A model generated the notes under the pieces. That model did no database searches and was not told the origin of the DNA. It saw nothing but the letters and a program-made list of their open reading frames with translations. A stretch of 64,000 nt of DNA. It comes from Paralysiella testudinis. Lineage in GTDB: Bacteria > Pseudomonadota > Gammaproteobacteria > Burkholderiales > Neisseriaceae. Shown piece by piece: positions 1 through 64,000 of this stretch; positions within the stretch are counted from its first letter, which is position 1, and each line of letters begins with the position of its first letter. The stretch covers positions 620,001 through 684,000 of the forward strand of contig NZ_CP069798.1 in the NCBI RefSeq assembly GCF_016894345.1, in the 5' to 3' direction. A program made the position numbers and the translations under genes.

Positions 1-450
1 TCCCCTATATTTTTTAATCGCTGGTCAAAAAACCATGATAAAGCAGTGCTATCAAAAGAACTGAAGCGATTTTTATGGATTGGGCTACCCATCTTACCTA
101 TCAGTTTATTTTTAGCCTATTTGCTGAAATATATTGTTCCCTATGTTTTTGGTGGTGAATTAGAGTTTGCGATACCCAGTATGCAAATACTTTTGAGCGC
201 GGGGATTTTGGTTTATGCTACTAACTTATTAAGTTGTATGAATATAGCCATGGGATCATTTACCAGTAATACACGCGCTTATATACTTAAAGTAGCAGCA
301 AGCATTATTTTTATCTTTGGATCTTTATCTCTTTTCCAAAATGATTTAAAAATGGTTGCGCTATCTTGGCTTCTCGGTGATCTGTCTTTATTGATGATAC
401 TGTTTACGCTTGTTACCAGATCATTTAAAACACAAAGGAAAAGCGTATGA
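1..450 (+). CDS. Polysaccharide flippase (Wzx-type), C-terminal part only
   Basis: The reading frame is open from the first base of the window, so this is the 3' end of a longer gene. About 149 residues remain, with several hydrophobic helices separated by short charged loops and a basic tail (FKTQRKSV). This fits the last membrane segments of a MATE/MOP-superfamily oligosaccharide flippase, which moves lipid-linked repeat units across the inner membrane. The assignment rests on this pattern and on the following polymerase, glycosyltransferase and wza-wzb-wzc genes. A GTG at 46 is only an internal codon. The stop overlaps the next start by four bases (ATGA), so the two are translationally coupled. 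Confidence 0.75.
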   Translation, partial: SPIFFNRWSKNHDKAVLSKELKRFLWIGLPILPISLFLAYLLKYIVPYVFGGELEFAIPSMQILLSAGILVYATNLLSCMNIAMGSFTSNTRAYILKVAASIIFIFGSLSLFQNDLKMVALSWLLGDLSLLMILFTLVTRSFKTQRKSV

Positions 451-995
451 TCATTTACAACATAACACAACTTCTGAAAAAGAAAGCTTATTATTTTTTG
501 GGATTTATGAGGGCATCTTTTTTAGGGGTTAAGTTAGACTCCTCTGCAAAAGTATCCTTGTGGGCAGATATAAAATATGCCGCTTATATCGGAGATGCGG
601 TTATTGGTAAAGATGTCTCTATGGGTAAAGGCAGTTATGTCAACTCGGGATGTATTTTTTCTGCAAAGATTGGGGAATATTGCTCGATTGCTTATAATGT
701 TTTGATTGGCCCAACAGAACACGATATAAGTGCTATTTCTATGTCTCCTAACTCACCCATTTTAAAAGAACTAAATCAGTCTGCCGACCTCAATCTGCCT
801 TGCCCTATTATTGAAGATGAGGTTTGGATTGGTGCTAATGTTGTGGTTTTGCGAGGCGTTACTATAGGCAAAGGATCGGTTGTTGCTGCAGGAGCAGTTG
901 TCACCAAGAATATCCCACCTATGGAAATATGGGGCGGGATACCTGCTAAAAAAATAAAGGCTCGCATCATCACTTGTTTGGATGTATATAAATAA
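447..995 (+). CDS. Left-handed beta-helix O-acetyltransferase (CatB/XAT type)
   Basis: 182 residues with hexapeptide repeats and a CatB-like layout: the segment GPTEHDIS carries the likely catalytic His92, and the C-terminal coil (WIGANVVVLRGVTIG, then IWGGIPAKKIKAR) is typical of acetyl-CoA-dependent sugar O-acetyltransferases. It probably acetylates a hydroxyl of the capsule repeat unit in the cytoplasm. The acceptor is not predictable. It overlaps the flippase by 4 bp and the polymerase gene by one base, and shares their low GC. An alternative role as N-acetyltransferase for an amino sugar made by the dehydratase/aminotransferase pair downstream cannot be excluded. Confidence 0.8.
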   Translation: MIIYNITQLLKKKAYYFLGFMRASFLGVKLDSSAKVSLWADIKYAAYIGDAVIGKDVSMGKGSYVNSGCIFSAKIGEYCSIAYNVLIGPTEHDISAISMSPNSPILKELNQSADLNLPCPIIEDEVWIGANVVVLRGVTIGKGSVVAAGAVVTKNIPPMEIWGGIPAKKIKARIITCLDVYK

Positions 996-2122
996 TGCTC
1001 TATTATTACTTTTCTTTACTATTGGTTTGTATATGTGGATTCTTAGAGCAGAGTCACCCAAGTCCTTCATTTAAACTGCTGATTCGAATCATGCTGTTTG
1101 TGGTAATTACAATTACTATATCCGCTTCGATATCAAGAGGTGACTACTACTCATACTATCATTTTTTCCACTCAATTGACCTTCACTATCCAGAGCCAAA
1201 CGTTGAGCTATTATTTTTTTGGATGAATTACTGGATAAAATACATTACCAATAATGAATTTTACATGTTCTTTATAGCCACATCATTGGCAATGTTACTA
1301 AAATTTTATGCTCTACGTAATTTAAGATTACTTAATGACCTGAAAATAAATTATGGTTATTATTTCTGTTTATATTTTTCTACATTTCTGATTTATCTTG
1401 ATTTGGGCTCAATTAGGTTCGCTATTGCTACCTCTTTTTTATTTGTGGCTAGCACTTATTTAGTAGCCAATAGAGTGAGGTGGTTTTATTTTTATATATT
1501 AATTGGGATCCTTTTTCATGCTTCATTACTTCCTGCGCTACTAATACCAACACTATTAAAAGGCAGGCGCTCAATAAAATTTTTTTATATTTGCCTGATA
1601 ATTGGACTCGTTTTTATTTTATCTATAAACAACTCAATTATTGTTAATATATTAAGTAGTAATTTTTACACTTCTAAAATATTAGGCTATTTGAGATTTG
1701 GTGGAATCACCATAACATTCCAGTTGGTAAAAAAAATAGTTATATTTACAGCATTCTATTTTATATTAAAAGAAGAAATTAAAAATAAAGCTTCTTATGT
1801 TTATATTTGCTGGATAGTGAGCTTATTTTCTTTTTCTCTTGCGGCATTATTTTTTATTAGTCAATTAACAGTTTCTAGATATTTACTCATGTTTGGCATA
1901 TGTGAACCAATAATGCTTATCCTTATATTTAGAAAGGTCAATTTGTCATCAAAATATGCCTTAATCTTATTATTGGTTATTTATGTAGCAACAAATTATG
2001 GATACTCTATCTATGCTAATAGCAATGAAATCAATTTATACTTACCATATAAAAATTATCTTTTGGGAGACACGCAACCCTACCGAAGTAAAAATATATT
2101 AGATGAAATGTTATTCCATTAA
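995..2122 (+). CDS. EpsG-family polysaccharide polymerase (Wzy-like)
   Basis: 375 residues, very hydrophobic, about ten predicted membrane helices. Near residue 48 there is an acidic/aromatic stretch (RGDYYSYYHFF), and a WMNYWIK stretch follows; both recall EpsG-type polymerases, which join lipid-linked repeat units at the periplasmic face. Sequence conservation in this class is low, so the call leans on topology and on position between a flippase and glycosyltransferases. The start overlaps the previous stop by one base. Strongly AT-rich, with A- and T-ending codons unlike the genes after 7 kb. Confidence 0.7.
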   Translation: MLYYYFSLLLVCICGFLEQSHPSPSFKLLIRIMLFVVITITISASISRGDYYSYYHFFHSIDLHYPEPNVELLFFWMNYWIKYITNNEFYMFFIATSLAMLLKFYALRNLRLLNDLKINYGYYFCLYFSTFLIYLDLGSIRFAIATSFLFVASTYLVANRVRWFYFYILIGILFHASLLPALLIPTLLKGRRSIKFFYICLIIGLVFILSINNSIIVNILSSNFYTSKILGYLRFGGITITFQLVKKIVIFTAFYFILKEEIKNKASYVYICWIVSLFSFSLAALFFISQLTVSRYLLMFGICEPIMLILIFRKVNLSSKYALILLLVIYVATNYGYSIYANSNEINLYLPYKNYLLGDTQPYRSKNILDEMLFH

Positions 2123-2137
2123 GGAGGTGTTGAAGTG
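2121..2137 (+). promoter_or_regulatory. Strong Shine-Dalgarno fixing a GTG start
   Basis: AAGGAGG at 2121-2127 overlaps the stop codon of the polymerase gene and lies seven bases before GTG 2135. It supports GTG rather than the in-frame ATG nine bases later (2144) as the epimerase start. Confidence 0.8.
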
Positions 2138-3259
2138 AAAATAATGATCGTTTTTGGTACGAGGCCGGAGGCTATAAAGATGGCCGCTTTGATTCGTGAA
2201 CTAAAGTCGTATAACGAGATAGAGCTTAGTGTGTGTGTAACAGGGCAACATCGTGATATGTTAGATCAAGTTTTAAAGCTTTTTAATATAGATGTTGACT
2301 TTGATTTAAATATCATGCATAAAAATCAAAACCTCACATCAATAACAACCTCAATCTTAGAAAAAATAGAAGAGATTTTTAATTTACTAAAACCTGATTT
2401 AGTTTTAGTTCATGGGGATACATCAACTACTATGGCTACAACTTTGGCTGCTTACTACCACAAAGTAAAAGTTGGGCATATTGAAGCAGGACTTAGAACT
2501 AATAACCTTTACTCTCCGTGGCCTGAAGAGGGTAATCGTAAAATTGTTGGATGTCTTGCAGATTTGCATTTTGCTCCTACAATAACAGCAAAAATAAATC
2601 TTCTAAAAGAAGGTATTCCAGAGGATAAAATTTTTGTAACAGGAAATACAGTGATTGACTCACTATTAATTATGCAGTCAATTAATGAAAAATCTGCTTA
2701 TCAAAATATCATGCAAATGCAATATGGTTTTTTAGATAATTATCGTCATATGATTTTAATCACAGGACACAGAAGAGAGAATTTTGGTGTTGGGTTCGAA
2801 AATATATGTAAAGCGATTAGAGAATTAGCTGAAACATACTCTGATATTGCCTTTGTTTATCCCGTACATTTAAATCCCAATGTTATGGACCCCGTCCATA
2901 AAGCCTTATCAAAACAGAATAATATTTACCTGATAGAGCCAACAGGTTATGATCATTTCGTTTACCTAATGAGTAAATCTCACATTATATTAACCGACTC
3001 TGGCGGGATACAAGAGGAAGCACCTAGTTTGGGAAAGCCTGTTTTAGTTATGCGGGCTAATACTGAGAGGCCTGAAGCTGTTGATTCTGGCACTGTACTT
3101 CTCGTTGGAACAGATAGTGCAAACATCGTAAAACATACATCAAGCTTACTTAATGATGCAACTTTATACGCTCGAATGAGTGCCGCCCATAATCCTTATG
3201 GAGATGGTACGGCATCTAAGAAAATTGCTGATGTGATTTTAGGGAAAGTACATGGCTAA
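2135..3259 (+). CDS. wecB: UDP-N-acetylglucosamine 2-epimerase (non-hydrolysing)
   Basis: 374 residues, the usual length for WecB/MnaA. It converts UDP-GlcNAc to UDP-ManNAc, giving ManNAc or ManNAc-derived sugars for surface polysaccharide. Family motifs are present in order: GTRPEAIKMA at the N terminus, VHGDTSTT, GHIEAGLRT, ITGHRRENFG and TDSGGIQEEAPSLGKPVL with the acidic and His residues that hold UDP. It starts with GTG behind a strong ribosome binding site and overlaps the next gene by eight bases. Its presence suggests that the repeat unit contains ManNAc. No ManNAc dehydrogenase is visible in the window. Confidence 0.95.
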   Translation: MKIMIVFGTRPEAIKMAALIRELKSYNEIELSVCVTGQHRDMLDQVLKLFNIDVDFDLNIMHKNQNLTSITTSILEKIEEIFNLLKPDLVLVHGDTSTTMATTLAAYYHKVKVGHIEAGLRTNNLYSPWPEEGNRKIVGCLADLHFAPTITAKINLLKEGIPEDKIFVTGNTVIDSLLIMQSINEKSAYQNIMQMQYGFLDNYRHMILITGHRRENFGVGFENICKAIRELAETYSDIAFVYPVHLNPNVMDPVHKALSKQNNIYLIEPTGYDHFVYLMSKSHIILTDSGGIQEEAPSLGKPVLVMRANTERPEAVDSGTVLLVGTDSANIVKHTSSLLNDATLYARMSAAHNPYGDGTASKKIADVILGKVHG

Positions 3260-4337
3260 ACTATTAGTAATTACAGAGTCCTACCCAAGTCACAAAAATA
3301 TTTATAACATGGGGTTTGTACATAGTCGAAATATAGAATACCTAAAGTTAGGGGTATCTGTAGATGTATTGAGTTTTAGCGCGGAAGAAAACTACACGTT
3401 TGAAGGGATAGAGGTCTTAAAAAGAAACTCTATAAATATTCGAGATTTGGCTCAATATGACTGCGTTGTTTCACATGCTCCAAATATTCGAAATCATATC
3501 CTATTTTTATGGCAATCTTTTAAATACATTAGAAAGGTGGCTTTTATTTTCCATGGGCATGAGGCACTCAAGATCAATGACTACTATCCAAGAATTTACC
3601 CGTGGGAGCGGAAAAACATTATTAAAAACTGGTCGCAAGATTTATATGATTACTTTAAGCTAAAGATCATGCGATTGTCGATTAATCATTTTTCGCATAA
3701 ATTAAAATTAATATTTGTAAGTAATTGGATGAAAGATAATGCCCTTAAATGTTTAGGCAGCATAAATACTGATAAAATATATATCATCAATAATCCTATT
3801 AACCAGGCTTTTGTGAATCAAAATTTTAATGCCGATTGTGCTAAAAAAGGAGATTTTATTACGATACGACCTTTGGATAATAGCAAATATGGAATTGATT
3901 TGGTTGTTGCATTAGCTGAAAATAATCCTCAATATACTTTTACAATATATGGTAAAGGGCAGTATTTTCAACATCTGCCTAAACCTAAAAATATCTTCCA
4001 CATATCAGATTTTGTACATCAAAAAGATATTCCAGAACTTCTCAATAGCTATCGCTACGCTATCATGCCCACTCGTTTAGATGCTCAAGGTGTTATGATG
4101 TGTGAAATGGCGGTTTATGGTATACCAATGATTATTTCAGACTTGCCAGTTTGCCATGAAATGTTAGATTATTACTCAAATTGTGTATTTGTTAAAAACT
4201 TAGAGTTCCACAAAATAAAACTAACCCATGACTATATACCCAAACCTAAAGCGGTTGCACAATTTCCATTAGTAAAAATATTTAACTCAGCACAACTGGC
4301 AAGAGAAGAGTTAAATATTTTTATAGGTACAGAATAA
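3252..4337 (+). CDS. GT4-like glycosyltransferase
   Basis: 361 residues with a GT-B fold pattern: an N-terminal half ending near residue 190 (FVSNWMKDNAL, then IYIINNPIN) and a C-terminal donor-binding half with YTFTIYGKGQYF, then HISDFVHQKDIPELLNSYRY and MPTRLDAQGVMMCEMAVYG. The last stretch replaces the usual EGFG...E motif but keeps the glutamate expected to hold the nucleotide sugar. It probably transfers one sugar of the capsule repeat unit onto the lipid carrier at the cytoplasmic face. Donor and linkage unknown. Low GC, eight-base overlap with wecB. Confidence 0.8.
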   Translation: MAKLLVITESYPSHKNIYNMGFVHSRNIEYLKLGVSVDVLSFSAEENYTFEGIEVLKRNSINIRDLAQYDCVVSHAPNIRNHILFLWQSFKYIRKVAFIFHGHEALKINDYYPRIYPWERKNIIKNWSQDLYDYFKLKIMRLSINHFSHKLKLIFVSNWMKDNALKCLGSINTDKIYIINNPINQAFVNQNFNADCAKKGDFITIRPLDNSKYGIDLVVALAENNPQYTFTIYGKGQYFQHLPKPKNIFHISDFVHQKDIPELLNSYRYAIMPTRLDAQGVMMCEMAVYGIPMIISDLPVCHEMLDYYSNCVFVKNLEFHKIKLTHDYIPKPKAVAQFPLVKIFNSAQLAREELNIFIGTE

Positions 4338-4411
4338 TTGGCGTGATTCTCATAGAAATACCATTAGTAGCAATGATAAGATTTTTATCGATATAACATA
4401 CAAATAAATTT

Positions 4412-5047
4412 ATGAATGACTTTAAAAATATTTTAGTTCTAGCCCCGCATACAGATGACGGGGAATTAGGCGCAGGTGGTGCAATTGCTAAATTTTTAGA
4501 ATTAGGCGCTGATGTTACCTATGTGGCATTTTCTACAGCAGAAGAATCTGTACCTGATGGCATGCCTAAAGATATTTTAAAAACTGAGGTTCGAGAGGCT
4601 ACGCAGGCACTAGGTATCCCGTCTGACCATTTGATTGTACTTAATTATGAGGTGCGTAAATTAAACTATGCACGCCAAGAAATTTTGGAAAATTTAATAC
4701 ACATTAAAAGAACTAAAAAATTTGATCTCGTGCTGATGCCTTCATTAAAAGATATTCATCAAGATCATACAACTGTTGCCCAAGAAGGTTTAAGAGCTTT
4801 TAAGGGAACGACTATTTTGGGCTACGAGTTGATTTGGAATAATCTTTCATTTGATACAACTTCATTTATTAAATTGAGTAAGCATCATGTAGCAAAAAAA
4901 GTTGCTGCACTTCAGTGCTATAAATCGCAAAATGGACGTGATTATATGTCAGAAGAGTTTATTTTCTCTTTAGCAAAAACGCGTGGTGTGCAAATTGGTG
5001 CGGAATATGCGGAAAGCTTCGAGGTGATACGATGGGTTATAAGCTAA
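4412..5047 (+). CDS. PIG-L family N-deacetylase (LmbE-like)
   Basis: 211 residues, single domain. PHTDDGELGAGG begins at residue 12 and HQDH lies at 116-119. These are the zinc-binding motifs of PIG-L/LmbE deacetylases (His13, Asp16 and a His of HQDH as ligands). Family members remove N-acetyl groups from GlcNAc-containing glycolipids or sugars. There is no signal peptide, so it acts in the cytoplasm. A 74-bp gap separates it from the upstream glycosyltransferase. Its last 16 bases overlap the next gene, an LpxD-like acyltransferase, suggesting that the two act in sequence: remove acetyl, then add another acyl group. The substrate is not known. Confidence 0.85.
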   Translation: MNDFKNILVLAPHTDDGELGAGGAIAKFLELGADVTYVAFSTAEESVPDGMPKDILKTEVREATQALGIPSDHLIVLNYEVRKLNYARQEILENLIHIKRTKKFDLVLMPSLKDIHQDHTTVAQEGLRAFKGTTILGYELIWNNLSFDTTSFIKLSKHHVAKKVAALQCYKSQNGRDYMSEEFIFSLAKTRGVQIGAEYAESFEVIRWVIS

Positions 5048-5913
5048 AAAAATCGATATCTTTAAAAGAAATTTTAATTGCCAATCAAATATTGTTTGAT
5101 GATTTTAATGATTTTGAAATCACGAACGTTGCAGCGCTAAATCAAATTACTGAAGGCAGTTTTTCGTTTGCAAAATCGATTCAAAATATTGAGGTGAATT
5201 GTGCTATTTTAGTCTCGGAAAAACCTAAAATGCCGATGCAAAAAAAAACTTGTTATATCTATACTGACAATCCACGTTTGAATTTTATTCGAGTTTTGGA
5301 TTTTTTAGAAAAGCATATTGGTTTTTCTCATTTTGATTTTGAATCACAAATTCACCCATCGGTGATCATGGGTTCAAATGTGCTGATAGAGCGAGGCTGT
5401 AAAATTGCAGAAGACGTTATATTAGAGCATAACGTTGTGATTTATAGTGGTACGTCTATAGGCAAAAACTCGAGGATTAGAGCCAATTCATCTATTGGAG
5501 GCGATGGTTTTGGTTTTGAGCGAATGGGAGAGGAAGGATTGCCTATTCGCTTTCCTCATTTGGGTGGCGTAGAGATTGGTGAAAATGTGGAAATAGGATC
5601 GAACACTTGTGTTGTCAGAGGTGTTTTATCAAATACCATTATTAAAAACTATGTCAAAGTGGATAATTTAGTGCATATTGCACATAACTGTATTATCGAA
5701 GAAGGTGCATTCGTTATTGCTTGTGCAGAGCTCAGTGGGGGGGTTCATATTGGGCGAAATGCTTGGGTTGGTCCTAATGCTTGTATCATTCAAAAACTAT
5801 CTATTGGTGAAAATGCCTTAATTGGTATCGGTTCGGTGGTTACAAAGTCTGTAGCGGATAACGCAATTCATGCAGGTAATCCGGCAAAATTTATTAGAAA
5901 TCAAGATATTTAA
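5032..5913 (+). CDS. LpxD-like sugar N-acyltransferase
   Basis: 293 residues: an N-terminal domain of about 100 residues like the uridine-binding domain of LpxD, then a left-handed beta-helix of hexapeptide repeats (residues 105-285). GGDGFGFE and DNLVHIAHN are present; His218 corresponds to the catalytic His of LpxD. It differs from housekeeping LpxD: it is shorter (about 340 is usual), NTTIDRG has become NTCVVRG, and it ends in AGNPAKFIR, as in sugar acetyltransferases. It is AT-rich, sits in the capsule locus and overlaps the PIG-L gene by 16 bp. I infer acylation of a free amino sugar, with an acetyl or longer group. A true lpxD should exist elsewhere. Confidence 0.75.
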   Translation: MGYKLKKSISLKEILIANQILFDDFNDFEITNVAALNQITEGSFSFAKSIQNIEVNCAILVSEKPKMPMQKKTCYIYTDNPRLNFIRVLDFLEKHIGFSHFDFESQIHPSVIMGSNVLIERGCKIAEDVILEHNVVIYSGTSIGKNSRIRANSSIGGDGFGFERMGEEGLPIRFPHLGGVEIGENVEIGSNTCVVRGVLSNTIIKNYVKVDNLVHIAHNCIIEEGAFVIACAELSGGVHIGRNAWVGPNACIIQKLSIGENALIGIGSVVTKSVADNAIHAGNPAKFIRNQDI

Positions 5914-5917
5914 AATT

Positions 5918-7165
5918 ATGAATATACTGTATATCAATCATTATGCAGGTTCTCCTAAGTACGGGATGGAGTATCGTCCATATTATATGGCAAAAGCTTG
6001 GCAGCAAATGGGACATAGGGTTACCATGGCCGCGGCGGCTTTCTCCCATATTCGCACCAAACAGCCCTCGATTAATGGTGAGCAAATTAATCGCAAAACA
6101 ATTGAGCATATTGATGGAATTGATTATGTTTGGTATCCAGCGCCTGAGTATGATGGTAATGGCATTGGCAGGTTGAAGAATATTTTTACTTTTTTATGGG
6201 GTTTATGGCGAGATACGAGTAATCTGTTAGAAACGGCTAAGCCAGATGTGGTTATTGCTTCAAGTACTTACCCTATGGATATTTGGGTAGCTCATCATTT
6301 TGCTAAAAAAGCTAAGGCGAAATTAATCTTTGAGGTGCATGATTTATGGCCGCTATCTCCTATTGAGTTAGGCGGTATGTCGCCCAAGCATCCATTTATT
6401 ATGTTGTGCCAAGCAGCTGAAAATTACGCCTATAAACATGCTGATGAGGTTGTTTCTATGCTGCCTAAGGTGCATGAACATATGAAAGAACACGGTTTAG
6501 ACTTAAATAAATTATATATTATTCCCAATGGAGTTGTTGAAGAAGACTGGCTGCCTGAAAATACTCAAGCACTGCCTAACTCACGATTGAATGATTTTTT
6601 ACTAGAGCAGCAATCTCTTGGTAAATTGATTGTTGGTTATGCGGGATCGCATGGAACATCCAATGCTTTAGAACATTTCATAGAAGCTGCTAAATTGTTA
6701 GAAAAGCAAGGTGTGGTTTTTGTGTTAGTTGGATCTGGTTTGGAAAAGAAAAATTTACAAGAAAAAACACAATATTTGCAGATAAATAATGTTCATTTTT
6801 TTGATTCAATCCCTAAATCACAAATTCCAGATTTATTGAAATATTTTGATCTTGCGTACATTGCAGCGCAACATTCACCATTGTATCGATTTGGGGTTAG
6901 CCCCAACAAACTTATGGATTATATGATGGCAACCAAGCCTATTCTTTGTGCGATCAAAGCGGGTAATGATCCGGTGGGTGATGAGCAGTGTGGTATTACG
7001 GTTGAGCCGGGGAATCCGCAAGCTATTGCAGATGGTATTATTGTATTAGCCAAGCTTTCTAAAGAAGAAAGATTGGCGATGGGTCAACGTGGTCGGGAAT
7101 TTATTCTAAAAAACCAAACTTATACAGTGTTGGCTAATCAATTTTTAGAGGTAATGAAAAAATGA
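5918..7165 (+). CDS. WbuB-like GT4 glycosyltransferase
   Basis: 415 residues. I chose ATG 5918 ([13 protein letters not shown]) because it sits just past the previous stop and starts at a typical N-terminal beta strand; an in-frame ATG at 5870 would add 16 residues inside the upstream gene. The N-terminal half has the WbuB-type opening ([14 protein letters not shown], a gripping loop near [21 protein letters not shown]); the C-terminal half has [23 protein letters not shown] and [17 protein letters not shown] for nucleotide-sugar binding. WbuB homologues transfer N-acetylated 6-deoxy sugars such as L-FucNAc in O-antigen synthesis, so an N-acetylated donor is plausible. Overlaps the next gene by four bases (ATGA). 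Confidence 0.85.
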
Positions 7166-8313
7166 ATCGCCCATTCCTTCCTTTTGCGTTACCTGAAATT
7201 GGCGAAGAAGAAATTGCAGAAGTAGTCGACAGCCTGCGTTCAGGCTGGGTGACAACGGGCCCAAAGGCCAAGCGCTTTGAGGCTGATTTTGCCGACTACC
7301 TGGGTGGCGAGGTGCAAGCATTGGCGGTAAATTCCGCCACTTCCGGTTTACACTTGGCTTTAGAGGCATTGGGTATTAAAGCAGGGGATGAAGTGATTGT
7401 GCCCACTTATACATTTACTGCTACTGCAGAAGTGGTGCGCTATTTGGGCGCACATCCGGTTTTTGTGGATATTGATCCAGCTACTTATAATATTGACCCT
7501 GCAGCTGTTGAAGCGGCAATTACCGATAAAACCCGCGCCATTATGGTGGTGCACTTTGCCGGTCTTGCTTGCGATATGCAACGTATTATTGCCATTGCCA
7601 AACAGCATGATTTGAAAATAGTAGAAGATGCAGCACATGCTTTTCCATCTCGCTATCAAGATAAACTTATTGGTACGCTGGATACAGATGTTACCGTATT
7701 CAGCTTTTATGCCAATAAAACCATGACCACGGCAGAGGGAGGGATGTTGGTATCACGCCATCCGGCCATTATCGAGCGTTGCAAAATTATGCGTTTGCAT
7801 GGTATCAGCCGCGATGCTTTTGATCGCTACCAATCTAAAACACCGGCTTGGTATTATGAAGTGATTGAGCCGGGCTTTAAATACAATATGCCGGATATCA
7901 GTGCTGCTATCGGTTTGCACCAGCTAAAGAAAATCAACCGTTTTCATGAGAAGCGCTGTTTGATGGCAGCGCGCTATAATGCGGGCCTAGCCAATTTGCC
8001 TTTAGCGTTGCCGCCGATGCCGGATAATATCAATCATCATGCATGGCATTTATATCCAATACGCTTAACCGATAATGCTACGGTGTCGCGTGATGAATTT
8101 ATTATCAAAATGGCAGAACAACAAATTGGCTGTTCTGTTCATTTTATTCCTCTACACAGGCAGCCGGTATGGCGGGATAACTATCAACTGCAATCATCTT
8201 CTTTCCCCCATGCTGATTCTTTGTTTCAGAATGTGGTGTCTATTCCGCTGTATACTATTATGACAGATAATGATCAACAATATGTCATTGAAACCATACA
8301 TGCGTTACTGTGA
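7162..8313 (+). CDS. DegT/DnrJ/EryC1/StrS sugar aminotransferase (PglC-like)
   Basis: 383 residues, PLP-dependent. [17 protein letters not shown] places the Schiff-base lysine at Lys186; [17 protein letters not shown] near residue 32 and [10 protein letters not shown] are typical of the family. Such enzymes aminate UDP-4-keto-6-deoxy sugars. With the dehydratase at 8928 it would make UDP-4-amino-4,6-dideoxy-GlcNAc, the precursor of bacillosamine, as PglC does in Neisseria. Composition changes sharply here: GC rises compared with the preceding 7 kb, as if this gene begins the conserved, older part of the locus. Coupled to neighbours by four-base overlaps on both sides. Confidence 0.88.
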
Positions 8314-8927
8314 TAGGCCGCATCATGACTTTATTCTGGAAGCGGTTGTTTGATATTACGGCCTCAAGTATTGGTCTACTGGTTTTATTACCTGTGTTTA
8401 TGGTGCTTGCCATATGGATTAAGCGCGATTCGGCCGGTCCTGTCTTTTTCCGGCAACATCGGGTTGGGAAAAATGGCCGTCTTTTTTCGATTCATAAATT
8501 CCGCAGTATGTATCTGGATACCGAAAAAGTGAGCCGTCTTACCGTGGGAGCCGATAGCCGAATCACACCAAGCGGCCGCTTTATCCGTAAATACAAGCTA
8601 GACGAGTTGCCCCAACTTATTGATGTGGTGGTGGGCAATATGAGCTTGGTAGGACCCCGGCCAGAAGTACCTGAGTTTATGAATCTATATCCTACGGAAC
8701 AACGGCAAAAAATATTATCGGTACGTCCGGGTATTACTGACCGTGCCGCCATCGAAATGGTGGATGAAAACGATATTTTGATGCAATATGAAAATCCGCA
8801 TCAAGCTTATGTTAATGTAATTATGCCTTTGAAAGCAAGATATTATCTTCAGTATATTGAGCATATTTCCCTTGCTGAAGATATTAAAATTATTTTGGCT
8901 ACCTTAAAGAAAATAGTATCCCGTTAA
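8310..8927 (+). CDS. Initiating sugar-phosphate transferase (phosphoglycosyltransferase)
   Basis: 205 residues from GTG 8310, or 200 from ATG 8325; neither has a clear ribosome binding site, but GTG 8310 overlaps the previous stop. One N-terminal membrane segment (about residues 15-37) is followed by [29 protein letters not shown] and RPGITD, the signature of monotopic phosphoglycosyltransferases (PglB N-domain, PglC of Campylobacter, WcaJ C-domain). It loads the first sugar phosphate on undecaprenyl phosphate. Neisseria PglB fuses this domain to an acetyltransferase; here the domain stands alone, so any acetylation needs a separate enzyme. Confidence 0.9.
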
Positions 8928-10850
8928 ATGAACCTAATCACTGCTCTATTAAGTTTACCGCGCAATACAAAAAAAACCATTTTGCTAACACATGATTTTT
9001 TAATTATTTTGTTTGCATTTTGGTTTAGCATCGCTATTCGTTGGGACTTCATCCATGAAGTTGCTAAAAAAGAGTATTGGGTGCTTTGGGCGATTACCAC
9101 GGTGGTTACGATCACATGCTTTATCCGCTTGGGTTTGTATCGTGCTGTGATTCGTTTTTTGGGCAGTAAAGTGCTCAGCACGGCACTTGTGGGCAGCATT
9201 ATTTCGGTGTTGATTTTAATTTTAACCGCCTATTTTTTGCGCATTGATTTGCCGCGCACCATACCAATATTGTATTTTTTGCTGCTATTAATATTGCTTA
9301 CCGGATCGCGGCTCTCCATTCGTGCTTGGCTGCAAGGTTCTGATCGGCGCCATGCAGTGCCCGTAATTATTTATGGTGCGGGCGATTCGGGGCGCCAGTT
9401 ACAAGAGGCTTTGTCTCAGCTCAATGAGTATTACCCTATCGCTTTTGTGGATGACGATCCCAAATTGCATCGCAGTGTTATCCGCAATATCGGAGTTTTT
9501 TCACCGCAAGATTTGCAAAAATTGATTGAGCGCCATGATGTAAAAAAAATCTTATTGGCGATGCCTAGTATTCGGGTAGAGCGGCGTAAACAGATTATCC
9601 GCCATTTGGAAATTTATGCTTGCGAAGTGTTAACGATCCCAGGCATGAAAGATTTGCTGGATGGCAAAGTTAGCGTAAGTTCGCTGAAAAAAGTTTCGGT
9701 TTTCGATTTGCTTGGGCGCACGCCGGTGGAACCGATGGCTGAGCTGATGGCGGCGAATATTGCCGATAAGGTGGTAATGGTAACCGGTGCCGGTGGTTCC
9801 ATTGGGGCGGAGCTATGTCGTCAGATTATGCAACATCGCCCCAAAAAGCTGGTTATGTTTGAATTGTCTGAGTTCAATCTGTACAGCATTGATAAAGAGT
9901 TAAATGAATATAAGCAGCTTCACGGCTTGGATATTGAGCTGCTCCCGTTATTGGGCTCGGTTCAGGATCAAGCACGGCTGCAGGCAGTGATGCAAACATA
10001 CGAAGTGGCCACCATTTATCATGCGGCCGCATACAAGCATGTGCCGATGGTTGAATTTAATGTGGTGGAAGGCATACGCAATAATGTATACGGTACCTTG
10101 CATTGTGCTCAAGCGGCGATTGCTGCCGGGGTACAAAATTTTGTATTGATTTCCACCGATAAAGCGGTACGTCCCACCAATACCATGGGGGCTTCAAAGC
10201 GTTTGGCCGAATTGGTATTACAAGCACTGGCTGCTATGCCTAATCAGGCCACTTGTTTCTGCATGGTGCGTTTTGGCAACGTTTTGGGCTCATCCGGTTC
10301 AGTGGTGCCGGTGTTTGAAAAGCAAATCCTTGCCGGGGGGCCGGTTACCTTAACCCATCCGGAAATTACCCGGTTTTTTATGACCATTCCCGAGGCGGCG
10401 CAGCTGGTGATTCAAGCCGGAGCAATGGGCAAGGGTGGCGATGTGTTTGTGCTGGACATGGGGGAGCCGGTTAAAATAATCGACTTGGCACAACAAATGG
10501 TGCATTTAAGCGGCTTAACGCTCAAAAATGAAAACAACCCTAAGGGTGATATTGAGATTAAAATCAGTGGTTTACGCCCTGGTGAAAAACTATATGAAGA
10601 GCTATTGGTGGGTGAACAGGTGTGCGGTACCAGCCATAGCCGCATTATGACGGCACAAGAAATATTTCTGCCTTGGCCGCAGCTGGAAACTTTGTTGGCA
10701 GCGCTAGACGAAGCCTGCAACAACAATGATCAACCAACAGTGCGCCACTTATTATTACAAGCCCCTGCTGCCTTTAAGCCCAAAGACAATATTTGCGATT
10801 TGGTGTGGCAGCAACAAAAAATGGCGAGCGGGCAGCCGCTAAACGAATAG
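8928..10850 (+). CDS. Membrane-bound UDP-GlcNAc 4,6-dehydratase (PglD/WbpM/CapD type)
   Basis: 640 residues. Four membrane helices (roughly 13-130) precede a CoA-binding-like domain (IIYGAGDSGRQL) and the catalytic SDR domain starting near residue 285 (VTGAGGSIGAELC). The catalytic segment STDKAVRPTNTMGASKR shows the Thr-Asp-Lys set and the Met in place of the SDR tyrosine described for WbpM/PglF-type dehydratases. It removes water from UDP-GlcNAc to give the 4-keto-6-deoxy sugar used by the aminotransferase at 7162. ATG directly follows the previous stop, so expression is coupled. Full length compared with PglD. Confidence 0.92.
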   Translation: MNLITALLSLPRNTKKTILLTHDFLIILFAFWFSIAIRWDFIHEVAKKEYWVLWAITTVVTITCFIRLGLYRAVIRFLGSKVLSTALVGSIISVLILILTAYFLRIDLPRTIPILYFLLLLILLTGSRLSIRAWLQGSDRRHAVPVIIYGAGDSGRQLQEALSQLNEYYPIAFVDDDPKLHRSVIRNIGVFSPQDLQKLIERHDVKKILLAMPSIRVERRKQIIRHLEIYACEVLTIPGMKDLLDGKVSVSSLKKVSVFDLLGRTPVEPMAELMAANIADKVVMVTGAGGSIGAELCRQIMQHRPKKLVMFELSEFNLYSIDKELNEYKQLHGLDIELLPLLGSVQDQARLQAVMQTYEVATIYHAAAYKHVPMVEFNVVEGIRNNVYGTLHCAQAAIAAGVQNFVLISTDKAVRPTNTMGASKRLAELVLQALAAMPNQATCFCMVRFGNVLGSSGSVVPVFEKQILAGGPVTLTHPEITRFFMTIPEAAQLVIQAGAMGKGGDVFVLDMGEPVKIIDLAQQMVHLSGLTLKNENNPKGDIEIKISGLRPGEKLYEELLVGEQVCGTSHSRIMTAQEIFLPWPQLETLLAALDEACNNNDQPTVRHLLLQAPAAFKPKDNICDLVWQQQKMASGQPLNE

Positions 10851-10870
10851 AAATAGAATAAGCTAACTAA

Positions 10871-10879
10871 TGGTATAAT
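10871..10879 (+). promoter_or_regulatory. Extended -10 promoter candidate before wza
   Basis: TGGTATAAT is a perfect extended -10 box (TGn-TATAAT). The matching -35 position (10851-10856, AAATAG) is poor, as is usual for extended -10 promoters. It lies in the 67-bp gap between the dehydratase and wza and could give the export genes their own transcript start, about 30 bp before the GTG. Confidence 0.55.
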
Positions 10880-10917
10880 TTCACGTTTTATCCAAATTTT
10901 GATTTGAAAGGTTTGCA

Positions 10918-12036
10918 GTGAATATAAAACTGGGTATGGTCACGCTGGCTGCGATGATGGTATTGGTGGGTTGTTCAGTGGTTCCCGGCAGCAACCTTAC
11001 GGTGGGTGGCAAAGAAATAAGAGTCCCGGCCACTAGGTCTGCAGATATCAACGCCATGGCCACAGTTTTCCCCATCACTCCCATTTTATTGGCACAACTG
11101 CAGCAGCAGCCTGCTTACATGGATAAATATAGATCTACATCGGCACAACAGCCATACCGCTACCGAATCGGCAGTGGTGATGTATTGAATATCCGAGTGT
11201 GGAATCACCCACAGCTCAATGTGGTAACGGAAGCCAATAACACCCAAGGCAAGCAAGTCAGCTCAGGTACTTGGGTGGACGAATCCGGTTATTTGTTTTA
11301 TCCCTTAGTGGGCAAAATTTATGTGAAAGGCAAAACCTTGCCTGAAGTACAAACGTTGCTTACCGCACGCTTGGCACGCTACCTGAAGCAGCCGCAATTG
11401 GATGTTAATATCGCCGAATTTCGTTCACAAAACGTTACCGTTACCGGTGCGGTGAAGCAAAGCGGCCAGCTGTCGGTAACCAATGTGCCGATGTCATTGC
11501 TGGATGCAATTGGCTTGGCGGGCGGTTTTACCGAGCAGGCGGATACCAATCGGATTAAATGGACCCGTAACGGCAAAGAGCAAACGATTTCGTTGCAAGA
11601 CATTGTGCGCAGAGGGGATACTGCACAAAACCGCTTGCTGGGCGGTGGCGATATTGTGTATGTACCGCCGCGCGAAGACGCACAGGTTTATGTTATGGGA
11701 GAGGTGGGTAAGCAGTCGGTCTTAACCATGGGCAACAATGGTTTGAACTTAACCGAAGCGCTGGGTAAGGCTGAAGGCATGAATCAAAACTTGGCCAATG
11801 CTACCGGTGTGTTTGTGATTCGCAACCAGCCCTTACAAACAGAAGGTAAACCCATTCATATCTATCAATTAAATTTAAGCGATGCCACCGCCTATGCTTG
11901 GGGAACACAATTTGCCCTAAAACCGGATGATGTGGTCTATGTAACTGCGGCGCCGGTGGTACGTTGGAACCGTGTATTGTCACAAATTATGCCGTCATTG
12001 ACTACTGCCATTTTGTTAAACAATACACTTAAATAA
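10918..12036 (+). CDS. wza: Polysaccharide export outer-membrane lipoprotein (Wza family)
   Basis: 372 residues, close to the 379 of E. coli Wza. A lipoprotein signal ends at Cys19 (LVGCS). A poly-export domain (YRIGSGDVLNIRVWNHP) is followed by SLBB-type beta-grasp repeats (NVTVTGAVKQSGQL; DAQVYVMGEVGKQSVL) and a C-terminal amphipathic segment that would form the outer-membrane helix barrel (VRWNRVLSQIMPSLTTAILL). It forms the octameric export channel and works with Wzc. The GTG start is preceded by GAAAGG. An inverted repeat overlaps its stop codon. Confidence 0.92.
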   Translation: MNIKLGMVTLAAMMVLVGCSVVPGSNLTVGGKEIRVPATRSADINAMATVFPITPILLAQLQQQPAYMDKYRSTSAQQPYRYRIGSGDVLNIRVWNHPQLNVVTEANNTQGKQVSSGTWVDESGYLFYPLVGKIYVKGKTLPEVQTLLTARLARYLKQPQLDVNIAEFRSQNVTVTGAVKQSGQLSVTNVPMSLLDAIGLAGGFTEQADTNRIKWTRNGKEQTISLQDIVRRGDTAQNRLLGGGDIVYVPPREDAQVYVMGEVGKQSVLTMGNNGLNLTEALGKAEGMNQNLANATGVFVIRNQPLQTEGKPIHIYQLNLSDATAYAWGTQFALKPDDVVYVTAAPVVRWNRVLSQIMPSLTTAILLNNTLK

Positions 12037-12054
12037 TATTTAAGTGTATTGTTT
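12018..12054 (+). terminator. Perfect 17-bp AT-rich hairpin across the wza stop codon
   Basis: Arms 12018-12034 and 12038-12054 are exact reverse complements with a three-base loop (AAT). The left arm contains the last five codons of wza and part of its TAA. No T-run follows, so this is not a standard intrinsic terminator. It could protect the 3' end of a wza transcript, mark a processing site, or lower expression of wzb and wzc relative to wza. Confidence 0.6.
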
Positions 12055-12197
12055 GCCATATCCCAAGCTGGCTGAAACAGGATTTTGCTTAAATTTAATT
12101 TAGTAATAGTAAGTATTTCAAGCAGGCTTGATTTGGCTTGCTTGTGTATTTTGAATCAAGATAGATGAAATCGGATTTGTAGAATAGAGGTTGGTCT

Positions 12198-12647
12198 ATG
12201 TTTAACCGGATTTTGGTGGTTTGTATCGGCAATATTTGCCGCTCGCCCACAGCAGAGCGTTTGTTGCGCCAGAGGCTGCCTGAACATACAGTGGATTCTG
12301 CCGGCCTGAGTGCTTTGGTAGGCAACCCGGCCGATGCTGCTGCAAATACCGTTGCGGCTCAGCATCAGCTCAGTTTGGCAGGCCATCAAGCGCGTCAGCT
12401 GGATGTCGAAATATGTCAGCAATATGATTTGATATTGGTGATGGAGCAAGGCCATGTAGACATGGTTTGCCAACTATTGCCCGCTGCACGCAGTAAAACG
12501 ATGCTTTTTGGCCAGTGGCTTCCGCATGGTCAAAAAGAAATTGCCGACCCGTATCGGCAAAGCACGGAAATGTTCCTGCATGTTTATCAGCAAATGGCAA
12601 AAGCTGCTGATTTATGGTCAGAAAAATTAAAGCATAACCTATCATGA
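12198..12647 (+). CDS. wzb: Low-molecular-weight protein tyrosine phosphatase
   Basis: 149 residues. The active-site loop CIGNICRS (Cys9, Arg15) sits at the N terminus, and the general-acid motif is ADPYRQS near residue 116. Wzb-type phosphatases dephosphorylate the tyrosine cluster of the Wzc kinase, and cycling between the two states is needed for high-molecular-weight capsule export. It lies between wza and wzc, as in E. coli group 1 capsule loci, but with wide gaps (161 and 123 bp) on each side. The first exact DUS of the window (12273-12284) lies inside this gene, where it encodes residues of the helix after the P-loop. Confidence 0.93.
   Translation: MFNRILVVCIGNICRSPTAERLLRQRLPEHTVDSAGLSALVGNPADAAANTVAAQHQLSLAGHQARQLDVEICQQYDLILVMEQGHVDMVCQLLPAARSKTMLFGQWLPHGQKEIADPYRQSTEMFLHVYQQMAKAADLWSEKLKHNLS
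12273..12284 (+). repeat. DNA uptake sequence (first exact copy in window)
   Basis: AGGCTGCCTGAA, the 12-base Neisseriaceae DUS in the AGGCTG dialect. Exact copies are absent from the first 12 kb of the window, then occur every kilobase or so. Many later copies form inverted pairs at gene ends and are listed as terminators. Confidence 0.9.
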
Positions 12648-12770
12648 TTTAAATACCAGATTCTAAATCATAAAATTAAAGGTAAGTATCGGCATCCTGT
12701 CACCTCAATGTTGGTAGATGTGCCTTAATACCGCTTCTAAAATTTATATAAAGCAAATATAGACCACAAT

Positions 12771-14939
12771 ATGGCTCCTCAAACCAACACCAACAAAAAC
12801 CACTCAGCACAAAATACCGATGATGAAATCGACTTAAGCCGATTGCTCAGTACCTTATTTTTTCATAAATACCAGATTGGTGCGGCGATTGCGGCCGGGG
12901 TATTGGTGGGTGGCTTATATGCGGTTACGGCAACCCCTATTTACCGTGCAGATGCCATGCTGGAAATTTCCAGCAACAAAAATCAGATTTTGAGTAATTT
13001 GACGGATATATTACCAGCACAGCAATCGGTTGCGGATCCTGAAGTTGAGTTAATCCGCTCGCGCTTGGTGCTGGGTAAAACCGTAGAGGATTTAAAGCTA
13101 GATATCACGGTTACGCCAAAATATTTTCCGTTGGTGGGCAAGCTATGGCATGGCAACAGTGCTGATCCGGTAGCAGAAATCAGCGTATTTACCGTTTCGC
13201 CGCAATGGCACGGTAAAGCATTTACGCTGACCGCCCAGAATAAAACCGATTTTACCGTGGTGACGCCGGATGGCGATGAGTTGGCCGGTAAAGTAGGTAC
13301 CGCGCTGGAAATCAATGCCGACAGCCGTTTACTGGTGCGAAAGCTGTTGGCCGATGAAGGCCAGCGCTTCACTTTGGAGAAGTCATCATTTTTGAGCACC
13401 ATTGACAACATGCTGCTTAATTTGTCTGCGGCTGCGCGCGGCCGGAATAGTCCGATTATCGGCTTAAGCTATACAGGTGAAAAGCCAGAGAAAATTCAAA
13501 CTATTCTTAATAGCATCATCCATAATTATGTTCAGCAAAACCGCGATAAAGATGTGCAAATGGCCGCCAACGGCTTGAATTTTATCACGGAAGAGTTGCC
13601 CCGCTTAAAGGGTGATTTGCAGCAGGCAGAAAACAAATTGAATGCCTACCGCGCCAAAAGCGGATCCTTGGATATTCCGGTGGAGGCTAAAGGGGCATTG
13701 GATAGTTTGTCCAAAATTGAAATGCAGATTACCGATTTAAAAACCGAAGAGGCCGGGTTGACAGAGCTGTACACCCGCGAACATCCGGCATATAAAGCAT
13801 TGCTGGATAAGTTGAGCATCTTGAATCAGGCCAAAACCCGCCTGAACCAACAAATCACCGCCATGCCGCAAACGCAGCAGGAAATCATCCGCTTAACCCG
13901 CGATGTGGAAATCAACCAAGCGATTTATGTGCAACTGCTAAATAAACAGCAAGAGCTGGGCATCCTTAAAGCCAGCTCTCAAGGTAATGTACGTGTTATC
14001 GATCAAGCCATGACCGCAGACAAACCCATTAAGCCGAAAAAAAGCATGATTGTTTTATTATCGGCGGTGGTGGGCGGCCTATTGGCCGCAGGGTGGTATT
14101 TGGTTAAAGCATTACTGCATCGAGGCATTAACTCTGCCGATGAGATTGAAGCTTTGGATTTGGATGTATTGGCCAGTGTGCCCTTGTCTGAGGTGCAACG
14201 CAAACGCGATAAACTGTGGGTAAAACTAAAAAGGGAAGCACCTACCTATGCTCGCGCCAATGTCTTATTGGCCTTAAAAGATCCTACCGACACCGCTATT
14301 GAGGCCATTCGTGCGCTGCGTACCAGCCTGTATTTCAGCATGATGGATGCTCGTAATAATGTGGTAATGATTTCTGGTGCTACACCTGGCGTGGGCAAAT
14401 CCTTTGTGTCTGCTAATTTGGCGGTGGTGATGGCGCAATCGGAGAAAAAGGTATTGTTGATTGATGGCGATATGCGCAAAGGCTATATGCACCATCTAAT
14501 GGAAACGGAGGTGGGCACCGGCTTAGCCGAAATTTTGCAAGACAACCACGCTGATTATGCTGGCACAATACAGCATACTTCTGTTCCTAATTTGGATTTC
14601 ATCAGCGCGGGTAAAACTCCGGAGAACCCATCTGAATTACTGCTGAATGGTCGGATTGGTGAATTGCTTGCATGGGCCGGTGAAGCTTATGACTATGTTG
14701 TGTTGGATACTCCGCCGGTACTGGCGGTAACCGATGCTGCGGTAATGGGGCAATATGCCGGCGTTGTGTTACTGGTCACCCGTTTCGGACAAACCGCGGT
14801 ACCGGAGCTGGAAGCCTGTATTACCCGCTTTGCCAACAGCAAGGTGCGTATTGACGGTGTGATTTTGAACGGTATAGAGCGAACAGCACAAAATTACTAT
14901 AGCTATGAAAACTATGCTAAAAAATACCAATCCGAATGA
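12771..14939 (+). CDS. wzc: Capsule tyrosine autokinase / chain-length regulator
   Basis: 722 residues. A Wzz domain lies between membrane helices at about 33-52 and 426-447, with a periplasmic coiled-coil region in between. The cytoplasmic BY-kinase domain has Walker A (GATPGVGKS, about 535-543), Walker A' (LLIDGDMRKG, about 561-570) and Walker B (VVLDTPP, about 642-648). The tail carries a tyrosine cluster (YYSYENYAKKY, about 709-719), the sites for trans-autophosphorylation and for Wzb. It controls polymer length and pairs with Wza for export. ATG follows a 123-bp gap without an obvious strong ribosome binding site. Confidence 0.95.
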   Translation: MAPQTNTNKNHSAQNTDDEIDLSRLLSTLFFHKYQIGAAIAAGVLVGGLYAVTATPIYRADAMLEISSNKNQILSNLTDILPAQQSVADPEVELIRSRLVLGKTVEDLKLDITVTPKYFPLVGKLWHGNSADPVAEISVFTVSPQWHGKAFTLTAQNKTDFTVVTPDGDELAGKVGTALEINADSRLLVRKLLADEGQRFTLEKSSFLSTIDNMLLNLSAAARGRNSPIIGLSYTGEKPEKIQTILNSIIHNYVQQNRDKDVQMAANGLNFITEELPRLKGDLQQAENKLNAYRAKSGSLDIPVEAKGALDSLSKIEMQITDLKTEEAGLTELYTREHPAYKALLDKLSILNQAKTRLNQQITAMPQTQQEIIRLTRDVEINQAIYVQLLNKQQELGILKASSQGNVRVIDQAMTADKPIKPKKSMIVLLSAVVGGLLAAGWYLVKALLHRGINSADEIEALDLDVLASVPLSEVQRKRDKLWVKLKREAPTYARANVLLALKDPTDTAIEAIRALRTSLYFSMMDARNNVVMISGATPGVGKSFVSANLAVVMAQSEKKVLLIDGDMRKGYMHHLMETEVGTGLAEILQDNHADYAGTIQHTSVPNLDFISAGKTPENPSELLLNGRIGELLAWAGEAYDYVVLDTPPVLAVTDAAVMGQYAGVVLLVTRFGQTAVPELEACITRFANSKVRIDGVILNGIERTAQNYYSYENYAKKYQSE

Positions 14940-14999
14940 AATCAGACGTATAGAAAATAGGCAGTCCTATGCTGGGTATCTGTAAAATAGGAAACGCAA

Positions 15000-16442
15000 A
15001 TGAATTTAAAACCTTTCTTGCTATTTGGCAGCTTGTTGCTGCTCAATAGTCAGTTAATTCAGGCAGCCGGTTTATTGTTGCCCGATAGAGGCTTACGCCA
15101 AGATTTGGATTGGCTGAATAGCCGTGGGGTAATCAGCATCAATTTGGCTGTATGGCCGCTGAGCCAAGAAGAGATAGATGCCGCTTTAGATAATGCCAAA
15201 CCGAGCAATACTACCGATAGCATGGTGTTAAACCGAGTGCAGCAACACTTGCAAAACATCAAGGCACCGGTACAGATATCTGCCTACGCAGGCAGCCAAT
15301 TAAACGCTATGACTTCAGGCTTTGGTCAAACGGAACACGACCAGCGGCGTGCTTCTGTGGCCGGGCAATGGCAAAACCCGGATTTTGATGTGCGCTTGCA
15401 AGCCAATTTGGTGGGTGGTGATGGCGGGCGCAAGCCCAGCCATTGGCTGCCGGCTAACTCTTATGCTGCCGCAAAAGTCGGCAATCAGTGGCTGAGCTTC
15501 GGCCAAATTCCGCGTTACTGGGGGCCGGGGCAAGAAGGCAGTTTGATTTTGGGCGATGCCGCCCGCCCGGTAACGGCATTCAGTTTGCAGCGCGCAGAAC
15601 AGAAACCCTTTGAAACCCCGCTGCTGTCTTGGCTTGGGCGCTGGCAATATCAGGTTTTTGCCGGTCAATTAAGTCAATATGACGCTATTCCGAATACTAA
15701 ATTGATTGGCATGCGTGTTGATTTGATGCCCACTGATTATTTACAACTGGGCGCGCACCGTGTTTTTCAGTGGGGTGGTGAGAATCGGCCGCAGAGCCTG
15801 AAATCATTTGGCAAGGCTTTTCTTGGCAAAGGTGAAAACGAAGAATCGGCCGATAAAAGCAATGAGCCTGGTAACCAAATTGCCGGCTTGGATATTCAGT
15901 TAAAGCTCCAGCCGCTGGTAGATGTACCGGTAAATCTGTATGCACAGATGGTGGGCGAGGATGAGGCCGGGTATTTCCCCTCTAAAAAAGCCTATCTTTT
16001 CGGCATTCGCGGGGCACATGCTTGGAATGCAAATACCATCAATTGGTCATTGGAGGGTGCCGATACCCGTGTTGAATTTAAGGATACCGGAATTATATAT
16101 GGCCACCATCTCTACCGCGATGGTTATTATCAACAAGGCTTGCCGCTGGGTTATGCCTTGGGTGGTGATGCACAAAACATTTCTGCCCGTTTGGCGGTTA
16201 CCACGCCTGATCAGCAAACCTTTAGCGGTCATGTGATGCATGCCAAAGTGAATCCGACCAATCAGCGCAATAACGAGCGGTATTCGCACAACGACACTTT
16301 GAACGGTGTGGCGCTGGGCTGGGAAAAAACCTTTAAAAACGGCCTTAATTTAGGCTCTCAGCTTTGGTATGTTGATAGCCAAAACCACCAACACGACCAT
16401 GGCTTTGGTGCCGGCATGAAGCTGTCTATGCCCTTGCGTTAA
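15000..16442 (+). CDS. wzi: Wzi-family capsule assembly outer-membrane protein
   Basis: 480 residues. A signal peptide with likely cleavage after LIQA (residue 22) is followed by the helical N-terminal region (LRQDLDWLNSRGVISI) and alternating beta-strand sequence rich in aromatic residues and NG/ND turns, ending in MKLSMPLR, as expected for a C-terminal barrel strand. YWGPGQEGSLILGDAARP near residue 172 is typical of the capsule assembly Wzi group. Wzi anchors group 1 capsule to the cell surface in E. coli and Klebsiella. Its place directly after wzc supports a bound capsule rather than only released slime. Confidence 0.9.
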   Translation: MNLKPFLLFGSLLLLNSQLIQAAGLLLPDRGLRQDLDWLNSRGVISINLAVWPLSQEEIDAALDNAKPSNTTDSMVLNRVQQHLQNIKAPVQISAYAGSQLNAMTSGFGQTEHDQRRASVAGQWQNPDFDVRLQANLVGGDGGRKPSHWLPANSYAAAKVGNQWLSFGQIPRYWGPGQEGSLILGDAARPVTAFSLQRAEQKPFETPLLSWLGRWQYQVFAGQLSQYDAIPNTKLIGMRVDLMPTDYLQLGAHRVFQWGGENRPQSLKSFGKAFLGKGENEESADKSNEPGNQIAGLDIQLKLQPLVDVPVNLYAQMVGEDEAGYFPSKKAYLFGIRGAHAWNANTINWSLEGADTRVEFKDTGIIYGHHLYRDGYYQQGLPLGYALGGDAQNISARLAVTTPDQQTFSGHVMHAKVNPTNQRNNERYSHNDTLNGVALGWEKTFKNGLNLGSQLWYVDSQNHQHDHGFGAGMKLSMPLR

Positions 16443-16482
16443 TCGCTGAGAGCGCTGAGAGGATGTGGTGGCCTGCTTGATT

Positions 16483-16609
16483 ATACCAACTCTAAAAAAT
16501 AAACCATTTTAAAATTCATCCATATCAATTGATGCATAGGATGCGCCAAGGCGCATCCTATGCCGTATTTTGCGTATTTTAATTTAAGGTTATTTTTTAG
16601 AATTGGTAT
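16483..16609. repeat. 127-bp MITE-like element, Correia-like ends but a different core
   Basis: The outer 20-bp inverted repeats (16483-16502 and 16590-16609; ATACCAACTC... and its complement) differ at one position. The same ends bound the 105-bp and 103-bp elements at 25918 and 46990. The core differs: a perfect 14-bp palindrome, 16534-16547 with 16550-16563 (GCATAGGATGCGCC and its complement). It is probably a mobile element nested in, or sharing ends with, the Correia-like family. Confidence 0.7.
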
Positions 16610-16619
16610 CAATAGTCCT

Positions 16620-16692
16620 ACAGCGTTGGCTTACCTTGCTTTGCCGTAGTACTTGTACTGCCTGCGGCTCGCCGCCTTGTATGATTTATTTT
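16620..16692 (+). repeat. Correia-like element core, ends lost
   Basis: This stretch reads CAGCGTTGGCTTACCTTGC, then GTAGTACTTGTACTG and GCGGCTCGCCGCCTTGTATG. It matches the core of the elements at 25918 and 46990 and, from memory, the right half of the meningococcal Correia element (GTACTATTTGTACTGTCTGC...). Terminal repeats are missing on both sides. Confidence 0.65.
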
Positions 16693-16701
16693 CTTTGCTT
16701 T

Positions 16702-16862
16702 AGGGTCTGTTCACATTTTAGCCGTGCACCGGATTTTGAGCAGAAAAGTCTGCGTTCAAGGCGAAAAGCACAGCAAGGTTGAACACCTTGCGCGCATTTT
16801 CAACGCAGAAAGCGGGCTTTTAAGCCAAAATAGGGCCACGCGATGAAATGTGAACAGACCCT
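16702..16862. mobile_element. 161-bp MITE with the ends of the local IS5-family element
   Basis: Perfect 17-bp terminal inverted repeats (16702-16718 and 16846-16862, AGGGTCTGTTCACATTT and its complement) enclose non-coding DNA. The first 14 bases equal the right end of the IS at 28003-28872. It carries no transposase and is probably mobilised in trans by that IS. Confidence 0.75.
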
Positions 16863-17010
16863 GGTTTAGATAAAAGAAAAACGAACACCAAGACCGTGAA
16901 TCTCAAATCATACAAGGGTGTGTGGCGTAAGCCACGCTCGCGGTTTGATTTAATCTGATCTACAGCGAATCAGCAGCATTGTTTCGTGCATGGGTTACCT
17001 TACTCGCTGG

Positions 17011-17826
17011 CTATTCCACCGTTTTCGGCCAATCGCGGGTATCCACTTGCGGATACTGCATGCCCAAGGCACTGAGGCGATTGATGAGGATTTCCAAAAT
17101 TAACTGGTTGCGGCTGGATTTGGAATCGGCGGGGATGATATACCACGGTGCCGCCACGCTGCTGGTGGCGGCAATCACGCTTTCGTATTGCGCTTGAAAC
17201 GCATCCCACAATTTGCGGTCTTCCAAATCACCGGGGTTGAATTTCCAATTTTTATCGGCATTGTCGATGCGCTCTTGCAGGCGCTTGCGCTGCTCGTCTT
17301 TGGATATGTGCAGAAAAAATTTAATGATGGTGGTGCCGGTTTCGCTCAGCAGGCGTTCAAAATCGTTGATGTGGCCAATACGGCGTTCGGTTTCGGCTTG
17401 GTCTATCCAGCCTTTTACGCGCGTTACCAGCACGTCTTCGTAGTGGCTGCGGTTAAAAATCACCAATTCGCCGTTGCGCGGCACCACTTGGTGGATGCGC
17501 CATAAATAATCGTGCGCCAGCTCGGTTTCGGTGGGCGCTTTAAAAGCCTGCACGCGCACGCCCAGCGGGTCCACATTTTGGAATACTTTGCGGATGGTGC
17601 CGTCTTTGCCCGAAGTGTCCATGCCTTGCAGCACCACCAGCACTTTGCGCTTGCCTTCGGCATAGAGCAAGTCTTGCAGGGCGTCCAGTTGCGGTGCCAG
17701 TGCCGCCACTTGCGCATTGCGCGCGGCCTTGTCATTGGCGGTTTGGCTTTTGTCGGCCGGATCATAATCGGCCAGTTTCAGGCGCGCGCCGGCTTTGACG
17801 CGGTATTGTTTTTCCAGCTCAGACAT
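17011..17826 (-). CDS. PPK2-family polyphosphate kinase
   Basis: 271 residues from ATG 17826 (MSELEKQYRV), chosen because AAGGAA lies eight bases upstream; an in-frame ATG at 17847 would overlap the preceding gene. Walker A is GMDTSGKDGT, Walker B lies in IFNRSHYEDVLVTRV, and the lid region holds RKRLQERIDNADKNWKF. Such enzymes phosphorylate nucleoside mono- or diphosphates using polyphosphate, recycling ADP/GDP or AMP in the cytoplasm. The single-domain form with an N-terminal extension of about 70 residues matches class I or III members; the class cannot be settled by eye. It follows a 58-aa membrane-protein gene by 17 bp and is probably co-transcribed with it. Confidence 0.93.
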   Translation of the reverse strand: MSELEKQYRVKAGARLKLADYDPADKSQTANDKAARNAQVAALAPQLDALQDLLYAEGKRKVLVVLQGMDTSGKDGTIRKVFQNVDPLGVRVQAFKAPTETELAHDYLWRIHQVVPRNGELVIFNRSHYEDVLVTRVKGWIDQAETERRIGHINDFERLLSETGTTIIKFFLHISKDEQRKRLQERIDNADKNWKFNPGDLEDRKLWDAFQAQYESVIAATSSVAAPWYIIPADSKSSRNQLILEILINRLSALGMQYPQVDTRDWPKTVE

Positions 17827-17843
17827 GATGGTTTCCTTGATTT

Positions 17844-18020
17844 TCAATCTTCCATGGCGGCATCGATTTTAAAGCCCAGCCAGATACCGGCCAAGCCGCC
17901 CGCCACGCTCAATAATACACTGCTCAGCGACCATAAACTGCCGCCCCACAGCAGCGGCACATAGCCGCCGGCGGCCGCACCCAGCAGTGCGCCCAGAAAA
18001 AGCCAAGCACGCAACATCAT
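17844..18020 (-). CDS. Small glycine-rich membrane protein, 58 aa
   Basis: ATG ATG at 18020-18015 opens 58 codons ending in TGA at 17844-17846. The mRNA has AAAGGA a few bases upstream. The product starts MMLRAWLFLGALLG, has two hydrophobic segments (about 5-25 and 33-52, with GG and GLAGIWLGF packing motifs) and ends in the acidic tail KIDAAMED. It is short enough to be missed by automatic length limits. I do not recognise a family; it resembles small two-helix inner-membrane proteins with glycine zippers. It lies 17 bp upstream of the PPK2 gene on the same strand. Confidence 0.65.
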   Translation of the reverse strand: MMLRAWLFLGALLGAAAGGYVPLLWGGSLWSLSSVLLSVAGGLAGIWLGFKIDAAMED

Positions 18021-18047
18021 CGCATCCTTTCGGTAAAAATACAGATT

Positions 18048-19376
18048 TCAGGCAGCCGGTGGTGTGTCGGCTTTGTCTTGCTCCGGATTTGGGGTGTCTT
18101 GATTGGCGGTATCCACATGCGCTTGCGCGGCGGCGGCATCAAACGGCTCGTGGGCGGCTTCGTTGCGCGGATCTAGGTCGGCAATCACCGCGCCGCTGTC
18201 GCCGGGCATGCCCACAAACACGCTGCGTTCGGCTTGCGGCACTGGTTTTTGCCGCCAGGCAAAGCCTGCCAACAGCAAGGCGCACACCAAATACACACCG
18301 TAAAAGCCGTAGTGGCGCGCCTGCTCCATGGCCACGCCCAAGAGCAAGGGTGCCGCCAGCGAGCCCATGCCGTAGCAAAACAGCAGGCTGCGGCTGATTT
18401 CCACCGTGTTCATATTGTTGGGCAGCACATCGTTGGCGCGCGCTAAGCTCAGCGAATACAGGGTAAACAGGCTGCAGCCGAACACAAAGGCAGTGAGGTA
18501 ATGCGGCAGTGGCGAGCCGGGCCAAAACCACATCGCCAGCAATACCGCCAGCGAAGCCGCTGCGGCCAGCACCGCCCACAGTAAAATAATATTGCGCCGC
18601 CCGTAGCGGTTGGATAAACGCGCTACCGGAAACTGCACCACAAAGCCGCCCAACATCGCCAGCATCAAATACAGTGAAATCTGCTGCAAATTAAACCCTT
18701 GTTGCAGCAAAAACACCGACGACATGGTGAAAAAGCCGTTCACCATAATCCCCGCCAAAAAGCTGCCCACCAATGCCAGCGGCGCAATCGCCAGTAGATG
18801 CGGCAGGCTGATGCGCTGGCGCGGCGGCAAGGCCGGTTCGGCGATTTTGGTCAGCCCCACCGGCAGCATCGCCGCCATCACCAAAATGGCCGCCAAGGTG
18901 AAAATATTGCTGCTGGAGAGCTTAAGGCTGAGCAGGGCGATACCGGCGGTAAACGCCACGTAATACACCACATTGTAGATGGCCAATACCTTGGCGCGTT
19001 TGCGCGGCAGGCTGCGCTCGGTAAACCAGCTTTCCACCACCATCAGAATACTGAAATAGCAAAAGCCCAGCAAAATACGCAGCGCCGCCCACAGCCACAG
19101 GTTTTCCATCATCATATGGCCCAAGGCGGCCATGGCAAACACCGCACCGAACACACTGAAGCTGCGGATGTGCCCTACGCGCGACACAATGCGGTGCGCC
19201 ACCACCGCGCTTAAAGCCGCGCCCACAAAAAAGGCTGCGTTCAGCGCACCGATGGCAATGTTGTTCACCCCCATTTGCGCCAGCTTCACCCCGGCGGAAT
19301 TCAAAAACAGGCCGTAGCCGGCAAACAGAAAAAACACGCTGCCAAACAGCGAATAAAATTTGGTGGAGGAATTCAT
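18048..19376 (-). CDS. MFS transporter (YcaD-like)
   Basis: 442 residues from ATG 19376 (MNSSTKFYSLFGSVFF); in-frame ATGs at 19382 and 19424 would add 2 or 16 polar residues. About twelve membrane helices; the cytoplasmic loop after helix 2 reads HRIVSRVGHIRSF, a variant of the MFS signature, and loop 8-9 has RLSNRYGRRNI. About 60 hydrophilic residues follow the last helix and end DTPNPEQDKADTPPAA. The arrangement resembles E. coli YcaD (UMF2 group), of unknown substrate. Downstream lies the small membrane protein; upstream is the opp terminator. Confidence 0.82.
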   Translation of the reverse strand: MNSSTKFYSLFGSVFFLFAGYGLFLNSAGVKLAQMGVNNIAIGALNAAFFVGAALSAVVAHRIVSRVGHIRSFSVFGAVFAMAALGHMMMENLWLWAALRILLGFCYFSILMVVESWFTERSLPRKRAKVLAIYNVVYYVAFTAGIALLSLKLSSSNIFTLAAILVMAAMLPVGLTKIAEPALPPRQRISLPHLLAIAPLALVGSFLAGIMVNGFFTMSSVFLLQQGFNLQQISLYLMLAMLGGFVVQFPVARLSNRYGRRNIILLWAVLAAAASLAVLLAMWFWPGSPLPHYLTAFVFGCSLFTLYSLSLARANDVLPNNMNTVEISRSLLFCYGMGSLAAPLLLGVAMEQARHYGFYGVYLVCALLLAGFAWRQKPVPQAERSVFVGMPGDSGAVIADLDPRNEAAHEPFDAAAAQAHVDTANQDTPNPEQDKADTPPAA

Positions 19377-19456
19377 GGCCATGGCCCGGTGCGGCGGTGA
19401 TGGGAAACGGTCATAGCCTGACACAGAACAAAAGCCAGTGTAAAGGGTATGGCGGT

Positions 19457-19491
19457 AAAAAAAATTCAGGCAGCCTTCAAGGCTGCCTGAA
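19457..19491 (-). terminator. DUS-pair terminator of the opp operon
   Basis: Inverted DUS copies (19465-19476 and 19480-19491) form a 12-13 bp stem with a three-base loop. On the minus strand the stem is followed by eight T residues (complement of 19457-19464). It lies 37 bp past the oppF stop. Confidence 0.88.
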
Positions 19492-19527
19492 ATGGCGTTG
19501 TTTTCTAGTGAAAGCGCCGCGACAAAC

Positions 19528-20520
19528 TCACACTGCCGCCACGCTGTTTTTCAGGCAGGCGGTTTGGTGGTGGGCGGTGCCGGCCAGCAGCGGCTTGGTG
19601 TCGGCGCAGGCAGCGTCGGCAATCGGGCAGCGGGTGCGGAATACGCAGCCAGAAGGCGGGTTGATGGGGCTGGGTAAGTCGCCGGGCAAGAGCTGGATGG
19701 TTTTGCTGCGCTCGGCATCGGGGTCGGGCAGCGGCACGGCCGACATCAGCGCTTGGGTGTAAGGGTGCGTGGGGCTGCTGTAGACGGCTTTGTCGGTGCC
19801 CAGCTCCACGGCGTTGCCCAAATACATCACCAATACGCGGTCGGCAATGTGTTTCACCACCGATAAATCATGGGCGATGAAGATCAGCGCCAAGCCCATT
19901 TCTTTTTGAATTTGTTTAAGCAGGTTGATCACTTGCGCTTGAATCGATACATCCAGCGCGCTCACCGGCTCGTCGCAAATAATCAGCTTGGGCTCCAGAA
20001 TCAGCGCGCGGGCGATGCCGATGCGCTGGCACTGGCCGCCGGAAAACTCGTGCGGGTAGCGGTTAATCTGGTTGGGCAGCAGCCCCACTTTGGCCATAAT
20101 GGCTTTTACCCGTGCTTGGATGTCGGCTTTTTTCAGCGCGGGGTAGTAGGTTTGCAGCGGCTCGGCAATGATGTCGCCCACGGTCATGCGTGGGTTGAGT
20201 GAGGCCAGCGGGTCTTGAAAAATCATTTGGATGTCTTTGCGTTTCAGGCGCATGGCTTTGGCGCTTAAGCCCAATAGTTCGTCGCCTTCAAACACGATGC
20301 TGCCGGCACGCGCCTTCACCAAGCCGATGATGGCGCGCGCCAAGGTGGATTTGCCGCAGCCGGATTCGCCCACAATGCCCAAGGTTTCACCGGCGGCCAG
20401 CTCGAAAGAAACGCCGTTTACAGCTTTGAGGGTGGCCGGTTTTTGCCAAAACCAATCGCTTTTCTGGCGGATGTCGAAGGTTACTTGAATATCGCGCACG
20501 CTGAGTAAGGGCGAGGTCAT
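19528..20520 (-). CDS. oppF: Oligopeptide ABC transporter ATP-binding protein OppF
   Basis: 330 residues. Walker A is [11 protein letters not shown] (from about residue 52), signature motif is [15 protein letters not shown], Walker B is [12 protein letters not shown], with the switch His in [10 protein letters not shown]. The C-terminal oligo/dipeptide extension has [16 protein letters not shown], where cysteines bind an iron-sulphur cluster in related proteins. It forms the ATPase heterodimer with OppD. ATG overlaps the oppD stop by four bases. Confidence 0.93.
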
Positions 20521-21515
20521 GGGCGTGCTCCTGTGGTGTGGGTAAGGGGCAGGCCGCCTTCAGGCAGCCAATGGCAGGCGCGTTGACGCTGGTCAGCCAG
20601 CTGTTGCAGCGGCGGCGCGGTGTGGCGGCAGATGTCGCTTACGTGCAGGCAGCGTTGCTGGAAAGGGCAGCCCGGCGGCAGGCGCGACAAATTGGGCGGA
20701 TTGCCGGCAATGGTGGTGAGCTCTTCGGCTTCGTCGTCTAAGCGCGGCACGGCGCCCAACAGGCCGATGCTGTAGGGATGGCTGGGGCGGTAGAAAATAT
20801 CGTTTACCGCGCCGTATTCCATGGTGCGCCCGGCATACATCACCAGCACGTGGTCGCAAATGCCGGCCACCACGCCCAAATCGTGGGTAATCATGATGAT
20901 GGTGGTGTTGAAATCGCGCTTCAGCTCATTCAGCAAAGCCATGATTTGCGCTTGTACGGTAACGTCCAGCGCGGTGGTGGGCTCGTCGGCAATCAGCAGT
21001 TTGGGGCGGCACAGCAAGGCCATGGCCACCATCACGCGCTGGCGCATGCCGCCGGAAAACTCGTGCGGATACATGCCGATGCGGTTTTTGGCCTCGGGAA
21101 TTTTCACCGCTTCGAGCATACGCACCGATTCGGCCCAGGCGGCGTCTTTGCTCATGCCTTTGTGCAGGCGCAGCACTTCGGCCAGCTGGTCGCCCACGCG
21201 CATATAGGGGTTGAGCGAAGTCATCGGGTCTTGAAAAATCATGGCGATTTCTTCGGCGCGGATGCGGTTGAGGTGTTTTTCAGGCAGCCCCAAGATTTCT
21301 TTGCCTTCAAACAGCACCGAGCCTTGGGTGCGGCCGTTTTTGGCCAGCAAGCCCATTAAGGCAAACGCGGTTTGCGATTTACCGGATCCGGATTCGCCCA
21401 CAATGCCCAAGGTTTCGCCTTGGTGTAAATCGAAGTTTAGGTCGTTTACGGCGGTAACATCGCCGTCTTCAGTGGCAAAGGTTACGCGTAAATCGCGTAC
21501 TTGCAGCAAACTCAT
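20517..21515 (-). CDS. oppD: Oligopeptide ABC transporter ATP-binding protein OppD
   Basis: 332 residues. Walker A is [11 protein letters not shown], signature is [15 protein letters not shown], Walker B is [12 protein letters not shown], and the switch is MITHDLGVV. The C-terminal cysteine region is [16 protein letters not shown]. It works with OppF to drive peptide uptake through the OppBC channel. Nine bases separate it from oppC. The high GC here generates long mirror reading frames on the other strand, which are not genes. Confidence 0.93.
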
Positions 21516-21524
21516 GGCGGGCTC

Positions 21525-22433
21525 CTAGCGGTCTTTCGGGTCCAGCGCATCGCGCAGACCGTCGCCGATAAAGTTAAAACAAAACAGGGTAACCACCAGA
21601 AACACCGAGGGCACCAGCAATTGCCACGGGGCTACCTGCATGGTTTGCGCGCCGTCTTGCAGCAAAGCGCCCCAGCTTGTCATCGGTTCTTGTACGCCCA
21701 AGCCCAAAAAGCTCAAAAACGATTCAAACAAAATCATCGATGGCACCAACAACGAGGCATACACCACCACCACGCCCAACACATTGGGCACAATGTGGCG
21801 CAGCACAATATTGCGCCCGGATACACCGCCCACTTGTGCGGCTTCAATAAACTCCTTGCGCTTGAGGCTGAGCGTTTGCCCGCGCACAATCCGCGCCACA
21901 TCCAACCACGACACTAAGCCGATGGCCACAAAAATAAACACCAGATTGCGGCCAAAGAAGGTCACCAGTAAAATCACAAAAAACATAAACGGAAACGCAT
22001 TGAGGATTTCCAGAAAGCGCATCATCAGCATATCCGTTTTGCCGCCCACATAGCCGGATACCGCGCCGTATATCGTGCCGAACAGCACCGCCACCAGCGC
22101 ACCGGCCAGTCCCACCATCAGCGAAATACGCCCGCCCACGGCGGTGCGCACCAATAAATCGCGCCCGAGCGAATCGGTGCCGAAGTAATGTTGGTTGGCG
22201 AAAGAGGGTGGCGACTGCATATTGCCCCAGTCGGTTTCGGCATAGCCAAACGGTGCAAACAACGGTGTTAACAGCACAAAAGCACCAATCAGCAGCAATA
22301 CCACGCCGCTCACCAGTGCCGCCCTATTATGGCGGAAACGCCGCCAAGCGTCTTGCCACAGGCTGCGCCCCTTGATTTCGGCCTCGTCTGCCATTTGGGC
22401 AAGCGCGTTGGCCTGTTTTTTACTGATCATCAT
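21525..22433 (-). CDS. oppC: Oligopeptide ABC transporter permease OppC
   Basis: 302 residues with a long cytoplasmic N terminus, one helix near residues 37-58, a periplasmic domain (YFGTDSLGRDLL) and five further helices. The EAA coupling loop reads EFIEAAQVGGVSGRNIVLRHI. It pairs with OppB. Two consecutive ATG codons open the gene; either could be used. It is separated from oppB by about 200 bp holding an uptake-sequence-flanked palindromic repeat. Confidence 0.92.
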   Translation of the reverse strand: MMISKKQANALAQMADEAEIKGRSLWQDAWRRFRHNRAALVSGVVLLLIGAFVLLTPLFAPFGYAETDWGNMQSPPSFANQHYFGTDSLGRDLLVRTAVGGRISLMVGLAGALVAVLFGTIYGAVSGYVGGKTDMLMMRFLEILNAFPFMFFVILLVTFFGRNLVFIFVAIGLVSWLDVARIVRGQTLSLKRKEFIEAAQVGGVSGRNIVLRHIVPNVLGVVVVYASLLVPSMILFESFLSFLGLGVQEPMTSWGALLQDGAQTMQVAPWQLLVPSVFLVVTLFCFNFIGDGLRDALDPKDR

Positions 22434-22474
22434 GGTTTGTGTTCTTTTATAAAGTGGTTGTTGTTTTGGTGCTC

Positions 22475-22613
22475 AGGCTGCCTGAAGCCGTAGGTCGGAT
22501 TCTTGAATCCGACGTTTGGCCATTGGCCAAAGTGATGGGGGTGCCTTGCTCGGCGAACAAGTGTCGGATTCAAGAATCCGACCTACCGTATTTATTGGTT
22601 TTTCAGGCAGCCT
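22475..22613. repeat. DUS-flanked palindromic repeat between oppB and oppC
   Basis: Nested symmetry. Outer DUS copies (22475-22486 forward, 22602-22613 reverse) enclose exact 24-bp inverted repeats at 22490-22513 and 22563-22586. Each contains the near-palindrome GTCGGATTC-TT/AA-GAATCCGAC. A further copy of the 24-mer, with one difference and one base lost, stands alone at 23735-23758. The unit folds into a large hairpin within the opp transcript and may slow or end transcription into oppC. Confidence 0.75.
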
Positions 22614-22632
22614 ATGCTGCTCAATCGGGGGG

Positions 22633-23553
22633 TTAATAGCGGATTTTCGGATCAATCACCGCATACAGAATATCCACCACCGCATTAAAGGCAATGGTGA
22701 GCACCCCTACCAAAATGGTGAGGCTGAGCACCATGCCATAGTCGCGGTTAAGCGCACCGTTCACAAACAATTGGCCGATGCCGGGCAGGCCGAAAATGGT
22801 TTCAATCACAATCGAGCCAGTGATGATGCCCACAAACGCGGGGCCTAGGTAAGACACCACCGGCAGCATGGCCGGGCGCAAGGCGTGTTTGAGCACGATG
22901 TAGCGCATCGACAAGCCCTTGGCCTTGGCGGTGCGGATAAACGGGCTGTTCAGCACTTCAATCATGGAGCTGCGCATAATCCGCGCAATGCTGGCGGTGT
23001 AGGCCAGCGCCAATGCGGTTACCGGCAGCACCATATTGATGGCCGCACCGCCGTTCCAGCCGCCCGCAGGCAGCCATTGAAGGGTGATGGCGAAAATCAG
23101 CACCAACAGCGGCGCCTGAACAAAGCTGGGTATCACCACACCAATCATGGCAAAGCCCATTAATATATAGTCGAGCCAGGAATTTTGCTTCAAGGCGGCA
23201 ATGATGCCGAGGGTAACCCCCAGCAGCAATGCAATTACAAAGGCATATAGGCCGATTTCCAGCGATACCGGCAGCGATTGCGCCAGCAATTCATTTACGC
23301 TGTAATCTTTGTATTTAAACGAAGGGCCAAAGTCGCCGTGCGCCAATTGCTTTAAATAATTTAGATATTGCACGCCGATGGGGTCGTTGAGGCCGTATTT
23401 GGCTTCGATATTGGCCATCACCGCCGGCGGCAGGTTGCGCTCGCCGGTAAACGGGCTGCCCGGTGCCAGCCGCATCATAAAAAACGACACGGTAATCAGC
23501 ACCAGCAGGGTGGGAATGGCTTCGAGCAAGCGGCGGAAAATCAGTTTTAACAT
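22633..23553 (-). CDS. oppB: Oligopeptide ABC transporter permease OppB
   Basis: 306 residues with six membrane helices. The N terminus LIFRRLLEAIPTLLVLITVSF and the EAA loop (FIRTAKAKGLSMRYIVLKHAL) are typical of DppB/OppB permeases. It forms the inner-membrane channel with OppC. A terminator separates it from oppA upstream, so oppBCDF either depends on readthrough or has its own promoter in the 226 bp before this gene; no convincing promoter was seen there. Confidence 0.92.
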   Translation of the reverse strand: MLKLIFRRLLEAIPTLLVLITVSFFMMRLAPGSPFTGERNLPPAVMANIEAKYGLNDPIGVQYLNYLKQLAHGDFGPSFKYKDYSVNELLAQSLPVSLEIGLYAFVIALLLGVTLGIIAALKQNSWLDYILMGFAMIGVVIPSFVQAPLLVLIFAITLQWLPAGGWNGGAAINMVLPVTALALAYTASIARIMRSSMIEVLNSPFIRTAKAKGLSMRYIVLKHALRPAMLPVVSYLGPAFVGIITGSIVIETIFGLPGIGQLFVNGALNRDYGMVLSLTILVGVLTIAFNAVVDILYAVIDPKIRY

Positions 23554-23581
23554 AATGGATGCCTTGTGGGCTGGTGTTGCG

Positions 23582-23625
23582 AAAACGAAGTTTCTGCGCA
23601 GCTAAAACGAAGTTTTTGCGCAGAT
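23582..23625. repeat. Tandem 22-bp repeat before oppB
   Basis: Two adjoining 22-bp units (23582-23603 and 23604-23625) beginning AAAACGAAGTTT and ending TGCGCAG plus two bases; they differ at two positions. They lie in the oppB leader. A shortened relative appears near 47976-48000. Confidence 0.65.
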
Positions 23626-23734
23626 AAAATACGGTTTAGGCTGCCTGAAATCCATTTTCAAAAATAACGTAAAATGAAAATACTCAACATCCTATGGATC
23701 CGCTTTATTTCAATACAATCTTGATGTAGTGGCA

Positions 23735-23758
23735 GTAGGATTCAAGAATCCGACCTAC
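23735..23758. repeat. Single copy of the GATTC palindromic repeat
   Basis: The sequence GTAGGATTCAAGAATCC and the following GACCTAC repeat the unit found twice at 22490-22586, with part of the left arm lost. A DUS core follows at once (CTGCCTGAA). Confidence 0.65.
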
Positions 23759-23779
23759 GCAGCTGCCTGAAACATAAAA

Positions 23780-23810
23780 AGCCTGTTGCCACCCACGGCG
23801 GCAACAGGCT
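23780..23810 (-). terminator. Intrinsic terminator of oppA
   Basis: An 11-bp stem (AGCCTGTTGCC at 23780-23790 with 23800-23810) and nine-base loop. On the minus strand it is followed by TTTTTAT. It lies 12 bp past the oppA stop and separates oppA from oppBCDF, which would give more binding protein than permease. Confidence 0.85.
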
Positions 23811-23821
23811 GATGAGCCGAT

Positions 23822-25492
23822 TTAGTGTTTCAGCACCGACAGGTTTTTGATCTGCCAGTTGTCCATCGGATCTTTGACAGAATAGCCGGCCACATATGGT
23901 TTCACCAAGCGGGCGCTCACGTAGTGGTATACATTGGCTTGCGGTTGATCCACATCCAACACCGCTTCAGCCTGTTGATAAAGATCGGCACGCTGCTCCG
24001 GCGTGGTGTCTGGGTGCAGGGTTTTGTCCAGCAGGCTGTCGAACTGGGCGCTGGTGTATTTGGCGTGGTTGTTGCTGTTGCCGCTTTTCAGGGTGTTGAG
24101 GAAGCTGGAAGGCTCATTGTAATCAGCACACCAGCCACCGCGTGCCATCTGGAATTTCTGCGTGCGGCGGCTGTCCAGATAGGTTTTCCATTCTTGGTTG
24201 GTGAGGGTGATGTTCACAAAGCCCAGTGCCTCTTTCCACAACGATGAAGCGGCTACGGCTGCTTTTTTGTGGTTTTCGTTGGTGTTGTAGAGCAGCTCGA
24301 AATTCAGAGGCTTGCCATCGCCATAGCCGGCTTCGGCCAGCAGTTTTTTGGCTTCGGCAATGCGCTGCTCTTTGCTCCAGCTCTTCCATTCCGGCTCAAA
24401 CGGTTTGTCGCCTTGGGTGGCATTGGGGGTGTATTGGTAGGCCACGGTTTCGCCACGGCCAATCACCTTGTTTACCAAGGTGTCGCGATCCAAAGCCAAA
24501 GCCAGTGCACGGCGCACTTTGGGGTTGTCGAACGGGGCTTTGGTGGTGTTCATCTCGTAGTAATAGGTACACAAGCTCGGTGCTACTTTGAGTTGATCGC
24601 CCAGTTCTTGCTTCAGTGATTGGAATTGCTCAGTGGGCAAATCGGTGTAGCCCATATCGATTTCACCGGCTTTGTAGCGCGCCACATCGGTGGGTGGTGA
24701 GGCAATCGGCAACAGAATCGCTTTATTGATGGTGGTTTTGGCGTCGTTGTAGTAGTTGGGGTTGCGCTCCAGCACGATTTGGCTGTTTACTGCCCACTCT
24801 TTCAGGGTGTAGGCACCATTACCCACAAAATTGCCCGGTGCCGTCCATTTATCGCCCAGCTCTTGCACCACTTTGGGGTTAACTGGTTTTACCGAAGTAT
24901 GCACCATCATATCGGGGAAATACGGTACTGGCTCGGATAGGGTGATTTCCAGCGTTTTCGGGTCGATGGCTTTTACGCCCAAGGTATCGGGTTTGGCCTT
25001 GCCATCAATAATGGCTTGTGCGTTGGCCACCTTGGCATCGGCCAGATAGCTGGCGTAGGGTGAAGCGGTGGCCGGGTCGGTAACGCGGCGCAGGCTATAG
25101 GCAAAGTCTTCCGCGGTTACCGGGTCGCCGTTAGACCATTTGGCATCGCGCAGGTGGAAAATCCAAGTTTTGTTGTCTTCGCTTTCCCATTTCTCGGCCA
25201 TGCCCGGGACGGTGTTGCCATCGGCATCGGTGGTGGTGAGCCCTTCCAGCAGCTGGCGCAATACGCCGGATTCGGGCACGCCGGAAACTTTGTGGGGGTC
25301 GAGCGATTCGGGTTCGGCGCCGTTGTTAATCACAATTTCCTGTTTTTCCGCCAACTCGCCGGATTGTACCGTTGATTTGGCATCGCTGCCGCCGGCCGGG
25401 GCTTTGTCGCCGCCGCCGCATGCGGTAAGGCCGAAAGCCAGCGCCAACAACAGCGCCGAAGTTTTAACAGGGTGCTTGCCGCTTGTGCTCAT
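23822..25492 (-). CDS. oppA: Oligopeptide-binding lipoprotein OppA
   Basis: 556 residues. The lipoprotein signal ends at Cys25 (LTACGGG), followed by a flexible Gly/Ala/Ser linker. The SBP family 5 pattern is clear: GAEPESLDPHKVSG, KWSNGDPVTAEDFAYSLRRV, GNGAYTLKEW, NPNYYNDAKT, and FDNPKVRRALALALDRDTL. It captures peptides at the outer face of the inner membrane for OppBCDF. The mRNA has AAGGAAAG just before ATG. The protein is close in length to E. coli OppA (543). Confidence 0.94.
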   Translation of the reverse strand: MSTSGKHPVKTSALLLALAFGLTACGGGDKAPAGGSDAKSTVQSGELAEKQEIVINNGAEPESLDPHKVSGVPESGVLRQLLEGLTTTDADGNTVPGMAEKWESEDNKTWIFHLRDAKWSNGDPVTAEDFAYSLRRVTDPATASPYASYLADAKVANAQAIIDGKAKPDTLGVKAIDPKTLEITLSEPVPYFPDMMVHTSVKPVNPKVVQELGDKWTAPGNFVGNGAYTLKEWAVNSQIVLERNPNYYNDAKTTINKAILLPIASPPTDVARYKAGEIDMGYTDLPTEQFQSLKQELGDQLKVAPSLCTYYYEMNTTKAPFDNPKVRRALALALDRDTLVNKVIGRGETVAYQYTPNATQGDKPFEPEWKSWSKEQRIAEAKKLLAEAGYGDGKPLNFELLYNTNENHKKAAVAASSLWKEALGFVNITLTNQEWKTYLDSRRTQKFQMARGGWCADYNEPSSFLNTLKSGNSNNHAKYTSAQFDSLLDKTLHPDTTPEQRADLYQQAEAVLDVDQPQANVYHYVSARLVKPYVAGYSVKDPMDNWQIKNLSVLKH

Positions 25493-25848
25493 TTTTCTTT
25501 CCTTTGTTTAAATCCGCAACGGGAATATGCCTGTCCAATTGGCAGGCTGAGGTGGCGGGCGATTCTAACTCGTTGAATCGCCCGGATATTGGCTTGTTCA
25601 CTAAAATATCGTTGCGCCAACACGGGCTGCCTGAAACACAAAAAAGCCCACATTAGTGCAATAGCGTCATAAAAGCGTCATGCTGGTGACTCTAGCGCTA
25701 TCTTTGAAAAATTTGAACATAATGTCAAGGGAATTTGCACAAGCATTTGTTGTGCAATGCAGCATGGTTGGCTGTTGCCACGGTACCGAAACAGTACTTT
25801 CGGGTGGTGGAAATTTTACGTTCAGGCAGCCTTGGGCCATCAAATTGA

Positions 25849-25878
25849 TTGCAAAAGCCAATGGCGGCGTTTTATAAT
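25849..25878 (+). promoter_or_regulatory. Sigma-70 promoter of the riboswitch leader
   Basis: TTGCAA (25849-25854), an 18-bp spacer and a perfect TATAAT (25873-25878). Transcription should begin near 25885, just before the first riboswitch helix at 25888. Confidence 0.7.
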
Positions 25879-25884
25879 CGCCAC

Positions 25885-26181
25885 CGCTCTTAAGGGAGTA
25901 GTTGTTGAGGCTGCTTCATACCAAGCCTAAAAAATAAGCTAACTGCGTTGGCTCGTCTTGTCGTACTACTTGTACTGTCTTCGGCTTCCCGTCTTGTTAT
26001 CTTAATTTTTTAGATTTGGTATCCGCCAGCCTTAAGCGGTAATCAACATCTTTGCACATTGCTGCATGGTTGCCGTGTCTGAGCCTAGGCGCAGATTAAC
26101 GAGACTTAAGACACCGCAAACCCCACAGGCGGGCGTTTGCCGGTGTCTTTTGTTTTCTGCCCGCCTGCGGTGTCTTTGCAT
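25885..26181 (+). promoter_or_regulatory. yybP-ykoY (manganese) riboswitch with a mobile element in its P2 loop
   Basis: P1 is TCTTAA (25888-25893) with TTAAGA (26106-26111). Loop L1 is GGGAGTAG (25894-25901), and loop L3 ends CGAGAC just before the P1 3' strand; both match the Mn2+-binding loops of yybP-ykoY riboswitches as I remember them. P2 is TGTTGA (25903-25908) with TCAACA (26043-26048), continued by GGCTG (25909-25913) with CAGCC (26027-26031). Expression platform: AAGACACCG (26108-26116) pairs with CGGTGTCTT (26141-26149), giving a terminator with TTTTGTTTT at 26148-26156. Its left arm overlaps P1, so aptamer and terminator exclude each other. This predicts gene ON with Mn2+. The gene behind it (UPF0016) is a usual target of this class. 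Confidence 0.75.
25918..26022. mobile_element. Correia-like element, 105 bp, inside the riboswitch
   Basis: Inverted ends of about 20 bp (ATACCAAGCCTAAAAAATAA on the left; the complement, with differences, ends at 26022). The core has AACTGCGTTGGCTCGTCTTG, then GTACTACTTGTACTGTC. The same arrangement is seen at 46990-47092. The core matches, from memory, the meningococcal Correia element, but the terminal repeats are different and the length is shorter. Confidence 0.8.
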
Positions 26182-26745
26182 ATGGATGCGTTTCTCTCTT
26201 CTACTTTGGCCGTGGCACTGGCCGAAATCGGTGACAAAACCCAACTTTTAGCCTTATTTTTGGCTGCCCGCTTTGCGCAAAAATACGCCATTGTGGCCGG
26301 TATTTTGGTGGCCACGCTGCTCAATCATGCCGTGTCGGCATGGTTGGGCGTGTGGTTGTCGCAATGGCTATCGCCGATATTGATGGGCTGGCTGGTGGGT
26401 TTGAGTTTTGTGGCGGTGGGGCTATGGCTGCTCAAGCCGGATAAAGACGACGATGTCGATGGCCGCTATCTGCGCTATGGTGCGTTTGCCGCCAGCACGG
26501 TGCTGTTTTTCCTGGCCGAAATCGGCGACAAAACCCAAATTGCCACCGTGTTGTTGGCGGCCAAATACCATGATGTGGTGGCGGTGGTGGGCGGCAGTAC
26601 CTTAGGCATGTTGCTGGCCAATGTGCCGGTGGTGTTTGCCGGTGCTTGGCTGATGGGCAAGCTGCCGTTTAAGGCGGTACGCATCGGCGCCTGTGTGTTA
26701 TTCTGTGCTTTGGGTGTGTTTACCTTGGTGCGTTTATATGTCTGA
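26182..26745 (+). CDS. GDT1/TMEM165 (UPF0016) family manganese exporter
   Basis: 187 residues from ATG 26182 (MDAFLSSTLAVALAEIG); longer in-frame starts would run into the leader. Six membrane helices in two homologous halves, each with the family signature: AEIGDKTQLLAL near residue 14 and AEIGDKTQIATV near residue 112. The acidic residues of these motifs are the proposed cation-binding sites. Bacterial relatives such as MneA of Vibrio export Mn2+; eukaryotic members move Mn2+/Ca2+. The riboswitch-like leader supports manganese as the ligand and substrate. Overlaps the next gene by eight bases. Confidence 0.9.
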   Translation: MDAFLSSTLAVALAEIGDKTQLLALFLAARFAQKYAIVAGILVATLLNHAVSAWLGVWLSQWLSPILMGWLVGLSFVAVGLWLLKPDKDDDVDGRYLRYGAFAASTVLFFLAEIGDKTQIATVLLAAKYHDVVAVVGGSTLGMLLANVPVVFAGAWLMGKLPFKAVRIGACVLFCALGVFTLVRLYV

Positions 26746-27439
26746 TGCGGTGTCGGCTAAAGCTGGGGTGTTCAGGCAGCCTGAGATAGGGCTGCCTGAA
26801 ATAAACACGGTGGCCATACTGTACCGCCATGCCGATTTTGTGGCCATCCACAAACCGGCAGGCGTGAGTGTGCAGCAAGAAGCCGATGCGCCGGCATTTT
26901 TGCCTGCGCTGGCAGCGCAGTTGGGCGTGCCGCGTTTGTGGCTGGTGCATCGCTTGGACAAGGTAACGTCGGGCGTGTTGCTGTTGGCGCTGAATGCCGC
27001 AGCGGCATCAACACTGGCGCAAATGTTTGCCGCCGGGCAGATGCACAAAACCTATTGGGCTGTGGCGGCGGGCAAACCGAGCAAGAAACAAGGCTGGGTA
27101 ACAGGCGATATGGCCAAGGCGCGGCGCGGGGCATGGAAACTGCTGCGCAGCCAGCACAACCCGGCGCGCACCCGTTTTGACAGCGTGAGCTTAGAAGCCG
27201 GTTTGCGTTTTTACCGTTTATGGCCGCAAAGCGGCAAAACCCATCAATTACGCGTGGCGATGAAAAGCCTGGGCTGCCCGATTCTGGGTGATGTGCTGTA
27301 TGGTGGCGAAGCCGCCGCGCGGGTATTTTTGCATGCGCAGCGGCTGGTGTTTGCGTATCAGGGTGAACAGACGGATATTCGTGCCGATGCACCGCTGCCG
27401 TGGCCTGCTGCTTGGGCAGCGGTAGGAGAAGACACATGA
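26738..27439 (+). CDS. RluA-family pseudouridine synthase
   Basis: 233 residues from ATG 26738, which overlaps the upstream stop. The catalytic motif VHRLDKVTSGVLLLA contains the essential Asp; FYRLWPQSGKTHQLRVAM and GCPILGDVLYGG follow as in the RluA/RluC/TruC group. There is no S4 domain, as in RluA and the short TIGR01621-type synthases. It isomerises uridine in rRNA or tRNA; the target base is not predictable. A near-palindromic uptake-sequence stretch in the first codons encodes VFRQPEIGLPE, so the N terminus has been shaped by DUS. Confidence 0.9.
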   Translation: MSDAVSAKAGVFRQPEIGLPEINTVAILYRHADFVAIHKPAGVSVQQEADAPAFLPALAAQLGVPRLWLVHRLDKVTSGVLLLALNAAAASTLAQMFAAGQMHKTYWAVAAGKPSKKQGWVTGDMAKARRGAWKLLRSQHNPARTRFDSVSLEAGLRFYRLWPQSGKTHQLRVAMKSLGCPILGDVLYGGEAAARVFLHAQRLVFAYQGEQTDIRADAPLPWPAAWAAVGEDT

Positions 27440-27945
27440 AGCCGATAATGTTTGCCGGCGTGGCCATGCTGGCCGCGCCGTGGCTGGTGGCACAAACGCC
27501 GGCCTATGTTTGCCCTGATGCCAGTGGGGCGGCGGTGTATGCCTCCGAACCCTCTAGCGTTGAATGCCAGCCCGCGCAGGCTTTGGGGGCGACACAAGAT
27601 AAGGCGGCGCAGCAGCTATGGCAAGCCGGTGCATTGCCCGCCATGGACGATGTGCGCGTGTTGCCGCGCCAGAGCGCGCCGCCTTTGCAAATCCGTTTGC
27701 GCCGCACAGCGCCCAAAGCCGCTCCAGCACCTGCACGCGTAGCCCCGCCACCCAAACCGCTCACGCCCAAACAATTGATTCAGCGCGATATCGCCGCCGA
27801 GCAGCGCGCCCTGAGCCGCGAAAAACAGCAATTGCAACAAGCGCAACAACAAGGCAATACCGCCCGCATCCCCGCCCTTAGGCAAACCGTGGCCGACCGT
27901 GAGGCGAATATCCGCGCTTTGCAGCAGGAATTGGGGCGACAATAA
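27436..27945 (+). CDS. Secreted protein with C-terminal coiled coil, unknown function
   Basis: 169 residues from ATG 27436, coupled by ATGA to the synthase gene. A signal peptide (cleavage probably near VAQTPA, residues 18-22) is followed by a short domain with two cysteines (YVCPDASGAAVYASEPSSVECQ), reminiscent of DUF4124-type periplasmic proteins, a proline-rich linker (RVAPPPKPLTPK) and a Gln/Arg-rich coiled coil at about 115-169. Probably periplasmic. I do not recognise a specific family. Confidence 0.7.
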   Translation: MKPIMFAGVAMLAAPWLVAQTPAYVCPDASGAAVYASEPSSVECQPAQALGATQDKAAQQLWQAGALPAMDDVRVLPRQSAPPLQIRLRRTAPKAAPAPARVAPPPKPLTPKQLIQRDIAAEQRALSREKQQLQQAQQQGNTARIPALRQTVADREANIRALQQELGRQ

Positions 27946-28001
27946 TTTGAGTCTCAGCGACACATAAAATGTATTCAGGCAGCCTGAAAATGTTTATTTT
28001 T

Positions 28002-28873
28002 AGGGTATGTTCACAATTACTTGTCATAAAGGTAACCACATCACAATGCACCCCAATAAAACCGTACTGTGGAAGTTGCGTTTCAGCTTATCGTAACGGC
28101 TGGCAATCGCTCGGAAATGTTTCAAACGGCAAAAGGCATTCTCTACCAAATGCCTGATTTTATATAAATACCAGTCCATGTCTTTATTTTTCTCTTCCCT
28201 ATTTCTTTTATAGGGAATATTGGCTTTCGCACCGCTTTGCTCTATTTGCTCCCTGAGCCGGTCTGAATCGTAACCTTTGTCCGCATTAACCAACTCAGTT
28301 TCGGCAAGGTTGATGTTGTCAAGCAGCTCCGGTGCAACGGTGACATCATGGATATTGCCCGCAGTAACGATAACCTCAACCGGATTGCCTGCAGCATCTA
28401 CAGCCAGATGAATCTTGCTGGTTCTGCCGCCTCGGCTCATACCGATTGCGTGATCCTCTTGCGCACTGAGCGCTGAGGCGCAGTGTTGGTGGGCACGGAT
28501 ATAACTGCCGTCTATGGCTACCCACTCCAAGTCACTCTCTTGGCTGAGCTGTTTCAAGATTGCAGTAAAAATGCCTTTTTCTGACCAACGGTTATAAGCG
28601 GTATAAACAGTATGATACTTGCCGAAATACTCGGGCAAATCCCGCCACGGTATGCCGGTTCTTATTCTGTAAAGTATGCCTTCAAGAATTCTGCGCAAAT
28701 TGGGTTTGCTATAAATACCCAAATCACGCAGAATAGGTAACAGCTTCGTCCAATGTTCATCTTCGAGTAGTGTACGGGGCATCGCAGGTGTATTGGGGGG
28801 GTGTGAGAACTTCCTTTTATGCCTGCGTTTCTTTTTTATTCAAGGGCATGACAAGTAATTGTGAACAGACCCT
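28002..28873. mobile_element. Complete IS5-family insertion sequence
   Basis: Terminal inverted repeats of 25 bp (28002-28026 and 28849-28873; AGGGTATGTTCACAATTACT and complement) have one mismatch. TA occurs at both borders (28001-28002 and 28873-28874), fitting the two-base target duplication of IS427-like members, which would make the element 28003-28872 (870 bp). It carries one intact transposase gene on the minus strand and has inserted between the secreted-protein gene and the oxyR terminator. Confidence 0.92.
28024..28782 (-). CDS. IS5-family DDE transposase, intact
   Basis: 252 residues in one frame. An N-terminal helix-turn-helix-like region (RRILEGILYRIRTGIPWRDLP, the DUF4096-type domain) precedes the catalytic domain: Asp91 in VAIDGSY, Asp168 in VNADKGYDSD and Glu214 in RHLVENAFCRLKHF with the YREK-like spacing (R, K) typical of IS5. 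Many IS427 relatives need a frameshift to make the full protein; here no frameshift is needed. All catalytic residues are present, so it is probably active. Its stop codon lies within the left terminal repeat. Confidence 0.93.
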   Translation of the reverse strand: MPRTLLEDEHWTKLLPILRDLGIYSKPNLRRILEGILYRIRTGIPWRDLPEYFGKYHTVYTAYNRWSEKGIFTAILKQLSQESDLEWVAIDGSYIRAHQHCASALSAQEDHAIGMSRGGRTSKIHLAVDAAGNPVEVIVTAGNIHDVTVAPELLDNINLAETELVNADKGYDSDRLREQIEQSGAKANIPYKRNREEKNKDMDWYLYKIRHLVENAFCRLKHFRAIASRYDKLKRNFHSTVLLGCIVMWLPL

Positions 28874-28886
28874 AGTAAAAGACAAT

Positions 28887-28916
28887 AAAAAAGCGCACCA
28901 CTGGGTGCGCTTTTTT
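28887..28916. terminator. Bidirectional intrinsic terminator after oxyR
   Basis: AAAAAAGCGCACC, a four-base loop, GGTGCGCTTTTTT: a symmetrical hairpin with A and T runs on both sides. It ends the min-oxyR transcript on the minus strand and would also stop readthrough from the IS side. Confidence 0.9.
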
Positions 28917-28933
28917 ATGTGGGTGATGGCGGT

Positions 28934-29860
28934 TTAATTTCCCGCCGCCACAAACTGCACGCCAGCCAGTTTGGAGGTCACAATCGCCGATTTAATCGCT
29001 GCCAGCGCTTGCGGACGCACGAAATTGCGGCGCGAGGCCAAGGCGATGCGGCGCTGCGGGCTGGGGTGTTCAAACGGCACAATGCTGAACAGCAGATGGT
29101 CGTTTTCGGTAAGCGCGGTGGCGGGCAAGATGCTGATGCCCAAGCCGCTGGCCACCATATGGCGGATGGTGTTGATGGAGCTGCCTTGAATGGTGTTGGC
29201 CAAGCCTTGTATTTTTTGGCGCGAGGCCAGCTCGCTGCAACTGGCCAGTACATTGTCGCGCATGCAATTGCCTTCGGTGAGCAGCAACACCCGTTCTTCG
29301 GCCAGTGCGGCAGGGCTCACCGCATCCAGCTCTTCAAACGGATGGCCTTTGGGCACAATCACGAAAAACGCTTCGTCATACAAGGGCGTGGTAACGATGC
29401 CCGGCTCATGAAACGGCTCGGCCACCACCGCTGCGTCCAAATCGCCTTTTTTAAGGGCGTCGGTAAGGGTTTCGGTGTGGTTTTCGTCTAATTGCAGCGG
29501 CATTTGTGGTGCGATACCGCGCAGTGCCACAATCAGCTTGGGCAGCAAATAGGGGGCTACGGTGAAAATCAGCCCCAGCTTAAACACGCCTTCCAGCTCG
29601 TTTTGCTTTTCGTTGGCCAAGGTTTTGATGCGTTCGGCTTCTTCCAGCACGCGGCGCGCCTGCATCACGATGCGATCACCCGCTTCGGTGGTAATCACTT
29701 CATTGCTGCTGCGGTCAAACAAAGATACGCCCAGCTCTTCTTCCAGCTTTTTAATCGCAATCGATAAGGTAGGCTGGCTGACAAAGCTGCGCTGGGCGGC
29801 GCGGCCAAAGTGGCGCTCTTGCGCCACGGCCACAATGTAACGCAGTTCGGTAAGGGTCAT
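28934..29860 (-). CDS. oxyR: Hydrogen-peroxide-sensing regulator OxyR
   Basis: 308 residues, LysR type. The winged helix-turn-helix (residues 1-60; [26 protein letters not shown]) is followed by the sensor domain with the redox pair Cys199 and Cys208 in [16 protein letters not shown], as in E. coli OxyR. Peroxide forms a disulphide that changes DNA contacts and switches catalase and related genes. The ATG overlaps the minE stop by four bases, so it is the last gene of a minC-minD-minE-oxyR unit, the order known from pathogenic Neisseria. Confidence 0.95.
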
Positions 29861-30126
29861 ACATCGCCTTTTTTGGGGGAGTCCGGCAGGGTGATGTTCA
29901 GTTCCAATACATCCACGCCGTCTTGTTTTTCCTGCGAGATGCGGATGTCGTCCAGCGACACATGCACATATTTGGATAACACTTCCAGCAGTTCTTTTTG
30001 CAAGGTGGGCAGGTAATCGGGCGCCTGCTCTTTTACGCGCTCTTGTGCAATGATGATTTGCAGACGGTCGCGGGCGGTTTGGGCGCTGGTTTGCTTTTTG
30101 CCGAACAAAAATTCAATCAATGACAT
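29857..30126 (-). CDS. minE: Cell division topological factor MinE
   Basis: 89 residues, the usual length. An N-terminal amphipathic membrane anchor ([11 protein letters not shown]), the MinD-binding segment ([14 protein letters not shown]) and the dimerising C-terminal domain ([15 protein letters not shown], then a beta strand with LELNITLP) are all present. It stimulates the MinD ATPase and drives pole-to-pole oscillation, keeping the Z-ring at midcell. Three bases separate it from minD. Confidence 0.96.
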
Positions 30127-30129
30127 GGC

Positions 30130-30945
30130 CTAACCCCCAAACAAACGCTTGAGCAAGCCTTTTTTCTCGGCTTCCAGAAAGCGGATGGGGCGGTCTTCGC
30201 CCAGTAGGCGCGCCACCACGTCTTTATAGGCTTCGGCGGCAATGGTGTCGTTCAAATGAATCACCGGCGAGCCGGAGTTGGAGGCTTGCAGCACGTTTTG
30301 CGATTCGGGAATCACGCCCAGCAGCGGAATGCGCAAGATATCGCAAATGTCTTCCACCGACAGCATTTCGCCTTTTTCCACCCGCTCGGGCGAATAGCGG
30401 GTAATCAGCAAATGCTCTTTTACCGGTGCTTCGCCTTGTTCGGCGCGGCGGCTTTTGCTGGATAAAATGCCCAAAATGCGGTCAGAATCGCGCACGCTGG
30501 AAACTTCCGGATTGGTGGTCACAATGGCTTCGTCGGCAAAATACAAGGCCATTAAAGCGCCTTGCTCGATGCCGGCGGGCGAGTCGCAAATCACATATTC
30601 AAAACCCATGTTGTCAACCAGGGTTTTGAGTACTTTTTCTACGCCGTCGCGGGAAAGCGCGTCTTTGTCGCGGGTTTGCGAGGCAGGCAGGATATACAGA
30701 TTGTCGCAATGTTTGTCTTTAATCAGTGCCTGGTTCAGGGTGGCTTCTTCCTGAATCACATTAATCAGGTCGTACACCACGCGGCGTTCGCAGCCCATAA
30801 TCAAATCCAGATTGCGCAAGCCCACGTCAAAGTCGATAACGGCGGTTTTGTGGCCGCGCAAGGCCAAGCCGGCGGCCAAGCTGGCGCTGGTGGTGGTTTT
30901 ACCAACGCCGCCTTTGCCTGAGGTGACTACAATGATTTTTGCCAC
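30130..30945 (-). CDS. minD: Septum site-determining ATPase MinD
   Basis: 271 residues. The deviant Walker A motif GKGGVGKT occupies residues 10-17, with the second lysine of the pair (Lys11) that contacts ATP across the dimer. Walker B-like YVICDSPAGIE and the C-terminal amphipathic membrane-targeting helix (EAEKKGLLKRLFGG) are intact. It recruits MinC to the membrane and is displaced by MinE. A 60-bp gap with a ribosome binding site (AAAGGAAG) separates it from minC. Confidence 0.97.
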   Translation of the reverse strand: MAKIIVVTSGKGGVGKTTTSASLAAGLALRGHKTAVIDFDVGLRNLDLIMGCERRVVYDLINVIQEEATLNQALIKDKHCDNLYILPASQTRDKDALSRDGVEKVLKTLVDNMGFEYVICDSPAGIEQGALMALYFADEAIVTTNPEVSSVRDSDRILGILSSKSRRAEQGEAPVKEHLLITRYSPERVEKGEMLSVEDICDILRIPLLGVIPESQNVLQASNSGSPVIHLNDTIAAEAYKDVVARLLGEDRPIRFLEAEKKGLLKRLFGG

Positions 30946-31005
30946 GGTGCTTCCTTTTATAAATAGATTGTTTAAAGTAAATGAATCGGGGATTGCTCAA
31001 TGGTT

Positions 31006-31743
31006 TCAGGCAGCCTGAATGGGTGCAATCGCCAAACGGTCGTCCTGTAAATGGATTTGTACGGCTTTATGGTGCAGATGCGGCGGCAGATTTTGGTCGA
31101 GTACCCGGTAAATCCCGGCCACCGATACCAGCTCTGCCTGCATCGACTGCACAAAAATACGTGCCTGCTTATTGCCCGCCGCACCGGCCAGCGCGCGGCC
31201 GCGCAAAGGGCCGTAAACGTGGATATTGCCGTCGGCAATGATTTCTGCTCCTTCGCTCACCAAGGCCAAGACAATCAAGTCGGCATTTTCGGCATACACT
31301 TGCTGGCCGGTGCGGATGGGGCGGTCGACTACTACTGTAGACATGGCTGCAGGAGGTGGGGCAGTGGCGGGTGCCGTTGCATGCGTTTGGCTGGTTTCGG
31401 CTGCCTGCACCACTTGGCGCACCTTTTCGTCCGCCCGCTCTTGTGGCAGCAGGCTAAACGCCAGCCGGTGCTGTTTGGCCAGCGCCGCCCAGCGCTCATC
31501 GTTGTGGCGCAGGGCAATAATACGCAGATTATTTTTGGCGAAAACGGCAATCAGCCGTCCCAAATCCAGCGAAGCCGGATGGCTCAAGGCGTGTACATCC
31601 AAGGTAAACGGCATGCTGTGTAAGTCGCCAAAGCGCGACAAGCGTTGCTGTAAATCGGCCTGAATAACCGATACATCATCGGTTTGCAGCTGGATGGCCA
31701 GCGCATCCAAACGCGCGGATTTAACATCAAAAGCAGGGTTCAT
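31006..31743 (-). CDS. minC: Division inhibitor MinC
   Basis: 245 residues from ATG 31743 (MNPAFDVKSARLDAL); an in-frame GTG three codons earlier is less likely. The N-terminal domain that blocks FtsZ assembly (about 1-105) and an Ala/Pro/Thr linker precede the right-handed beta-helix C-terminal domain, with VYGPLRGRALAGAAGN binding MinD. A palindromic DUS (TTCAGGCAGCCTGAA from 31006) supplies the last four codons and the stop, so the C terminus IQAA is encoded by uptake sequence. First gene of the min-oxyR unit. Confidence 0.95.
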   Translation of the reverse strand: MNPAFDVKSARLDALAIQLQTDDVSVIQADLQQRLSRFGDLHSMPFTLDVHALSHPASLDLGRLIAVFAKNNLRIIALRHNDERWAALAKQHRLAFSLLPQERADEKVRQVVQAAETSQTHATAPATAPPPAAMSTVVVDRPIRTGQQVYAENADLIVLALVSEGAEIIADGNIHVYGPLRGRALAGAAGNKQARIFVQSMQAELVSVAGIYRVLDQNLPPHLHHKAVQIHLQDDRLAIAPIQAA

Positions 31744-31896
31744 GGCAACCAATCGGCGGCGGCTTAAAGCCGGTAAATCAAAAGCACTTAAGTGTACAGG
31801 GTAACGCGGTGTGCTTCAATCGGCTTAATGGCGCTGGCCTATGCCCCGTGGATGGTGGTAGGGTATCTAATCTAATGATGACAAAGCGAGAGGCAG

Positions 31897-32766
31897 ATGG
31901 TTCCAGTACCCGGTTTTCATATTGTGGGCGCAGGCAAAGTGGCGCAAACCTTGGCAACATTATGGCAGCACAGCGGGCGCTATTGCCTGCGCGGCGTATG
32001 GAGCCGCAATCCAGCCTCGGCGCAGCAACTGCTCGGGCAAGTGGCTGGCGGGCAATATTGTGCCGATATACACACGCTGCCTGAAGCCGATATTGTGGTG
32101 GTGGGGGTTAAAGACGATGCCATTGAGGCCATGGATGCGATGTTGGCAAACTTGCCGTGGCTGTCGGCGCAAACTACCGTGCTGCACTTTAGCGGTGCGC
32201 ACAGCAGTCGGATTTTCCGCCAGCTGCTACGCAAAGGCGTGTCGCTTGGCAGCCTGCATCCCGTTTATGCCTTTGCCGAAGTGACTACGGCGCCTGCGCA
32301 ACTGCGCGGCCATTTTTGTGCGGTTGAGGGCGATGCGTCGGCATTGCCGCTATTGCATGATTTGGCCGCTACCGCCGGCTTACAGCCGTTTGCCATCGCT
32401 GCACAAGACAAAAGCCGCTACCACGCTGCCTTATCGGTGAGCGCCAATTATCTGGTTACCCTTAATGCTTATGCGCGCAACATCTTAATTAATACCGGGC
32501 TGCCTGAAACCGTGGCCGCCACATTGGTGCACAGCTTAATGCAGCAAAACCTGAGTCAATTGGCTAATCTGCCGCCACAGCAAGCCTTAACCGGGCCGAT
32601 TGTGCGCGGCGACGCAGCCACAGTAGCGGCACACCTAAAAGTATTATCAGCTTCAGAGCAGCCGCTGTATCGTGCGCTGGGCATGGAAACCGCCCGCTTG
32701 GCGCAAGCTAGGGTGGGTTTGGCAGATACGCAGGCGATGTTGGATTTGTTGAGCGGCAAAGAATAA
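31897..32766 (+). CDS. Rossmann-fold DUF2520 protein (ketopantoate-reductase-like)
   Basis: 289 residues. The N-terminal dinucleotide-binding motif FHIVGAGKVAQTLA (residues 7-20) and VVVGVKDDAI lead to a second domain, largely helical, of the DUF2520 type with DKSRYHAALSVSANYLVTL. The layout matches predicted short-chain NAD(P)-binding proteins found near panthothenate or division genes; no substrate is established. It is divergent from minC across 153 bp and ends in an inverted DUS hairpin. Start ATG 31897 follows GCGAGAGG. Confidence 0.85.
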   Translation: MVPVPGFHIVGAGKVAQTLATLWQHSGRYCLRGVWSRNPASAQQLLGQVAGGQYCADIHTLPEADIVVVGVKDDAIEAMDAMLANLPWLSAQTTVLHFSGAHSSRIFRQLLRKGVSLGSLHPVYAFAEVTTAPAQLRGHFCAVEGDASALPLLHDLAATAGLQPFAIAAQDKSRYHAALSVSANYLVTLNAYARNILINTGLPETVAATLVHSLMQQNLSQLANLPPQQALTGPIVRGDAATVAAHLKVLSASEQPLYRALGMETARLAQARVGLADTQAMLDLLSGKE

Positions 32767-32786
32767 AACCTTAGCTCTGATATATT

Positions 32787-32814
32787 TTCAGGCAGCCTAT
32801 GTAGGCTGCCTGAA
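32787..32814 (+). terminator. Inverted DUS hairpin after the DUF2520 gene
   Basis: DUS copies at 32787-32798 (reverse) and 32803-32814 (forward) form a 13-bp stem with a two-base loop, 20 bp past the stop. No strong T-run follows on the plus strand. Confidence 0.75.
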
Positions 32815-32824
32815 AGCTTTATTG

Positions 32825-33157
32825 ATGTTTGTTGTAGCTATTTTGTTATTGATTTTTGCTTTATTGTTTGGATTATTGTGTTTGTTGATGGTGATTCTTA
32901 GATTATTTCCGCAAGACATCCCGAATAATATTCTTTTAAATTTTAGCGATTTGCTGGTTTGGGGTATAGATTTTTGCGAATGGGTGTTGACGGTTTGGAT
33001 GGGTTTGCGTATAGTTCGCTTTCTTCGCTGCTGCAGCGAAGTCGAGACGGAAGAGAAAATTATACCACAAAGTGGTTTCGTTGCTTCGGTTTTGGGATGG
33101 CTCTTTAACAAACAGATTACCGATAAGTGTGAGTGCGACAAGCCTCACACTGTTTAA
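32825..33157 (+). CDS. Doubtful membrane-protein ORF overlapping the rRNA promoter
   Basis: 110 codons from ATG 32825. The first 65 residues are strongly hydrophobic (FVVAILLLIFALLFGLL, then a second segment), the rest polar. It begins just past a terminator hairpin with no clear ribosome binding site, and its 3' third contains the rrn promoter and boxA-like leader. I think it is more likely an AT-rich upstream region of the rRNA operon that happens to stay open than a real gene, but a short membrane protein is possible. Confidence 0.25.
   Translation: MFVVAILLLIFALLFGLLCLLMVILRLFPQDIPNNILLNFSDLLVWGIDFCEWVLTVWMGLRIVRFLRCCSEVETEEKIIPQSGFVASVLGWLFNKQITDKCECDKPHTV
32987..33015 (+). promoter_or_regulatory. 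rRNA operon promoter
   Basis: TTGACG (32987-32992), a 17-bp spacer, TATAGT (33010-33015). AT-rich DNA upstream (about 32920-32960) could act as an UP element. Transcription should start near 33022, about 270 bp before mature 16S rRNA. Confidence 0.75.
33099..33110 (+). promoter_or_regulatory. boxA-like antitermination site
   Basis: GGCTCTTTAACA matches the boxA consensus TGCTCTTTAACA at 11 of 12 positions and lies in the leader before 16S. A second boxA-like stretch (GATCTTTAACAAA) occurs near 35306 in the spacer before 23S. Confidence 0.75.
33117..33134 (+). promoter_or_regulatory. 16S precursor processing stem, 5' arm
   Basis: These 18 bases (TTACCGATAAGTGTGAGT) are an exact reverse complement of 34856-34873 behind the 16S gene. 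Together they form the long-range helix expected to be cut by RNase III. Confidence 0.85.
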
Positions 33158-33288
33158 GAAGTAAAGACAAGACATGAATGTTTGCCGGTGGGTTTCTGCC
33201 GGTATACATCATTCTCTGTTTTTCTTTGAGAAGCAGACCAGTATGGAGTTGGGTTTTTGCCTGGCTCTAACAGTATTAAAGCTAAGAT

Positions 33289-34833
<1,545 letters not shown>

Positions 34834-34855
34834 GAGAAAAGAAGAGGCGGGTCGT

Positions 34856-34873
34856 ACTCACACTTATCGGTAA
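34856..34873 (+). promoter_or_regulatory. 16S precursor processing stem, 3' arm
   Basis: ACTCACACTTATCGGTAA pairs exactly with 33117-33134. It lies 25 bases after the mature 16S end. Confidence 0.85.
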
Positions 34874-34911
34874 ACTGAAATAGAGATGCGAAAGAAGTAA
34901 GAAGACCTCAT

Positions 34912-34988
<77 letters not shown>

Positions 34989-35082
34989 ATATCAGGGAGC
35001 AGTCTACAGGCATCAGGAATCAGATTGCGGCACAGCCGCACAAGAGACTGACGCCTGGCACCTGAATCCTGACACCCGGACA
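34989..35082. other. Spacer between tRNAs with IVS-like repeat
   Basis: Contains GGCATCAGGAATCAG and, inverted, CTGAATCCTGAC. These are variants of the CAGGAATCAG unit that forms the arms of the 23S intervening sequence (36768-37204). Confidence 0.6.
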
Positions 35083-35157
35083 GGGGGCATAGCTCAGTTG
35101 GTAGAGCACCTGCTTTGCAAGCAGGGGTCATCGGTTCGATCCCGTTTGCCTCCACCA
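35083..35157 (+). tRNA. tRNA-Ala (TGC)
   Basis: 75 nt with CCA encoded. The acceptor stem is GGGGGCA with TGCCTCC, anticodon loop TTTGCAA, T loop TTCGATC. The variable loop is four bases (GGTC) rather than the more usual five, because the run of G after the anticodon stem has only four bases; still compatible with function. Confidence 0.96.
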
Positions 35158-35607
35158 CTTCAGGAATCAGGAATCAGGGAAAGCAACAACAAGTCTACTT
35201 TACAAATTAAAGCATACTGAAAGCAGTGCATACTGAAAGCAGTATTAACTCAGTATTCTTTGATTTGCGAAGTAAAGCCGGCAAAGTCGGTAACAAGCAA
35301 CGCATCGATCTTTAACAAATTGGAAAGCCGAAATCAACAAACAAAGACAATGTTGGTTTGGATGGAGATGCAGGTTCTTGCAAGAGCCCGTATTTCAGCA
35401 AGTTAAAGGCTGCCTGAAAGGGTGGTTGCTTAACTTGCACAGCCAAGCCACAACAATTTGGGTGATGATTGTATCGGACACATTCTGAACACAAAAGGCA
35501 GAATGTGTCACACAACAAAGCAGTAAGCTTTATCAAAGTAAGTACTTCTAGCCTAGCCCCTAGTCAACGGGAGCGAAGCCAAGTCAAAGAGGTTCTTGAA
35601 ATGATAG
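35158..35607. other. Spacer between tRNA-Ala and 23S rRNA
   Basis: 450 bp. It holds a copy of the IVS-like repeat (TTCAGGAATCAGGAATCAGG, 35159-35178), a boxA-like site near 35306, one exact DUS near 35408, and the 5' arm of the 23S processing helix (35599-35614, exact complement of 38907-38922). No gene. Confidence 0.75.
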
Positions 35608-36574
35608 AGTCAAGTGAATAAGTGCATCAGGTGGATGCCTTGGCGATGATAGGCGACGAAGGACGTGTAAGCCTGCGAAAAGCGCGGGGAGCTGGCAATA
35701 GAGCTGTGATCCCGCGATGTCCGAATGGGAAACCCACCGCATTTTGTGCGGTATCCATAACTGAATACATAGGTTATGAGAAGCGAACCCGGAGAACTGA
35801 ACCATCTAAGTACCCGGAGGAAAAGAAATCAACCGAGATTCCGTAAGTAGTGGCGAGCGAACACGGAAGAGCCTGTATGTGATAGCTGTTGAGATAGAAG
35901 AACAACTTGGGAAAGTTGGCCGTAGTGGGTGAAAGCCCCGTATTCGAAATCTCATCAGTGGTACTAAGCATACGACAAGTAGGGCGGGACACGAGAAATC
36001 CTGTCTGAACATGGGGGACCATCCTCCAAGGCTAAATACTCATCATCGACCGATAGTGAACCAGTACCGTGAGGGAAAGGCGAAAAGAACCCCGGGAGGG
36101 AGTGAAATAGAACCTGAAACCTGATGCATACAAACAGTGGGAGCGGACAAGTTCCGTGACTGCGTACCTTTGTATAATGGGTCAACGACTTACATTCAGT
36201 AGCGAGCTTAACCGGATAGGGAGGCGCAGGAAACCGAGTCTTAATAGGGCGACTAGTTGCTGGGTGTAGACCCGAAACCGAGTGATCTATCCATGGCCAG
36301 GATGAAGGTGCCGTAACAGGTACTGGAGGTCCGAACCCACGCATGTTGCAAAATGCGGGGATGAGCTGTGGATAGGGGTGAAAGGCTAAACAAACTCGGA
36401 GATAGCTGGTTCTCCCCGAAAACTATTTAGGTAGTGCCTCGAGCAAGACACTGATGGGGGTAAAGCACTGTTATGGCTAGGGGTCATTGCGACTTACCAA
36501 CCCATGGCAAACTAAGAATACCATCAAGTGATTCCTCGGGAGACAGACAGCGGGTGCTAACGTCCGTTGTCAAG

Positions 36575-36607
<33 letters not shown>

Positions 36608-36654
36608 AAATGATAGATTAAGTGGTAAACGAAGTGGGAAGGCCCAGACAGCCA

Positions 36655-36686
<32 letters not shown>

Positions 36687-36765
36687 GAAAGCGTAATAGC
36701 TCACTGGTCGAGTCGTCCTGCGCGGAAGATGTAACGGGGCTCAAATCTATAACCGAAGCTGCGGA

Positions 36766-37206
36766 TTCAGGAATCAGACTACAGGAATCAGGAATCAGGA
36801 TGAAAGCACAGCGATTCGAAGATTTGCAGGTATTTCAAAAGCGTACCGTATCTCCTTAGAGATACACCGCAGCAGTTTGGAATTTCCACAAATCGAACAA
36901 TACGCACTGGCCGATTAAATTAGACGCGCCAGCAAAAGCATCTGTTCAAATCTTGCTGAAGGCTATGGCAAAAGAAGCCAGTCGCCAGCAGAATTTAAAA
37001 GATACATCCTGATCAGTATCGGCTCAGCAGACGAAATGCGCGTCTGGCTGCGATACTGTCTTGATTTACAGTACATCAGCAACACGGAATGGCAATATTG
37101 GCGAGAAACATATGAAGAAATCGCCAAAATGCTGCAAGGACTCAGTAAAAGCCTGAATAAATAAAGGCAGTTACTGATACCCGATTCCTGTAGTCTGATT
37201 CCTGGA
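36766..37206 (+). other. 23S rRNA intervening sequence (IVS) in helix 45
   Basis: It replaces the short loop between GAAGCTGCGGAT and ATGGTAGGGGAGCG. Its 22-base arms, 36768-36789 and 37183-37204 (CAGGAATCAGACTACAGG... and complement), pair exactly and would be an RNase III substrate. Inside lies a decayed gene for the four-helix-bundle protein that often travels with such insertions (Leptospira, Coxiella, Xanthomonas and others). Confidence 0.92.
36800..37164 (+). pseudogene. Decayed 23S-IVS four-helix-bundle (S23) protein gene
   Basis: ATG 36800 opens MKAQRFEDLQVFQK, the standard start of the family, but stops after 19 codons. In the next frame the protein continues as YRISLEIHRSSLEFPQIEQY, ALAD, stop, IRRASKSICSNLAEGYGKRS, QSPAEFKRYILISIGSADEM, RVWLRYCLDLQYIS and so on to TAA 37164. 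So there is one lost base near 36840 and one nonsense codon (GAT TAA ATT; family members read Asp-Gln-Ile, so CAA to TAA). About 120 codons in total, close to full length. Function of the family is unknown. The helices remain readable, so decay seems recent. Confidence 0.88.
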
Positions 37207-37908
37207 TGGTAGGGGAGCGTTCTGTAGGCCGAAGAAGGTGACTTGAGAAGGTTGCTGGAGGTATCAGAAGTGCGAATGTTGACATGAGTAGCGATAAAGC
37301 GGGTGAAAAGCCCGCTCGCCGAAAGCCCAAGGTTTCCTACGCAACGTTCATCGGCGTAGGGTGAGTCGGCCCCTAAGGCGAGGCAGAAATGCGTAGTCGA
37401 TGGGAAACGGGTTAATATTCCCGTACTTTGATTTAGTGCGATGTGGGGACGGAGAAGGTTATGTCAGCGGCCTGTTGGAATAGGTCGTTCAAGCCGGTAG
37501 GTGGAAAGTTTAGGCAAATCCGGACTTTCATAACACCGAGAAGTGATAACGAGCGTCTACGGACGTGAAGTGACAGATACCACGCTTCCAGGAAAAGCCA
37601 CTAAGCTTCAGCTAAATCAGAACCGTACCGCAAACCGACACAGGTGGGCAGGATGAGAATTCTAAGGCGCTTGAGAGAACTCAGGAGAAGGAACTCGGCA
37701 AATTGATACCGTAACTTCGGGAGAAGGTATGCCCTTTGATGTGAAAGACTTGCTCTGTAAGCATCGGAGGGTCGCAGAGAATCGGTGGCTGCGACTGTTT
37801 ATTAAAAACACAGCACTCTGCAAACACGAAAGTGGACGTATAGGGTGTGACGCCTGCCCGGTGCTGGAAGGTTAATTGAAGATGTGCAAGCATCGGATCG
37901 AAGCCCCA

Positions 37909-37982
<74 letters not shown>

Positions 37983-38249
37983 TGGCGTAACGATGGCCAC
38001 ACTGTCTCCTCCTGAGACTCAGCGAAGTTGAAATGGTTGTGAAGATGCAATCTACCCGCTGCTAGACGGAAAGACCCCGTGAACCTTTACTGTAGCTTTG
38101 CATTGGACTTTGAAGTCACTTGTGTAGGATAGGTGGGAGGCTTAGAAGCAGGAACGCTAGTTCTTGTGGAGCCGTCCTTGAAATACCACCCTGGTGACTT
38201 TGAGGTTCTAACCCAGACCCGTAATCCGGGTCGGGGACCGTGCATGGTA

Positions 38250-38294
<45 letters not shown>

Positions 38295-38351
38295 TTCGAA
38301 GGTTACCTAGGTCCGGTCGGAAATCGGGCTGATAGTGCAATGGCAAAAGGT

Positions 38352-38384
<33 letters not shown>

Positions 38385-38416
38385 GCGAAAGCAGGACATA
38401 GTGATCCGGTGGTTCT

Positions 38417-38472
<56 letters not shown>

Positions 38473-38491
38473 TCCGCCCAAGAGTTCATAT

Positions 38492-38541
<50 letters not shown>

Positions 38542-38546
38542 TAGTC

Positions 38547-38579
<33 letters not shown>

Positions 38580-38906
38580 TGGTACGTGAGCTGGGTTTAA
38601 AACGTCGTGAGACAGTTTGGTCCCTATCTGCAGTGGGCGTTGGAAGTTTGACGGGGCTGCTCCTAGTACGAGAGGACCGGAGTGGACGAACCTCTGGTGT
38701 ACCGGTTGTCACGCCAGTGGCATCGCCGGGTAGCTAAGTTCGGAAGAGATAAGCGCTGAAAGCATCTAAGCGCGAAACTCGCCTGAAGATGAGACTTCCC
38801 TTGCGGCTTGACCGCACTAAAGAGACGTTCGAGACCAGGACGTTGATAGGTCGGGTGTGGAAGTGCAGCAATGCATGAAGCTAACCGATACTAATTGCTC
38901 GTGAGG

Positions 38907-39146
38907 CTTGACTCTATCATTTGAAGGACTTCGTGGTTCAGGGTTCAGACAACAGGCATCGGGAATCAGGAAAACTGATAACCGGGCTAATCTGAGCAGA
39001 CATGAACGACAGAAGAAAATGAATAAAGCTTACTGAAGTCATGCGTTACACAGAAAGTGTGAGCATGCGATACACAGCATCACCCAACAAACACAGTTGA
39101 TTTAGCCTGACAAACAGGCAACGGCTTACCGATTTGACAGTTTAAG
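38907..39146. other. 23S processing arm and spacer to 5S
   Basis: 38907-38922 (CTTGACTCTATCATTT) pairs exactly with 35599-35614. The following spacer again shows IVS-like units (GGGTTCAGACAACAGGCATC, then GGGAATCAGG near 38962). No tRNA or gene. Confidence 0.7.
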
Positions 39147-39147
39147 T

Positions 39148-39261
39148 TTGGCGGCCACAGCGAGTTGGTCCCACGCCTTCCCATCCCGAACAGGACCGTG
39201 AAACGACTCAGCGCCGATGATAGTATGGATACCCATGTGAAAGTAGGTCACCGCCAAACAC
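39148..39261 (+). rRNA. rrf: 5S ribosomal RNA
   Basis: About 114 nt from TTGGCGGCCACAGCGAG to GTCACCGCCAA. Terminal helix (TTGGCGG with CCGCCAA), CCCATCCCGAACAGG of loop C and GAAAGTAGGTC of helix V are in place. Exact ends may vary by a few bases. Confidence 0.95.
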
Positions 39262-39270
39262 CCTATATAA

Positions 39271-39300
39271 AGCCCCTGATACTCACGTATCGGGGGCTTG
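39271..39300 (+). terminator. rRNA operon terminator
   Basis: Thirteen-base arms (AAGCCCCTGATAC and GTATCGGGGGCTT, one G-U pair) with loop TCAC, followed by GTTCTTT. Ten bases past 5S. Confidence 0.88.
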
Positions 39301-39463
39301 TTCTTTGGGGGCAAGATAACAAGATTTAGGCTGCCTGAAAGCAGTAAATCTGCCCACACCGTCGCCAAATAGGCATAAAGCGCTGCTCTTGCAGGCAAAA
39401 TCTGGGATAATCCCGCCCACGGGTGCCGCTCAGGTACCGAGAAGTCTATTAAAGGATACACAC

Positions 39464-41362
39464 ATGACTTGGAATACCGAAAACAGTGCCAGCCTGTACG
39501 GCGTTAATCATTGGGGTGACGGCTATTTTTTTGTGGGTGACAACGGTGACGTGATGGTGCGCCCGAATGGGCAGTCCGACACCGCGGTGAGTTTGTATGG
39601 ATTGGTGCAGGATTTGCATGAGCAAGGGCAGGATTTGCCCATGCTGTTCCGTTTCCCGGATATTCTGCAAGACAGGGTAGCACGTTTGTGTGCGGCGTTT
39701 AACCGCTCTATCCGCAAAAACGATTACCAAGGCCGCTATACGGCGATTTACCCGATTAAGGTAAACCAACAGGAAAGCGTGGTTAAAAACATCATCATCC
39801 CCAAAAACGATGAAGTGTCGATTGGCCTTGAGGCCGGTTCGAAGCCGGAGCTGATGATTGTATTGGCCTTTGCACCCAGAGGCGGCACCATTGTGTGCAA
39901 CGGCTATAAAGACCGCGAATTTATCCGCTTGGCCTTAATGGGGCAGCGCTTGGGGCACCAAGTATTTATTGTGATTGAAAAAGAAGCCGAAGTTGATTAT
40001 GTGATTGAAGAATCAAAAAAACTCGGCGTTACCGCCAACATCGGTTTGCGCGTGCGTTTGTCATCCTTGGCCTCCAGTAAATGGGCGGACACCGGCGGCG
40101 ACAAAGGCAAATTCGGCCTGTCTGCCGGGCAACTGATCTCGGCGGCCAATAAGCTTACCGCCGCCGGTTTGGGCGATACGGTGCGGCTGATGCATTTCCA
40201 TATGGGCTCGCAAATTGCCAATATTGCCGACTATCGCACCGGCTTTAAAGAGGCCGTGCGTTATTTTGCCGAGCTGCGCGCCTTGGGGCTGCCGATTAAT
40301 CATGTGGACGTGGGCGGCGGTTTGGGCGTGGATTACGACGGCACCCATTCGCGCAATGCCAGCTCCATCAATTATGATTTGGGTGAGTATTCGCATGTGA
40401 TTGTGTCTATGCTGGCCGAATACTGCAATGAAAACGGCATTCCTCATCCGCATGTGTTTTCGGAATCCGGCCGCGCCATGACGGCGCATCATGCGGTGCT
40501 GGTGATGAATGTTACTGATGTGGAGCGGCTGCCGGATACCGTGCCGCCGATTGCGGATGAAGACAGCTTAAGCTTTCCCACCAAAAAACTGCTCGACAAG
40601 CTCAATGTGACCGACAGCGAAATGGTGACCGAAACCTACTACCGCATCAGCCACTATTTGGCCGAAGTCACCGAGCTGTATATCGAAGGCAAAATTCCGC
40701 TGGCGGAAAAAGCCTTGGCCGAACAACTGCACGCCGTGCTGTGCCGCCGTCTCAAAAAACAATTGCAGGCCAGCCAACGCAGCCAGCGCCAAGTATTTGA
40801 CGACCTTACCGACAAACTGGCCGACAAGTATTTCTGCAATTTTTCGGTATTTCAAAGCCTGCCCGATACCTGGGCGATTGGCCAAGTGCTGCCGATTATG
40901 CCTATCCACCGCTTAGACGAGCAGCCCACCCGCCGTGCGGTGTTGCAAGATTTAACCTGCGATTCCGACGGCAAGGTGAGCCAATATGTTGACCAACAAA
41001 GCATCGAATCCAGCATGCCGATTCATGCGCTGAAAGAGCGCGAGCCGTATTTGCTGGGCGTGTTTATGGTGGGGGCGTATCAGGAAATTTTGGGCGATAT
41101 GCACAACCTTTTTGGCGACACTGACTCGGTGAATGTGTTTGTGCACGACAACGGCACGGTGGCCTATGGCGGCATGGAAGAGCACGACACCATCGAAGAC
41201 ATGTTGCGCTATGTGCACTTGTCGCCGGAAGAAGTGTTGAATAAGTTTGAAGAAAAAGCCCGCTTGGCCAAGCTGGATGCGGTGAGCAGCAAGCAGTATT
41301 TTGCCGAATTCTGCCGTGGCTTAAAGCAGTCGTCGTATTTAAGCGTGGGCGACGAAGCCTAG
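39464..41362 (+). CDS. speA: Biosynthetic arginine decarboxylase
   Basis: 632 residues from ATG 39464 ([13 protein letters not shown]), preceded by AAAGGA; a longer in-frame start at 39389 would lie in the leader. Fold type III PLP enzyme: the PLP lysine is in [16 protein letters not shown], the phosphate-binding region in [14 protein letters not shown], and the active-site Cys/Asp region near the C terminus. It makes agmatine from arginine, the first step of putrescine and spermidine synthesis. Length and order match the large SpeA type (about 630-660). It ends in an inverted DUS hairpin. No speB is visible nearby. Confidence 0.96.
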
Positions 41363-41378
41363 CATACGGCAAAATATT

Positions 41379-41413
41379 TTCAGGCAGCCTTCGATGCTTT
41401 AAGGCTGCCTGAA
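41379..41413 (+). terminator. Inverted DUS hairpin after speA
   Basis: DUS copies at 41379-41390 and 41402-41413 form a 13-bp stem with loop TCGATGCTT; AAAACATTT follows. It separates speA from the phosphoribosyltransferase gene. Confidence 0.75.
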
Positions 41414-41438
41414 AACATTTATCAAGAAAGACATCAAC

Positions 41439-42005
41439 ATGAACCACACCGATTTAAACCAAAAACGCCTCGACACCGAAGCCATGCTGGCCGAAGCCGA
41501 TTTGCTGTTTGACCAAGCCACCTGCCAAACGGCACTGGAAACCATGGCTGCCGCCATCACCGCCGAGCTGGGCGGCAGCTATCCTTTGCTGCTGCCGGTA
41601 ATGGGCGGGGCAGTGGTGTTTACCGGCAAATTGCTGCCCTTGCTGCGCTTTCCGCTTGATTTTGACTATGTGCATGTGTCGCGCTACGGCGACAAGCTCG
41701 AAGGCGGCAACTTTCATTGGTCGCGCGCGCCGCAAAGCAGCGTGGAAGGCCGCGATGTGCTGATTCTGGACGACATTCTCGACGAAGGTCACACTATGGC
41801 TGCCATCAAGCAGCATGTGCTCGATTTGGGCGCCAAGTCGTGTCACACCGCCGTGTTTGCCAATAAGCTGATTAATAAGCCCAAACCGCTGGTGGCGGAT
41901 TTTGTTGGCCTGGATGTGCCCAACCGCTATGTGTTCGGCTACGGCATGGACGCCGCCGGGGCGTGGCGCAATCTGGACGCCATCTACGCCTTGGCCGGGC
42001 ATTAA
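41439..42005 (+). CDS. Hypoxanthine-guanine phosphoribosyltransferase
   Basis: 188 residues. The PRPP-binding loop VLILDDILDEGHTMAAIKQH lies near residues 104-123. The pyrophosphate loop is PVMGGAVVF, and KPKPLVADFVGLDVPNRYVFGYG follows as in HPRT-type enzymes. It salvages hypoxanthine and guanine to nucleotides in the cytoplasm. Length is typical (about 180). A xanthine-preferring or general purine enzyme of the same fold is possible. Nine bases before bioA. Confidence 0.88.
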   Translation: MNHTDLNQKRLDTEAMLAEADLLFDQATCQTALETMAAAITAELGGSYPLLLPVMGGAVVFTGKLLPLLRFPLDFDYVHVSRYGDKLEGGNFHWSRAPQSSVEGRDVLILDDILDEGHTMAAIKQHVLDLGAKSCHTAVFANKLINKPKPLVADFVGLDVPNRYVFGYGMDAAGAWRNLDAIYALAGH

Positions 42006-42014
42006 GCCGCCGCC

Positions 42015-43298
42015 ATGCTGAGTTCTGCCGATCTGGATTTCGACCGCCGCCATATCTGGCACCCCTATACCGGCATGACCGCGCCACTGCCGGTGTATCC
42101 GGTGGTGCGTGCCGAGGGCGTGCAGTTGTATTTGGACGATGGCCGTGCGCTGATCGACGGTATGTCGTCGTGGTGGTGCGCCCAGCACGGCTACAACCAC
42201 CCCGCACTTAATGCCGCCATCAATATGCAGTTGCACGACATGGCGCACGTGATGTTTGGCGGCATCACCCATCCGGCGGCCATCCGCTTGTGCCAAAAAC
42301 TATTGCCGATGCTGCCTGAAGGGCTGGAATGTGTGTTTTTGGCCGATTCCGGCTCGGTGGCGGTGGAAGTGGCGCTGAAAATGGCGCTGCAATACTGGCA
42401 CAGCCTTGGCACGCCGCGCCACAAAATGCTCACCATCGCCCACGGCTACCACGGCGACACCTTCGGCGCCATGAGCGTGTGCGATCCGGTGAATTCCATG
42501 CACGGCCTCTACCGCCGTTTTCTGCCTGAGCATATCTTTGCGCCTGCGCCGCAAAGCCGTTTTGACGGCGAATGGCTGCCTGAAGACATCTTGCCGCTTC
42601 AGGCAGCCTTGCAGCAGCACCATGCCGATATTGCCGCACTGATTTTGGAGCCGATAGTGCAGGGCGCAGGCGGCATGCGCCTGTATCATCCCGAATACCT
42701 GCGCCAAGCGCGGGCCTTGTGCGATGAATATGGCGTGCTGCTGATTGCCGACGAAATCGCCACCGGCTTTGGCCGTACCGGTAAGCTGTTTGCCTGCGAA
42801 CATGCGGCGATTGCGCCGGACATCATGTGCGTGGGCAAAGCGCTCACCGGCGGCATGATGACCTTATCGGCCACCATCACCCGCCGCACCGTAGCCGACA
42901 TCATCAGCCAAGGCGAAGCCGGGGTGTTTATGCACGGCCCCACCTTTATGGCCAATCCGCTGGCCTGTGCGGTGGCGGCGGCCAATCTGGATTTATTGGC
43001 GCAAAACCAATGGCAAGGCCAAGTGGCGGCCATTGAGCAGCAGCTTCAGGCAGCCTTGCTGCCCTTGCGGCAATGCCCTGCGGTGGCCGATGTGCGGGTG
43101 TTGGGGGCAATTGGGGTGGTGCAGATGCGCGCACCGGTGAACATGGCGGCGGCGCAGGCGTTTTTTGTGAACCAAGGCGTGTGGATACGCCCGTTTGGGC
43201 ATTTGGTGTATTTGATGCCGCCCTATATCATCAGCGCGGTGCAATTGCAGATGCTCACCGATGCGGTGGCGGCGTATTGCCGTGGCGGGGTGGATTGA
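42015..43298 (+). CDS. bioA: Adenosylmethionine-8-amino-7-oxononanoate aminotransferase
   Basis: 427 residues, the usual BioA size. [28 protein letters not shown] and [14 protein letters not shown] near the N terminus are diagnostic for BioA among class III aminotransferases. The PLP site is [15 protein letters not shown] with the Schiff-base lysine; [15 protein letters not shown] holds the PLP-binding Asp. It uses SAM as amino donor to make 7,8-diaminopelargonate in biotin synthesis. No other bio genes are adjacent, a scattered arrangement common in this group. Confidence 0.95.
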
Positions 43299-43313
43299 TA
43301 GGGCAAGCCCGTT

Positions 43314-44471
43314 TCAGGCAGCCTGGCTGTGAATCAACGCGCTTAAAAAGCGGTCGCAACGCGCCAATTGCGCCAGCTCAATGTATTCATCGGCACGGTG
43401 CGCCTGCTCAATGCTGCCCGGCCCGCAAATCACCGTGTGCATACCGGCTGCCTGAAACTGGCCGCCTTCGGTGGCGTAAGCCACTTTGTGTTGCTGCGCA
43501 TCGTCTACCAGTTGTGCTATCAATTCGTGCAACAAAGCATTGTCGGCCTGCCCCAGCGCCGGTACGTTTTCGCGCTGGGTCATTTCAATACGGCAAGCCG
43601 GGTCGACCGCCTGCATTTGCGGCTCCAGCATTTCGGCAATATGGCGGCGGATGGGCGCGGCCACGTCTTCCGGCTGCATGTGCGGCAGATTGCGGTAGTC
43701 AAATTCAAATTCACACAGCGCGGGGATAATGTTTACCGCCGTGCCGCCTTTAATGATGCCGGTAGAGAGCGTGGAAAACGGCACATCAAATGCCGCGTCC
43801 AAATCTTGGCGCCGTTGCAATTCGCCCGCCAGCTGGTTGATGTACACAATCAGCTTGGCGGCGTATTCAATCGCGTTAACCCCTTGCGGCGTGAGCGAAG
43901 AATGGGCGCTTTTGCCGTGTACGCGGCAGCGAAAGGTGTGGATGCCCTTGTGCGCCACCACCATGCGCATCGAAGTGGGCTCGCCCACAATGCAGTGCTG
44001 CGGGTTTAGCCCGCGCTGCGCCAGCTCGGCCAGCATCACCGGTGCGCCCAAACAGCCGATTTCCTCATCGTAAGACAAGGCAATGTGCAGCGGCTGCATT
44101 AGGCGGGCGGCCTGCATTTGCGGCACCGCCGCCAGCACTGCGGCAATAAAACCCTTCATATCGCAGCTGCCACGCCCGTAGAGACGGCCATCGGCGATGC
44201 GGGCGCTAAATGGGTCGGACGTCCACTGCTGCCCGTCCACCGGCACCACATCGGTGTGGCCGGACAACACAATTCCACCGGCGTGGCTACCATCGGCGGC
44301 GGGAATGGTAACAAACAAATTGGCTTTGGTTTGCGCACCATTGTGTGCCAGCCACGGCTGCAAACCAAGGCCGTGCAGATAATCGGCTACATGGTGGATT
44401 AACGCCAAATTGCTGTGGCGGCTGGTGGTGTCGAATGCGATTAAGGTTTTAAGCCACGCCACGGTGTCCAT
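43314..44471 (-). CDS. argE: Acetylornithine deacetylase
   Basis: 385 residues from ATG 44471 (MDTVAWLKTLIAFDTTS), chosen because AAAAAGGG lies just upstream. M20 metallopeptidase pattern: VLSGHTDVVPVDG (zinc His and catalytic Asp), YGRGSCDMKGFIA (bridging Asp), SYDEEIGCLGAP (general base Glu and zinc Glu), GEPTSM and a His near the C terminus (GMHTVICGPGSIEQAH). It removes acetate from N-acetylornithine in the linear arginine route. Succinyl-diaminopimelate desuccinylase is the main alternative, but the C-terminal motifs favour ArgE. Convergent with bioA. Confidence 0.92.
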   Translation of the reverse strand: MDTVAWLKTLIAFDTTSRHSNLALIHHVADYLHGLGLQPWLAHNGAQTKANLFVTIPAADGSHAGGIVLSGHTDVVPVDGQQWTSDPFSARIADGRLYGRGSCDMKGFIAAVLAAVPQMQAARLMQPLHIALSYDEEIGCLGAPVMLAELAQRGLNPQHCIVGEPTSMRMVVAHKGIHTFRCRVHGKSAHSSLTPQGVNAIEYAAKLIVYINQLAGELQRRQDLDAAFDVPFSTLSTGIIKGGTAVNIIPALCEFEFDYRNLPHMQPEDVAAPIRRHIAEMLEPQMQAVDPACRIEMTQRENVPALGQADNALLHELIAQLVDDAQQHKVAYATEGGQFQAAGMHTVICGPGSIEQAHRADEYIELAQLARCDRFLSALIHSQAA

Positions 44472-44572
44472 AAAATGCCCTTTTTGAATTTGCGCCACCA
44501 TAGCATAAATTGGCTGTGGCAGTGCAACAATGGCAGTACAATACAGGCTGCCTGAAACCCACGGAATCCATA

Positions 44573-44809
44573 ATGAAACAAACGTTTTACCTTAGCGGGC
44601 ATGAATACATCGCCCTGTGCGACCTCTTAAAACACAGCGCCGTGGCCGACAGCGGCGGCCAAGCCAAGGCCTGGATTGCCCAAGGCTTGGTGCTGCGCAA
44701 CGGTGTGGTGGAAACCCGCAAAACCGCCAAAATTCGCGCCGGTGAAGTGGTGGCCTGCCACGGCGCCGAATTGACGGTGGAGCCCGGCCATGACCCTGCT
44801 GAAACCTGA
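44573..44809 (+). CDS. S4-domain RNA-binding protein (YbcJ-like)
   Basis: 78 residues from ATG 44573. The S4 fold covers most of the protein: YIALCDLLKHSAVADSGGQA, KAWIAQGLVLRNGVVETRK, KIRAGEVVACHG. Small stand-alone S4 proteins such as YbcJ and YaaA bind structured RNA and are linked to ribosome assembly; the partner here is unknown. A DUS stands 27 bp upstream in the short gap divergent from argE. Overlaps the next gene by 20 bp. Confidence 0.85.
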   Translation: MKQTFYLSGHEYIALCDLLKHSAVADSGGQAKAWIAQGLVLRNGVVETRKTAKIRAGEVVACHGAELTVEPGHDPAET

Positions 44810-44975
44810 AGATTTACTGCCCGAGCCGGTGCGCCCGGAAGATTGGGAATGCTGCAACAGCGAATGCGGCGATGCCTGCATCCAAACCATTTATTGGAAC
44901 GAAAAAGCCAAATACGATGCCCAGCAGAAATTATGGCGCGAGCAGCAAAATGCCGCACAAGACGCAGCAGATTAA
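44790..44975 (+). CDS. Small cysteine-containing protein (oxidoreductase-like, PF09791 type)
   Basis: 61 residues. RPEDWECCNSECGDACIQTI followed by YWNEKAKYD gives the PED-x-CC-x3-C-x3-C...Y pattern of the oxidoreductase-like N-terminal domain found in short bacterial proteins and in eukaryotic redox proteins. Four cysteines could bind a metal or cycle between thiol and disulphide; the function is unproven. ATG 44790 lies inside the end of the S4-protein gene in another frame, so translation is coupled. Confidence 0.75.
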   Translation: MTLLKPEDLLPEPVRPEDWECCNSECGDACIQTIYWNEKAKYDAQQKLWREQQNAAQDAAD

Positions 44976-45000
44976 CAGCAAGGCTGCCTGAAAGAACCCC

Positions 45001-45849
45001 ATGATTGATTTACACTGCCACTCCACCATTTCCGACGGTGCTTTAAGCCCCGCCGAAGTGGTGCGGCTGGCGCACGCCAATGGCTGCACTATGCTCGCGC
45101 TCACCGACCACGACCACACCGGCGGCCTGGCTGCGGCGCGTGCCGAAGCCGATGCGCTCGGCTTAAAGCTGATTAACGGTGTGGAAGTTTCGGTGACTTG
45201 GCGCCAGCGCACCATCCATATCGTGGGCTTGGATTTTGATGACGCCGATGCGCCGCTGCAAAATTTGCTAGCCCGCGTGCGCAGCGGGCGCTTGCAGCGC
45301 TTGCAGGCGATTGCCGACAAGCTGGCCAAAAAAGGCATTGACGGTGCTTATGAGGGTGCTTTGGCGCTGGCCGCCAATCCCGAAATGGCTTCGCGCACCC
45401 ATGTGGCCGAATATTTGATTCAAGGCGGCCATGTGCGCAACAAAGCGCAAGCGTTCAGCAAATACTTGGGCGACGGCAAACCCGCCAGCGTGGCACACGA
45501 ATGGGCGGCGCTGGAAGATTGCGTGGCGGCCATCAAAGGCGCAGGCGGCTTGGCAGTGGTGGCACACCCCATGCGCTATGGTTTATCGGCCACCGCCAAG
45601 CGCAACCTGTTTGCCGAATTTAAAGCCTTGGGCGGCGACGGCATCGAAGTACACAGCGGCAATGGCGACAAAAACGACCGCCTCAATTACGCGCTGTTGG
45701 CGGAGCGCTTCGGCTTTTTGGCCAGTGCGGGCAGCGATTTCCACCGCCGTGGCGACCACAGCGGCGGCATCTTGGGCGCCTGCCCCGATTTGCCGCCGCA
45801 ATGTAAGCCGGTATGGGCGCATTTTGGCCAAGCCGGTATACAGGCGTAA
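45001..45849 (+). CDS. PHP-domain nucleoside bisphosphate phosphatase / RNase AM-like
   Basis: 282 residues. Metal-binding motifs of the PHP family: DLHCHSTISDGALSP at the N terminus, LTDHDHTGG, NGVEVSV, VAHPMRYG, IEVHSGNGDKND and GSDFHRRGDHSGG. The pattern fits YciV/TrpH-type enzymes that hydrolyse 3',5'-nucleoside bisphosphates and trim 5' ends of RNA (RNase AM). It acts in the cytoplasm with three divalent metal ions. It follows the small cysteine protein by 25 bp, with a DUS between, and is probably co-transcribed with the S4 gene. Confidence 0.88.
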   Translation: MIDLHCHSTISDGALSPAEVVRLAHANGCTMLALTDHDHTGGLAAARAEADALGLKLINGVEVSVTWRQRTIHIVGLDFDDADAPLQNLLARVRSGRLQRLQAIADKLAKKGIDGAYEGALALAANPEMASRTHVAEYLIQGGHVRNKAQAFSKYLGDGKPASVAHEWAALEDCVAAIKGAGGLAVVAHPMRYGLSATAKRNLFAEFKALGGDGIEVHSGNGDKNDRLNYALLAERFGFLASAGSDFHRRGDHSGGILGACPDLPPQCKPVWAHFGQAGIQA

Positions 45850-45944
45850 TATCGTTTACCGGAGTGGCGCACCTGCTTATCAAGGCTGCCTGAAAATGTA
45901 AAACCGCTATTACCGGATCGGATTCGGCATAATAGATTCGATGG

Positions 45945-45984
45945 TTTCAGGCCGCATTGGCCAATAAATGCCTAACTTCAGTTG
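45945..45984. repeat. 40-bp dispersed repeat, copy 1
   Basis: TTTCAGGCCGCATTGGCCAA and the 20 bases that follow (to CTTCAGTTG) recur at 49236-49275 with three differences. Here the repeat lies just before the ribosome binding site of the gene at 46008. Confidence 0.7.
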
Positions 45985-46007
45985 TTTACTCAAAAAGGGA
46001 GAACATC

Positions 46008-46271
46008 ATGCAACAATTCAGCATCAGCAACCACACCCAAAAACAAATCCAGCAATTTTTGGCCGAGCGCAATGTGGATTTGCAAACCGCCATGGACGAC
46101 GAAGCCATGAACCGCGAGCTGGCCGCATTGCTGCACGCAGGCTTGCCCGCCATGGTGCGCAAATTCTACGGCCTGGCCAAAATGGAAGCGCTGTTTACCG
46201 ATAAAAAAGACATGATTTACACCGCCATTGCCCAGCGTTTGCAGCAGGCAGAAGCCAAAAGCAAAAAATAA
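46008..46271 (+). CDS. Conserved small helical protein, unknown function
   Basis: 87 residues from ATG 46008, with AAAGGGAG eight bases upstream. The sequence is mainly amphipathic helix: QIQQFLAERNVDLQTAMDDE, LAALLHAGLPAMVRKFYGLA, then KDMIYTAIAQRLQQAEAKSKK in parts. No signal peptide, no cysteines, lysine-rich end. I do not recognise the family. The strong ribosome binding site and codon pattern argue that it is real. Neighbours (PHP phosphatase, YciO) are RNA-related but do not define its role. Confidence 0.7.
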   Translation: MQQFSISNHTQKQIQQFLAERNVDLQTAMDDEAMNRELAALLHAGLPAMVRKFYGLAKMEALFTDKKDMIYTAIAQRLQQAEAKSKK

Positions 46272-46369
46272 AACGGCGGGTGATGGATATATTGATTGTA
46301 GGGCTGGGCATAAAGCCTACCCCTACAAGGCTGCCTGAAATAAAAAGATACAATAAAGGAACCCAAACC

Positions 46370-46990
46370 ATGGCTCAATTCTTTGCTATCCATCCCGACA
46401 ATCCGCAAGATCGGCTGATTAAACAGGCTGCCGATCTCGTGCGCGGCGGCGGCGTGGTGGCCTATCCCACCGACTCCTGCTACGCATTGGGCTGCCAGCT
46501 GGGCGACAAAGCGGCGATGGAGCGTATTTTAAACATTCGCCAAATCGACCAAAAACATCACCTCACCTTAATGTGCGCCGACTTAAGCGAATTGGGCACC
46601 TATGCCAAAGTCGACAACAGCCAATTCCGTCTGCTCAAAGCCACCACACCGGGCAGCTACACCTTTATTTTGCAGGCCAGCAAAGAAGTGCCTGCGCGCA
46701 CCTTGCACCCCAAACGCAAAACCATCGGCCTGCGGGTGCCCGACAACACCATTGCCTTGGCATTGCTGGCCGAGCTGGGCGAGCCGCTGCTCAGCTGCAC
46801 CCTGATGCTGCCTGAAGACGACGAGCCGCTCACCGACCCTTACGAAATCCGCGACCGCTTGGAACACAGCGTGGATGCGATTATCGACGGCGGCTGGTGC
46901 GGCACCGAGCCCACCACGGTGATTGACATGACCGACGGCATCGAGCTGGTGCGCCAAGGCAAGGGCGATTTGGCGCCGTTTGGTTTGTAA
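46370..46990 (+). CDS. YciO-type Sua5/YrdC-family protein
   Basis: 206 residues from ATG 46370 (MAQFFAIHPDNPQDRL), with AAAGGA upstream; a longer in-frame start is less likely. GGGVVAYPTDSCYALGCQLG and IRQIDQKHHLTLMCADLSEL are the ATP/threonine-binding region of the YrdC fold; PGSYTFILQA and RKTIGLRVPDN follow. YciO relatives resemble threonylcarbamoyl-AMP synthase (t6A tRNA modification) but the RQIDQKHHL motif (instead of KxR-SxxN) marks the YciO group, whose exact role is less clear. The last base of its stop codon is the first base of a Correia-like element. Confidence 0.88.
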   Translation: MAQFFAIHPDNPQDRLIKQAADLVRGGGVVAYPTDSCYALGCQLGDKAAMERILNIRQIDQKHHLTLMCADLSELGTYAKVDNSQFRLLKATTPGSYTFILQASKEVPARTLHPKRKTIGLRVPDNTIALALLAELGEPLLSCTLMLPEDDEPLTDPYEIRDRLEHSVDAIIDGGWCGTEPTTVIDMTDGIELVRQGKGDLAPFGL

Positions 46991-47092
46991 TACCAATTCG
47001 AAAAAATAACCTAACTGCGTTGGCTCGCCTTGCCGTACTAGGTGTACTGTCTGCGACTCGCCGCCTTGTTATCTTATTTTTCGAATTAGTAT
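46990..47092. mobile_element. Correia-like element, 103 bp
   Basis: Ends ATACCAATTCGAAAAAATAA and, inverted, TTATTTTTCGAATTAGTAT (two or three differences). The core CTAACTGCGTTGGCTCGCCT, then TGTACTGTCTGCGACTCGCC, matches the element at 25918-26022. It begins at the last base of the upstream stop codon and fills most of the gap to the M50 protease gene. Confidence 0.82.
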
Positions 47093-47179
47093 AAGGCTGC
47101 CTGAAACGCCGTTTTTGTGCAGTTAAACCGAAGCTTAGTACAGTTAGAATAATCGTTATCAACACAAGATGGAAAACAT

Positions 47180-47830
47180 ATGTTTCAAAATTTTGATTTA
47201 GGTATTTTCTTATTGGCGGTATTGCCGGTGTTGCTGGCCATCACCGTACACGAGGCGGCGCATGGCTATGCGGCACGGCATTATGGCGACCGCACGGCGG
47301 AGATGATGGGGCGGCTTACGCTGAACCCCATCAAACATATTGATCCGGTGGGCACGATTCTGGTGCCGGCACTGATGTTTATGTTTACACCGTTTTTATT
47401 CGGTTGGGCCAAGCCGGTACCGATAAATACACGCAATTTTAAAGACACGCGCATGGGCATGCGTATGGTGGCGATTGCCGGGCCGCTGTCGAACTTGGTG
47501 ATGTGTTTTGGCTGGGCGCTGGCAATGGTGGCATCGCAATGGGTGCCGGAGTCGTTTCAAGAAGCCATGCAAACCATGAGCCGCTACGGCATCATCATCA
47601 ATGCGGTGCTGTTTGTGCTGAATATGCTGCCGATTCTGCCGCTGGATGGCGGCCGTTTTGTGGACACGTTTTTGCCAGCCAAGGCATCGATGCAGTTTCA
47701 AAAAATCGAACCTTATGGCATGTGGGTGCTTATCTTGCTGCTGGTTACCGGCTTGCTGAGCAAAATCATGTATCCGTTTATCAGCATGATTTTGATGGCG
47801 GTGCAGCATTTTATGGGCTTGTTTGGTTAG
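47180..47830 (+). CDS. Site-2 protease family (M50) membrane metalloprotease
   Basis: 216 residues with about five membrane helices. The zinc motif HEAAHG (His, Glu, His) lies in helix 1 (ITVHEAAHGYAARHYGD), and the second motif NMLPILPLDGGRF supplies the third ligand Asp. Short M50 proteases of this SREBP/Rv-like subgroup cleave within membranes; the substrate is unknown. The gene is full length for the compact type without a PDZ domain, so it is not RseP. Stand-alone gene between a Correia-like element and a palindromic repeat. Confidence 0.88.
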   Translation: MFQNFDLGIFLLAVLPVLLAITVHEAAHGYAARHYGDRTAEMMGRLTLNPIKHIDPVGTILVPALMFMFTPFLFGWAKPVPINTRNFKDTRMGMRMVAIAGPLSNLVMCFGWALAMVASQWVPESFQEAMQTMSRYGIIINAVLFVLNMLPILPLDGGRFVDTFLPAKASMQFQKIEPYGMWVLILLLVTGLLSKIMYPFISMILMAVQHFMGLFG

Positions 47831-47854
47831 GTTTCAGGCCGGGTTGGATTTTAT

Positions 47855-47920
47855 GTAGGGTGCGCCTTGCGCACCGACAGCCAACACAATAATCTTGCTG
47901 GTGCGCGCGGCGCACCCTAC
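47855..47920. repeat. Palindromic repeat GTAGGGTGCGCC
   Basis: GTAGGGTGCGCC (47855-47866) and its exact complement (47909-47920) enclose further symmetry (GGTGCGC near both arms). It resembles the core palindrome at 16534-16563 and is probably a REP-like element. Confidence 0.65.
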
Positions 47921-47960
47921 TTGTTGCTTACAAAACCAACCGCCATCAAATCAACATGAT

Positions 47961-48017
47961 AAAAGGCTGCCTGAAAGCAAAGCTTCTGCGAAGCTAAAGC
48001 GTTTCAGGCAGCCTTTT
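47961..48017. terminator. Bidirectional DUS-pair terminator
   Basis: A 16-bp stem (AAAAGGCTGCCTGAAA at 47961-47976 with 48002-48017) and an inner hairpin (AGCTTC-TGC-GAAGCT). A and T runs on the outside serve both strands. It separates the M50 gene from the convergent metF. Confidence 0.88.
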
Positions 48018-48035
48018 GTCTTATCCGGCGTTGTT

Positions 48036-48869
48036 TTAATAACCCAAACGCTGGCAAATGGTGGACACCAAGCCCGCTTGGTTTAGGGTGTAAAAATGCA
48101 GGCTGGGCGCGCCGTTGGCCAGCAAACGCTCGCACATTTGCGTTACCACATCTAAGCCTAGCGCTTTGATGGAAGCGGTGTCGTCGGCATAAGACTGCAA
48201 TTTCAACCTCAGCCAGCGCGGGATTTCCGCGCCGCAGGTTTCCGAAAAACGCGCCAATTTGGAAAAGCTGGCAATCGGCATAATGCCCGGCACAATCGGA
48301 ATGTTGACACCGCGGCTTTGCACTTCGTCTACAAACCAGAAATAGCTGTCGATATTGAAAAAATATTGGGTAATCGCCGAATCGGCACCGGCTTGGCATT
48401 TGCGCACAAAATGGTTTAAATCGTCTTCGGCGCTGCGTGCTTGCGGGTGGAATTCGGGATAGGCGGCCACTTCGATGTGAAACCAGCTGCCGAATTCTTC
48501 GCGTATCAGCGCCACCAGTTCATTGGCATAGCGCAAGCCTTGGCCGCCAAAACCCACGCCGGAAGGCACATCGCCGCGCAGTGCTACTACATGGCGGATG
48601 CCCATTTCACGATAGGTGCTGAGGATGTCAATCATCTCTTGGCGGGTGGCGCCCACGCAGGCCAAGTGTGGGGCGGCGGCAATGCCTTCGCTCATAATGT
48701 CGGTAATGGTTTGCAGTGTGCCTTCGCGGGTGGTGCCGCCGGCGCCGTAGGTGCAGGAGAAAAAAGCCGGTTGGTATTGGCTTAGCTGCTTGCGGGTAAT
48801 CGCCTGTTTGCGGCGGCCTTCTTCGGTGCGGGTGGGGAAAAATTCAAAACTCAGTGCGGTTTGGTTCAT
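48036..48869 (-). CDS. metF: Methylenetetrahydrofolate reductase
   Basis: 277 residues from ATG 48869 (MNQTALSFEFFPTRTEEG); the in-frame ATG at 48908 would add 13 poorly conserved residues. The SFEFFPxxT start, SCTYGAGGTTREGTLQT, HLACVGATRQEM and the FAD-binding VALRGDVPSG are typical of bacterial MetF. It reduces methylene-THF to methyl-THF with FADH2 for methionine synthesis. Single catalytic domain, normal length. The transcript ends at the shared terminator beyond its stop. Confidence 0.94.
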   Translation of the reverse strand: MNQTALSFEFFPTRTEEGRRKQAITRKQLSQYQPAFFSCTYGAGGTTREGTLQTITDIMSEGIAAAPHLACVGATRQEMIDILSTYREMGIRHVVALRGDVPSGVGFGGQGLRYANELVALIREEFGSWFHIEVAAYPEFHPQARSAEDDLNHFVRKCQAGADSAITQYFFNIDSYFWFVDEVQSRGVNIPIVPGIMPIASFSKLARFSETCGAEIPRWLRLKLQSYADDTASIKALGLDVVTQMCERLLANGAPSLHFYTLNQAGLVSTICQRLGY

Positions 48870-49037
48870 GATGGCAGGCTCTTGGGGGCAATCAGACGGA
48901 TTGCGCAAATGGTGTTTAATTTAGTAATTAATAAAGATTATAAAGCACTTGCTAAACAGCCAAGCCTGAAAAATATGATGTTGATAATGAATTAAATTCA
49001 TTGTGCTGGGGTATTGGCGAGGCGGCCTGAAAAATAG

Positions 49038-49160
49038 GTCGTACCTGCGCAGGCAGGTGCCCAGTCTGAAGCAAAGCTTCAGTTGTACAAAATAAGGCAA
49101 CTCGGCTTTGCAGAATCAAAGCGCTGCTTTGAACTGGGCACCTGCCTGCGCAGGTGCGAC
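49038..49160. repeat. 123-bp element with 28-bp inverted ends
   Basis: 49038-49065 and 49133-49160 are complementary with one mismatch (GTCGTACCTGCGCAGGCAGG at the left). Within lie smaller palindromes (GAAGC-AAA-GCTTC). Non-coding, probably a MITE or REP-type hairpin element. Confidence 0.7.
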
Positions 49161-49197
49161 GGGCGCTGTGGAATATAGTGAAATGAAGAATAAAGTG

Positions 49198-49230
49198 ATA
49201 CAAGGCGAGCCAACGCCGTAGCACTTTTTT
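49198..49230 (-). repeat. Correia-like fragment, reverse orientation
   Basis: ATACAAGGCGAGCCAACGCC followed by GTAGCAC is the complement of the GCGTTGGCTCGCCTTG core seen at 46990. Ends are lost. Confidence 0.55.
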
Positions 49231-49235
49231 TATGA

Positions 49236-49275
49236 TTTCAGGCAGCATTGGCCAATAAGTGCCTAACTTCAATTG
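49236..49275. repeat. 40-bp dispersed repeat, copy 2
   Basis: Near-identical to 45945-45984 (TTTCAGGCAGCATTGGCCAA and following). Both copies run into different sequence at the right edge. Confidence 0.7.
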
Positions 49276-49278
49276 AGA

Positions 49279-49318
49279 ATACCCATTCTACAAAATAACC
49301 TAACTGCGTTAGCTGGCC
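49279..49318 (+). repeat. Correia-like element, left end only
   Basis: ATACCCATTCTACAAAATAA then CCTAACTGCGTTAGCTGGCC. It matches the left 40 bases of the elements at 25918 and 46990, then stops. Confidence 0.65.
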
Positions 49319-49401
49319 TACGTGCCAATTAAACCCAGTAACTGTTGAAAACAAACCCCGGTGCACAGCGGCGCACCGGGGTTTGTTATGGTGTGGCGGT
49401 G

Positions 49402-50676
49402 TTATTTGCCTTCGCTTTGACGGCGTGAAAACTGGATGCCCAGCTGCTTGAGCTTACGGTATAAATGGGTGCGCTCCAAGCCCACTTTCTGCGCTACGCG
49501 GCTCATATTGTGGCCTTCTTGTGCAATATGGTATTCAAAATAGCGCCGTTCCAATTCTTCGCGCAATTCGCGCAGCGGTAGGTCGAAATTAAAGCCGCCC
49601 ACCATTTCCGTGGGTTGGCTGAGAGTGAACTGGCTTAAGATGGTGGCCACGGCATCGGCGTCGACATCGCTTTTTTCGGCGGTGAGCGCCAAGCTTTTGA
49701 CCACGCTGCGCAGCTGCGCCAGATTGCCCGGCCAATCGTATTGGCGCAAGGCATTGAGTGCGGCGGTGCTGAATTTAACCACCGGTATTTTTTGGCTTTC
49801 GGCCAGCTCGGTCACGATTTGATCCACCAGAAACACGATGTCGTCCATCTGGTTGCGCAAGGGCGGAATTGACACCATCAGCGAGGAAAGGGTGTTGAGC
49901 AGCTTGCTGTCTTGGTTGGGATCAGTAAGCATGTCTTGCAGGGGCTGGCTGCAGGCGCACACTAAGCGCACATGGTAGCGCTCGGCCTTGCTGAGCATAA
50001 AGCCGATGCCTTGTTGCACGGTTTTGCTGTATTGGGCGATGTCACCCACATACAAAATACCGCCATTGGCTTTTTGCAGCAATTCCACCGGCGCATCGGT
50101 GATTTGCTCGATTTTGGAAGGCTCTACCCACGGGGTATTGCTTTTGTGGAAGTAGCGCGCCACCAGTTCAAACGGTGAGCCGGATTCGCCGGTGAGCAGC
50201 ACTGGCGCCTGGATTTTGGCGGCGCGCTCCAATTGCAGATTCAATTCTTTAATCACCGGGCCGTTGCCCAGTTTGTCGAGCGAGAGATTGGAGGCAGCCT
50301 GCATTTGGCCGTATTTGAGGGCGCGATCCACGGTGCTGAGCAGTTTTTGCAGGCTGATGGGCTTTTCAAGAAAGTCGAGTGCGCCGATTTTGGTGGCTTC
50401 CACGGCGGTGTCGATGCTGGCGTGGCCGCTCATCATCACCACCGGCATGGTGAGTTGGCCGGATTTGGCCCATTCTTTCAACAGGGTGATGCCGTCGCAG
50501 TCGGGCATCCAGATATCCAGCAACACCATGGCGGGGCGTGTTTGCTGGCGAAGCTGGCGGGCGGTGTCGGCATTTTCGGCCACGGTAACGGTGTGGCCTT
50601 CGTCTTGCAGGATTTCAGACAATAAGTCGCGAATGCCGACTTCGTCGTCCACAATCAGGATGTCACTGCTTCGCAT
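49402..50676 (-). CDS. ntrX: NtrX-like response regulator with a degenerate AAA+ domain
   Basis: 424 residues: receiver domain (phospho-acceptor Asp54 in LLDIWMPDCDG), a central region like a sigma-54 activator domain, and a Fis-type helix-turn-helix at the C terminus (NMSRVAQKVGLERTHLYRKL). The AAA+ part has lost its working motifs: Walker A reads GESGSPFELVARY without the Lys-Glu pair, and no GAFTGA loop is seen. It therefore cannot be a normal sigma-54 activator and probably acts as a DNA-binding regulator, as reported for NtrYX in gonococcus, where it affects respiratory genes. It overlaps ntrY by 14 bp. Confidence 0.9.
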   Translation of the reverse strand: MRSSDILIVDDEVGIRDLLSEILQDEGHTVTVAENADTARQLRQQTRPAMVLLDIWMPDCDGITLLKEWAKSGQLTMPVVMMSGHASIDTAVEATKIGALDFLEKPISLQKLLSTVDRALKYGQMQAASNLSLDKLGNGPVIKELNLQLERAAKIQAPVLLTGESGSPFELVARYFHKSNTPWVEPSKIEQITDAPVELLQKANGGILYVGDIAQYSKTVQQGIGFMLSKAERYHVRLVCACSQPLQDMLTDPNQDSKLLNTLSSLMVSIPPLRNQMDDIVFLVDQIVTELAESQKIPVVKFSTAALNALRQYDWPGNLAQLRSVVKSLALTAEKSDVDADAVATILSQFTLSQPTEMVGGFNFDLPLRELREELERRYFEYHIAQEGHNMSRVAQKVGLERTHLYRKLKQLGIQFSRRQSEGK

Positions 50677-52768
50677 CGTTTCTCACCAATAAGGGTAATG
50701 TTATTTTCACACAAGCACCGCCGGCTTCGTTGTTGGCCAGCTGGATGCGTCCGCCATGTTCTTCTATGATTTTTTTCACCACCGGCAGGCCTAGGCCGGT
50801 GCCGCTGGGTTTGTCGGTAACGTAGGGGTCAAAGGCGTGTAGCAGCATGTCTTTGCTAAAGCCTTTGCCATTGTTTGACACGGTTAAAACCATTTGTTCC
50901 TGTTGTGTGTGGCTGTGGAGGGTGATGGTGGGCGCCGCATCGCTGGCGGCGGCCTCGGCCGCATTTTTGAGTATATTGTGTATTACTTGGCGCATGGCGC
51001 CACTGTCGGCCGCTATCCACAGGGGCATATTACTTAAGTTAATTGAGAATGTACAATTTGCACCTTCATATAATACCAAAACTTCACGCACCAGCTCATT
51101 CAAATCCAAACTAATGAAATTGAGCGCCGGCGCACGGGCGTAATTGCGGAAAGCCTCCACCATGTCTTTCATTGCCGCCACTTGTTTGATAATGGTTTGG
51201 GTGGCGCGCTGCAAAATGGCGGCATCGGCTTCGCCCAGCTTGTCGCTCAGCTTCCATGCCAGCCGCTCGGCCGACAATTGGATGGGGGTGAGCGGATTGC
51301 GGATTTCGTGCGCCAGCCGCTGCGCCACTTCGCCCCAGGCGGCTTCTTTTTGGGCGCGCACCAATGCGGTGACATCATCGAATACCAGCACGGTGCCGTC
51401 GCCGCTGTCGGTGGGCAGCGGTGTGGCCTTGCCCAGTAAAATACGTGCTTCGTCTTGGTGGCTGTAGCTGATTTGTGCCGGGCGGTTTTGGTATTGGGTG
51501 GCCATAATCGCTTCAATCACTTCGGCCAGCATCGCTGCTTGCACATCGCCCTGCTGCAAGGCTTGCCAAGGCTGGTTTTGCCAGGGCTGTAGGCTTTGGC
51601 CGAGGATGTTTTCGGCGGTGTGGTTGTGGGTTTTGATGATGCCGTGGTTGTCTAGGGTAATCACGCCGGTGGTGAGGCTGTTGAGGATGTGCTCCAGATA
51701 ATCGCGCGCGGCCTCTTGCTCGGCGCGGGCCACCCGCAATTGGGTGGTCATGTGGTTAAACAGGGTTTGCAGCCGCCCCAGTTCATCGTTGCGGTATACC
51801 GGCGCTTGCGGGCGCAAATCGCCTTGTGCCACGGCGCGCGCACTTTGCGCTAGCGCCAGAATCGGCTCTACAAAGCGGCGGGCAAAATACAGCGCCACCA
51901 ATAAGGCCAGCGCAATCGCCAGCAAGGTGGCCATTAACAAGGTAACCAGAAAAAAGGTTTGCAGCCCTTGCTTGGCATAGCTGAGCTCGGCGTATTTGGC
52001 TCGCGCCGCTTCAATCAAAGTGGCATCTTTGGCCACTTGGGCGGGAATAGGCTGCCTGAAAAACAAGGCTTGCTGGCGGTGTGCGTTTTCAGGCAGCATC
52101 AGCCAGCCTTGGGCATATAAGGTGTTGTTGATGCTTTCGAGGTCGCGCAGCGAGCCGCTGCGCTGCAAAATGGCTTGGCTGTCGCGTCCCAACTGCGGTA
52201 ATGGCAGGGCGTGTGGATTGTATTCGGCCAACGTGCGGCCGGTGTGCAAATCGCGCAGCAATAATTGGGTAAACTGTTTTTCCCGCCCGGCTTCACGTAG
52301 TAAGGGCGTGGGCGGGCTGTCGAGGGCTGCAGCGGCAATCAGCTGCACTTGAATGGCGGTGGCGCTGCGCAGGCTGTTATCCAGTGATAAATCCAGTGCC
52401 GATTTGCTTAGGCTTAGGCTGCGGTTAAGCGCTTCGGCAGTGTCGTTGCCAAACCAAGAGTCGATGCTGTGGCTGATGAATTGCGCCGATACACCAAACA
52501 AAAACAGGCCGGGCAATACCGCCACCAGCGTAAACATGATTGCAAGGCGGCGGGCGATTTGCGAGCCGAATTCATGCCGGCGGCTGCTGCGCACCAGCTG
52601 CCACACATATTTGCCCACCATGCCCAGCAAGGCCAGCAGCAACAGGCTGCTGAAGCCGAACACCCACCAGAAATAGGCCGACAAGGCGCTGGCGTTGCCG
52701 GTGGCCAGTGCCAATATATAGAGGGTTACCACGCTGAAAACCGCCATCACCAACAAGAAGCGACGCAT
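50663..52768 (-). CDS. ntrY: NtrY-like sensor histidine kinase
   Basis: 701 residues. Three or four N-terminal membrane helices (about 5-110) surround a periplasmic domain (about 110-275), then a helix near 280-300, HAMP (FARRFVEPILALAQSARAVA), PAS (VITLDNHGIIKTHNHTAENI), HisKA with the phosphorylated His in LAHEIRNPLTPIQLSAERL, and HATPase (N box VIHNILKNAAEAA; NNGKGFSKDML; GTGLGLPVV). It senses an envelope or redox signal and phosphorylates NtrX. The gene start lies nine bases after the DUF4390 gene. Confidence 0.93.
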   Translation of the reverse strand: MRRFLLVMAVFSVVTLYILALATGNASALSAYFWWVFGFSSLLLLALLGMVGKYVWQLVRSSRRHEFGSQIARRLAIMFTLVAVLPGLFLFGVSAQFISHSIDSWFGNDTAEALNRSLSLSKSALDLSLDNSLRSATAIQVQLIAAAALDSPPTPLLREAGREKQFTQLLLRDLHTGRTLAEYNPHALPLPQLGRDSQAILQRSGSLRDLESINNTLYAQGWLMLPENAHRQQALFFRQPIPAQVAKDATLIEAARAKYAELSYAKQGLQTFFLVTLLMATLLAIALALLVALYFARRFVEPILALAQSARAVAQGDLRPQAPVYRNDELGRLQTLFNHMTTQLRVARAEQEAARDYLEHILNSLTTGVITLDNHGIIKTHNHTAENILGQSLQPWQNQPWQALQQGDVQAAMLAEVIEAIMATQYQNRPAQISYSHQDEARILLGKATPLPTDSGDGTVLVFDDVTALVRAQKEAAWGEVAQRLAHEIRNPLTPIQLSAERLAWKLSDKLGEADAAILQRATQTIIKQVAAMKDMVEAFRNYARAPALNFISLDLNELVREVLVLYEGANCTFSINLSNMPLWIAADSGAMRQVIHNILKNAAEAAASDAAPTITLHSHTQQEQMVLTVSNNGKGFSKDMLLHAFDPYVTDKPSGTGLGLPVVKKIIEEHGGRIQLANNEAGGACVKITLPLLVRNDAKQ

Positions 52769-52777
52769 GGCTGTATC

Positions 52778-53368
52778 CTATTCTGCGCGGATGGTGAGCG
52801 GCTGCCAGCCTGAATCAAGCTGCCAGTTTTTGGAAGTGAGCGCGTTGATTTGAAACGGCTTGGGCAATTGGCTGATGCTCAGGTTTAGACGCACATCGGC
52901 ACGCACGTCGGCGCTGTTGCCCAAGGTGCCGCTGGCCAGCACTTTCCAGTTGGCCGCCCCGCCGATGGCGCGCAAGGCGGTGTCCAGATTGTTGTATTCG
53001 GTGGAAAAGGTGCCCATGCTCACGCGGTAGCGGTTGGTGAGCGGGTGGTAGGCTAAGCGGTAGCTAATTTGGTTGTCGCCGCCCATCAGGTTGTTGAAGC
53101 GGTTGCGGTAGGCGGCCAGCGTGGGCGCGGTGAGCTGGTAGCTCAAATCGAAATTCAACGGCACGCCTTGCAGCAAGGCCTGCTTGAGCTGGTCGGGCAA
53201 TTCGGTGTTGAAGCGGGTGCTGATCGACAGTTGACCGTTGCTGGTGACCACGGCTTGCGCGCGGGTATTGCTGATGCCTTCGGCCAGGCTCCACGGGGCG
53301 GCCAGCAGCAGGCACAACAGCGCGAGCAGCGGGCTAAGCTTTGTCAATAAGCGCGTAGTAAAAGCCAT
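52778..53368 (-). CDS. DUF4390 secreted protein
   Basis: 196 residues from ATG 53368 ([20 protein letters not shown]), overlapping the rsmB 3' end by 35 bp. A signal peptide ending near LAEG (about residue 30) precedes a beta-rich domain of about 165 residues (ISTRFNTELPDQLKQALLQG, then FDLSYQLTAPT, YRLAYHPLTNRYRVS). DUF4390 proteins are periplasmic, of unknown function, and very often sit between rsmB and ntrY in beta-proteobacteria, as here. That link suggests a role in the signal sensed by NtrY, not proven. Confidence 0.85.
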   Translation of the reverse strand: MAFTTRLLTKLSPLLALLCLLLAAPWSLAEGISNTRAQAVVTSNGQLSISTRFNTELPDQLKQALLQGVPLNFDLSYQLTAPTLAAYRNRFNNLMGGDNQISYRLAYHPLTNRYRVSMGTFSTEYNNLDTALRAIGGAANWKVLASGTLGNSADVRADVRLNLSISQLPKPFQINALTSKNWQLDSGWQPLTIRAE

Positions 53369-54584
53369 CTTGTTTGCCGTTGGGTAACAAAACATGCACT
53401 TGGCGTGGGCGCGCATCGGCATGGCGGTTGAGGAAAGCGTCGTGTTGTTGCTGGTTTTCTGCGGGAAACAAAGAGCAGGTAGCCAAAAGCAGGCGCCCGC
53501 CCGGTTTTAAGGTTTGCCATAAAGCATCCAGCATACCGGCCTGCTGTTGTGCCATTTTGGCGGCATCTTGCGGCTGGCGCAGCCATTTGATGTCGGGATG
53601 GCGCCGCGCCACACCGGAGGCGGTGCAGGGCACATCGGCCAAAATGGCATCAAATGGCTTGCCATCATACCATGTGTTGGTTTGTTGTGCGTCTGCAACA
53701 TGCAAGGTGGCGTGCAGGTTTAGGCGCTGTAAATTGTCGCTTACGCGCGACAAGCGTTGCGCATCCACATCAATGGCGGTGAGATTGCAGTCGGCCAGCT
53801 CCAATAAATGGCCGCTTTTGCCGCCGGGGGCGGCGCAGGCATCCAAAATCCGCTCGCCCGCTTGCGGGTTGAGCAAGGGCGCGGCTTGCTGAGCGCCCCA
53901 GTCTTGCACCGACACCCAGCCTTCGGCAAAGCCGGGAATGGCGCTCACCGGCAGCGGTTGTGCCAGCCGCACGGCGTAATCGCCCAGCGCATCGGCGGCA
54001 ATACCGGCTGCCTGCAAGGTGGCCAGATAGCTTTCGGCATTGCCGTGGCGGCGGTTAACGCGCAAGGTAAGCGGTGGGTGTTGCTGGAAAGCGGCGGCAA
54101 TATTGTGCCAATGCTGCGGATAATGGCGGCGCAAATCGGCCAGCCACCATGCGGGCAAGTTGTATTTGGCTTCTTCGTGCTGCAAGGCTGCCTGAACCAG
54201 ATGGTCTTGCTCGCGCAAAAAGCGGCGCAATACGGCATTGGCCAGATTTTTATATGCGGGCGCGGTTTTACCGGCTTGGCGCACCGCTTCGTTGACCACG
54301 GCATGGCTGGCGTTGCGGGTGAAGCGCAATTGATACAGCGCCACCATCAAAATACTGTGCACGGCAGCGGGCGGCGGCGTTTTGAGCATTTGCCGCAAAA
54401 GCTGCTGCAACAGCCCGCGCTGACGCTGGCAGCCGTAGGCCATGTCTTGCAAAGCGCCTTTTTCGGCAGGGCTTAATTGCGGATATTGCTGCCACAGCTC
54501 GGCCAGTACGTCGCTCAAATTGCGCCCGGCAGCCACGGCGGCCACGGTGTGTGCGGCCAGGCGCTGTGCCTGTGCCATGCTCAT
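53334..54584 (-). CDS. rsmB: 16S rRNA (cytosine-967-C5) methyltransferase
   Basis: 416 residues from ATG 54584, which overlaps the fmt stop by four bases; the longer in-frame ATG at 54725 lies inside fmt. An N-terminal NusB-like RNA-binding domain (about 1-140) and the methyltransferase domain: SAM motif [17 protein letters not shown], motif [20 protein letters not shown] with the releasing Cys, motif [13 protein letters not shown] with the catalytic Cys. It methylates C967 of 16S rRNA. Standard length and context (fmt-rsmB). Confidence 0.94.
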
Positions 54585-55522
54585 GCTTGCGGCTCCGGTT
54601 GCGCCAGCACGCTGCCGGGAGCGATGGGCTTGCCCGCCACAAAGGCCGCTACCGGCATGGCTTTGCCACCGGCAGCCTGTACCTGCTGTAAAGACAAGGC
54701 TTGCTCGCCGCAGGCAACAATCCACTGCCCTGCTTCACCGGCCAATACCGTACCGGCGGCGCCGTGTTGGTTAACCACGGCAGCTTGCCAGATTTTTAGC
54801 GGCTGCTGTTGCCATGTGGTCCAAGCGCCGGGCACGGGATTGAAGGCGCGGATTTGGCGCTCAATCACGCTGGCGGGTTGGTGCCAGTCGATTTGGGCTT
54901 CGGCTTTGCTCAGTTTATGGGCGTAGGTAATGCCGGTTTGTGGCTGAGGTGTGGGCTGTAGGTTGTCCAACTGTTGTAAATCCGCAACAATTGCGCGTGC
55001 GCCGATTTGTGCCAAGGCATCGTGCACGGTTTGGGCAGTATCGGTGGGCTGAATGGCATAGCGATGGGTGCTGACAATGGCACCGGTGTCCAGCCCGGCG
55101 TCCATCTGCATAATGCACACGCCGGTTTCGGCATCGCCGGCAGCAATGGCGCGCTGAATGGGGGCAGCACCGCGCCAACGCGGCAGCAAAGAGGCGTGGA
55201 TGTTCAGGCAGCCTCGGCGCGGAATGGCGAGGATTTCGGCGGGCAGCAGCAGGCCGTAGGCGGCCACCACCATCACATCGGCTTGTTGTGCGGCCAAGAG
55301 TGCGGCAGCTTCGGCGTTGCGCAAGGAGGCGGGTTGCGCCAGCGGCAAACCCAGCGCTTGGGCGGCTTGTTTTACCGGGCTGGCTTGCAGCTTCATGCCG
55401 CGGCCTTTGGGGCGGTCGGGCTGGGTGAGCACCAGCACCACGTCAAAACCGGCAGCGGCAATGGCGTGTAGGGCGGTGGCGGCAAAGTCGGGGGTGCCGG
55501 CAAAAATCACTTTGGTGGTCAT
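54581..55522 (-). CDS. fmt: Methionyl-tRNA formyltransferase
   Basis: 313 residues, normal length. [17 protein letters not shown] at the N terminus, [20 protein letters not shown] with the catalytic Asn/His, [11 protein letters not shown], and the C-terminal OB-like domain. It formylates initiator Met-tRNA using 10-formyl-THF. It follows def by 75 bp and is coupled to rsmB by a four-base overlap. One DUS lies within the gene (about 55203-55214). Confidence 0.96.
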
Positions 55523-55597
55523 GGGCGGGTTTCTTGGTGGATAAGCAGGCGGCTATTGGTTTTCAGGCAGCCTTGGAGCAGGTGCGTTGGCTGTATT

Positions 55598-56101
55598 TTA
55601 TAGCGTGGTGCGGCTGCGCTTTTTCATTTTGGTTTTGATGCGCTCTTGCTTCAGTTTGGACAGGTATTCCACAAATACTTTACCCGCCAAATGATCCAGT
55701 TCGTGCTGAATGCAGATGGCGAGCAAGCCGTCGGCTTCTAGGGTGAAGGGCTGGCCGTGTTCGTCAAGCGCTTCTACGGTAATGGTTTCGGCGCGGGTGA
55801 CGGTGTCGTAAATACCCGGTACGCTCAGGCAGCCTTCTTCGTAGGTGGTTTCGCCATTTTTATGGGTGATGGTGGGGTTGATAAACACCCGCAGTTGGTT
55901 GTGTTCTTCGGTTAAATCCATCACCACCACGCGTTCGTGCACGTTCACTTGGGTGGCGGCCAAGCCGATGCCACGTGCGGCATACATGGTTTCGGCCATA
56001 TCGGCCACCAAAGTGCGGATGCGTTCATCCACTGCGGCCACCGGTTTGGCCACAATATGTAAACGTTCGTCGGGATAATGTAATATATTCAATAAAGCCA
56101 T
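55598..56101 (-). CDS. def: Peptide deformylase
   Basis: 167 residues, the usual length. All three motifs are present: [18 protein letters not shown] and [12 protein letters not shown], which supply the metal ligands (Cys, two His) and the catalytic Glu. It removes the formyl group from nascent proteins, pairing logically with fmt next to it. The C-terminal tail is lysine/arginine-rich ([14 protein letters not shown]), as in ribosome-binding deformylases. Divergent from the LysM gene across 170 bp. Confidence 0.97.
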
Positions 56102-56271
56102 GTTGTCTGCTTCTCAGGTGGGGAAACAGTAGATTATCGACCCAGATGGTGCAAAATCTGCTGCATTCTTCAGAATTATTTGATAAATGGTCTAGCGCAG
56201 TTAACAGGAAATAGCCTAATATTCAGGGTATTTAAACAAAAATAAATAATCATTAACGTAAGGGAAGACCC

Positions 56272-57534
56272 ATGCAAAAACGCATTATAACCTTGCTGTG
56301 CGCTGTTGGCTTGGCTTTGTCCGCCCCGGCCATGGCGCAAATGAAATTACGCTCGGATGCCCCGGCACGCTATGAAGTGAAAAGCGGCGATACTTTGTGG
56401 AGCATTTCCGGCAAATACCTCTATCAGCCGTGGCAGTGGCCGAAATTGTGGGGCGCCAACCGCGACAACATCCGCAACCCGCACCTGATTTACCCGGGGC
56501 AGGTACTGGTATTGCATTATGTAGACGGCGAGCCGCGCTTGGGTTTTGACGGCGGCAACGACGCCATCCCCACAGTCAAACTCTCACCGCGCGTGCGTGA
56601 GGTGTCGTCCGGCTACGGTATTGCCACCATCAATGTCAATTTCTACCGCATGTTTATGCAGCATCCGCAGATAATTGACCAGATGCAAACCCAAAATGCC
56701 CCGCGCCTAGTGGCAGGCCCCGATAACCGTCTGCTCTACAGCAAGGGCGATCGCGTTTATGCCGATGGCGTGACCGAGCCGGGAAAATACTTTGTATACC
56801 GTGCGGTAAAAGATGTGCTGGATCCGGATACCGGCAAATATCTGGGGCAAGAAGTGGTGTTCAGCGGTGAGCTGATGACCCAGCCGGTACGCCAAAGTGC
56901 GCTGGAAGGCCGCAGTGACACCGATGCTCAAAACCTGAAAAAAGGCGAATACTACACCCGCCTGCATCCTTTGCTGAAAGTGCCCACCGAAACTGCGCAA
57001 GCGCTGATGATAACCGAAGCCGTATCGGAAATCCGCAATGGTGACTACCTGCTCAAAGTGACTGATGAGGGCGATGCCTTCAATATGATGCCGCATGCGC
57101 CGGAAAAAGCGATTGATGCCAAAATCGTGTCGGTGATGGACGGCATTATTGAAGCCGGGCCTTACCAAACCATCACTTTAAACAAAGGCAGTGCCGACGG
57201 CTTGGATAAGGGATCCGTGTTAAGCTTGTATAAACGCAGCAAGCAGATACGCACCCGGCTGGAAGATCGCCCCGGCGGCAGCAAATCGGTGGTGAAATAC
57301 CTGAGTATCCCGGCTGAAGAAGTGGGCTTGGCGATGGTTTACCGCGCAGGAGAGCATGTGTCGTCGGCGATTATTCTGGATGCCAAAACCAATGTGCAGG
57401 TGGGTGATTTGGTCACCAACCCCGGCCATGATTTGGACGATATGCCCTATAATTACGAGCACGTGCCCAATACGCCGCAAGACCCGCACAACTATAAGCA
57501 TGAGCAATTTGATATCCGCAGCAACATCAAATAA
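56272..57534 (+). CDS. Secreted LysM-domain protein
   Basis: 420 residues. A signal peptide ends near AMAQ (about residue 23). One LysM domain follows (about 34-85: YEVKSGDTLWSISGKYLYQP, then NPHLIYPGQVLVL) that binds peptidoglycan glycan chains. The remaining 330 residues are a beta-rich region of unknown fold found in beta-proteobacterial homologues next to def or dprA. It is likely periplasmic, linked to the cell wall. ATG is preceded by AAGGGAAG. A mild KH/Asn-rich tail ends at NIK. Enzymatic motifs were not seen. Confidence 0.9.
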   Translation: MQKRIITLLCAVGLALSAPAMAQMKLRSDAPARYEVKSGDTLWSISGKYLYQPWQWPKLWGANRDNIRNPHLIYPGQVLVLHYVDGEPRLGFDGGNDAIPTVKLSPRVREVSSGYGIATINVNFYRMFMQHPQIIDQMQTQNAPRLVAGPDNRLLYSKGDRVYADGVTEPGKYFVYRAVKDVLDPDTGKYLGQEVVFSGELMTQPVRQSALEGRSDTDAQNLKKGEYYTRLHPLLKVPTETAQALMITEAVSEIRNGDYLLKVTDEGDAFNMMPHAPEKAIDAKIVSVMDGIIEAGPYQTITLNKGSADGLDKGSVLSLYKRSKQIRTRLEDRPGGSKSVVKYLSIPAEEVGLAMVYRAGEHVSSAIILDAKTNVQVGDLVTNPGHDLDDMPYNYEHVPNTPQDPHNYKHEQFDIRSNIK

Positions 57535-57558
57535 AGCGGCTGCCTGAAATTGGATAGG

Positions 57559-57595
57559 AAAAAGCACAACCGATGAATTTGGGTTGTGCTTTTTT
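57559..57595 (+). terminator. Terminator after the LysM gene, copy 1
   Basis: AAAAAGCACAACC (57559-57571) pairs with GGTTGTGCTTTTT (57582 on), followed by more T. Bidirectional in form. Confidence 0.88.
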
Positions 57596-57649
57596 GTTTT
57601 AGGCTGCCTGAAGCGTTATGTTAACGATAAGGTAAAGTAAGCAGGATTG

Positions 57650-57686
57650 AAAAAAGCACAACCGCCATCATGGGTTGTGCTTTTTT
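57650..57686. terminator. Second copy of the same terminator
   Basis: AAAAAAGCACAACC (57650-57663) with GGTTGTGCTTTTTT (57673-57686); the loop differs from copy 1. Both copies are bidirectional, so the right one probably serves the acyl-CoA dehydrogenase gene on the minus strand. An inverted DUS pair with one variant copy (AGGCTACCTGAA, 57713-57724) follows. Confidence 0.85.
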
Positions 57687-57744
57687 GTTTTCAGGCAGCC
57701 TATTGATATATTAGGCTACCTGAAAACGCCACATTCAATATGAT

Positions 57745-59526
57745 TTAAAACGACTCCAGCGGCACCGCCAATAGCGCCGGGCTGCCGCTGTGTACCAAGG
57801 CGGCATGGGTGTGGATTTGCGGCAATACTTGGGTGAAATACACCTGGGTAACGTGCTGCTGGGTTTGGTAGAAGTCTTCGCCCAATGGCGCATTGGCGGC
57901 ATCAGCCAGTGCGTCTTGTGCCGCCAAATGGGCGCGTGCCAGTGCCACCGCACCCAAGGTGCAGCCCATCTGGTTTAGATAAGCATTGGAGGCGGCAGCA
58001 GCCAGCTCGGGATTGCTGGTCATTTGCGCCAGAATATCGGCCACGCTTTGCTCGGCCAGTGCCAATGCTTGTTGCAGCTGCGCGCCCAGTTCGGCATCAA
58101 CGGTGGCCAATTTGGCGGCCACGCTTTGGCCGTCGGCCAGCAGCGCACGCGCCACGGCACCGCCGTCGGCAGCGGTTTTGCGGCCAATCAAATCCAGCGC
58201 TTGAATGCCGTTGGCACCTTCGTAAATCGGGGTGATGCGCACATCGCGTACATATTGCGCCGCGCCGGTTTCTTCCACATAGCCCATGCCGCCATACACC
58301 TGCATGGCCAAGTTGGTGAGCACGGTGCCGTTGTCGGTACACCATGATTTCACAATCGGAATCAGGAAGTTCAGCACTGCTTCGGCACGCGCGGCTTCGT
58401 CGGCATTGGGGTGGCCGTGGGCGGTGTCGATGGCGGCGGCGGCCTGCATGTAGAGCGCACGCTGGGCGGCGAGGGTGGCTTTTTGTACCAGCAGCATACG
58501 GCGTACATCGGGGTGGTGGATGATGGTGACTGGGGTTTTGCTGTGGCCGCCGATGTCGCGGCTTTGCACGCGTTCGCGCGCATAGGCCAAGGCGGCCTGA
58601 TAAGCGCGCTCGGCCACGGCATGGCCTTCCACGCCCACGCCCAAACGGGCATGGTTCATCATGGTAAACATATACATCAGGCCTTTACCGGCTTCGCCAA
58701 TCAAATAGCCTTCGGCTTCGTCGAACTGCATCACGCACGTGGGGCTGGCGTGGATGCCCAGCTTGTGCTCCAAGCCCACTGCGTGCGCCGCATTGCGCGC
58801 GCCCAAGCTGCCGTCGGCATTCACCAGATATTTGGGCACGATAAACAGCGAAATACCTTTGACGCCGGCGGGCGCATCCGGCAGGCGCGCCAGCACCAAA
58901 TGAATCACGTTTTCGGTGAGCTCTTGGTCGCCCCAAGTGATGAAGATTTTTTGGCCGGACACGGCATAGGCGCCGTTGTCTTTGGGTACGGCTTTGCTGG
59001 CCACTTGTGCCAAATCGGTGCCTGCTTGCGGCTCGGTGAGGTTCATGGTGCCGCTCCACAAGCCTTGGCTCATATTGGGCAGATAGGTTTGTTTTTGCTC
59101 ATCGCTGGCGTGGCTGAGAATGGCTTCGATGGCACCCAAGGTGAGCATCGGCAATAAGGAAAAGGCCAGATTGGCCGAACACCACATTTCTTCACAGGCC
59201 GCCGACACCACCGCAGGCAGGCCTTGGCCGCCGTAATCGGCCGGGGCGCGCAAGCCCAGCCAGCCGGCATCGCGATAGGCGGCAAAGGCTTGTGCCAAAT
59301 CGGGGTGGGTAAGCACTTTGCCGTCCACCAGCCGGGCGCCGTTCAAATCGCCGGTGCGGTTGGTGGGCGCCAGCTCCTGTTCGGCAAATTTGCCTGCTTC
59401 TTCCAACACCGCGTCTACAGTATCTTGATCCAAACCGGCGGCGCTGGGCAGCGCCAGTATTTCAGGCAGCCTACCGTGTACTTGCAGGGCAAAGCGCAGT
59501 TCATTGACAGGGGCGTGGTAAATCAT
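57745..59526 (-). CDS. Acyl-CoA dehydrogenase, large DmdC-like type
   Basis: 593 residues from ATG 59526 (MIYHAPVNELRFALQVHG), with GGAGAAGAG just upstream; longer in-frame starts would run through the promoter region. FAD-binding segments: GTMNLTEPQAGTDLAQV and KIFITWGDQELTENVIHL; the catalytic Glu is in PIYEGANGIQALDLIGRKTA. The extra N-terminal region and C-terminal domain (about 470-593) are typical of the 590-residue group that includes DmdC and FadE-like enzymes acting on short or medium acyl-CoA. Membrane not required. It stands alone and is divergent from the efflux operon. Confidence 0.9.
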   Translation of the reverse strand: MIYHAPVNELRFALQVHGRLPEILALPSAAGLDQDTVDAVLEEAGKFAEQELAPTNRTGDLNGARLVDGKVLTHPDLAQAFAAYRDAGWLGLRAPADYGGQGLPAVVSAACEEMWCSANLAFSLLPMLTLGAIEAILSHASDEQKQTYLPNMSQGLWSGTMNLTEPQAGTDLAQVASKAVPKDNGAYAVSGQKIFITWGDQELTENVIHLVLARLPDAPAGVKGISLFIVPKYLVNADGSLGARNAAHAVGLEHKLGIHASPTCVMQFDEAEGYLIGEAGKGLMYMFTMMNHARLGVGVEGHAVAERAYQAALAYARERVQSRDIGGHSKTPVTIIHHPDVRRMLLVQKATLAAQRALYMQAAAAIDTAHGHPNADEAARAEAVLNFLIPIVKSWCTDNGTVLTNLAMQVYGGMGYVEETGAAQYVRDVRITPIYEGANGIQALDLIGRKTAADGGAVARALLADGQSVAAKLATVDAELGAQLQQALALAEQSVADILAQMTSNPELAAAASNAYLNQMGCTLGAVALARAHLAAQDALADAANAPLGEDFYQTQQHVTQVYFTQVLPQIHTHAALVHSGSPALLAVPLESF

Positions 59527-59573
59527 GTTCTCTTCTCCAAGTAAGGGGTTGTTGTGGTTATGGATGGTTGGCA

Positions 59574-59591
59574 CAAGTATGGCTATACTTG
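59574..59591. promoter_or_regulatory. Operator-like palindrome CAAGTAT-N4-ATACTTG
   Basis: A perfect 7-bp inverted repeat with a four-base centre, 48 bp before the acyl-CoA dehydrogenase start on the minus strand and about 110 bp before the MarR promoter. The size and spacing fit a site for a dimeric regulator. Which protein binds it is not known; the neighbouring MarR-type protein is one candidate. Confidence 0.5.
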
Positions 59592-59681
59592 TTTTGATGT
59601 TGAAACCCAGCATAACAAATCGGCACGGCTTTGAATACGTTTCAGGCAGCCTACCGGGCAAGGAAATTAAAGTGTTTGCCC

Positions 59682-59710
59682 TTGCTTATGGTAACGGCAG
59701 TTACTATAAT
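59682..59710 (+). promoter_or_regulatory. Promoter of the MarR-efflux operon
   Basis: TTGCTT (59682-59687), a 17-bp spacer, TATAAT (59705-59710). Transcription should begin near 59717, giving a leader of about 23 bases. Confidence 0.72.
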
Positions 59711-59739
59711 CCACATTTGTTTATCTGGAAAACCAAGCC

Positions 59740-60267
59740 ATGCCGCCCGAGGCTGCCCAACTGCACCATGCCTTGCAGTCTTTATCGCAACAAATCCCCG
59801 GTATGGAGGTGGATTTGATTCTGCATGGCCGCCTGATCCGCCAGCTGGCGGTGCGCACCACCCAATGTTTTAACGAATGCCTCAAACAGCACGGCCTTAC
59901 CGAAAGCCTGTGGTATGCCTTATTGGCGGTGTATGCGCACCCGCAACATGCCTTATTACCCTCGGAATTAAGCGAAATACTCGATTTAACCCGCACCAGC
60001 GCCACCCGTTTGTCGGACGAGTTGGTGCAGCAAGGTTGGGTCGAACGGCGCTCGCATCGTGATGACCGCCGCAAAATCACCCTGCATCTCACCGCGGCGG
60101 GCGAGGCCAAAATCCACCATGTCAGCCCGTACACCAATGCCTTGCGCCACCAATTGTGGTCAGGCTTGGCCGAGCCTGAGCGCCAACAATTGCACGGCTT
60201 GCTGCAAAAACTCCTTCACCAACTGGACGTTGCCGACACCACGGCGGCAACGCAAGAAAGCGCCTAA
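59740..60267 (+). CDS. MarR-family regulator (FarR/EmrR-like)
   Basis: 175 residues. The winged helix domain has LPSELSEILDLTRTSATRLS (recognition helix region), ELVQQGWVERRSHRDDRRKI (wing) and LHLTAAGEA, flanked by dimerising helices. MarR-type repressors of this kind release DNA on binding fatty acids or aromatic compounds. It heads an operon with an outer-membrane channel and an EmrAB pair, like EmrR in E. coli and functionally like FarR of gonococcus, so it probably represses this pump. ATG overlaps no other gene; the stop is two bases before the NodT gene. Confidence 0.88.
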   Translation: MPPEAAQLHHALQSLSQQIPGMEVDLILHGRLIRQLAVRTTQCFNECLKQHGLTESLWYALLAVYAHPQHALLPSELSEILDLTRTSATRLSDELVQQGWVERRSHRDDRRKITLHLTAAGEAKIHHVSPYTNALRHQLWSGLAEPERQQLHGLLQKLLHQLDVADTTAATQESA

Positions 60268-60269
60268 CC

Positions 60270-61709
60270 ATGCCCAACCACCCCAGTCGTGCTGCTTTAC
60301 TGCGCAATCTGAGTGTGCTCACTGCAAGCTGCGTGCTGGCCGCCTGCGCCCACACCGGCAGCCAAAAAACACCGGATACTCCCTATACCGCATCGCAACT
60401 GGGTTTGGCGGCCGGTCAAACCGCTGCCGTGGAAGCACAGTGGTGGCGCCAATTGCAACAGCCGGTGCTGGATCAATTGATGGCACAGGCGTTGGCGCAA
60501 GCGCCGGATTTGCGCGTGGCCGAAGCGCGCTTGCGGCAGGCCGAAGCCCAATGGCGCGGCAGCCGCGGTGAGGGCGGTCTGCAAGTGGGTGCTGGCATCA
60601 GCGGCGGCAGTTTTTACTTGTCGCCCAAGCCCGACGCCAGCCGCATTGGCGAGAGCAGCAGCCATGTCTTCACCACTGCTGCCGCCATGCTGCAAGCATC
60701 GTATGCCTTCGATTTTTGGGGCAAGCAGAAAAACACCGTTCAGGCAGCCTTGGGGCGGCGCACGGCCGCGGCTTTGCAAACCGAACAAGCCCGTTTGCTG
60801 CTGGCGCAAGCCGTGGTGGCTCAATACACCCAGTGGCAGCGCTTAAACCAACAACAAGCTGTGCTGGCCAAACGCATTGCCGTCAACGAAGCCGGGCAAC
60901 AACTGCTGGCCGCGCGCGCGCAGGCCGGTTTGATTCCCGCCAGTGCGGTTTATCCGCAGCAACAGGCTTTGTTGCAATTGCAGGCGGCGCAGCAAGCGGT
61001 GCAGACGGAAACGGCGCGGGTGCGCCACAGCCTAGCCGCCTTGAGCGGGCAAGCACCCGATGCGCTGGCCAACACCGCACCAGCGCCGTTGGGCAACACG
61101 CCTGCGGTGGCGGTGGGCAGCCTGAAAGCCGATATTTTGGGGCAACGGCCGGATATTGCCGCCCAGCGCGCCTTATTGCAATCGCGCCGCTACAGTGTGG
61201 CTGCAGCCAAGGCTGAATTTTATCCCAACATCGAAATCAAAGGCTTGGCCGGTTTTGCCCACATCGACGCTTTCGACTTGCTCAGCGGCAATTCGCGTTT
61301 TGCCGGATTGATGCCCGCCATCAGCTTGCCGATTTTTACTTCAGGCAGCCTGCAAGCCAATTTGGCCGCTAAAAATGCCCAATATGACGAACAAGTGGCG
61401 GTATACGACCAAACCGTGCTGACCGCTTTGCAGCAGGCCGCCGATGCGGTGAGCCAATACCAAAGCAGCGGCACTGCCGTGTCCTTGCAGCAGCAAGCCT
61501 GGCAAGTGGCGCAAAAACGCGCCGCCGCCAGCGCCCGGCGCGTGCGTGCAGGGCTAGACAACGGCATTATTCGCTTGCAGCAAGAAGACGCCGCCTTGGC
61601 CGCACACAGCGATTACCTTGATGCCGCCGCTGGCCATCAGCAGGCTTGGAATCAGCTTCAGGCAGCCTTGGGCGGTGGTTTTCAGGCTGAGCAAAGTGGT
61701 GATGAATAG
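60270..61709 (+). CDS. NodT-family outer-membrane efflux lipoprotein
   Basis: 479 residues. Lipobox LAAC with Cys26. Two OEP repeats: the first around ALAQAPDLRVAEARLRQAEA, the second around DILGQRPDIAAQRALLQSRR, then FYPNIEIKGLAG; long coiled coils and beta strands form a TolC-like trimer channel. It follows marR by two bases. Gonococcal FarAB borrows MtrE as outer channel; here the operon has its own. Several DUS copies lie within the gene (about 60740, 61341, 61656), each encoding a VQAA-, SGSL- or LQAA-like stretch. Confidence 0.92.
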   Translation: MPNHPSRAALLRNLSVLTASCVLAACAHTGSQKTPDTPYTASQLGLAAGQTAAVEAQWWRQLQQPVLDQLMAQALAQAPDLRVAEARLRQAEAQWRGSRGEGGLQVGAGISGGSFYLSPKPDASRIGESSSHVFTTAAAMLQASYAFDFWGKQKNTVQAALGRRTAAALQTEQARLLLAQAVVAQYTQWQRLNQQQAVLAKRIAVNEAGQQLLAARAQAGLIPASAVYPQQQALLQLQAAQQAVQTETARVRHSLAALSGQAPDALANTAPAPLGNTPAVAVGSLKADILGQRPDIAAQRALLQSRRYSVAAAKAEFYPNIEIKGLAGFAHIDAFDLLSGNSRFAGLMPAISLPIFTSGSLQANLAAKNAQYDEQVAVYDQTVLTALQQAADAVSQYQSSGTAVSLQQQAWQVAQKRAAASARRVRAGLDNGIIRLQQEDAALAAHSDYLDAAAGHQQAWNQLQAALGGGFQAEQSGDE

Positions 61710-62193
61710 CTGGAGGGGGCGCCTGTTTATTAAGGCTGCCTGAAAGTTAAAACCGTCATTGCCGAACTGGATTCGGCAATCCATTGCCAAACGAAGTGCA
61801 ACGAAGCGGATGATTTTAAAAACAGGTTGTGTTTTTATGCATTTTTTATCGTTTTACTTTGCGCTTCATGGCCGCGCGGCCACTTACTTTTCTTTGCTTC
61901 GCCAAAGCAAAGTAAGCAAAAGAAAGGCGACCCCGGTTGCAGGTTTGGCTATGCCAAACTTCCCTCACTGCACATGCTTTTGGCGGCGGGCGCTAGTCGC
62001 TGCGCTCCGGACCGCCCTTATTTCCGCCAAAACCACGTTCCGTTCGGCTGCGCCAAGGGGAAGGCTGCACGGATTATGAGTTGCAGATAGCTTAAACAAA
62101 ATAATTTCAAATGGTTGAACTTTAAATAAATATTTAATTTAAACAAATAACTTGAACCCACATCATTAACTTGATTCCCACGAGACCCAAACC
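61710..62193. other. Gap in the efflux operon with a repeat-like insertion
   Basis: 484 bp. After a DUS at about 61731, the stretch 61844-62070 looks like inserted repeat DNA. It has a GCCGCGCGGC palindrome, TTTGCTTCGCCAAAGCAAAG, TTTGGCTATGCCAAA and further GC-rich palindromes, and its open frames look like chance. 62100-62160 is AT-rich and may hold a second promoter for emrA. No gene is supported. Confidence 0.6.
62121..62143. promoter_or_regulatory. AT-rich inverted repeat before emrA
   Basis: TTTAAAT (62121-62127) and ATTTAAA (62137-62143) surround AAATATTTA, itself nearly symmetrical. It lies 51 bp before the emrA start and is a candidate binding site for the MarR-type regulator or for IHF. 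Confidence 0.4.
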
Positions 62194-63372
62194 ATGAGCG
62201 AAACCGCTACGCCCACCGCCGCTGCTGCGGCGGCCACCCCCATCAAAAAGCCGCTGCGGCGCAAGCGCAATCTCACCGCGCTCACGCTGGTGTTTGTCGC
62301 CATTGCGCTGGGTTTTGCACTAATGTATTTTTTGGTGTGGCAGCACCAGCAAAGCACCGACGACGCCTATGTGGGCGGTCATGTGGTGCAGATTACCCCG
62401 CAAATCGGCGGCACCGTGCACAGTGTGGCGGTGGACGACACCCAAGCGGTGAAAACCAATCAATTATTGGTGAAGCTGGACGATAGCGATATGCAGCTGG
62501 CGTATGAGCGCGCGCAAAACGATTTAATCAATGCCATCCGCCAAAACCAGCAGCAAACCGCGGTTTCCAGCCAAAGCCGGGCGCAGGTAACGGCGCAAAA
62601 AGCACAGTTGGCGCGTTTGCAGTCGGATTTAAAACGCCGCCAAGCGTTGGCCGGCACCGATGCCATTTCCGCCGAAGAGCTCAGCCATGCCCGTGCGGCG
62701 GTAACGGAAGCGCAAGCGGCGCTGAATGCCGCCGAAGCGCAGGAAAAAGCCGCCCAAGCGGCCTTGGGACAAAACATCCCGCTGCGCCAGCAGCCAGCGG
62801 TGCTCAGCGCCGTAAGCCGCCTGAAAGACGCTTGGCTCAACTTGCAGCGCACGCAAATCCACGCGCCGATGGACGGCCAGATTGCCAAGCGCAATGTGCA
62901 GGTGGGGCAGAAAGTGGCGCCGGGCACGCCGATGATGGCGGTGGTGCCGCTGCACAATCTGTGGGTAGACGCCAACTTTAAAGAAAGCCAATTGGCCAAA
63001 ATGCGCGTGGGCCAAACCGCCACCGTGTATGCCGATATTTACGGCAGCAAGGTGAAATACCAAGGCAAAGTGGTGGGTTTGTCGGCCGGTACCGGCGCGG
63101 CTTTCTCGCTGTTACCCGCACAAAACGCCACCGGCAATTGGATTAAAGTGGTGCAGCGCGTGCCGGTGCGCATCGAATTGGACGCACAGCAATTGGCCGA
63201 ACACCCTTTGCGCGTGGGTTTGTCGATGAGTGTGGAAGTGGACACCGAAAACCAAACCGGTAGCCAGATGACCGCCGTGCCTGCCGCCAACACCGCCACC
63301 CAAACGGCAGCGGTGGATTGGCAGCCGGTGGAAGGCATTATCAACACCATTTTTAGCCAATACGCGCCTTAA
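62194..63372 (+). CDS. EmrA/FarA-type membrane fusion protein
   Basis: 392 residues. A cytoplasmic N terminus rich in Ala (about 1-27), one membrane helix (about 32-52: LTLVFVAIALGFALMYFLVW), then the HlyD pattern: barrel-sandwich half (QQSTDDAYVGGHVVQITPQI), an alpha-helical hairpin (about 95-200) and the return half (QRTQIHAPMDGQIAKRNVQV), followed by the beta-barrel. TDDAYV is diagnostic for EmrA. It bridges the inner pump and the outer channel in the periplasm. The stop codon is part of a DUS that reaches the next start codon. Confidence 0.94.
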   Translation: MSETATPTAAAAAATPIKKPLRRKRNLTALTLVFVAIALGFALMYFLVWQHQQSTDDAYVGGHVVQITPQIGGTVHSVAVDDTQAVKTNQLLVKLDDSDMQLAYERAQNDLINAIRQNQQQTAVSSQSRAQVTAQKAQLARLQSDLKRRQALAGTDAISAEELSHARAAVTEAQAALNAAEAQEKAAQAALGQNIPLRQQPAVLSAVSRLKDAWLNLQRTQIHAPMDGQIAKRNVQVGQKVAPGTPMMAVVPLHNLWVDANFKESQLAKMRVGQTATVYADIYGSKVKYQGKVVGLSAGTGAAFSLLPAQNATGNWIKVVQRVPVRIELDAQQLAEHPLRVGLSMSVEVDTENQTGSQMTAVPAANTATQTAAVDWQPVEGIINTIFSQYAP

Positions 63373-63383
63373 GGCTGCCTGAA
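63372..63383 (+). repeat. DUS joining the emrA stop to the emrB start
   Basis: AGGCTGCCTGAA: its first A is the last base of the emrA TAA, and its last A is the first base of the emrB ATG. AAGG at 63371-63374 is the only ribosome-binding-site-like stretch. Confidence 0.85.
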
Positions 63384-64000
63384 TGACACACGCTCCTTTA
63401 AAAGGCCTGCCGCTGGTGTTGGTCACGTTGGCCTTGTCGATGGCGGTTTTTATGCAGGTGCTCGATTCCACCATCGCCAACGTGGCCTTGCCCACCATTG
63501 CTGGTAATCTGGGTGCGGCCACCAGCCAAGGCACTTGGGTGATTACCTCGTTTGCGGTGGCCAACGCCATTTCTGTGCCGCTCACCGGCTGGCTGGCCAA
63601 GCGCTACGGCGAAGTGAAGGTGTTTGTGGGCGCCACCTTGCTGTTTGTGGTGGCGTCGTTTTTGTGTGGCATCGCCCCCAGCTTGGAATTGCTGGTGGTG
63701 TTCCGCATTATGCAAGGCGCGGTGGCCGGGCCGATGATTCCCTTGTCGCAAAGCCTGCTGATGGCATCCTATCCGCCGCAAAAACGCGCCATGGCCTTGG
63801 CGCTGTGGTCGATGACCATCATCGTGGCGCCGATTTTCGGCCCGATTTTGGGCGGCATCATCAGCGACAACTGGCATTGGGGCTGGATTTTCTTTATCAA
63901 TATCCCCATCGGCATTGCCGCCGCGTGGGTGGCGTGGCGCCAGCTCAAACACCGCGAAACCGACATTGCCCGCATGCCCATCGACCGCATCGGCTTAGCG
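63383..64000 (+). CDS. DHA2-family efflux pump EmrB/FarB (5' part)
   Basis: The first 206 codons of an MFS drug:H+ antiporter with 14 helices; the window ends in frame, so the gene continues. VFMQVLDSTIANVALPTIAG (the DHA2 motif in helix 1), GWLAKRYGEVKVF (motif A, loop 2-3) and QGAVAGPMIPLSQSLL (motif B region, with helix 5 LGGIISDNW) are present. With the EmrA and NodT proteins it forms a tripartite pump for hydrophobic compounds, such as fatty acids in gonococcal FarAB. ATG 63383 is set by the upstream DUS. Confidence 0.93.
   Translation, partial: MTHAPLKGLPLVLVTLALSMAVFMQVLDSTIANVALPTIAGNLGAATSQGTWVITSFAVANAISVPLTGWLAKRYGEVKVFVGATLLFVVASFLCGIAPSLELLVVFRIMQGAVAGPMIPLSQSLLMASYPPQKRAMALALWSMTIIVAPIFGPILGGIISDNWHWGWIFFINIPIGIAAAWVAWRQLKHRETDIARMPIDRIGLA

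Follow-up and report, generated by a model that had tools for sequence, protein, structure and literature searches.

In the 64,000-nucleotide stretch of Paralysiella testudinis DNA analyzed here (the window), the leader of a GDT1/UPF0016 gene is, as judged by comparison with related leaders, a yybP-ykoY Mn2+ riboswitch interrupted by a Correia-core MITE. We give a probability of about three in four to the reading that the riboswitch controls the exporter gene by antitermination, and that the MITE in the P2 loop leaves the four-way junction able to form. The anatomy of the leader and the insertion itself were established by comparison with the sequences of relatives, and there is good support for regarding the leader as an unusual form of a riboswitch class that is already known.

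As long as the element was present, the Rfam model RF00080 did not match the leader, not even with the threshold relaxed to E ≤ 10, and it was likewise silent at this locus when the organism's own genome was searched. An aptamer with over 100 bases inserted into it would be expected to behave in this way, but the silence is no evidence for a split aptamer; Rfam is blind to the leader because of the mobile element in P2. Directly upstream of the orthologous gene in relatives from the same family RF00080 was found to match with E-values from 6.5e-11 to 2.8e-4. The scores of these element-free leaders, 22.8-44.7 bits, fall under the cut-off of 45 bits. Membership of the yybP-ykoY class is accordingly a matter of homology to the leaders of relatives, without a direct Rfam match.

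The closest relative by gene that also has the leader is Snodgrassella sp. CFCC 13594, and its element-free leader aligned with that of the window nearly column for column. For the comparisons we used a rejoined leader, in which the element had been removed from the window leader along with one of the two target-duplication triplets. The rejoined leader kept all 25 columns that are invariant in 17 relatives and formed 34 of the 35 consensus pairs, the remaining one being a gap (34/34 scorable). Chance is excluded, since 20,000 shuffles of the rejoined leader gave a mean of 13.5 consensus pairs and a maximum of 25. A sequence profile built from 16 relatives, with the window leader left out, found the rejoined leader as a single match (70.2 bits, E 5.3e-19) and the interrupted leader as two pieces, with 49.7 bits for one and 14.5 bits for the other. 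Two ordered pieces were also found in the interrupted leader with a covariance model from the relatives (48.7 bits, E 2.5e-13, and 11.1 bits, E 0.008); the same model gave 47.8-93.8 bits or more for leaders outside its training set. Double changes were present at 27 of the 35 aptamer pairs, a number reached in none of 500 shuffles, and slid versions collapsed. The first-pass annotation had proposed that a yybP-ykoY aptamer appears once the element is taken for an insertion into the P2 tip, with every ligand-binding part intact, and these results bear this out.

The pairs, their covariation and the predicted fold all support the four-way junction of P1.1-L1-P1.2, P2, P3, and P4 that is typical of yybP-ykoY (Table 1). 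The conserved L1 (GGGAGUA/GAGA) and P3/L3 (UCAACAU...UGG) elements are present, and the leader precedes a gene of Mn2+ homeostasis and carries an expression platform, with the terminator overlapping P1.1. The L1 motif GGGAGTAG is located at 25894-25901, and GGGAGTA was invariant in 18 of 18 aligned leaders. In the relatives the aptamer was found at the same locus with L1 conserved, as was the TCAACAT...TGG motif of the P3/L3 arm, and double changes occurred at every consensus P2 pair. Some assignments made earlier had to be altered. CGAGAC had been taken for L3; it belongs to the 3′ strand of L1, as the 3′ side of L1 and of P1.1 consists of GAGACCAGGGAU (PMC6754395). Helices had been drawn as P1 (25888-25893/26106-26111) and P2 (25903-25913/26027-26048), and both exist within the limits given in Table 1 for P1.1 and P2; position 26048 runs into P3.

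Table 1. Features of the interrupted leader and the gene downstream of it (positions are those of the window).
Feature	Position	Strand	Remarks
Sigma-70-like promoter TTGCAA-18-TATAAT	25849-25878	+	10/12 matches
P1.1 switch helix, 5′ strand UCUUAAG	25888-25894	+	Partner 26105-26111, mean pair probability 0.95; covaries in relatives
L1 5′ strand GGAGUA, metal-site loop	25895-25900	+	Faces GAGA 26101-26104
P1.2 5′ strand	25901-25904	+	Partner 26097-26100; predicted fold, covariation
P2 5′ strand UUGAGGCUG	25905-25913	+	Partner 26027-26035, 9 bp
Target duplication TCA, left copy, P2 loop	25916-25918	+	TNA duplications at other copies
Correia-core MITE, 103 bp	25919-26021	+	In apical loop of P2
Target duplication TCC, right copy	26022-26024	+	One change from TCA
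P2 3′ strand CAGCCUUAA	26027-26035	+	Predicted fold, covariation
P3 arm	26036-26076	+	Outer helix 26036-26045/26067-26076, inner helix 26053-26056/26063-26066; covaries
L3 5′ strand ACAUCUU	26046-26052 (approx.)	+	Within P3 arm
P4 hairpin	26077-26096	+	Pairs 26077-26081/26092-26096 and 26083-26084/26089-26090; fold, covariation
L1 3′ strand GAGA	26101-26104	+	AGAC invariant in all aligned leaders
P1.1 3′ strand CUUAAGA	26105-26111	+	Its AAGA doubles as terminator start
Intrinsic terminator	26108-26149	+	Stem 26108-26124/26131-26149, then U-rich tract (TTTTGTTTT)
GDT1/UPF0016 divalent-cation exporter gene (MneA-type Mn exporter)	26182-26745	+	Pfam PF01169, E 3.2e-41, two stretches

The leader from Snodgrassella sp. 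CFCC 13594 also represents the nearest empty site and has TCA at the breakpoint. Its P2 loop, GGCTTTTTCAGGGAGCC, and the rejoined loop of the window, GGCTGCTTCAGCCAGCC, are of equal length and both contain TTCA, which places the insertion point at a TCA within the P2 apical loop. The inserted element had been given as 105 bp (25918-26022); the element is there, with a length of 103 bp (25919-26021) between the triplets TCA and TCC. A single genome represents the genus in this comparison. The distance from L1 to CAACA, which contains P2, ranged from 12 to 72 nt among 73 leaders, so P2 is the length-variable arm. In the window this distance is 36 nt without the element and 142 nt with it, i.e., twice that of the longest of the 73 leaders and far outside the range. 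The longest P2 arms measured, of approximately 72 nt, were those of two Methylophaga leaders, which may reflect either natural lengthening of the arm or an insertion that took place long ago. No second, independent insertion into the aptamer was found in the family: 50 other genomes had a full-length match to the model, and no element-interrupted aptamer was seen in the examined leaders of genomes with the gene and without a model match. Several family members retain the GDT1 gene with no recognizable riboswitch upstream.

The element is a genuine repeat, as follows from its genomic copies, its core matches and its target duplications. Near-full-length matches were found at 39 other places in the genome of P. 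testudinis with 86-91% identity, and the core had 129 matches compared to none for a reversed-pattern control. The copies end in the terminal repeat TACCAATTCTAMAAAATAA, and matching TNA triplet duplications flanked 26 of 27 other copies checked. In other Neisseriaceae genomes the core (query positions 25-80) matched many copies, while the ends were unmatched. The Correia core has the consensus GTACTAYTTGTACTGTCTKCGGCT, and classical Correia elements duplicate a TA target. The window element contains a core that resembles this consensus and, with the TNA duplication added to its 103 bp, belongs to the 104-108-bp size class; its duplication, TCA/TCC, is of 3 bp and differs from TA. The ends differ too, as the element has TACCAATTCTAMAAAATAA... 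in place of the 26-bp repeat ends (AACAAAAA / AAATTTAAA variants) described together with the Correia length classes (PMC2649163). In length class, core, inverted ends and a genomic core copy number above 100 it is like the ~105-bp Correia elements (CREE/NEMIS) of pathogenic Neisseria. Because of the differing ends and duplication, Correia-core MITE is the accurate name, and the earlier term Correia-like holds for the core but not for the terminal repeats and the duplication. No Rfam families were found near 20 other copies of the element. Elsewhere in the window, another near-full-length copy and related fragments were located at 46991-47091, 16587-16680, and 49200-49319. The window also carries an IS5-like insertion sequence (approximately 28003-28872) with a DDE transposase at 28024-28782 and the inverted ends GGGTATGTTCACAATTACTTGTCAT. 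As a mobilizer of the MITE it was rejected, since these ends are unlike those of the element.

The first-pass annotation had placed a promoter directly before the aptamer and an Mn-exporter-type gene after it, and both were confirmed. The promoter was the sole sigma-70-like match in 25700-26250, where 0.6 are expected by chance. It predicts a transcript start ~7-10 nt further on (25885-25888), at the foot of P1.1, and a similar -10 sequence was seen at the equivalent position upstream of the leaders of relatives. TCTTAAGGGAGTAG follows within 10 bases 3′ of the promoter, with ACGAGACTTAAGACACCG and a strong terminator about 200 bases later. Terminator hairpins were predicted at the equivalent position in several relatives. 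The GDT1 protein contains both EIGDKTQ motifs and is 75% identical to the homologue from Snodgrassella sp. CFCC 13594. The terminator region was in addition found to pair with the sequence just 5′ of the start codon in a long-range helix, CAGGCGGGC/GCCCGCCTG (26126-26134 with 26159-26167). Such a helix of at least 7 bp was present in 76% of 74 leaders compared to 7.5% of shuffles, and it covaries among leaders (GGTGGGC/GCCCACC, GGTGGGA/TCCCACC). It may add to the Mn switch a second layer of control that acts on translation.

The predicted P1.1, P1.2, P2, P3, and P4 were identical with and without the element, and the mean pair probability of P2 was 0.83 with it and 0.72 without. The RNA of the element is predicted to form a hairpin of ~38 imperfect pairs, set off from P2 by a 4 × 4 internal loop and stacked on it; the hairpin thus extends P2 as had been suggested, although not by some 50 bp. 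AAGA belongs both to the 3′ strand of P1.1 and to the terminator's 5′ arm, AAGACACCG, and the two structures are therefore mutually exclusive. When folding was carried through the end of the terminator, the terminator was favored with or without the element. In studied members of the class the Mn2+-dependent docking of L1 and L3 stabilizes P1.1 and blocks the terminator (PMC6754395; PMC11087558). The crystallized Xanthomonas oryzae RNA had its variable terminal loops swapped for tetraloops, and the smFRET construct, a yybP-ykoY aptamer put together from two oligonucleotides, docked with Mn2+ all the same (PMC6754395). Neither loop identity nor one-piece continuity is thus essential.

From this we propose that a Correia-core MITE transposed into the TCA triplet of the P2 apical loop and that its transcript would fold as a hairpin of its own, prolonging P2 in the outward direction, away from the metal site of L1 and L3. 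Both aptamer halves would be brought together and the four-way junction would still form. With Mn2+ bound, L1 and L3 would dock, P1.1 would be closed, the terminator arm would be withheld and the exporter gene would be read, and the terminator would form without Mn2+. Mn2+ binding and the direction of switching are here inferred, the latter from the studied family members. The 103 extra nucleotides delay completion of the aptamer during transcription, and this counts against the proposed antitermination switch, as do the L1-to-CAACA distance of 142 nt and the possible cleavage of the element's stem.

The long double strand of the element could be cut by RNase III. In that case the riboswitch would consist of two pieces, with the mature leader being two RNAs held together by P2, P1.2, and P1.1; antitermination would be decided before the cut, which would then alter the stability of the mRNA. 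We regard this as possible, at rather less than even odds. RNase III binds transcribed Correia elements and often cuts those with symmetrical ends, among them the one in the N. meningitidis mtrCDE leader (PMC2649163; PMC10969869). The length of the predicted stem and the Mn2+-dependent docking of the two-oligonucleotide aptamer (PMC6754395) fit such an arrangement. The stem of the window copy is, however, weaker than that of four other copies (-27.0 compared to -33.9 to -40.3 kcal/mol) and is interrupted close to the base by mismatches and a bulge, and Correia elements with asymmetric ends are bound yet protected from RNase III. The mismatches, the bulge and the weaker stem leave cleavage possible but uncertain. 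That the annealed fragments of an RNase III-split aptamer would stay Mn2+-responsive, with the cut setting the lifetime of the exporter mRNA, is improbable by our estimate, although not negligibly so.

The insertion might instead have inactivated the riboswitch, with the leader now decaying and the gene either locked off by the terminator or constitutively leaky. The failure of Rfam to recognize the leader, the doubling of the largest P2-arm spacing seen, and the complete loss of the riboswitch in some relatives would all agree with this. We nevertheless consider it unlikely, since promoter, terminator and both transporter motifs are intact, the predicted fold is unaltered by the element, and the conserved bases and pairs are undamaged despite the divergence of the element. 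The window copy was found to be the most diverged of 35 full-length copies, with 12 changes from the consensus compared to 0-9 in the others; this ranking holds within a set of copies chosen by similarity to the window copy or by an intact core. Six of the 12 changes were private among 28 aligned copies. In the aptamer no pair was broken and no invariant base changed. For an unconstrained aptamer the probability of such a state would be ~0.015 at six and 0.002 at nine changes per 103 nt; the argument assumes that the private changes arose after the insertion, and if only four did, the probability is 0.07. A diverged element next to an undamaged aptamer favors continued selection after insertion, and the sequence data thus suggest that the aptamer remained under selection. 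It is likely that the switch still works with the long extra hairpin and that Mn2+ control has continued.

The exporter gene could have escaped the switch through a new promoter brought in by the element, given that Correia elements sometimes contain a promoter or supply the missing part of one (PMC2649163; PMC10969869), but this is very improbable, as a simple scan of both strands gave no sigma-70-like match in the element, and transcripts started there would contain neither the 5′ strand of P1.1 nor that of L1 and would presumably meet a terminator with no antiterminator to oppose it.

The antitermination switch resembles the yybP-ykoY riboswitches (RF00080) of the antitermination type in Lactococcus lactis and X. 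oryzae with respect to the L1 sequences GGGAGUA/GAGA, UCAACAU of the P3/L3 arm, the four-way junction, the competition between P1.1 and the terminator, and the Mn-exporter gene downstream. It differs from known members in that the tip of P2 bears a 103-bp mobile element. In agreement with the first-pass annotation, which knew of no described riboswitch split by a Correia-type MITE, no aptamer split by a Correia element, another MITE, a transposable element or an insertion sequence was found in the open-access literature (weak evidence, with most subscription papers outside the scope). Closest to it comes the pneumococcal trp leader, an apparently functional riboswitch leader that contains a MITE-type repeat, the BOX element; that BOX lies between two complete T boxes, whereas the window element splits a single aptamer within a helix (PMC3049150). 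In N. meningitidis, the Correia element of the mtrCDE leader is likewise situated between promoter and gene and is a transcribed RNase III substrate, with no riboswitch or aptamer there (PMC2649163).

Altogether, with this leader nature has carried out an insertion experiment on a structured RNA, in which an element entered the one helix tip whose length varies among relatives while the rest of the aptamer apparently remained under selection. From the leader it can be seen how long extensions may be gained by helices at the periphery of a riboswitch, and why covariance-model searches miss interrupted members of a riboswitch class. The leader also lends itself to testing whether a riboswitch can incorporate the RNase III processing of a mobile element; if the RNase III-processed reading is true, it would be a natural split aptamer made by transposition.

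Follow-up and report, generated by a model that had tools for sequence, protein, structure and literature searches.

A predicted manganese riboswitch leader of Paralysiella testudinis in which the terminator-hairpin loop can pair with the segment before the start codon

Described manganese riboswitches and the Paralysiella leader

Manganese riboswitches are widespread, and their expression platform is usually described as a terminator or as a translational block. The known riboswitch logic is that Mn2+ stabilises helix P1 and prevents the terminator (PMC11087558). Mn induces BP3410, a UPF0016 gene of B. pertussis, via its riboswitch, and a leader RNA of ~200 nt is reported without Mn (PMC8546581). 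The mntP riboswitch of E. coli acts on translation initiation (PMC9603457), and RNA-seq on the mneA riboswitch of V. parahaemolyticus was without a drop in coverage (PMC13274385).

We analysed a 64-kb stretch of the genome of Paralysiella testudinis, a Snodgrassella-like member of the Neisseriaceae, referred to as the window. Judged from its sequence, one leader in it is a yybP-ykoY Mn2+ riboswitch, with Mn2+ binding itself presumed, and the Mn homeostasis gene that goes with this family lies directly downstream in the form of a GDT1/UPF0016 (MneA-like) exporter (Pfam PF01169, E 2.3e-41; Table 1). A TATAAT-like box is legible in many relatives at the place equivalent to that of the predicted promoter, and transcription would start near 25885. 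An IS transposase-like open reading frame lies further on, on the minus strand (28024-28782).

Like RF00080 riboswitches of the transcriptional type (L. lactis yoaB, X. oryzae), the leader has a GGGAGUA L1, an L3 with the Mn-sensing A, a P1 3' strand shared with a terminator hairpin (H1 below) and a Mn efflux gene downstream. It differs from them, as far as the excerpts of their descriptions go, in a P2 that holds a MITE and in a terminator loop that pairs with the pre-start segment (helix H2). The B. pertussis BP3410 and Vibrio UPF0016/MneA leaders belong to the same gene family and carry the same riboswitch, whereas H2 goes unmentioned in the sections of their published accounts covered here. 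E. coli mntP and alx also have yybP-ykoY riboswitches upstream of Mn exporters; by our reading, neither has the pairing of H1 loop and pre-start segment as it is arranged here. What appears to be new is the H2 pairing, the aptamer and the P1-terminator switch being the already known, canonical Mn switch.

Table 1. Features of the leader and its surroundings (positions in the window).
Feature	Coordinates	Strand	Remarks
Sigma-70-like promoter	25849..25878	+	TTGCAA-18-TATAAT; 10/12 matches
P1 5' strand	25888..25894	+	TCTTAAG; pairs with 26105-26111
L1 motif of the Mn2+ aptamer	25894..25901	+	GGGAGTAG; GGGAGTA invariant in alignment A1
P2 hairpin	25905..26035	+	TTGAGGCTG (25905-25913) / CAGCCTTAA (26027-26035); MITE inside loop
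Correia-like MITE	25918..26022	+	105 nt; ends ATACCAA/TTGGTAT; inserted in the P2 loop
P3, P4 and L3	26037..26075	+	P3 CGGTAA/TTGCCG; P4 TGCA/TGCA; L3 TCAACATCTTTG
P1 3' strand	26105..26111	+	CTTAAGA; AAGA (26108-26111) common to P1 and H1
H1, terminator-like hairpin	26108..26149	+	stems 26108-26116/26141-26149 and 26117-26121/26135-26139; bulged C26140
H2 5' strand	26126..26134	+	CAGGCGGGC; inside H1 loop
T-rich tract	26148..26157	+	TTTTGTTTTC; after H1
H2 3' strand	26159..26167	+	GCCCGCCTG; 14 nt upstream of start codon
Second copy	26166..26176	+	TGCGGTGTCTT; over the sole SD-like stretch (GGTG)
GDT1/UPF0016 (MneA-like) cation exporter	26182..26745	+	187 aa; Pfam PF01169; start codon 26182-26184

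A mobile element inside the aptamer

Rfam reported no riboswitch in the 64-kb window, even at a permissive threshold (RF00080 up to E 10), and RF00080 had no match across the whole genome. This blindness probably arises because the 105-nt MITE in the P2 loop, which the first-pass annotation had overlooked, parts the two halves of the aptamer. Insert-free relatives do match RF00080 upstream of the same GDT1 gene; in the closest named relative, Snodgrassella sp. CFCC 13594, whose protein is 75% identical, the match lies in the same place (E 2.5e-5). Using a covariance model (R1) of the P3-to-P1 part, derived from 23 relatives with the window excluded, we found that the 3' part of the aptamer at 26034-26107 scores 62.4 bits (E 3e-14). 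This was the sole good match of R1 in the genome, with one further match at chance level. Across the family, RF00080 matches 41 of 83 Neisseriaceae genomes at E <=1 and exceeds its gathering score in 3 of the 83, so most Neisseriaceae Mn riboswitches fall below the gathering threshold and would escape standard annotation.

With the insert removed in silico, 93.5% of cells were paired in P1-P5 across 25 Neisseriaceae (93.7% in P1), and covariation reached 0.654 against 0.241 in shuffled and at most 0.122 in slid controls, where some excess over the slides is expected since the structure was taken from the window itself. All eight core P2 pairs are altered on both sides in relatives. The yybP-ykoY layout was found in P1-P4, L1 GGGAGUA, L3 UCAACAU and the invariant Mn-sensing A; the latter, A26048, is the counterpart of A48, the Mn-sensing adenosine of the X. 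oryzae aptamer (PMC6754395). The A two nt further on is replaced by C here, as it is in several relatives.

The inserted element is short, has terminal inverted repeats and occurs in many copies, as a Correia-like MITE should: there are 44 matches genome-wide, ~40 of them near full length, and the other copies are 85-91% identical. We take such inverted-repeat elements to be comparable to the Correia elements (CREE/NEMIS) of Neisseria, which they resemble in their short inverted-repeat form and copy number and from which they differ in the ends ATACCAA/TTGGTAT and, for this copy, in the location inside a riboswitch hairpin loop. A 51-column stretch of the MITE aligns with a Correia-like element of the Neisseriaceae locus L029, which stands at ~1749-1800, directly upstream of the same riboswitch in another genome of the family. 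Among 12 copies examined, the base preceding ATACC is mostly the same as the one following GGTAT, which suggests that the MITE makes a very short target duplication. Another repeat, AGGCWGCCTGAA, occurs 41 times in the whole window (for example at 26771-26782) against a chance expectation of none, at times as inverted pairs, and appears to be the P. testudinis dialect of the DNA uptake sequence.

The predicted terminator hairpin and the pairing of its loop

The pairing that had been proposed from the sequence for the terminator, AAGACACCG (26108-26116) with CGGTGTCTT (26141-26149), is complete (9/9), and an alternative pairing of the former strand with the P1 5' strand stood for the shared AAGA and not for the whole length. 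H1 has a folding energy of -27 to -31 kcal/mol (z -4.5 to -6.2) and a covariation of 0.395 versus 0.261 when shuffled. With TTTTGTTTT following at once upon the hairpin of -27 kcal/mol, the predicted layout is that of an intrinsic terminator, and the first 12 nt at most after H1 hold a mean of 7.2 T in Neisseriaceae and 6.0 elsewhere; H1 itself was absent from a simple terminator scan that admitted loops of 3-8 only. In growing-transcript folding, the probability of P1 dips to 0.27-0.31 near transcript ends 26125-26130, stands at 0.95 at 26145 and is 0.00 from 26150, the end from which H1 reaches 0.91. The picture is similar without the MITE insert. The earlier proposal of a riboswitch with a P1-versus-terminator switch is supported, and Mn-gated termination, following known riboswitches, is most likely the first layer of control.

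The same first reading had proposed a helix between CAGGCGGGC and GCCCGCCTG, which is present with 9/9 pairs (10 with a G-T end pair) and beats shuffles of the downstream segment (p 0.003). For comparison, 100 leaders with an aptamer and a GDT1 start were extracted, of which 98 were usable and 68, from alpha-, beta- and gammaproteobacteria, non-redundant; all 68 were kept in the counts of H2 pairing, ribosome-binding-segment pairing and geometry. A gapless H2 of 6-12 bp was found in 68/68 leaders; it joins the region of the H1 loop to a segment whose end lies 8-23 nt upstream of the start codon. When the downstream segment was shuffled 300 times, p was below 0.05 in 62/68 and below 0.01 in 34/68, with a combined Fisher value of 9e-58 that is indicative only, the sequences being related. 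Native partners had a mean energy of -15.4 kcal/mol versus -9.6 kcal/mol for partners swapped between species. The native partner had a median rank of 6 of 68; as similar G+C-rich strands recur in many leaders, it was top-ranked in a minority of cases only.

Covariation of H2 was assessed in a sequence-only alignment (A2) of 54 of the 68 leaders, the 14 with divergent or longer platforms having been omitted before counting to ease alignment. Here 89.1% of H2 cells were paired versus 75.9 when shuffled, and covariation was 0.356, with 0.168+-0.015 in shuffles and no more than 0.079 in slides. Of the seven core pairs, six are altered on both sides; CG has turned into UA in 10 sequences, for example, and GC into AU in 8. 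We consider it highly probable that H2 pairs at all. The RF00080 alignments examined leave it unpaired, and no description of it was found in the yybP-ykoY literature sampled, which covers much of the field in excerpts, the founding 2015 papers lying outside the sample. H2 as a second terminator was ruled out, as it is without a T-tract after it.

A further 11-base pairing noticed at the outset, that of AAGACACCGCA (26108-26118) with the second copy TGCGGTGTCTT near the start codon, is exact (11/11). The accompanying claim that H2 excludes both hairpins failed: H2 is nested inside the second-copy hairpin with a 2 nt overlap, the two folding jointly at -32.6 kcal/mol, and it adjoins H1, with whose stems it shares no nucleotides save the weak apical CCC/GGG. 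The gap between the H2 5' strand and the H1 3' arm (L2) is 0-1 nt in 63/68 leaders, and in all 68 H1 formed even when the H2 5' strand was held open. Abutting helices of this kind are laid out as in an H-type pseudoknot, which suggests that H1 and H2 can coexist; the pairing and the L2 of 0-1 nt are those of an H-type pseudoknot, and its loop L3 is short for a full-length H1. A crude energy sum put the pseudoknot, which nested folding cannot represent, at about -81 kcal/mol; the best nested fold came to -82.4 and the second copy with H2 to -79.5, gaps that lie within error.

Two proposed layers of control and their alternatives

Our best explanation, which we hold to be evenly poised between right and wrong, is a Mn2+ ON-riboswitch in which P1-gated termination is joined by an H1-H2 pseudoknot layer on the read-through mRNA. 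It builds on an aptamer, a P1/H1 overlap, an H1 and an H2 that have their basis in sequence and covariation, and it supposes Mn2+ binding, termination, pseudoknot formation and a translational effect. The Mn induction of the homologous B. pertussis gene and its ~200-nt leader RNA count in its favour. At low Mn2+, AAGA would quit P1, H1 would form ahead of the T-rich tract and transcription would stop; with Mn2+, L1 and L3 would dock, P1 would be stabilised and the polymerase would pass. H2 cannot decide termination, because the polymerase reaches its 3' strand only after the T-tract, and it therefore marks read-through mRNA, on which the second layer would probably act at translation. In that mRNA only, the H2 5' strand in the H1 loop would pair with a C-rich strand that immediately precedes the ribosome-binding region. 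The resulting pseudoknot, H1 being intact, may hinder 30S loading at low Mn2+, a step to which we lend slightly less than even credence, and leaky read-through would thereby be kept silent; P1, by opening the base of H1, would relax the pseudoknot. The earlier suggestion that one leader could control both termination and start-codon access is supported as a possibility.

Several results pull against this explanation. The only SD in the window is weak (GGTG), L3 of the pseudoknot is short, and the V. parahaemolyticus RNA-seq is without a drop in coverage. When P1 is forced, the nested fold still has H2 at a probability near 1, so H2 may not be Mn-sensitive. The same calculation, in which a forced P1 puts H2 ahead of the upper part of H1 and H1 prevails without P1, favours the main rival, unlikely in our estimate, in which H2 would lock the ON state: with P1 held by Mn2+, a simple H2 hairpin would trap the H1 3' arm in its loop, stop H1 from re-forming after the polymerase has passed and leave the ribosome-binding region open. 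The apical CCC/GGG pairs of H1, a few nt of which are shared with the H2 5' strand, fit such a lock; however, the H2 strands lie outside the H1 arms, and their near-abutment in 63/68 leaders favours co-existence, to which the nested calculation is blind. It is somewhat less probable still that the leader is a plain transcriptional Mn riboswitch in which H2 is real and serves mRNA stability or prevents misfolding of the 5' UTR, with no Mn-dependent role. Termination alone would account for ON-switching, as in L. lactis (PMC11087558), and H2 is able to form only once termination is decided, but this would leave aside that H2 is kept beside the start codon even in leaders whose spacer makes a poor U-tract.

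We regard as very improbable a three-way switch in which only one of H1, H2 and the second-copy hairpin can form at a time and the second copy masks the start region. The 11-bp match beats downstream-segment shuffles here (p 0.005), and the second copy with H2 is the minimum fold of the isolated 81-nt segment (the joint fold given above). Against this, nested folding of the full leader gives the second-copy helix a probability of 0.00, H2 and either hairpin are compatible, and the second copy is without a counterpart in relatives (40.8% of cells paired versus 41.1% shuffled; the genus is represented by one genome). A general three-way competition is therefore unsupported: H1 and H2 both show conservation together with covariation, and the third arm, exact as it is here, shows no conservation. 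Since the second copy covers the sole SD-like stretch, a species-specific masking role is possible. Among the 68 leaders no general anti-SD pairing was found: the ribosome-binding segment paired at p<0.05 with the H1 5' arm/P1 3' strand in 6/68 and, in a mild excess, with the P1 5' strand in 10/68, 3.4 being expected in each case. It is likewise improbable, if less so than the three-way switch, that the MITE has disrupted the aptamer and left the leader constitutively terminated or open. P2 does carry the insertion and Rfam does not recognise the family here, yet the site is the variable P2 loop, P1-P4, L1, L3 and A48 are intact, and the MITE arms lengthen P2 in the predicted fold.

More tentatively, and with more doubt than confidence, we propose that an undescribed H1-H2 pseudoknot is common to the GDT1 Mn riboswitches of proteobacteria, that through it one hairpin, Mn2+-gated via P1, would serve both termination and start-codon access, and that the loop of the terminated leader could pair in trans with read-through mRNA. 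For annotation, the locus indicates that a MITE can enter a variable riboswitch loop, spare the core sequence and mask the element from standard searches. For the riboswitch family, a covarying helix between the terminator loop and the pre-start segment across alpha-, beta- and gammaproteobacteria would be a concrete, testable second layer.
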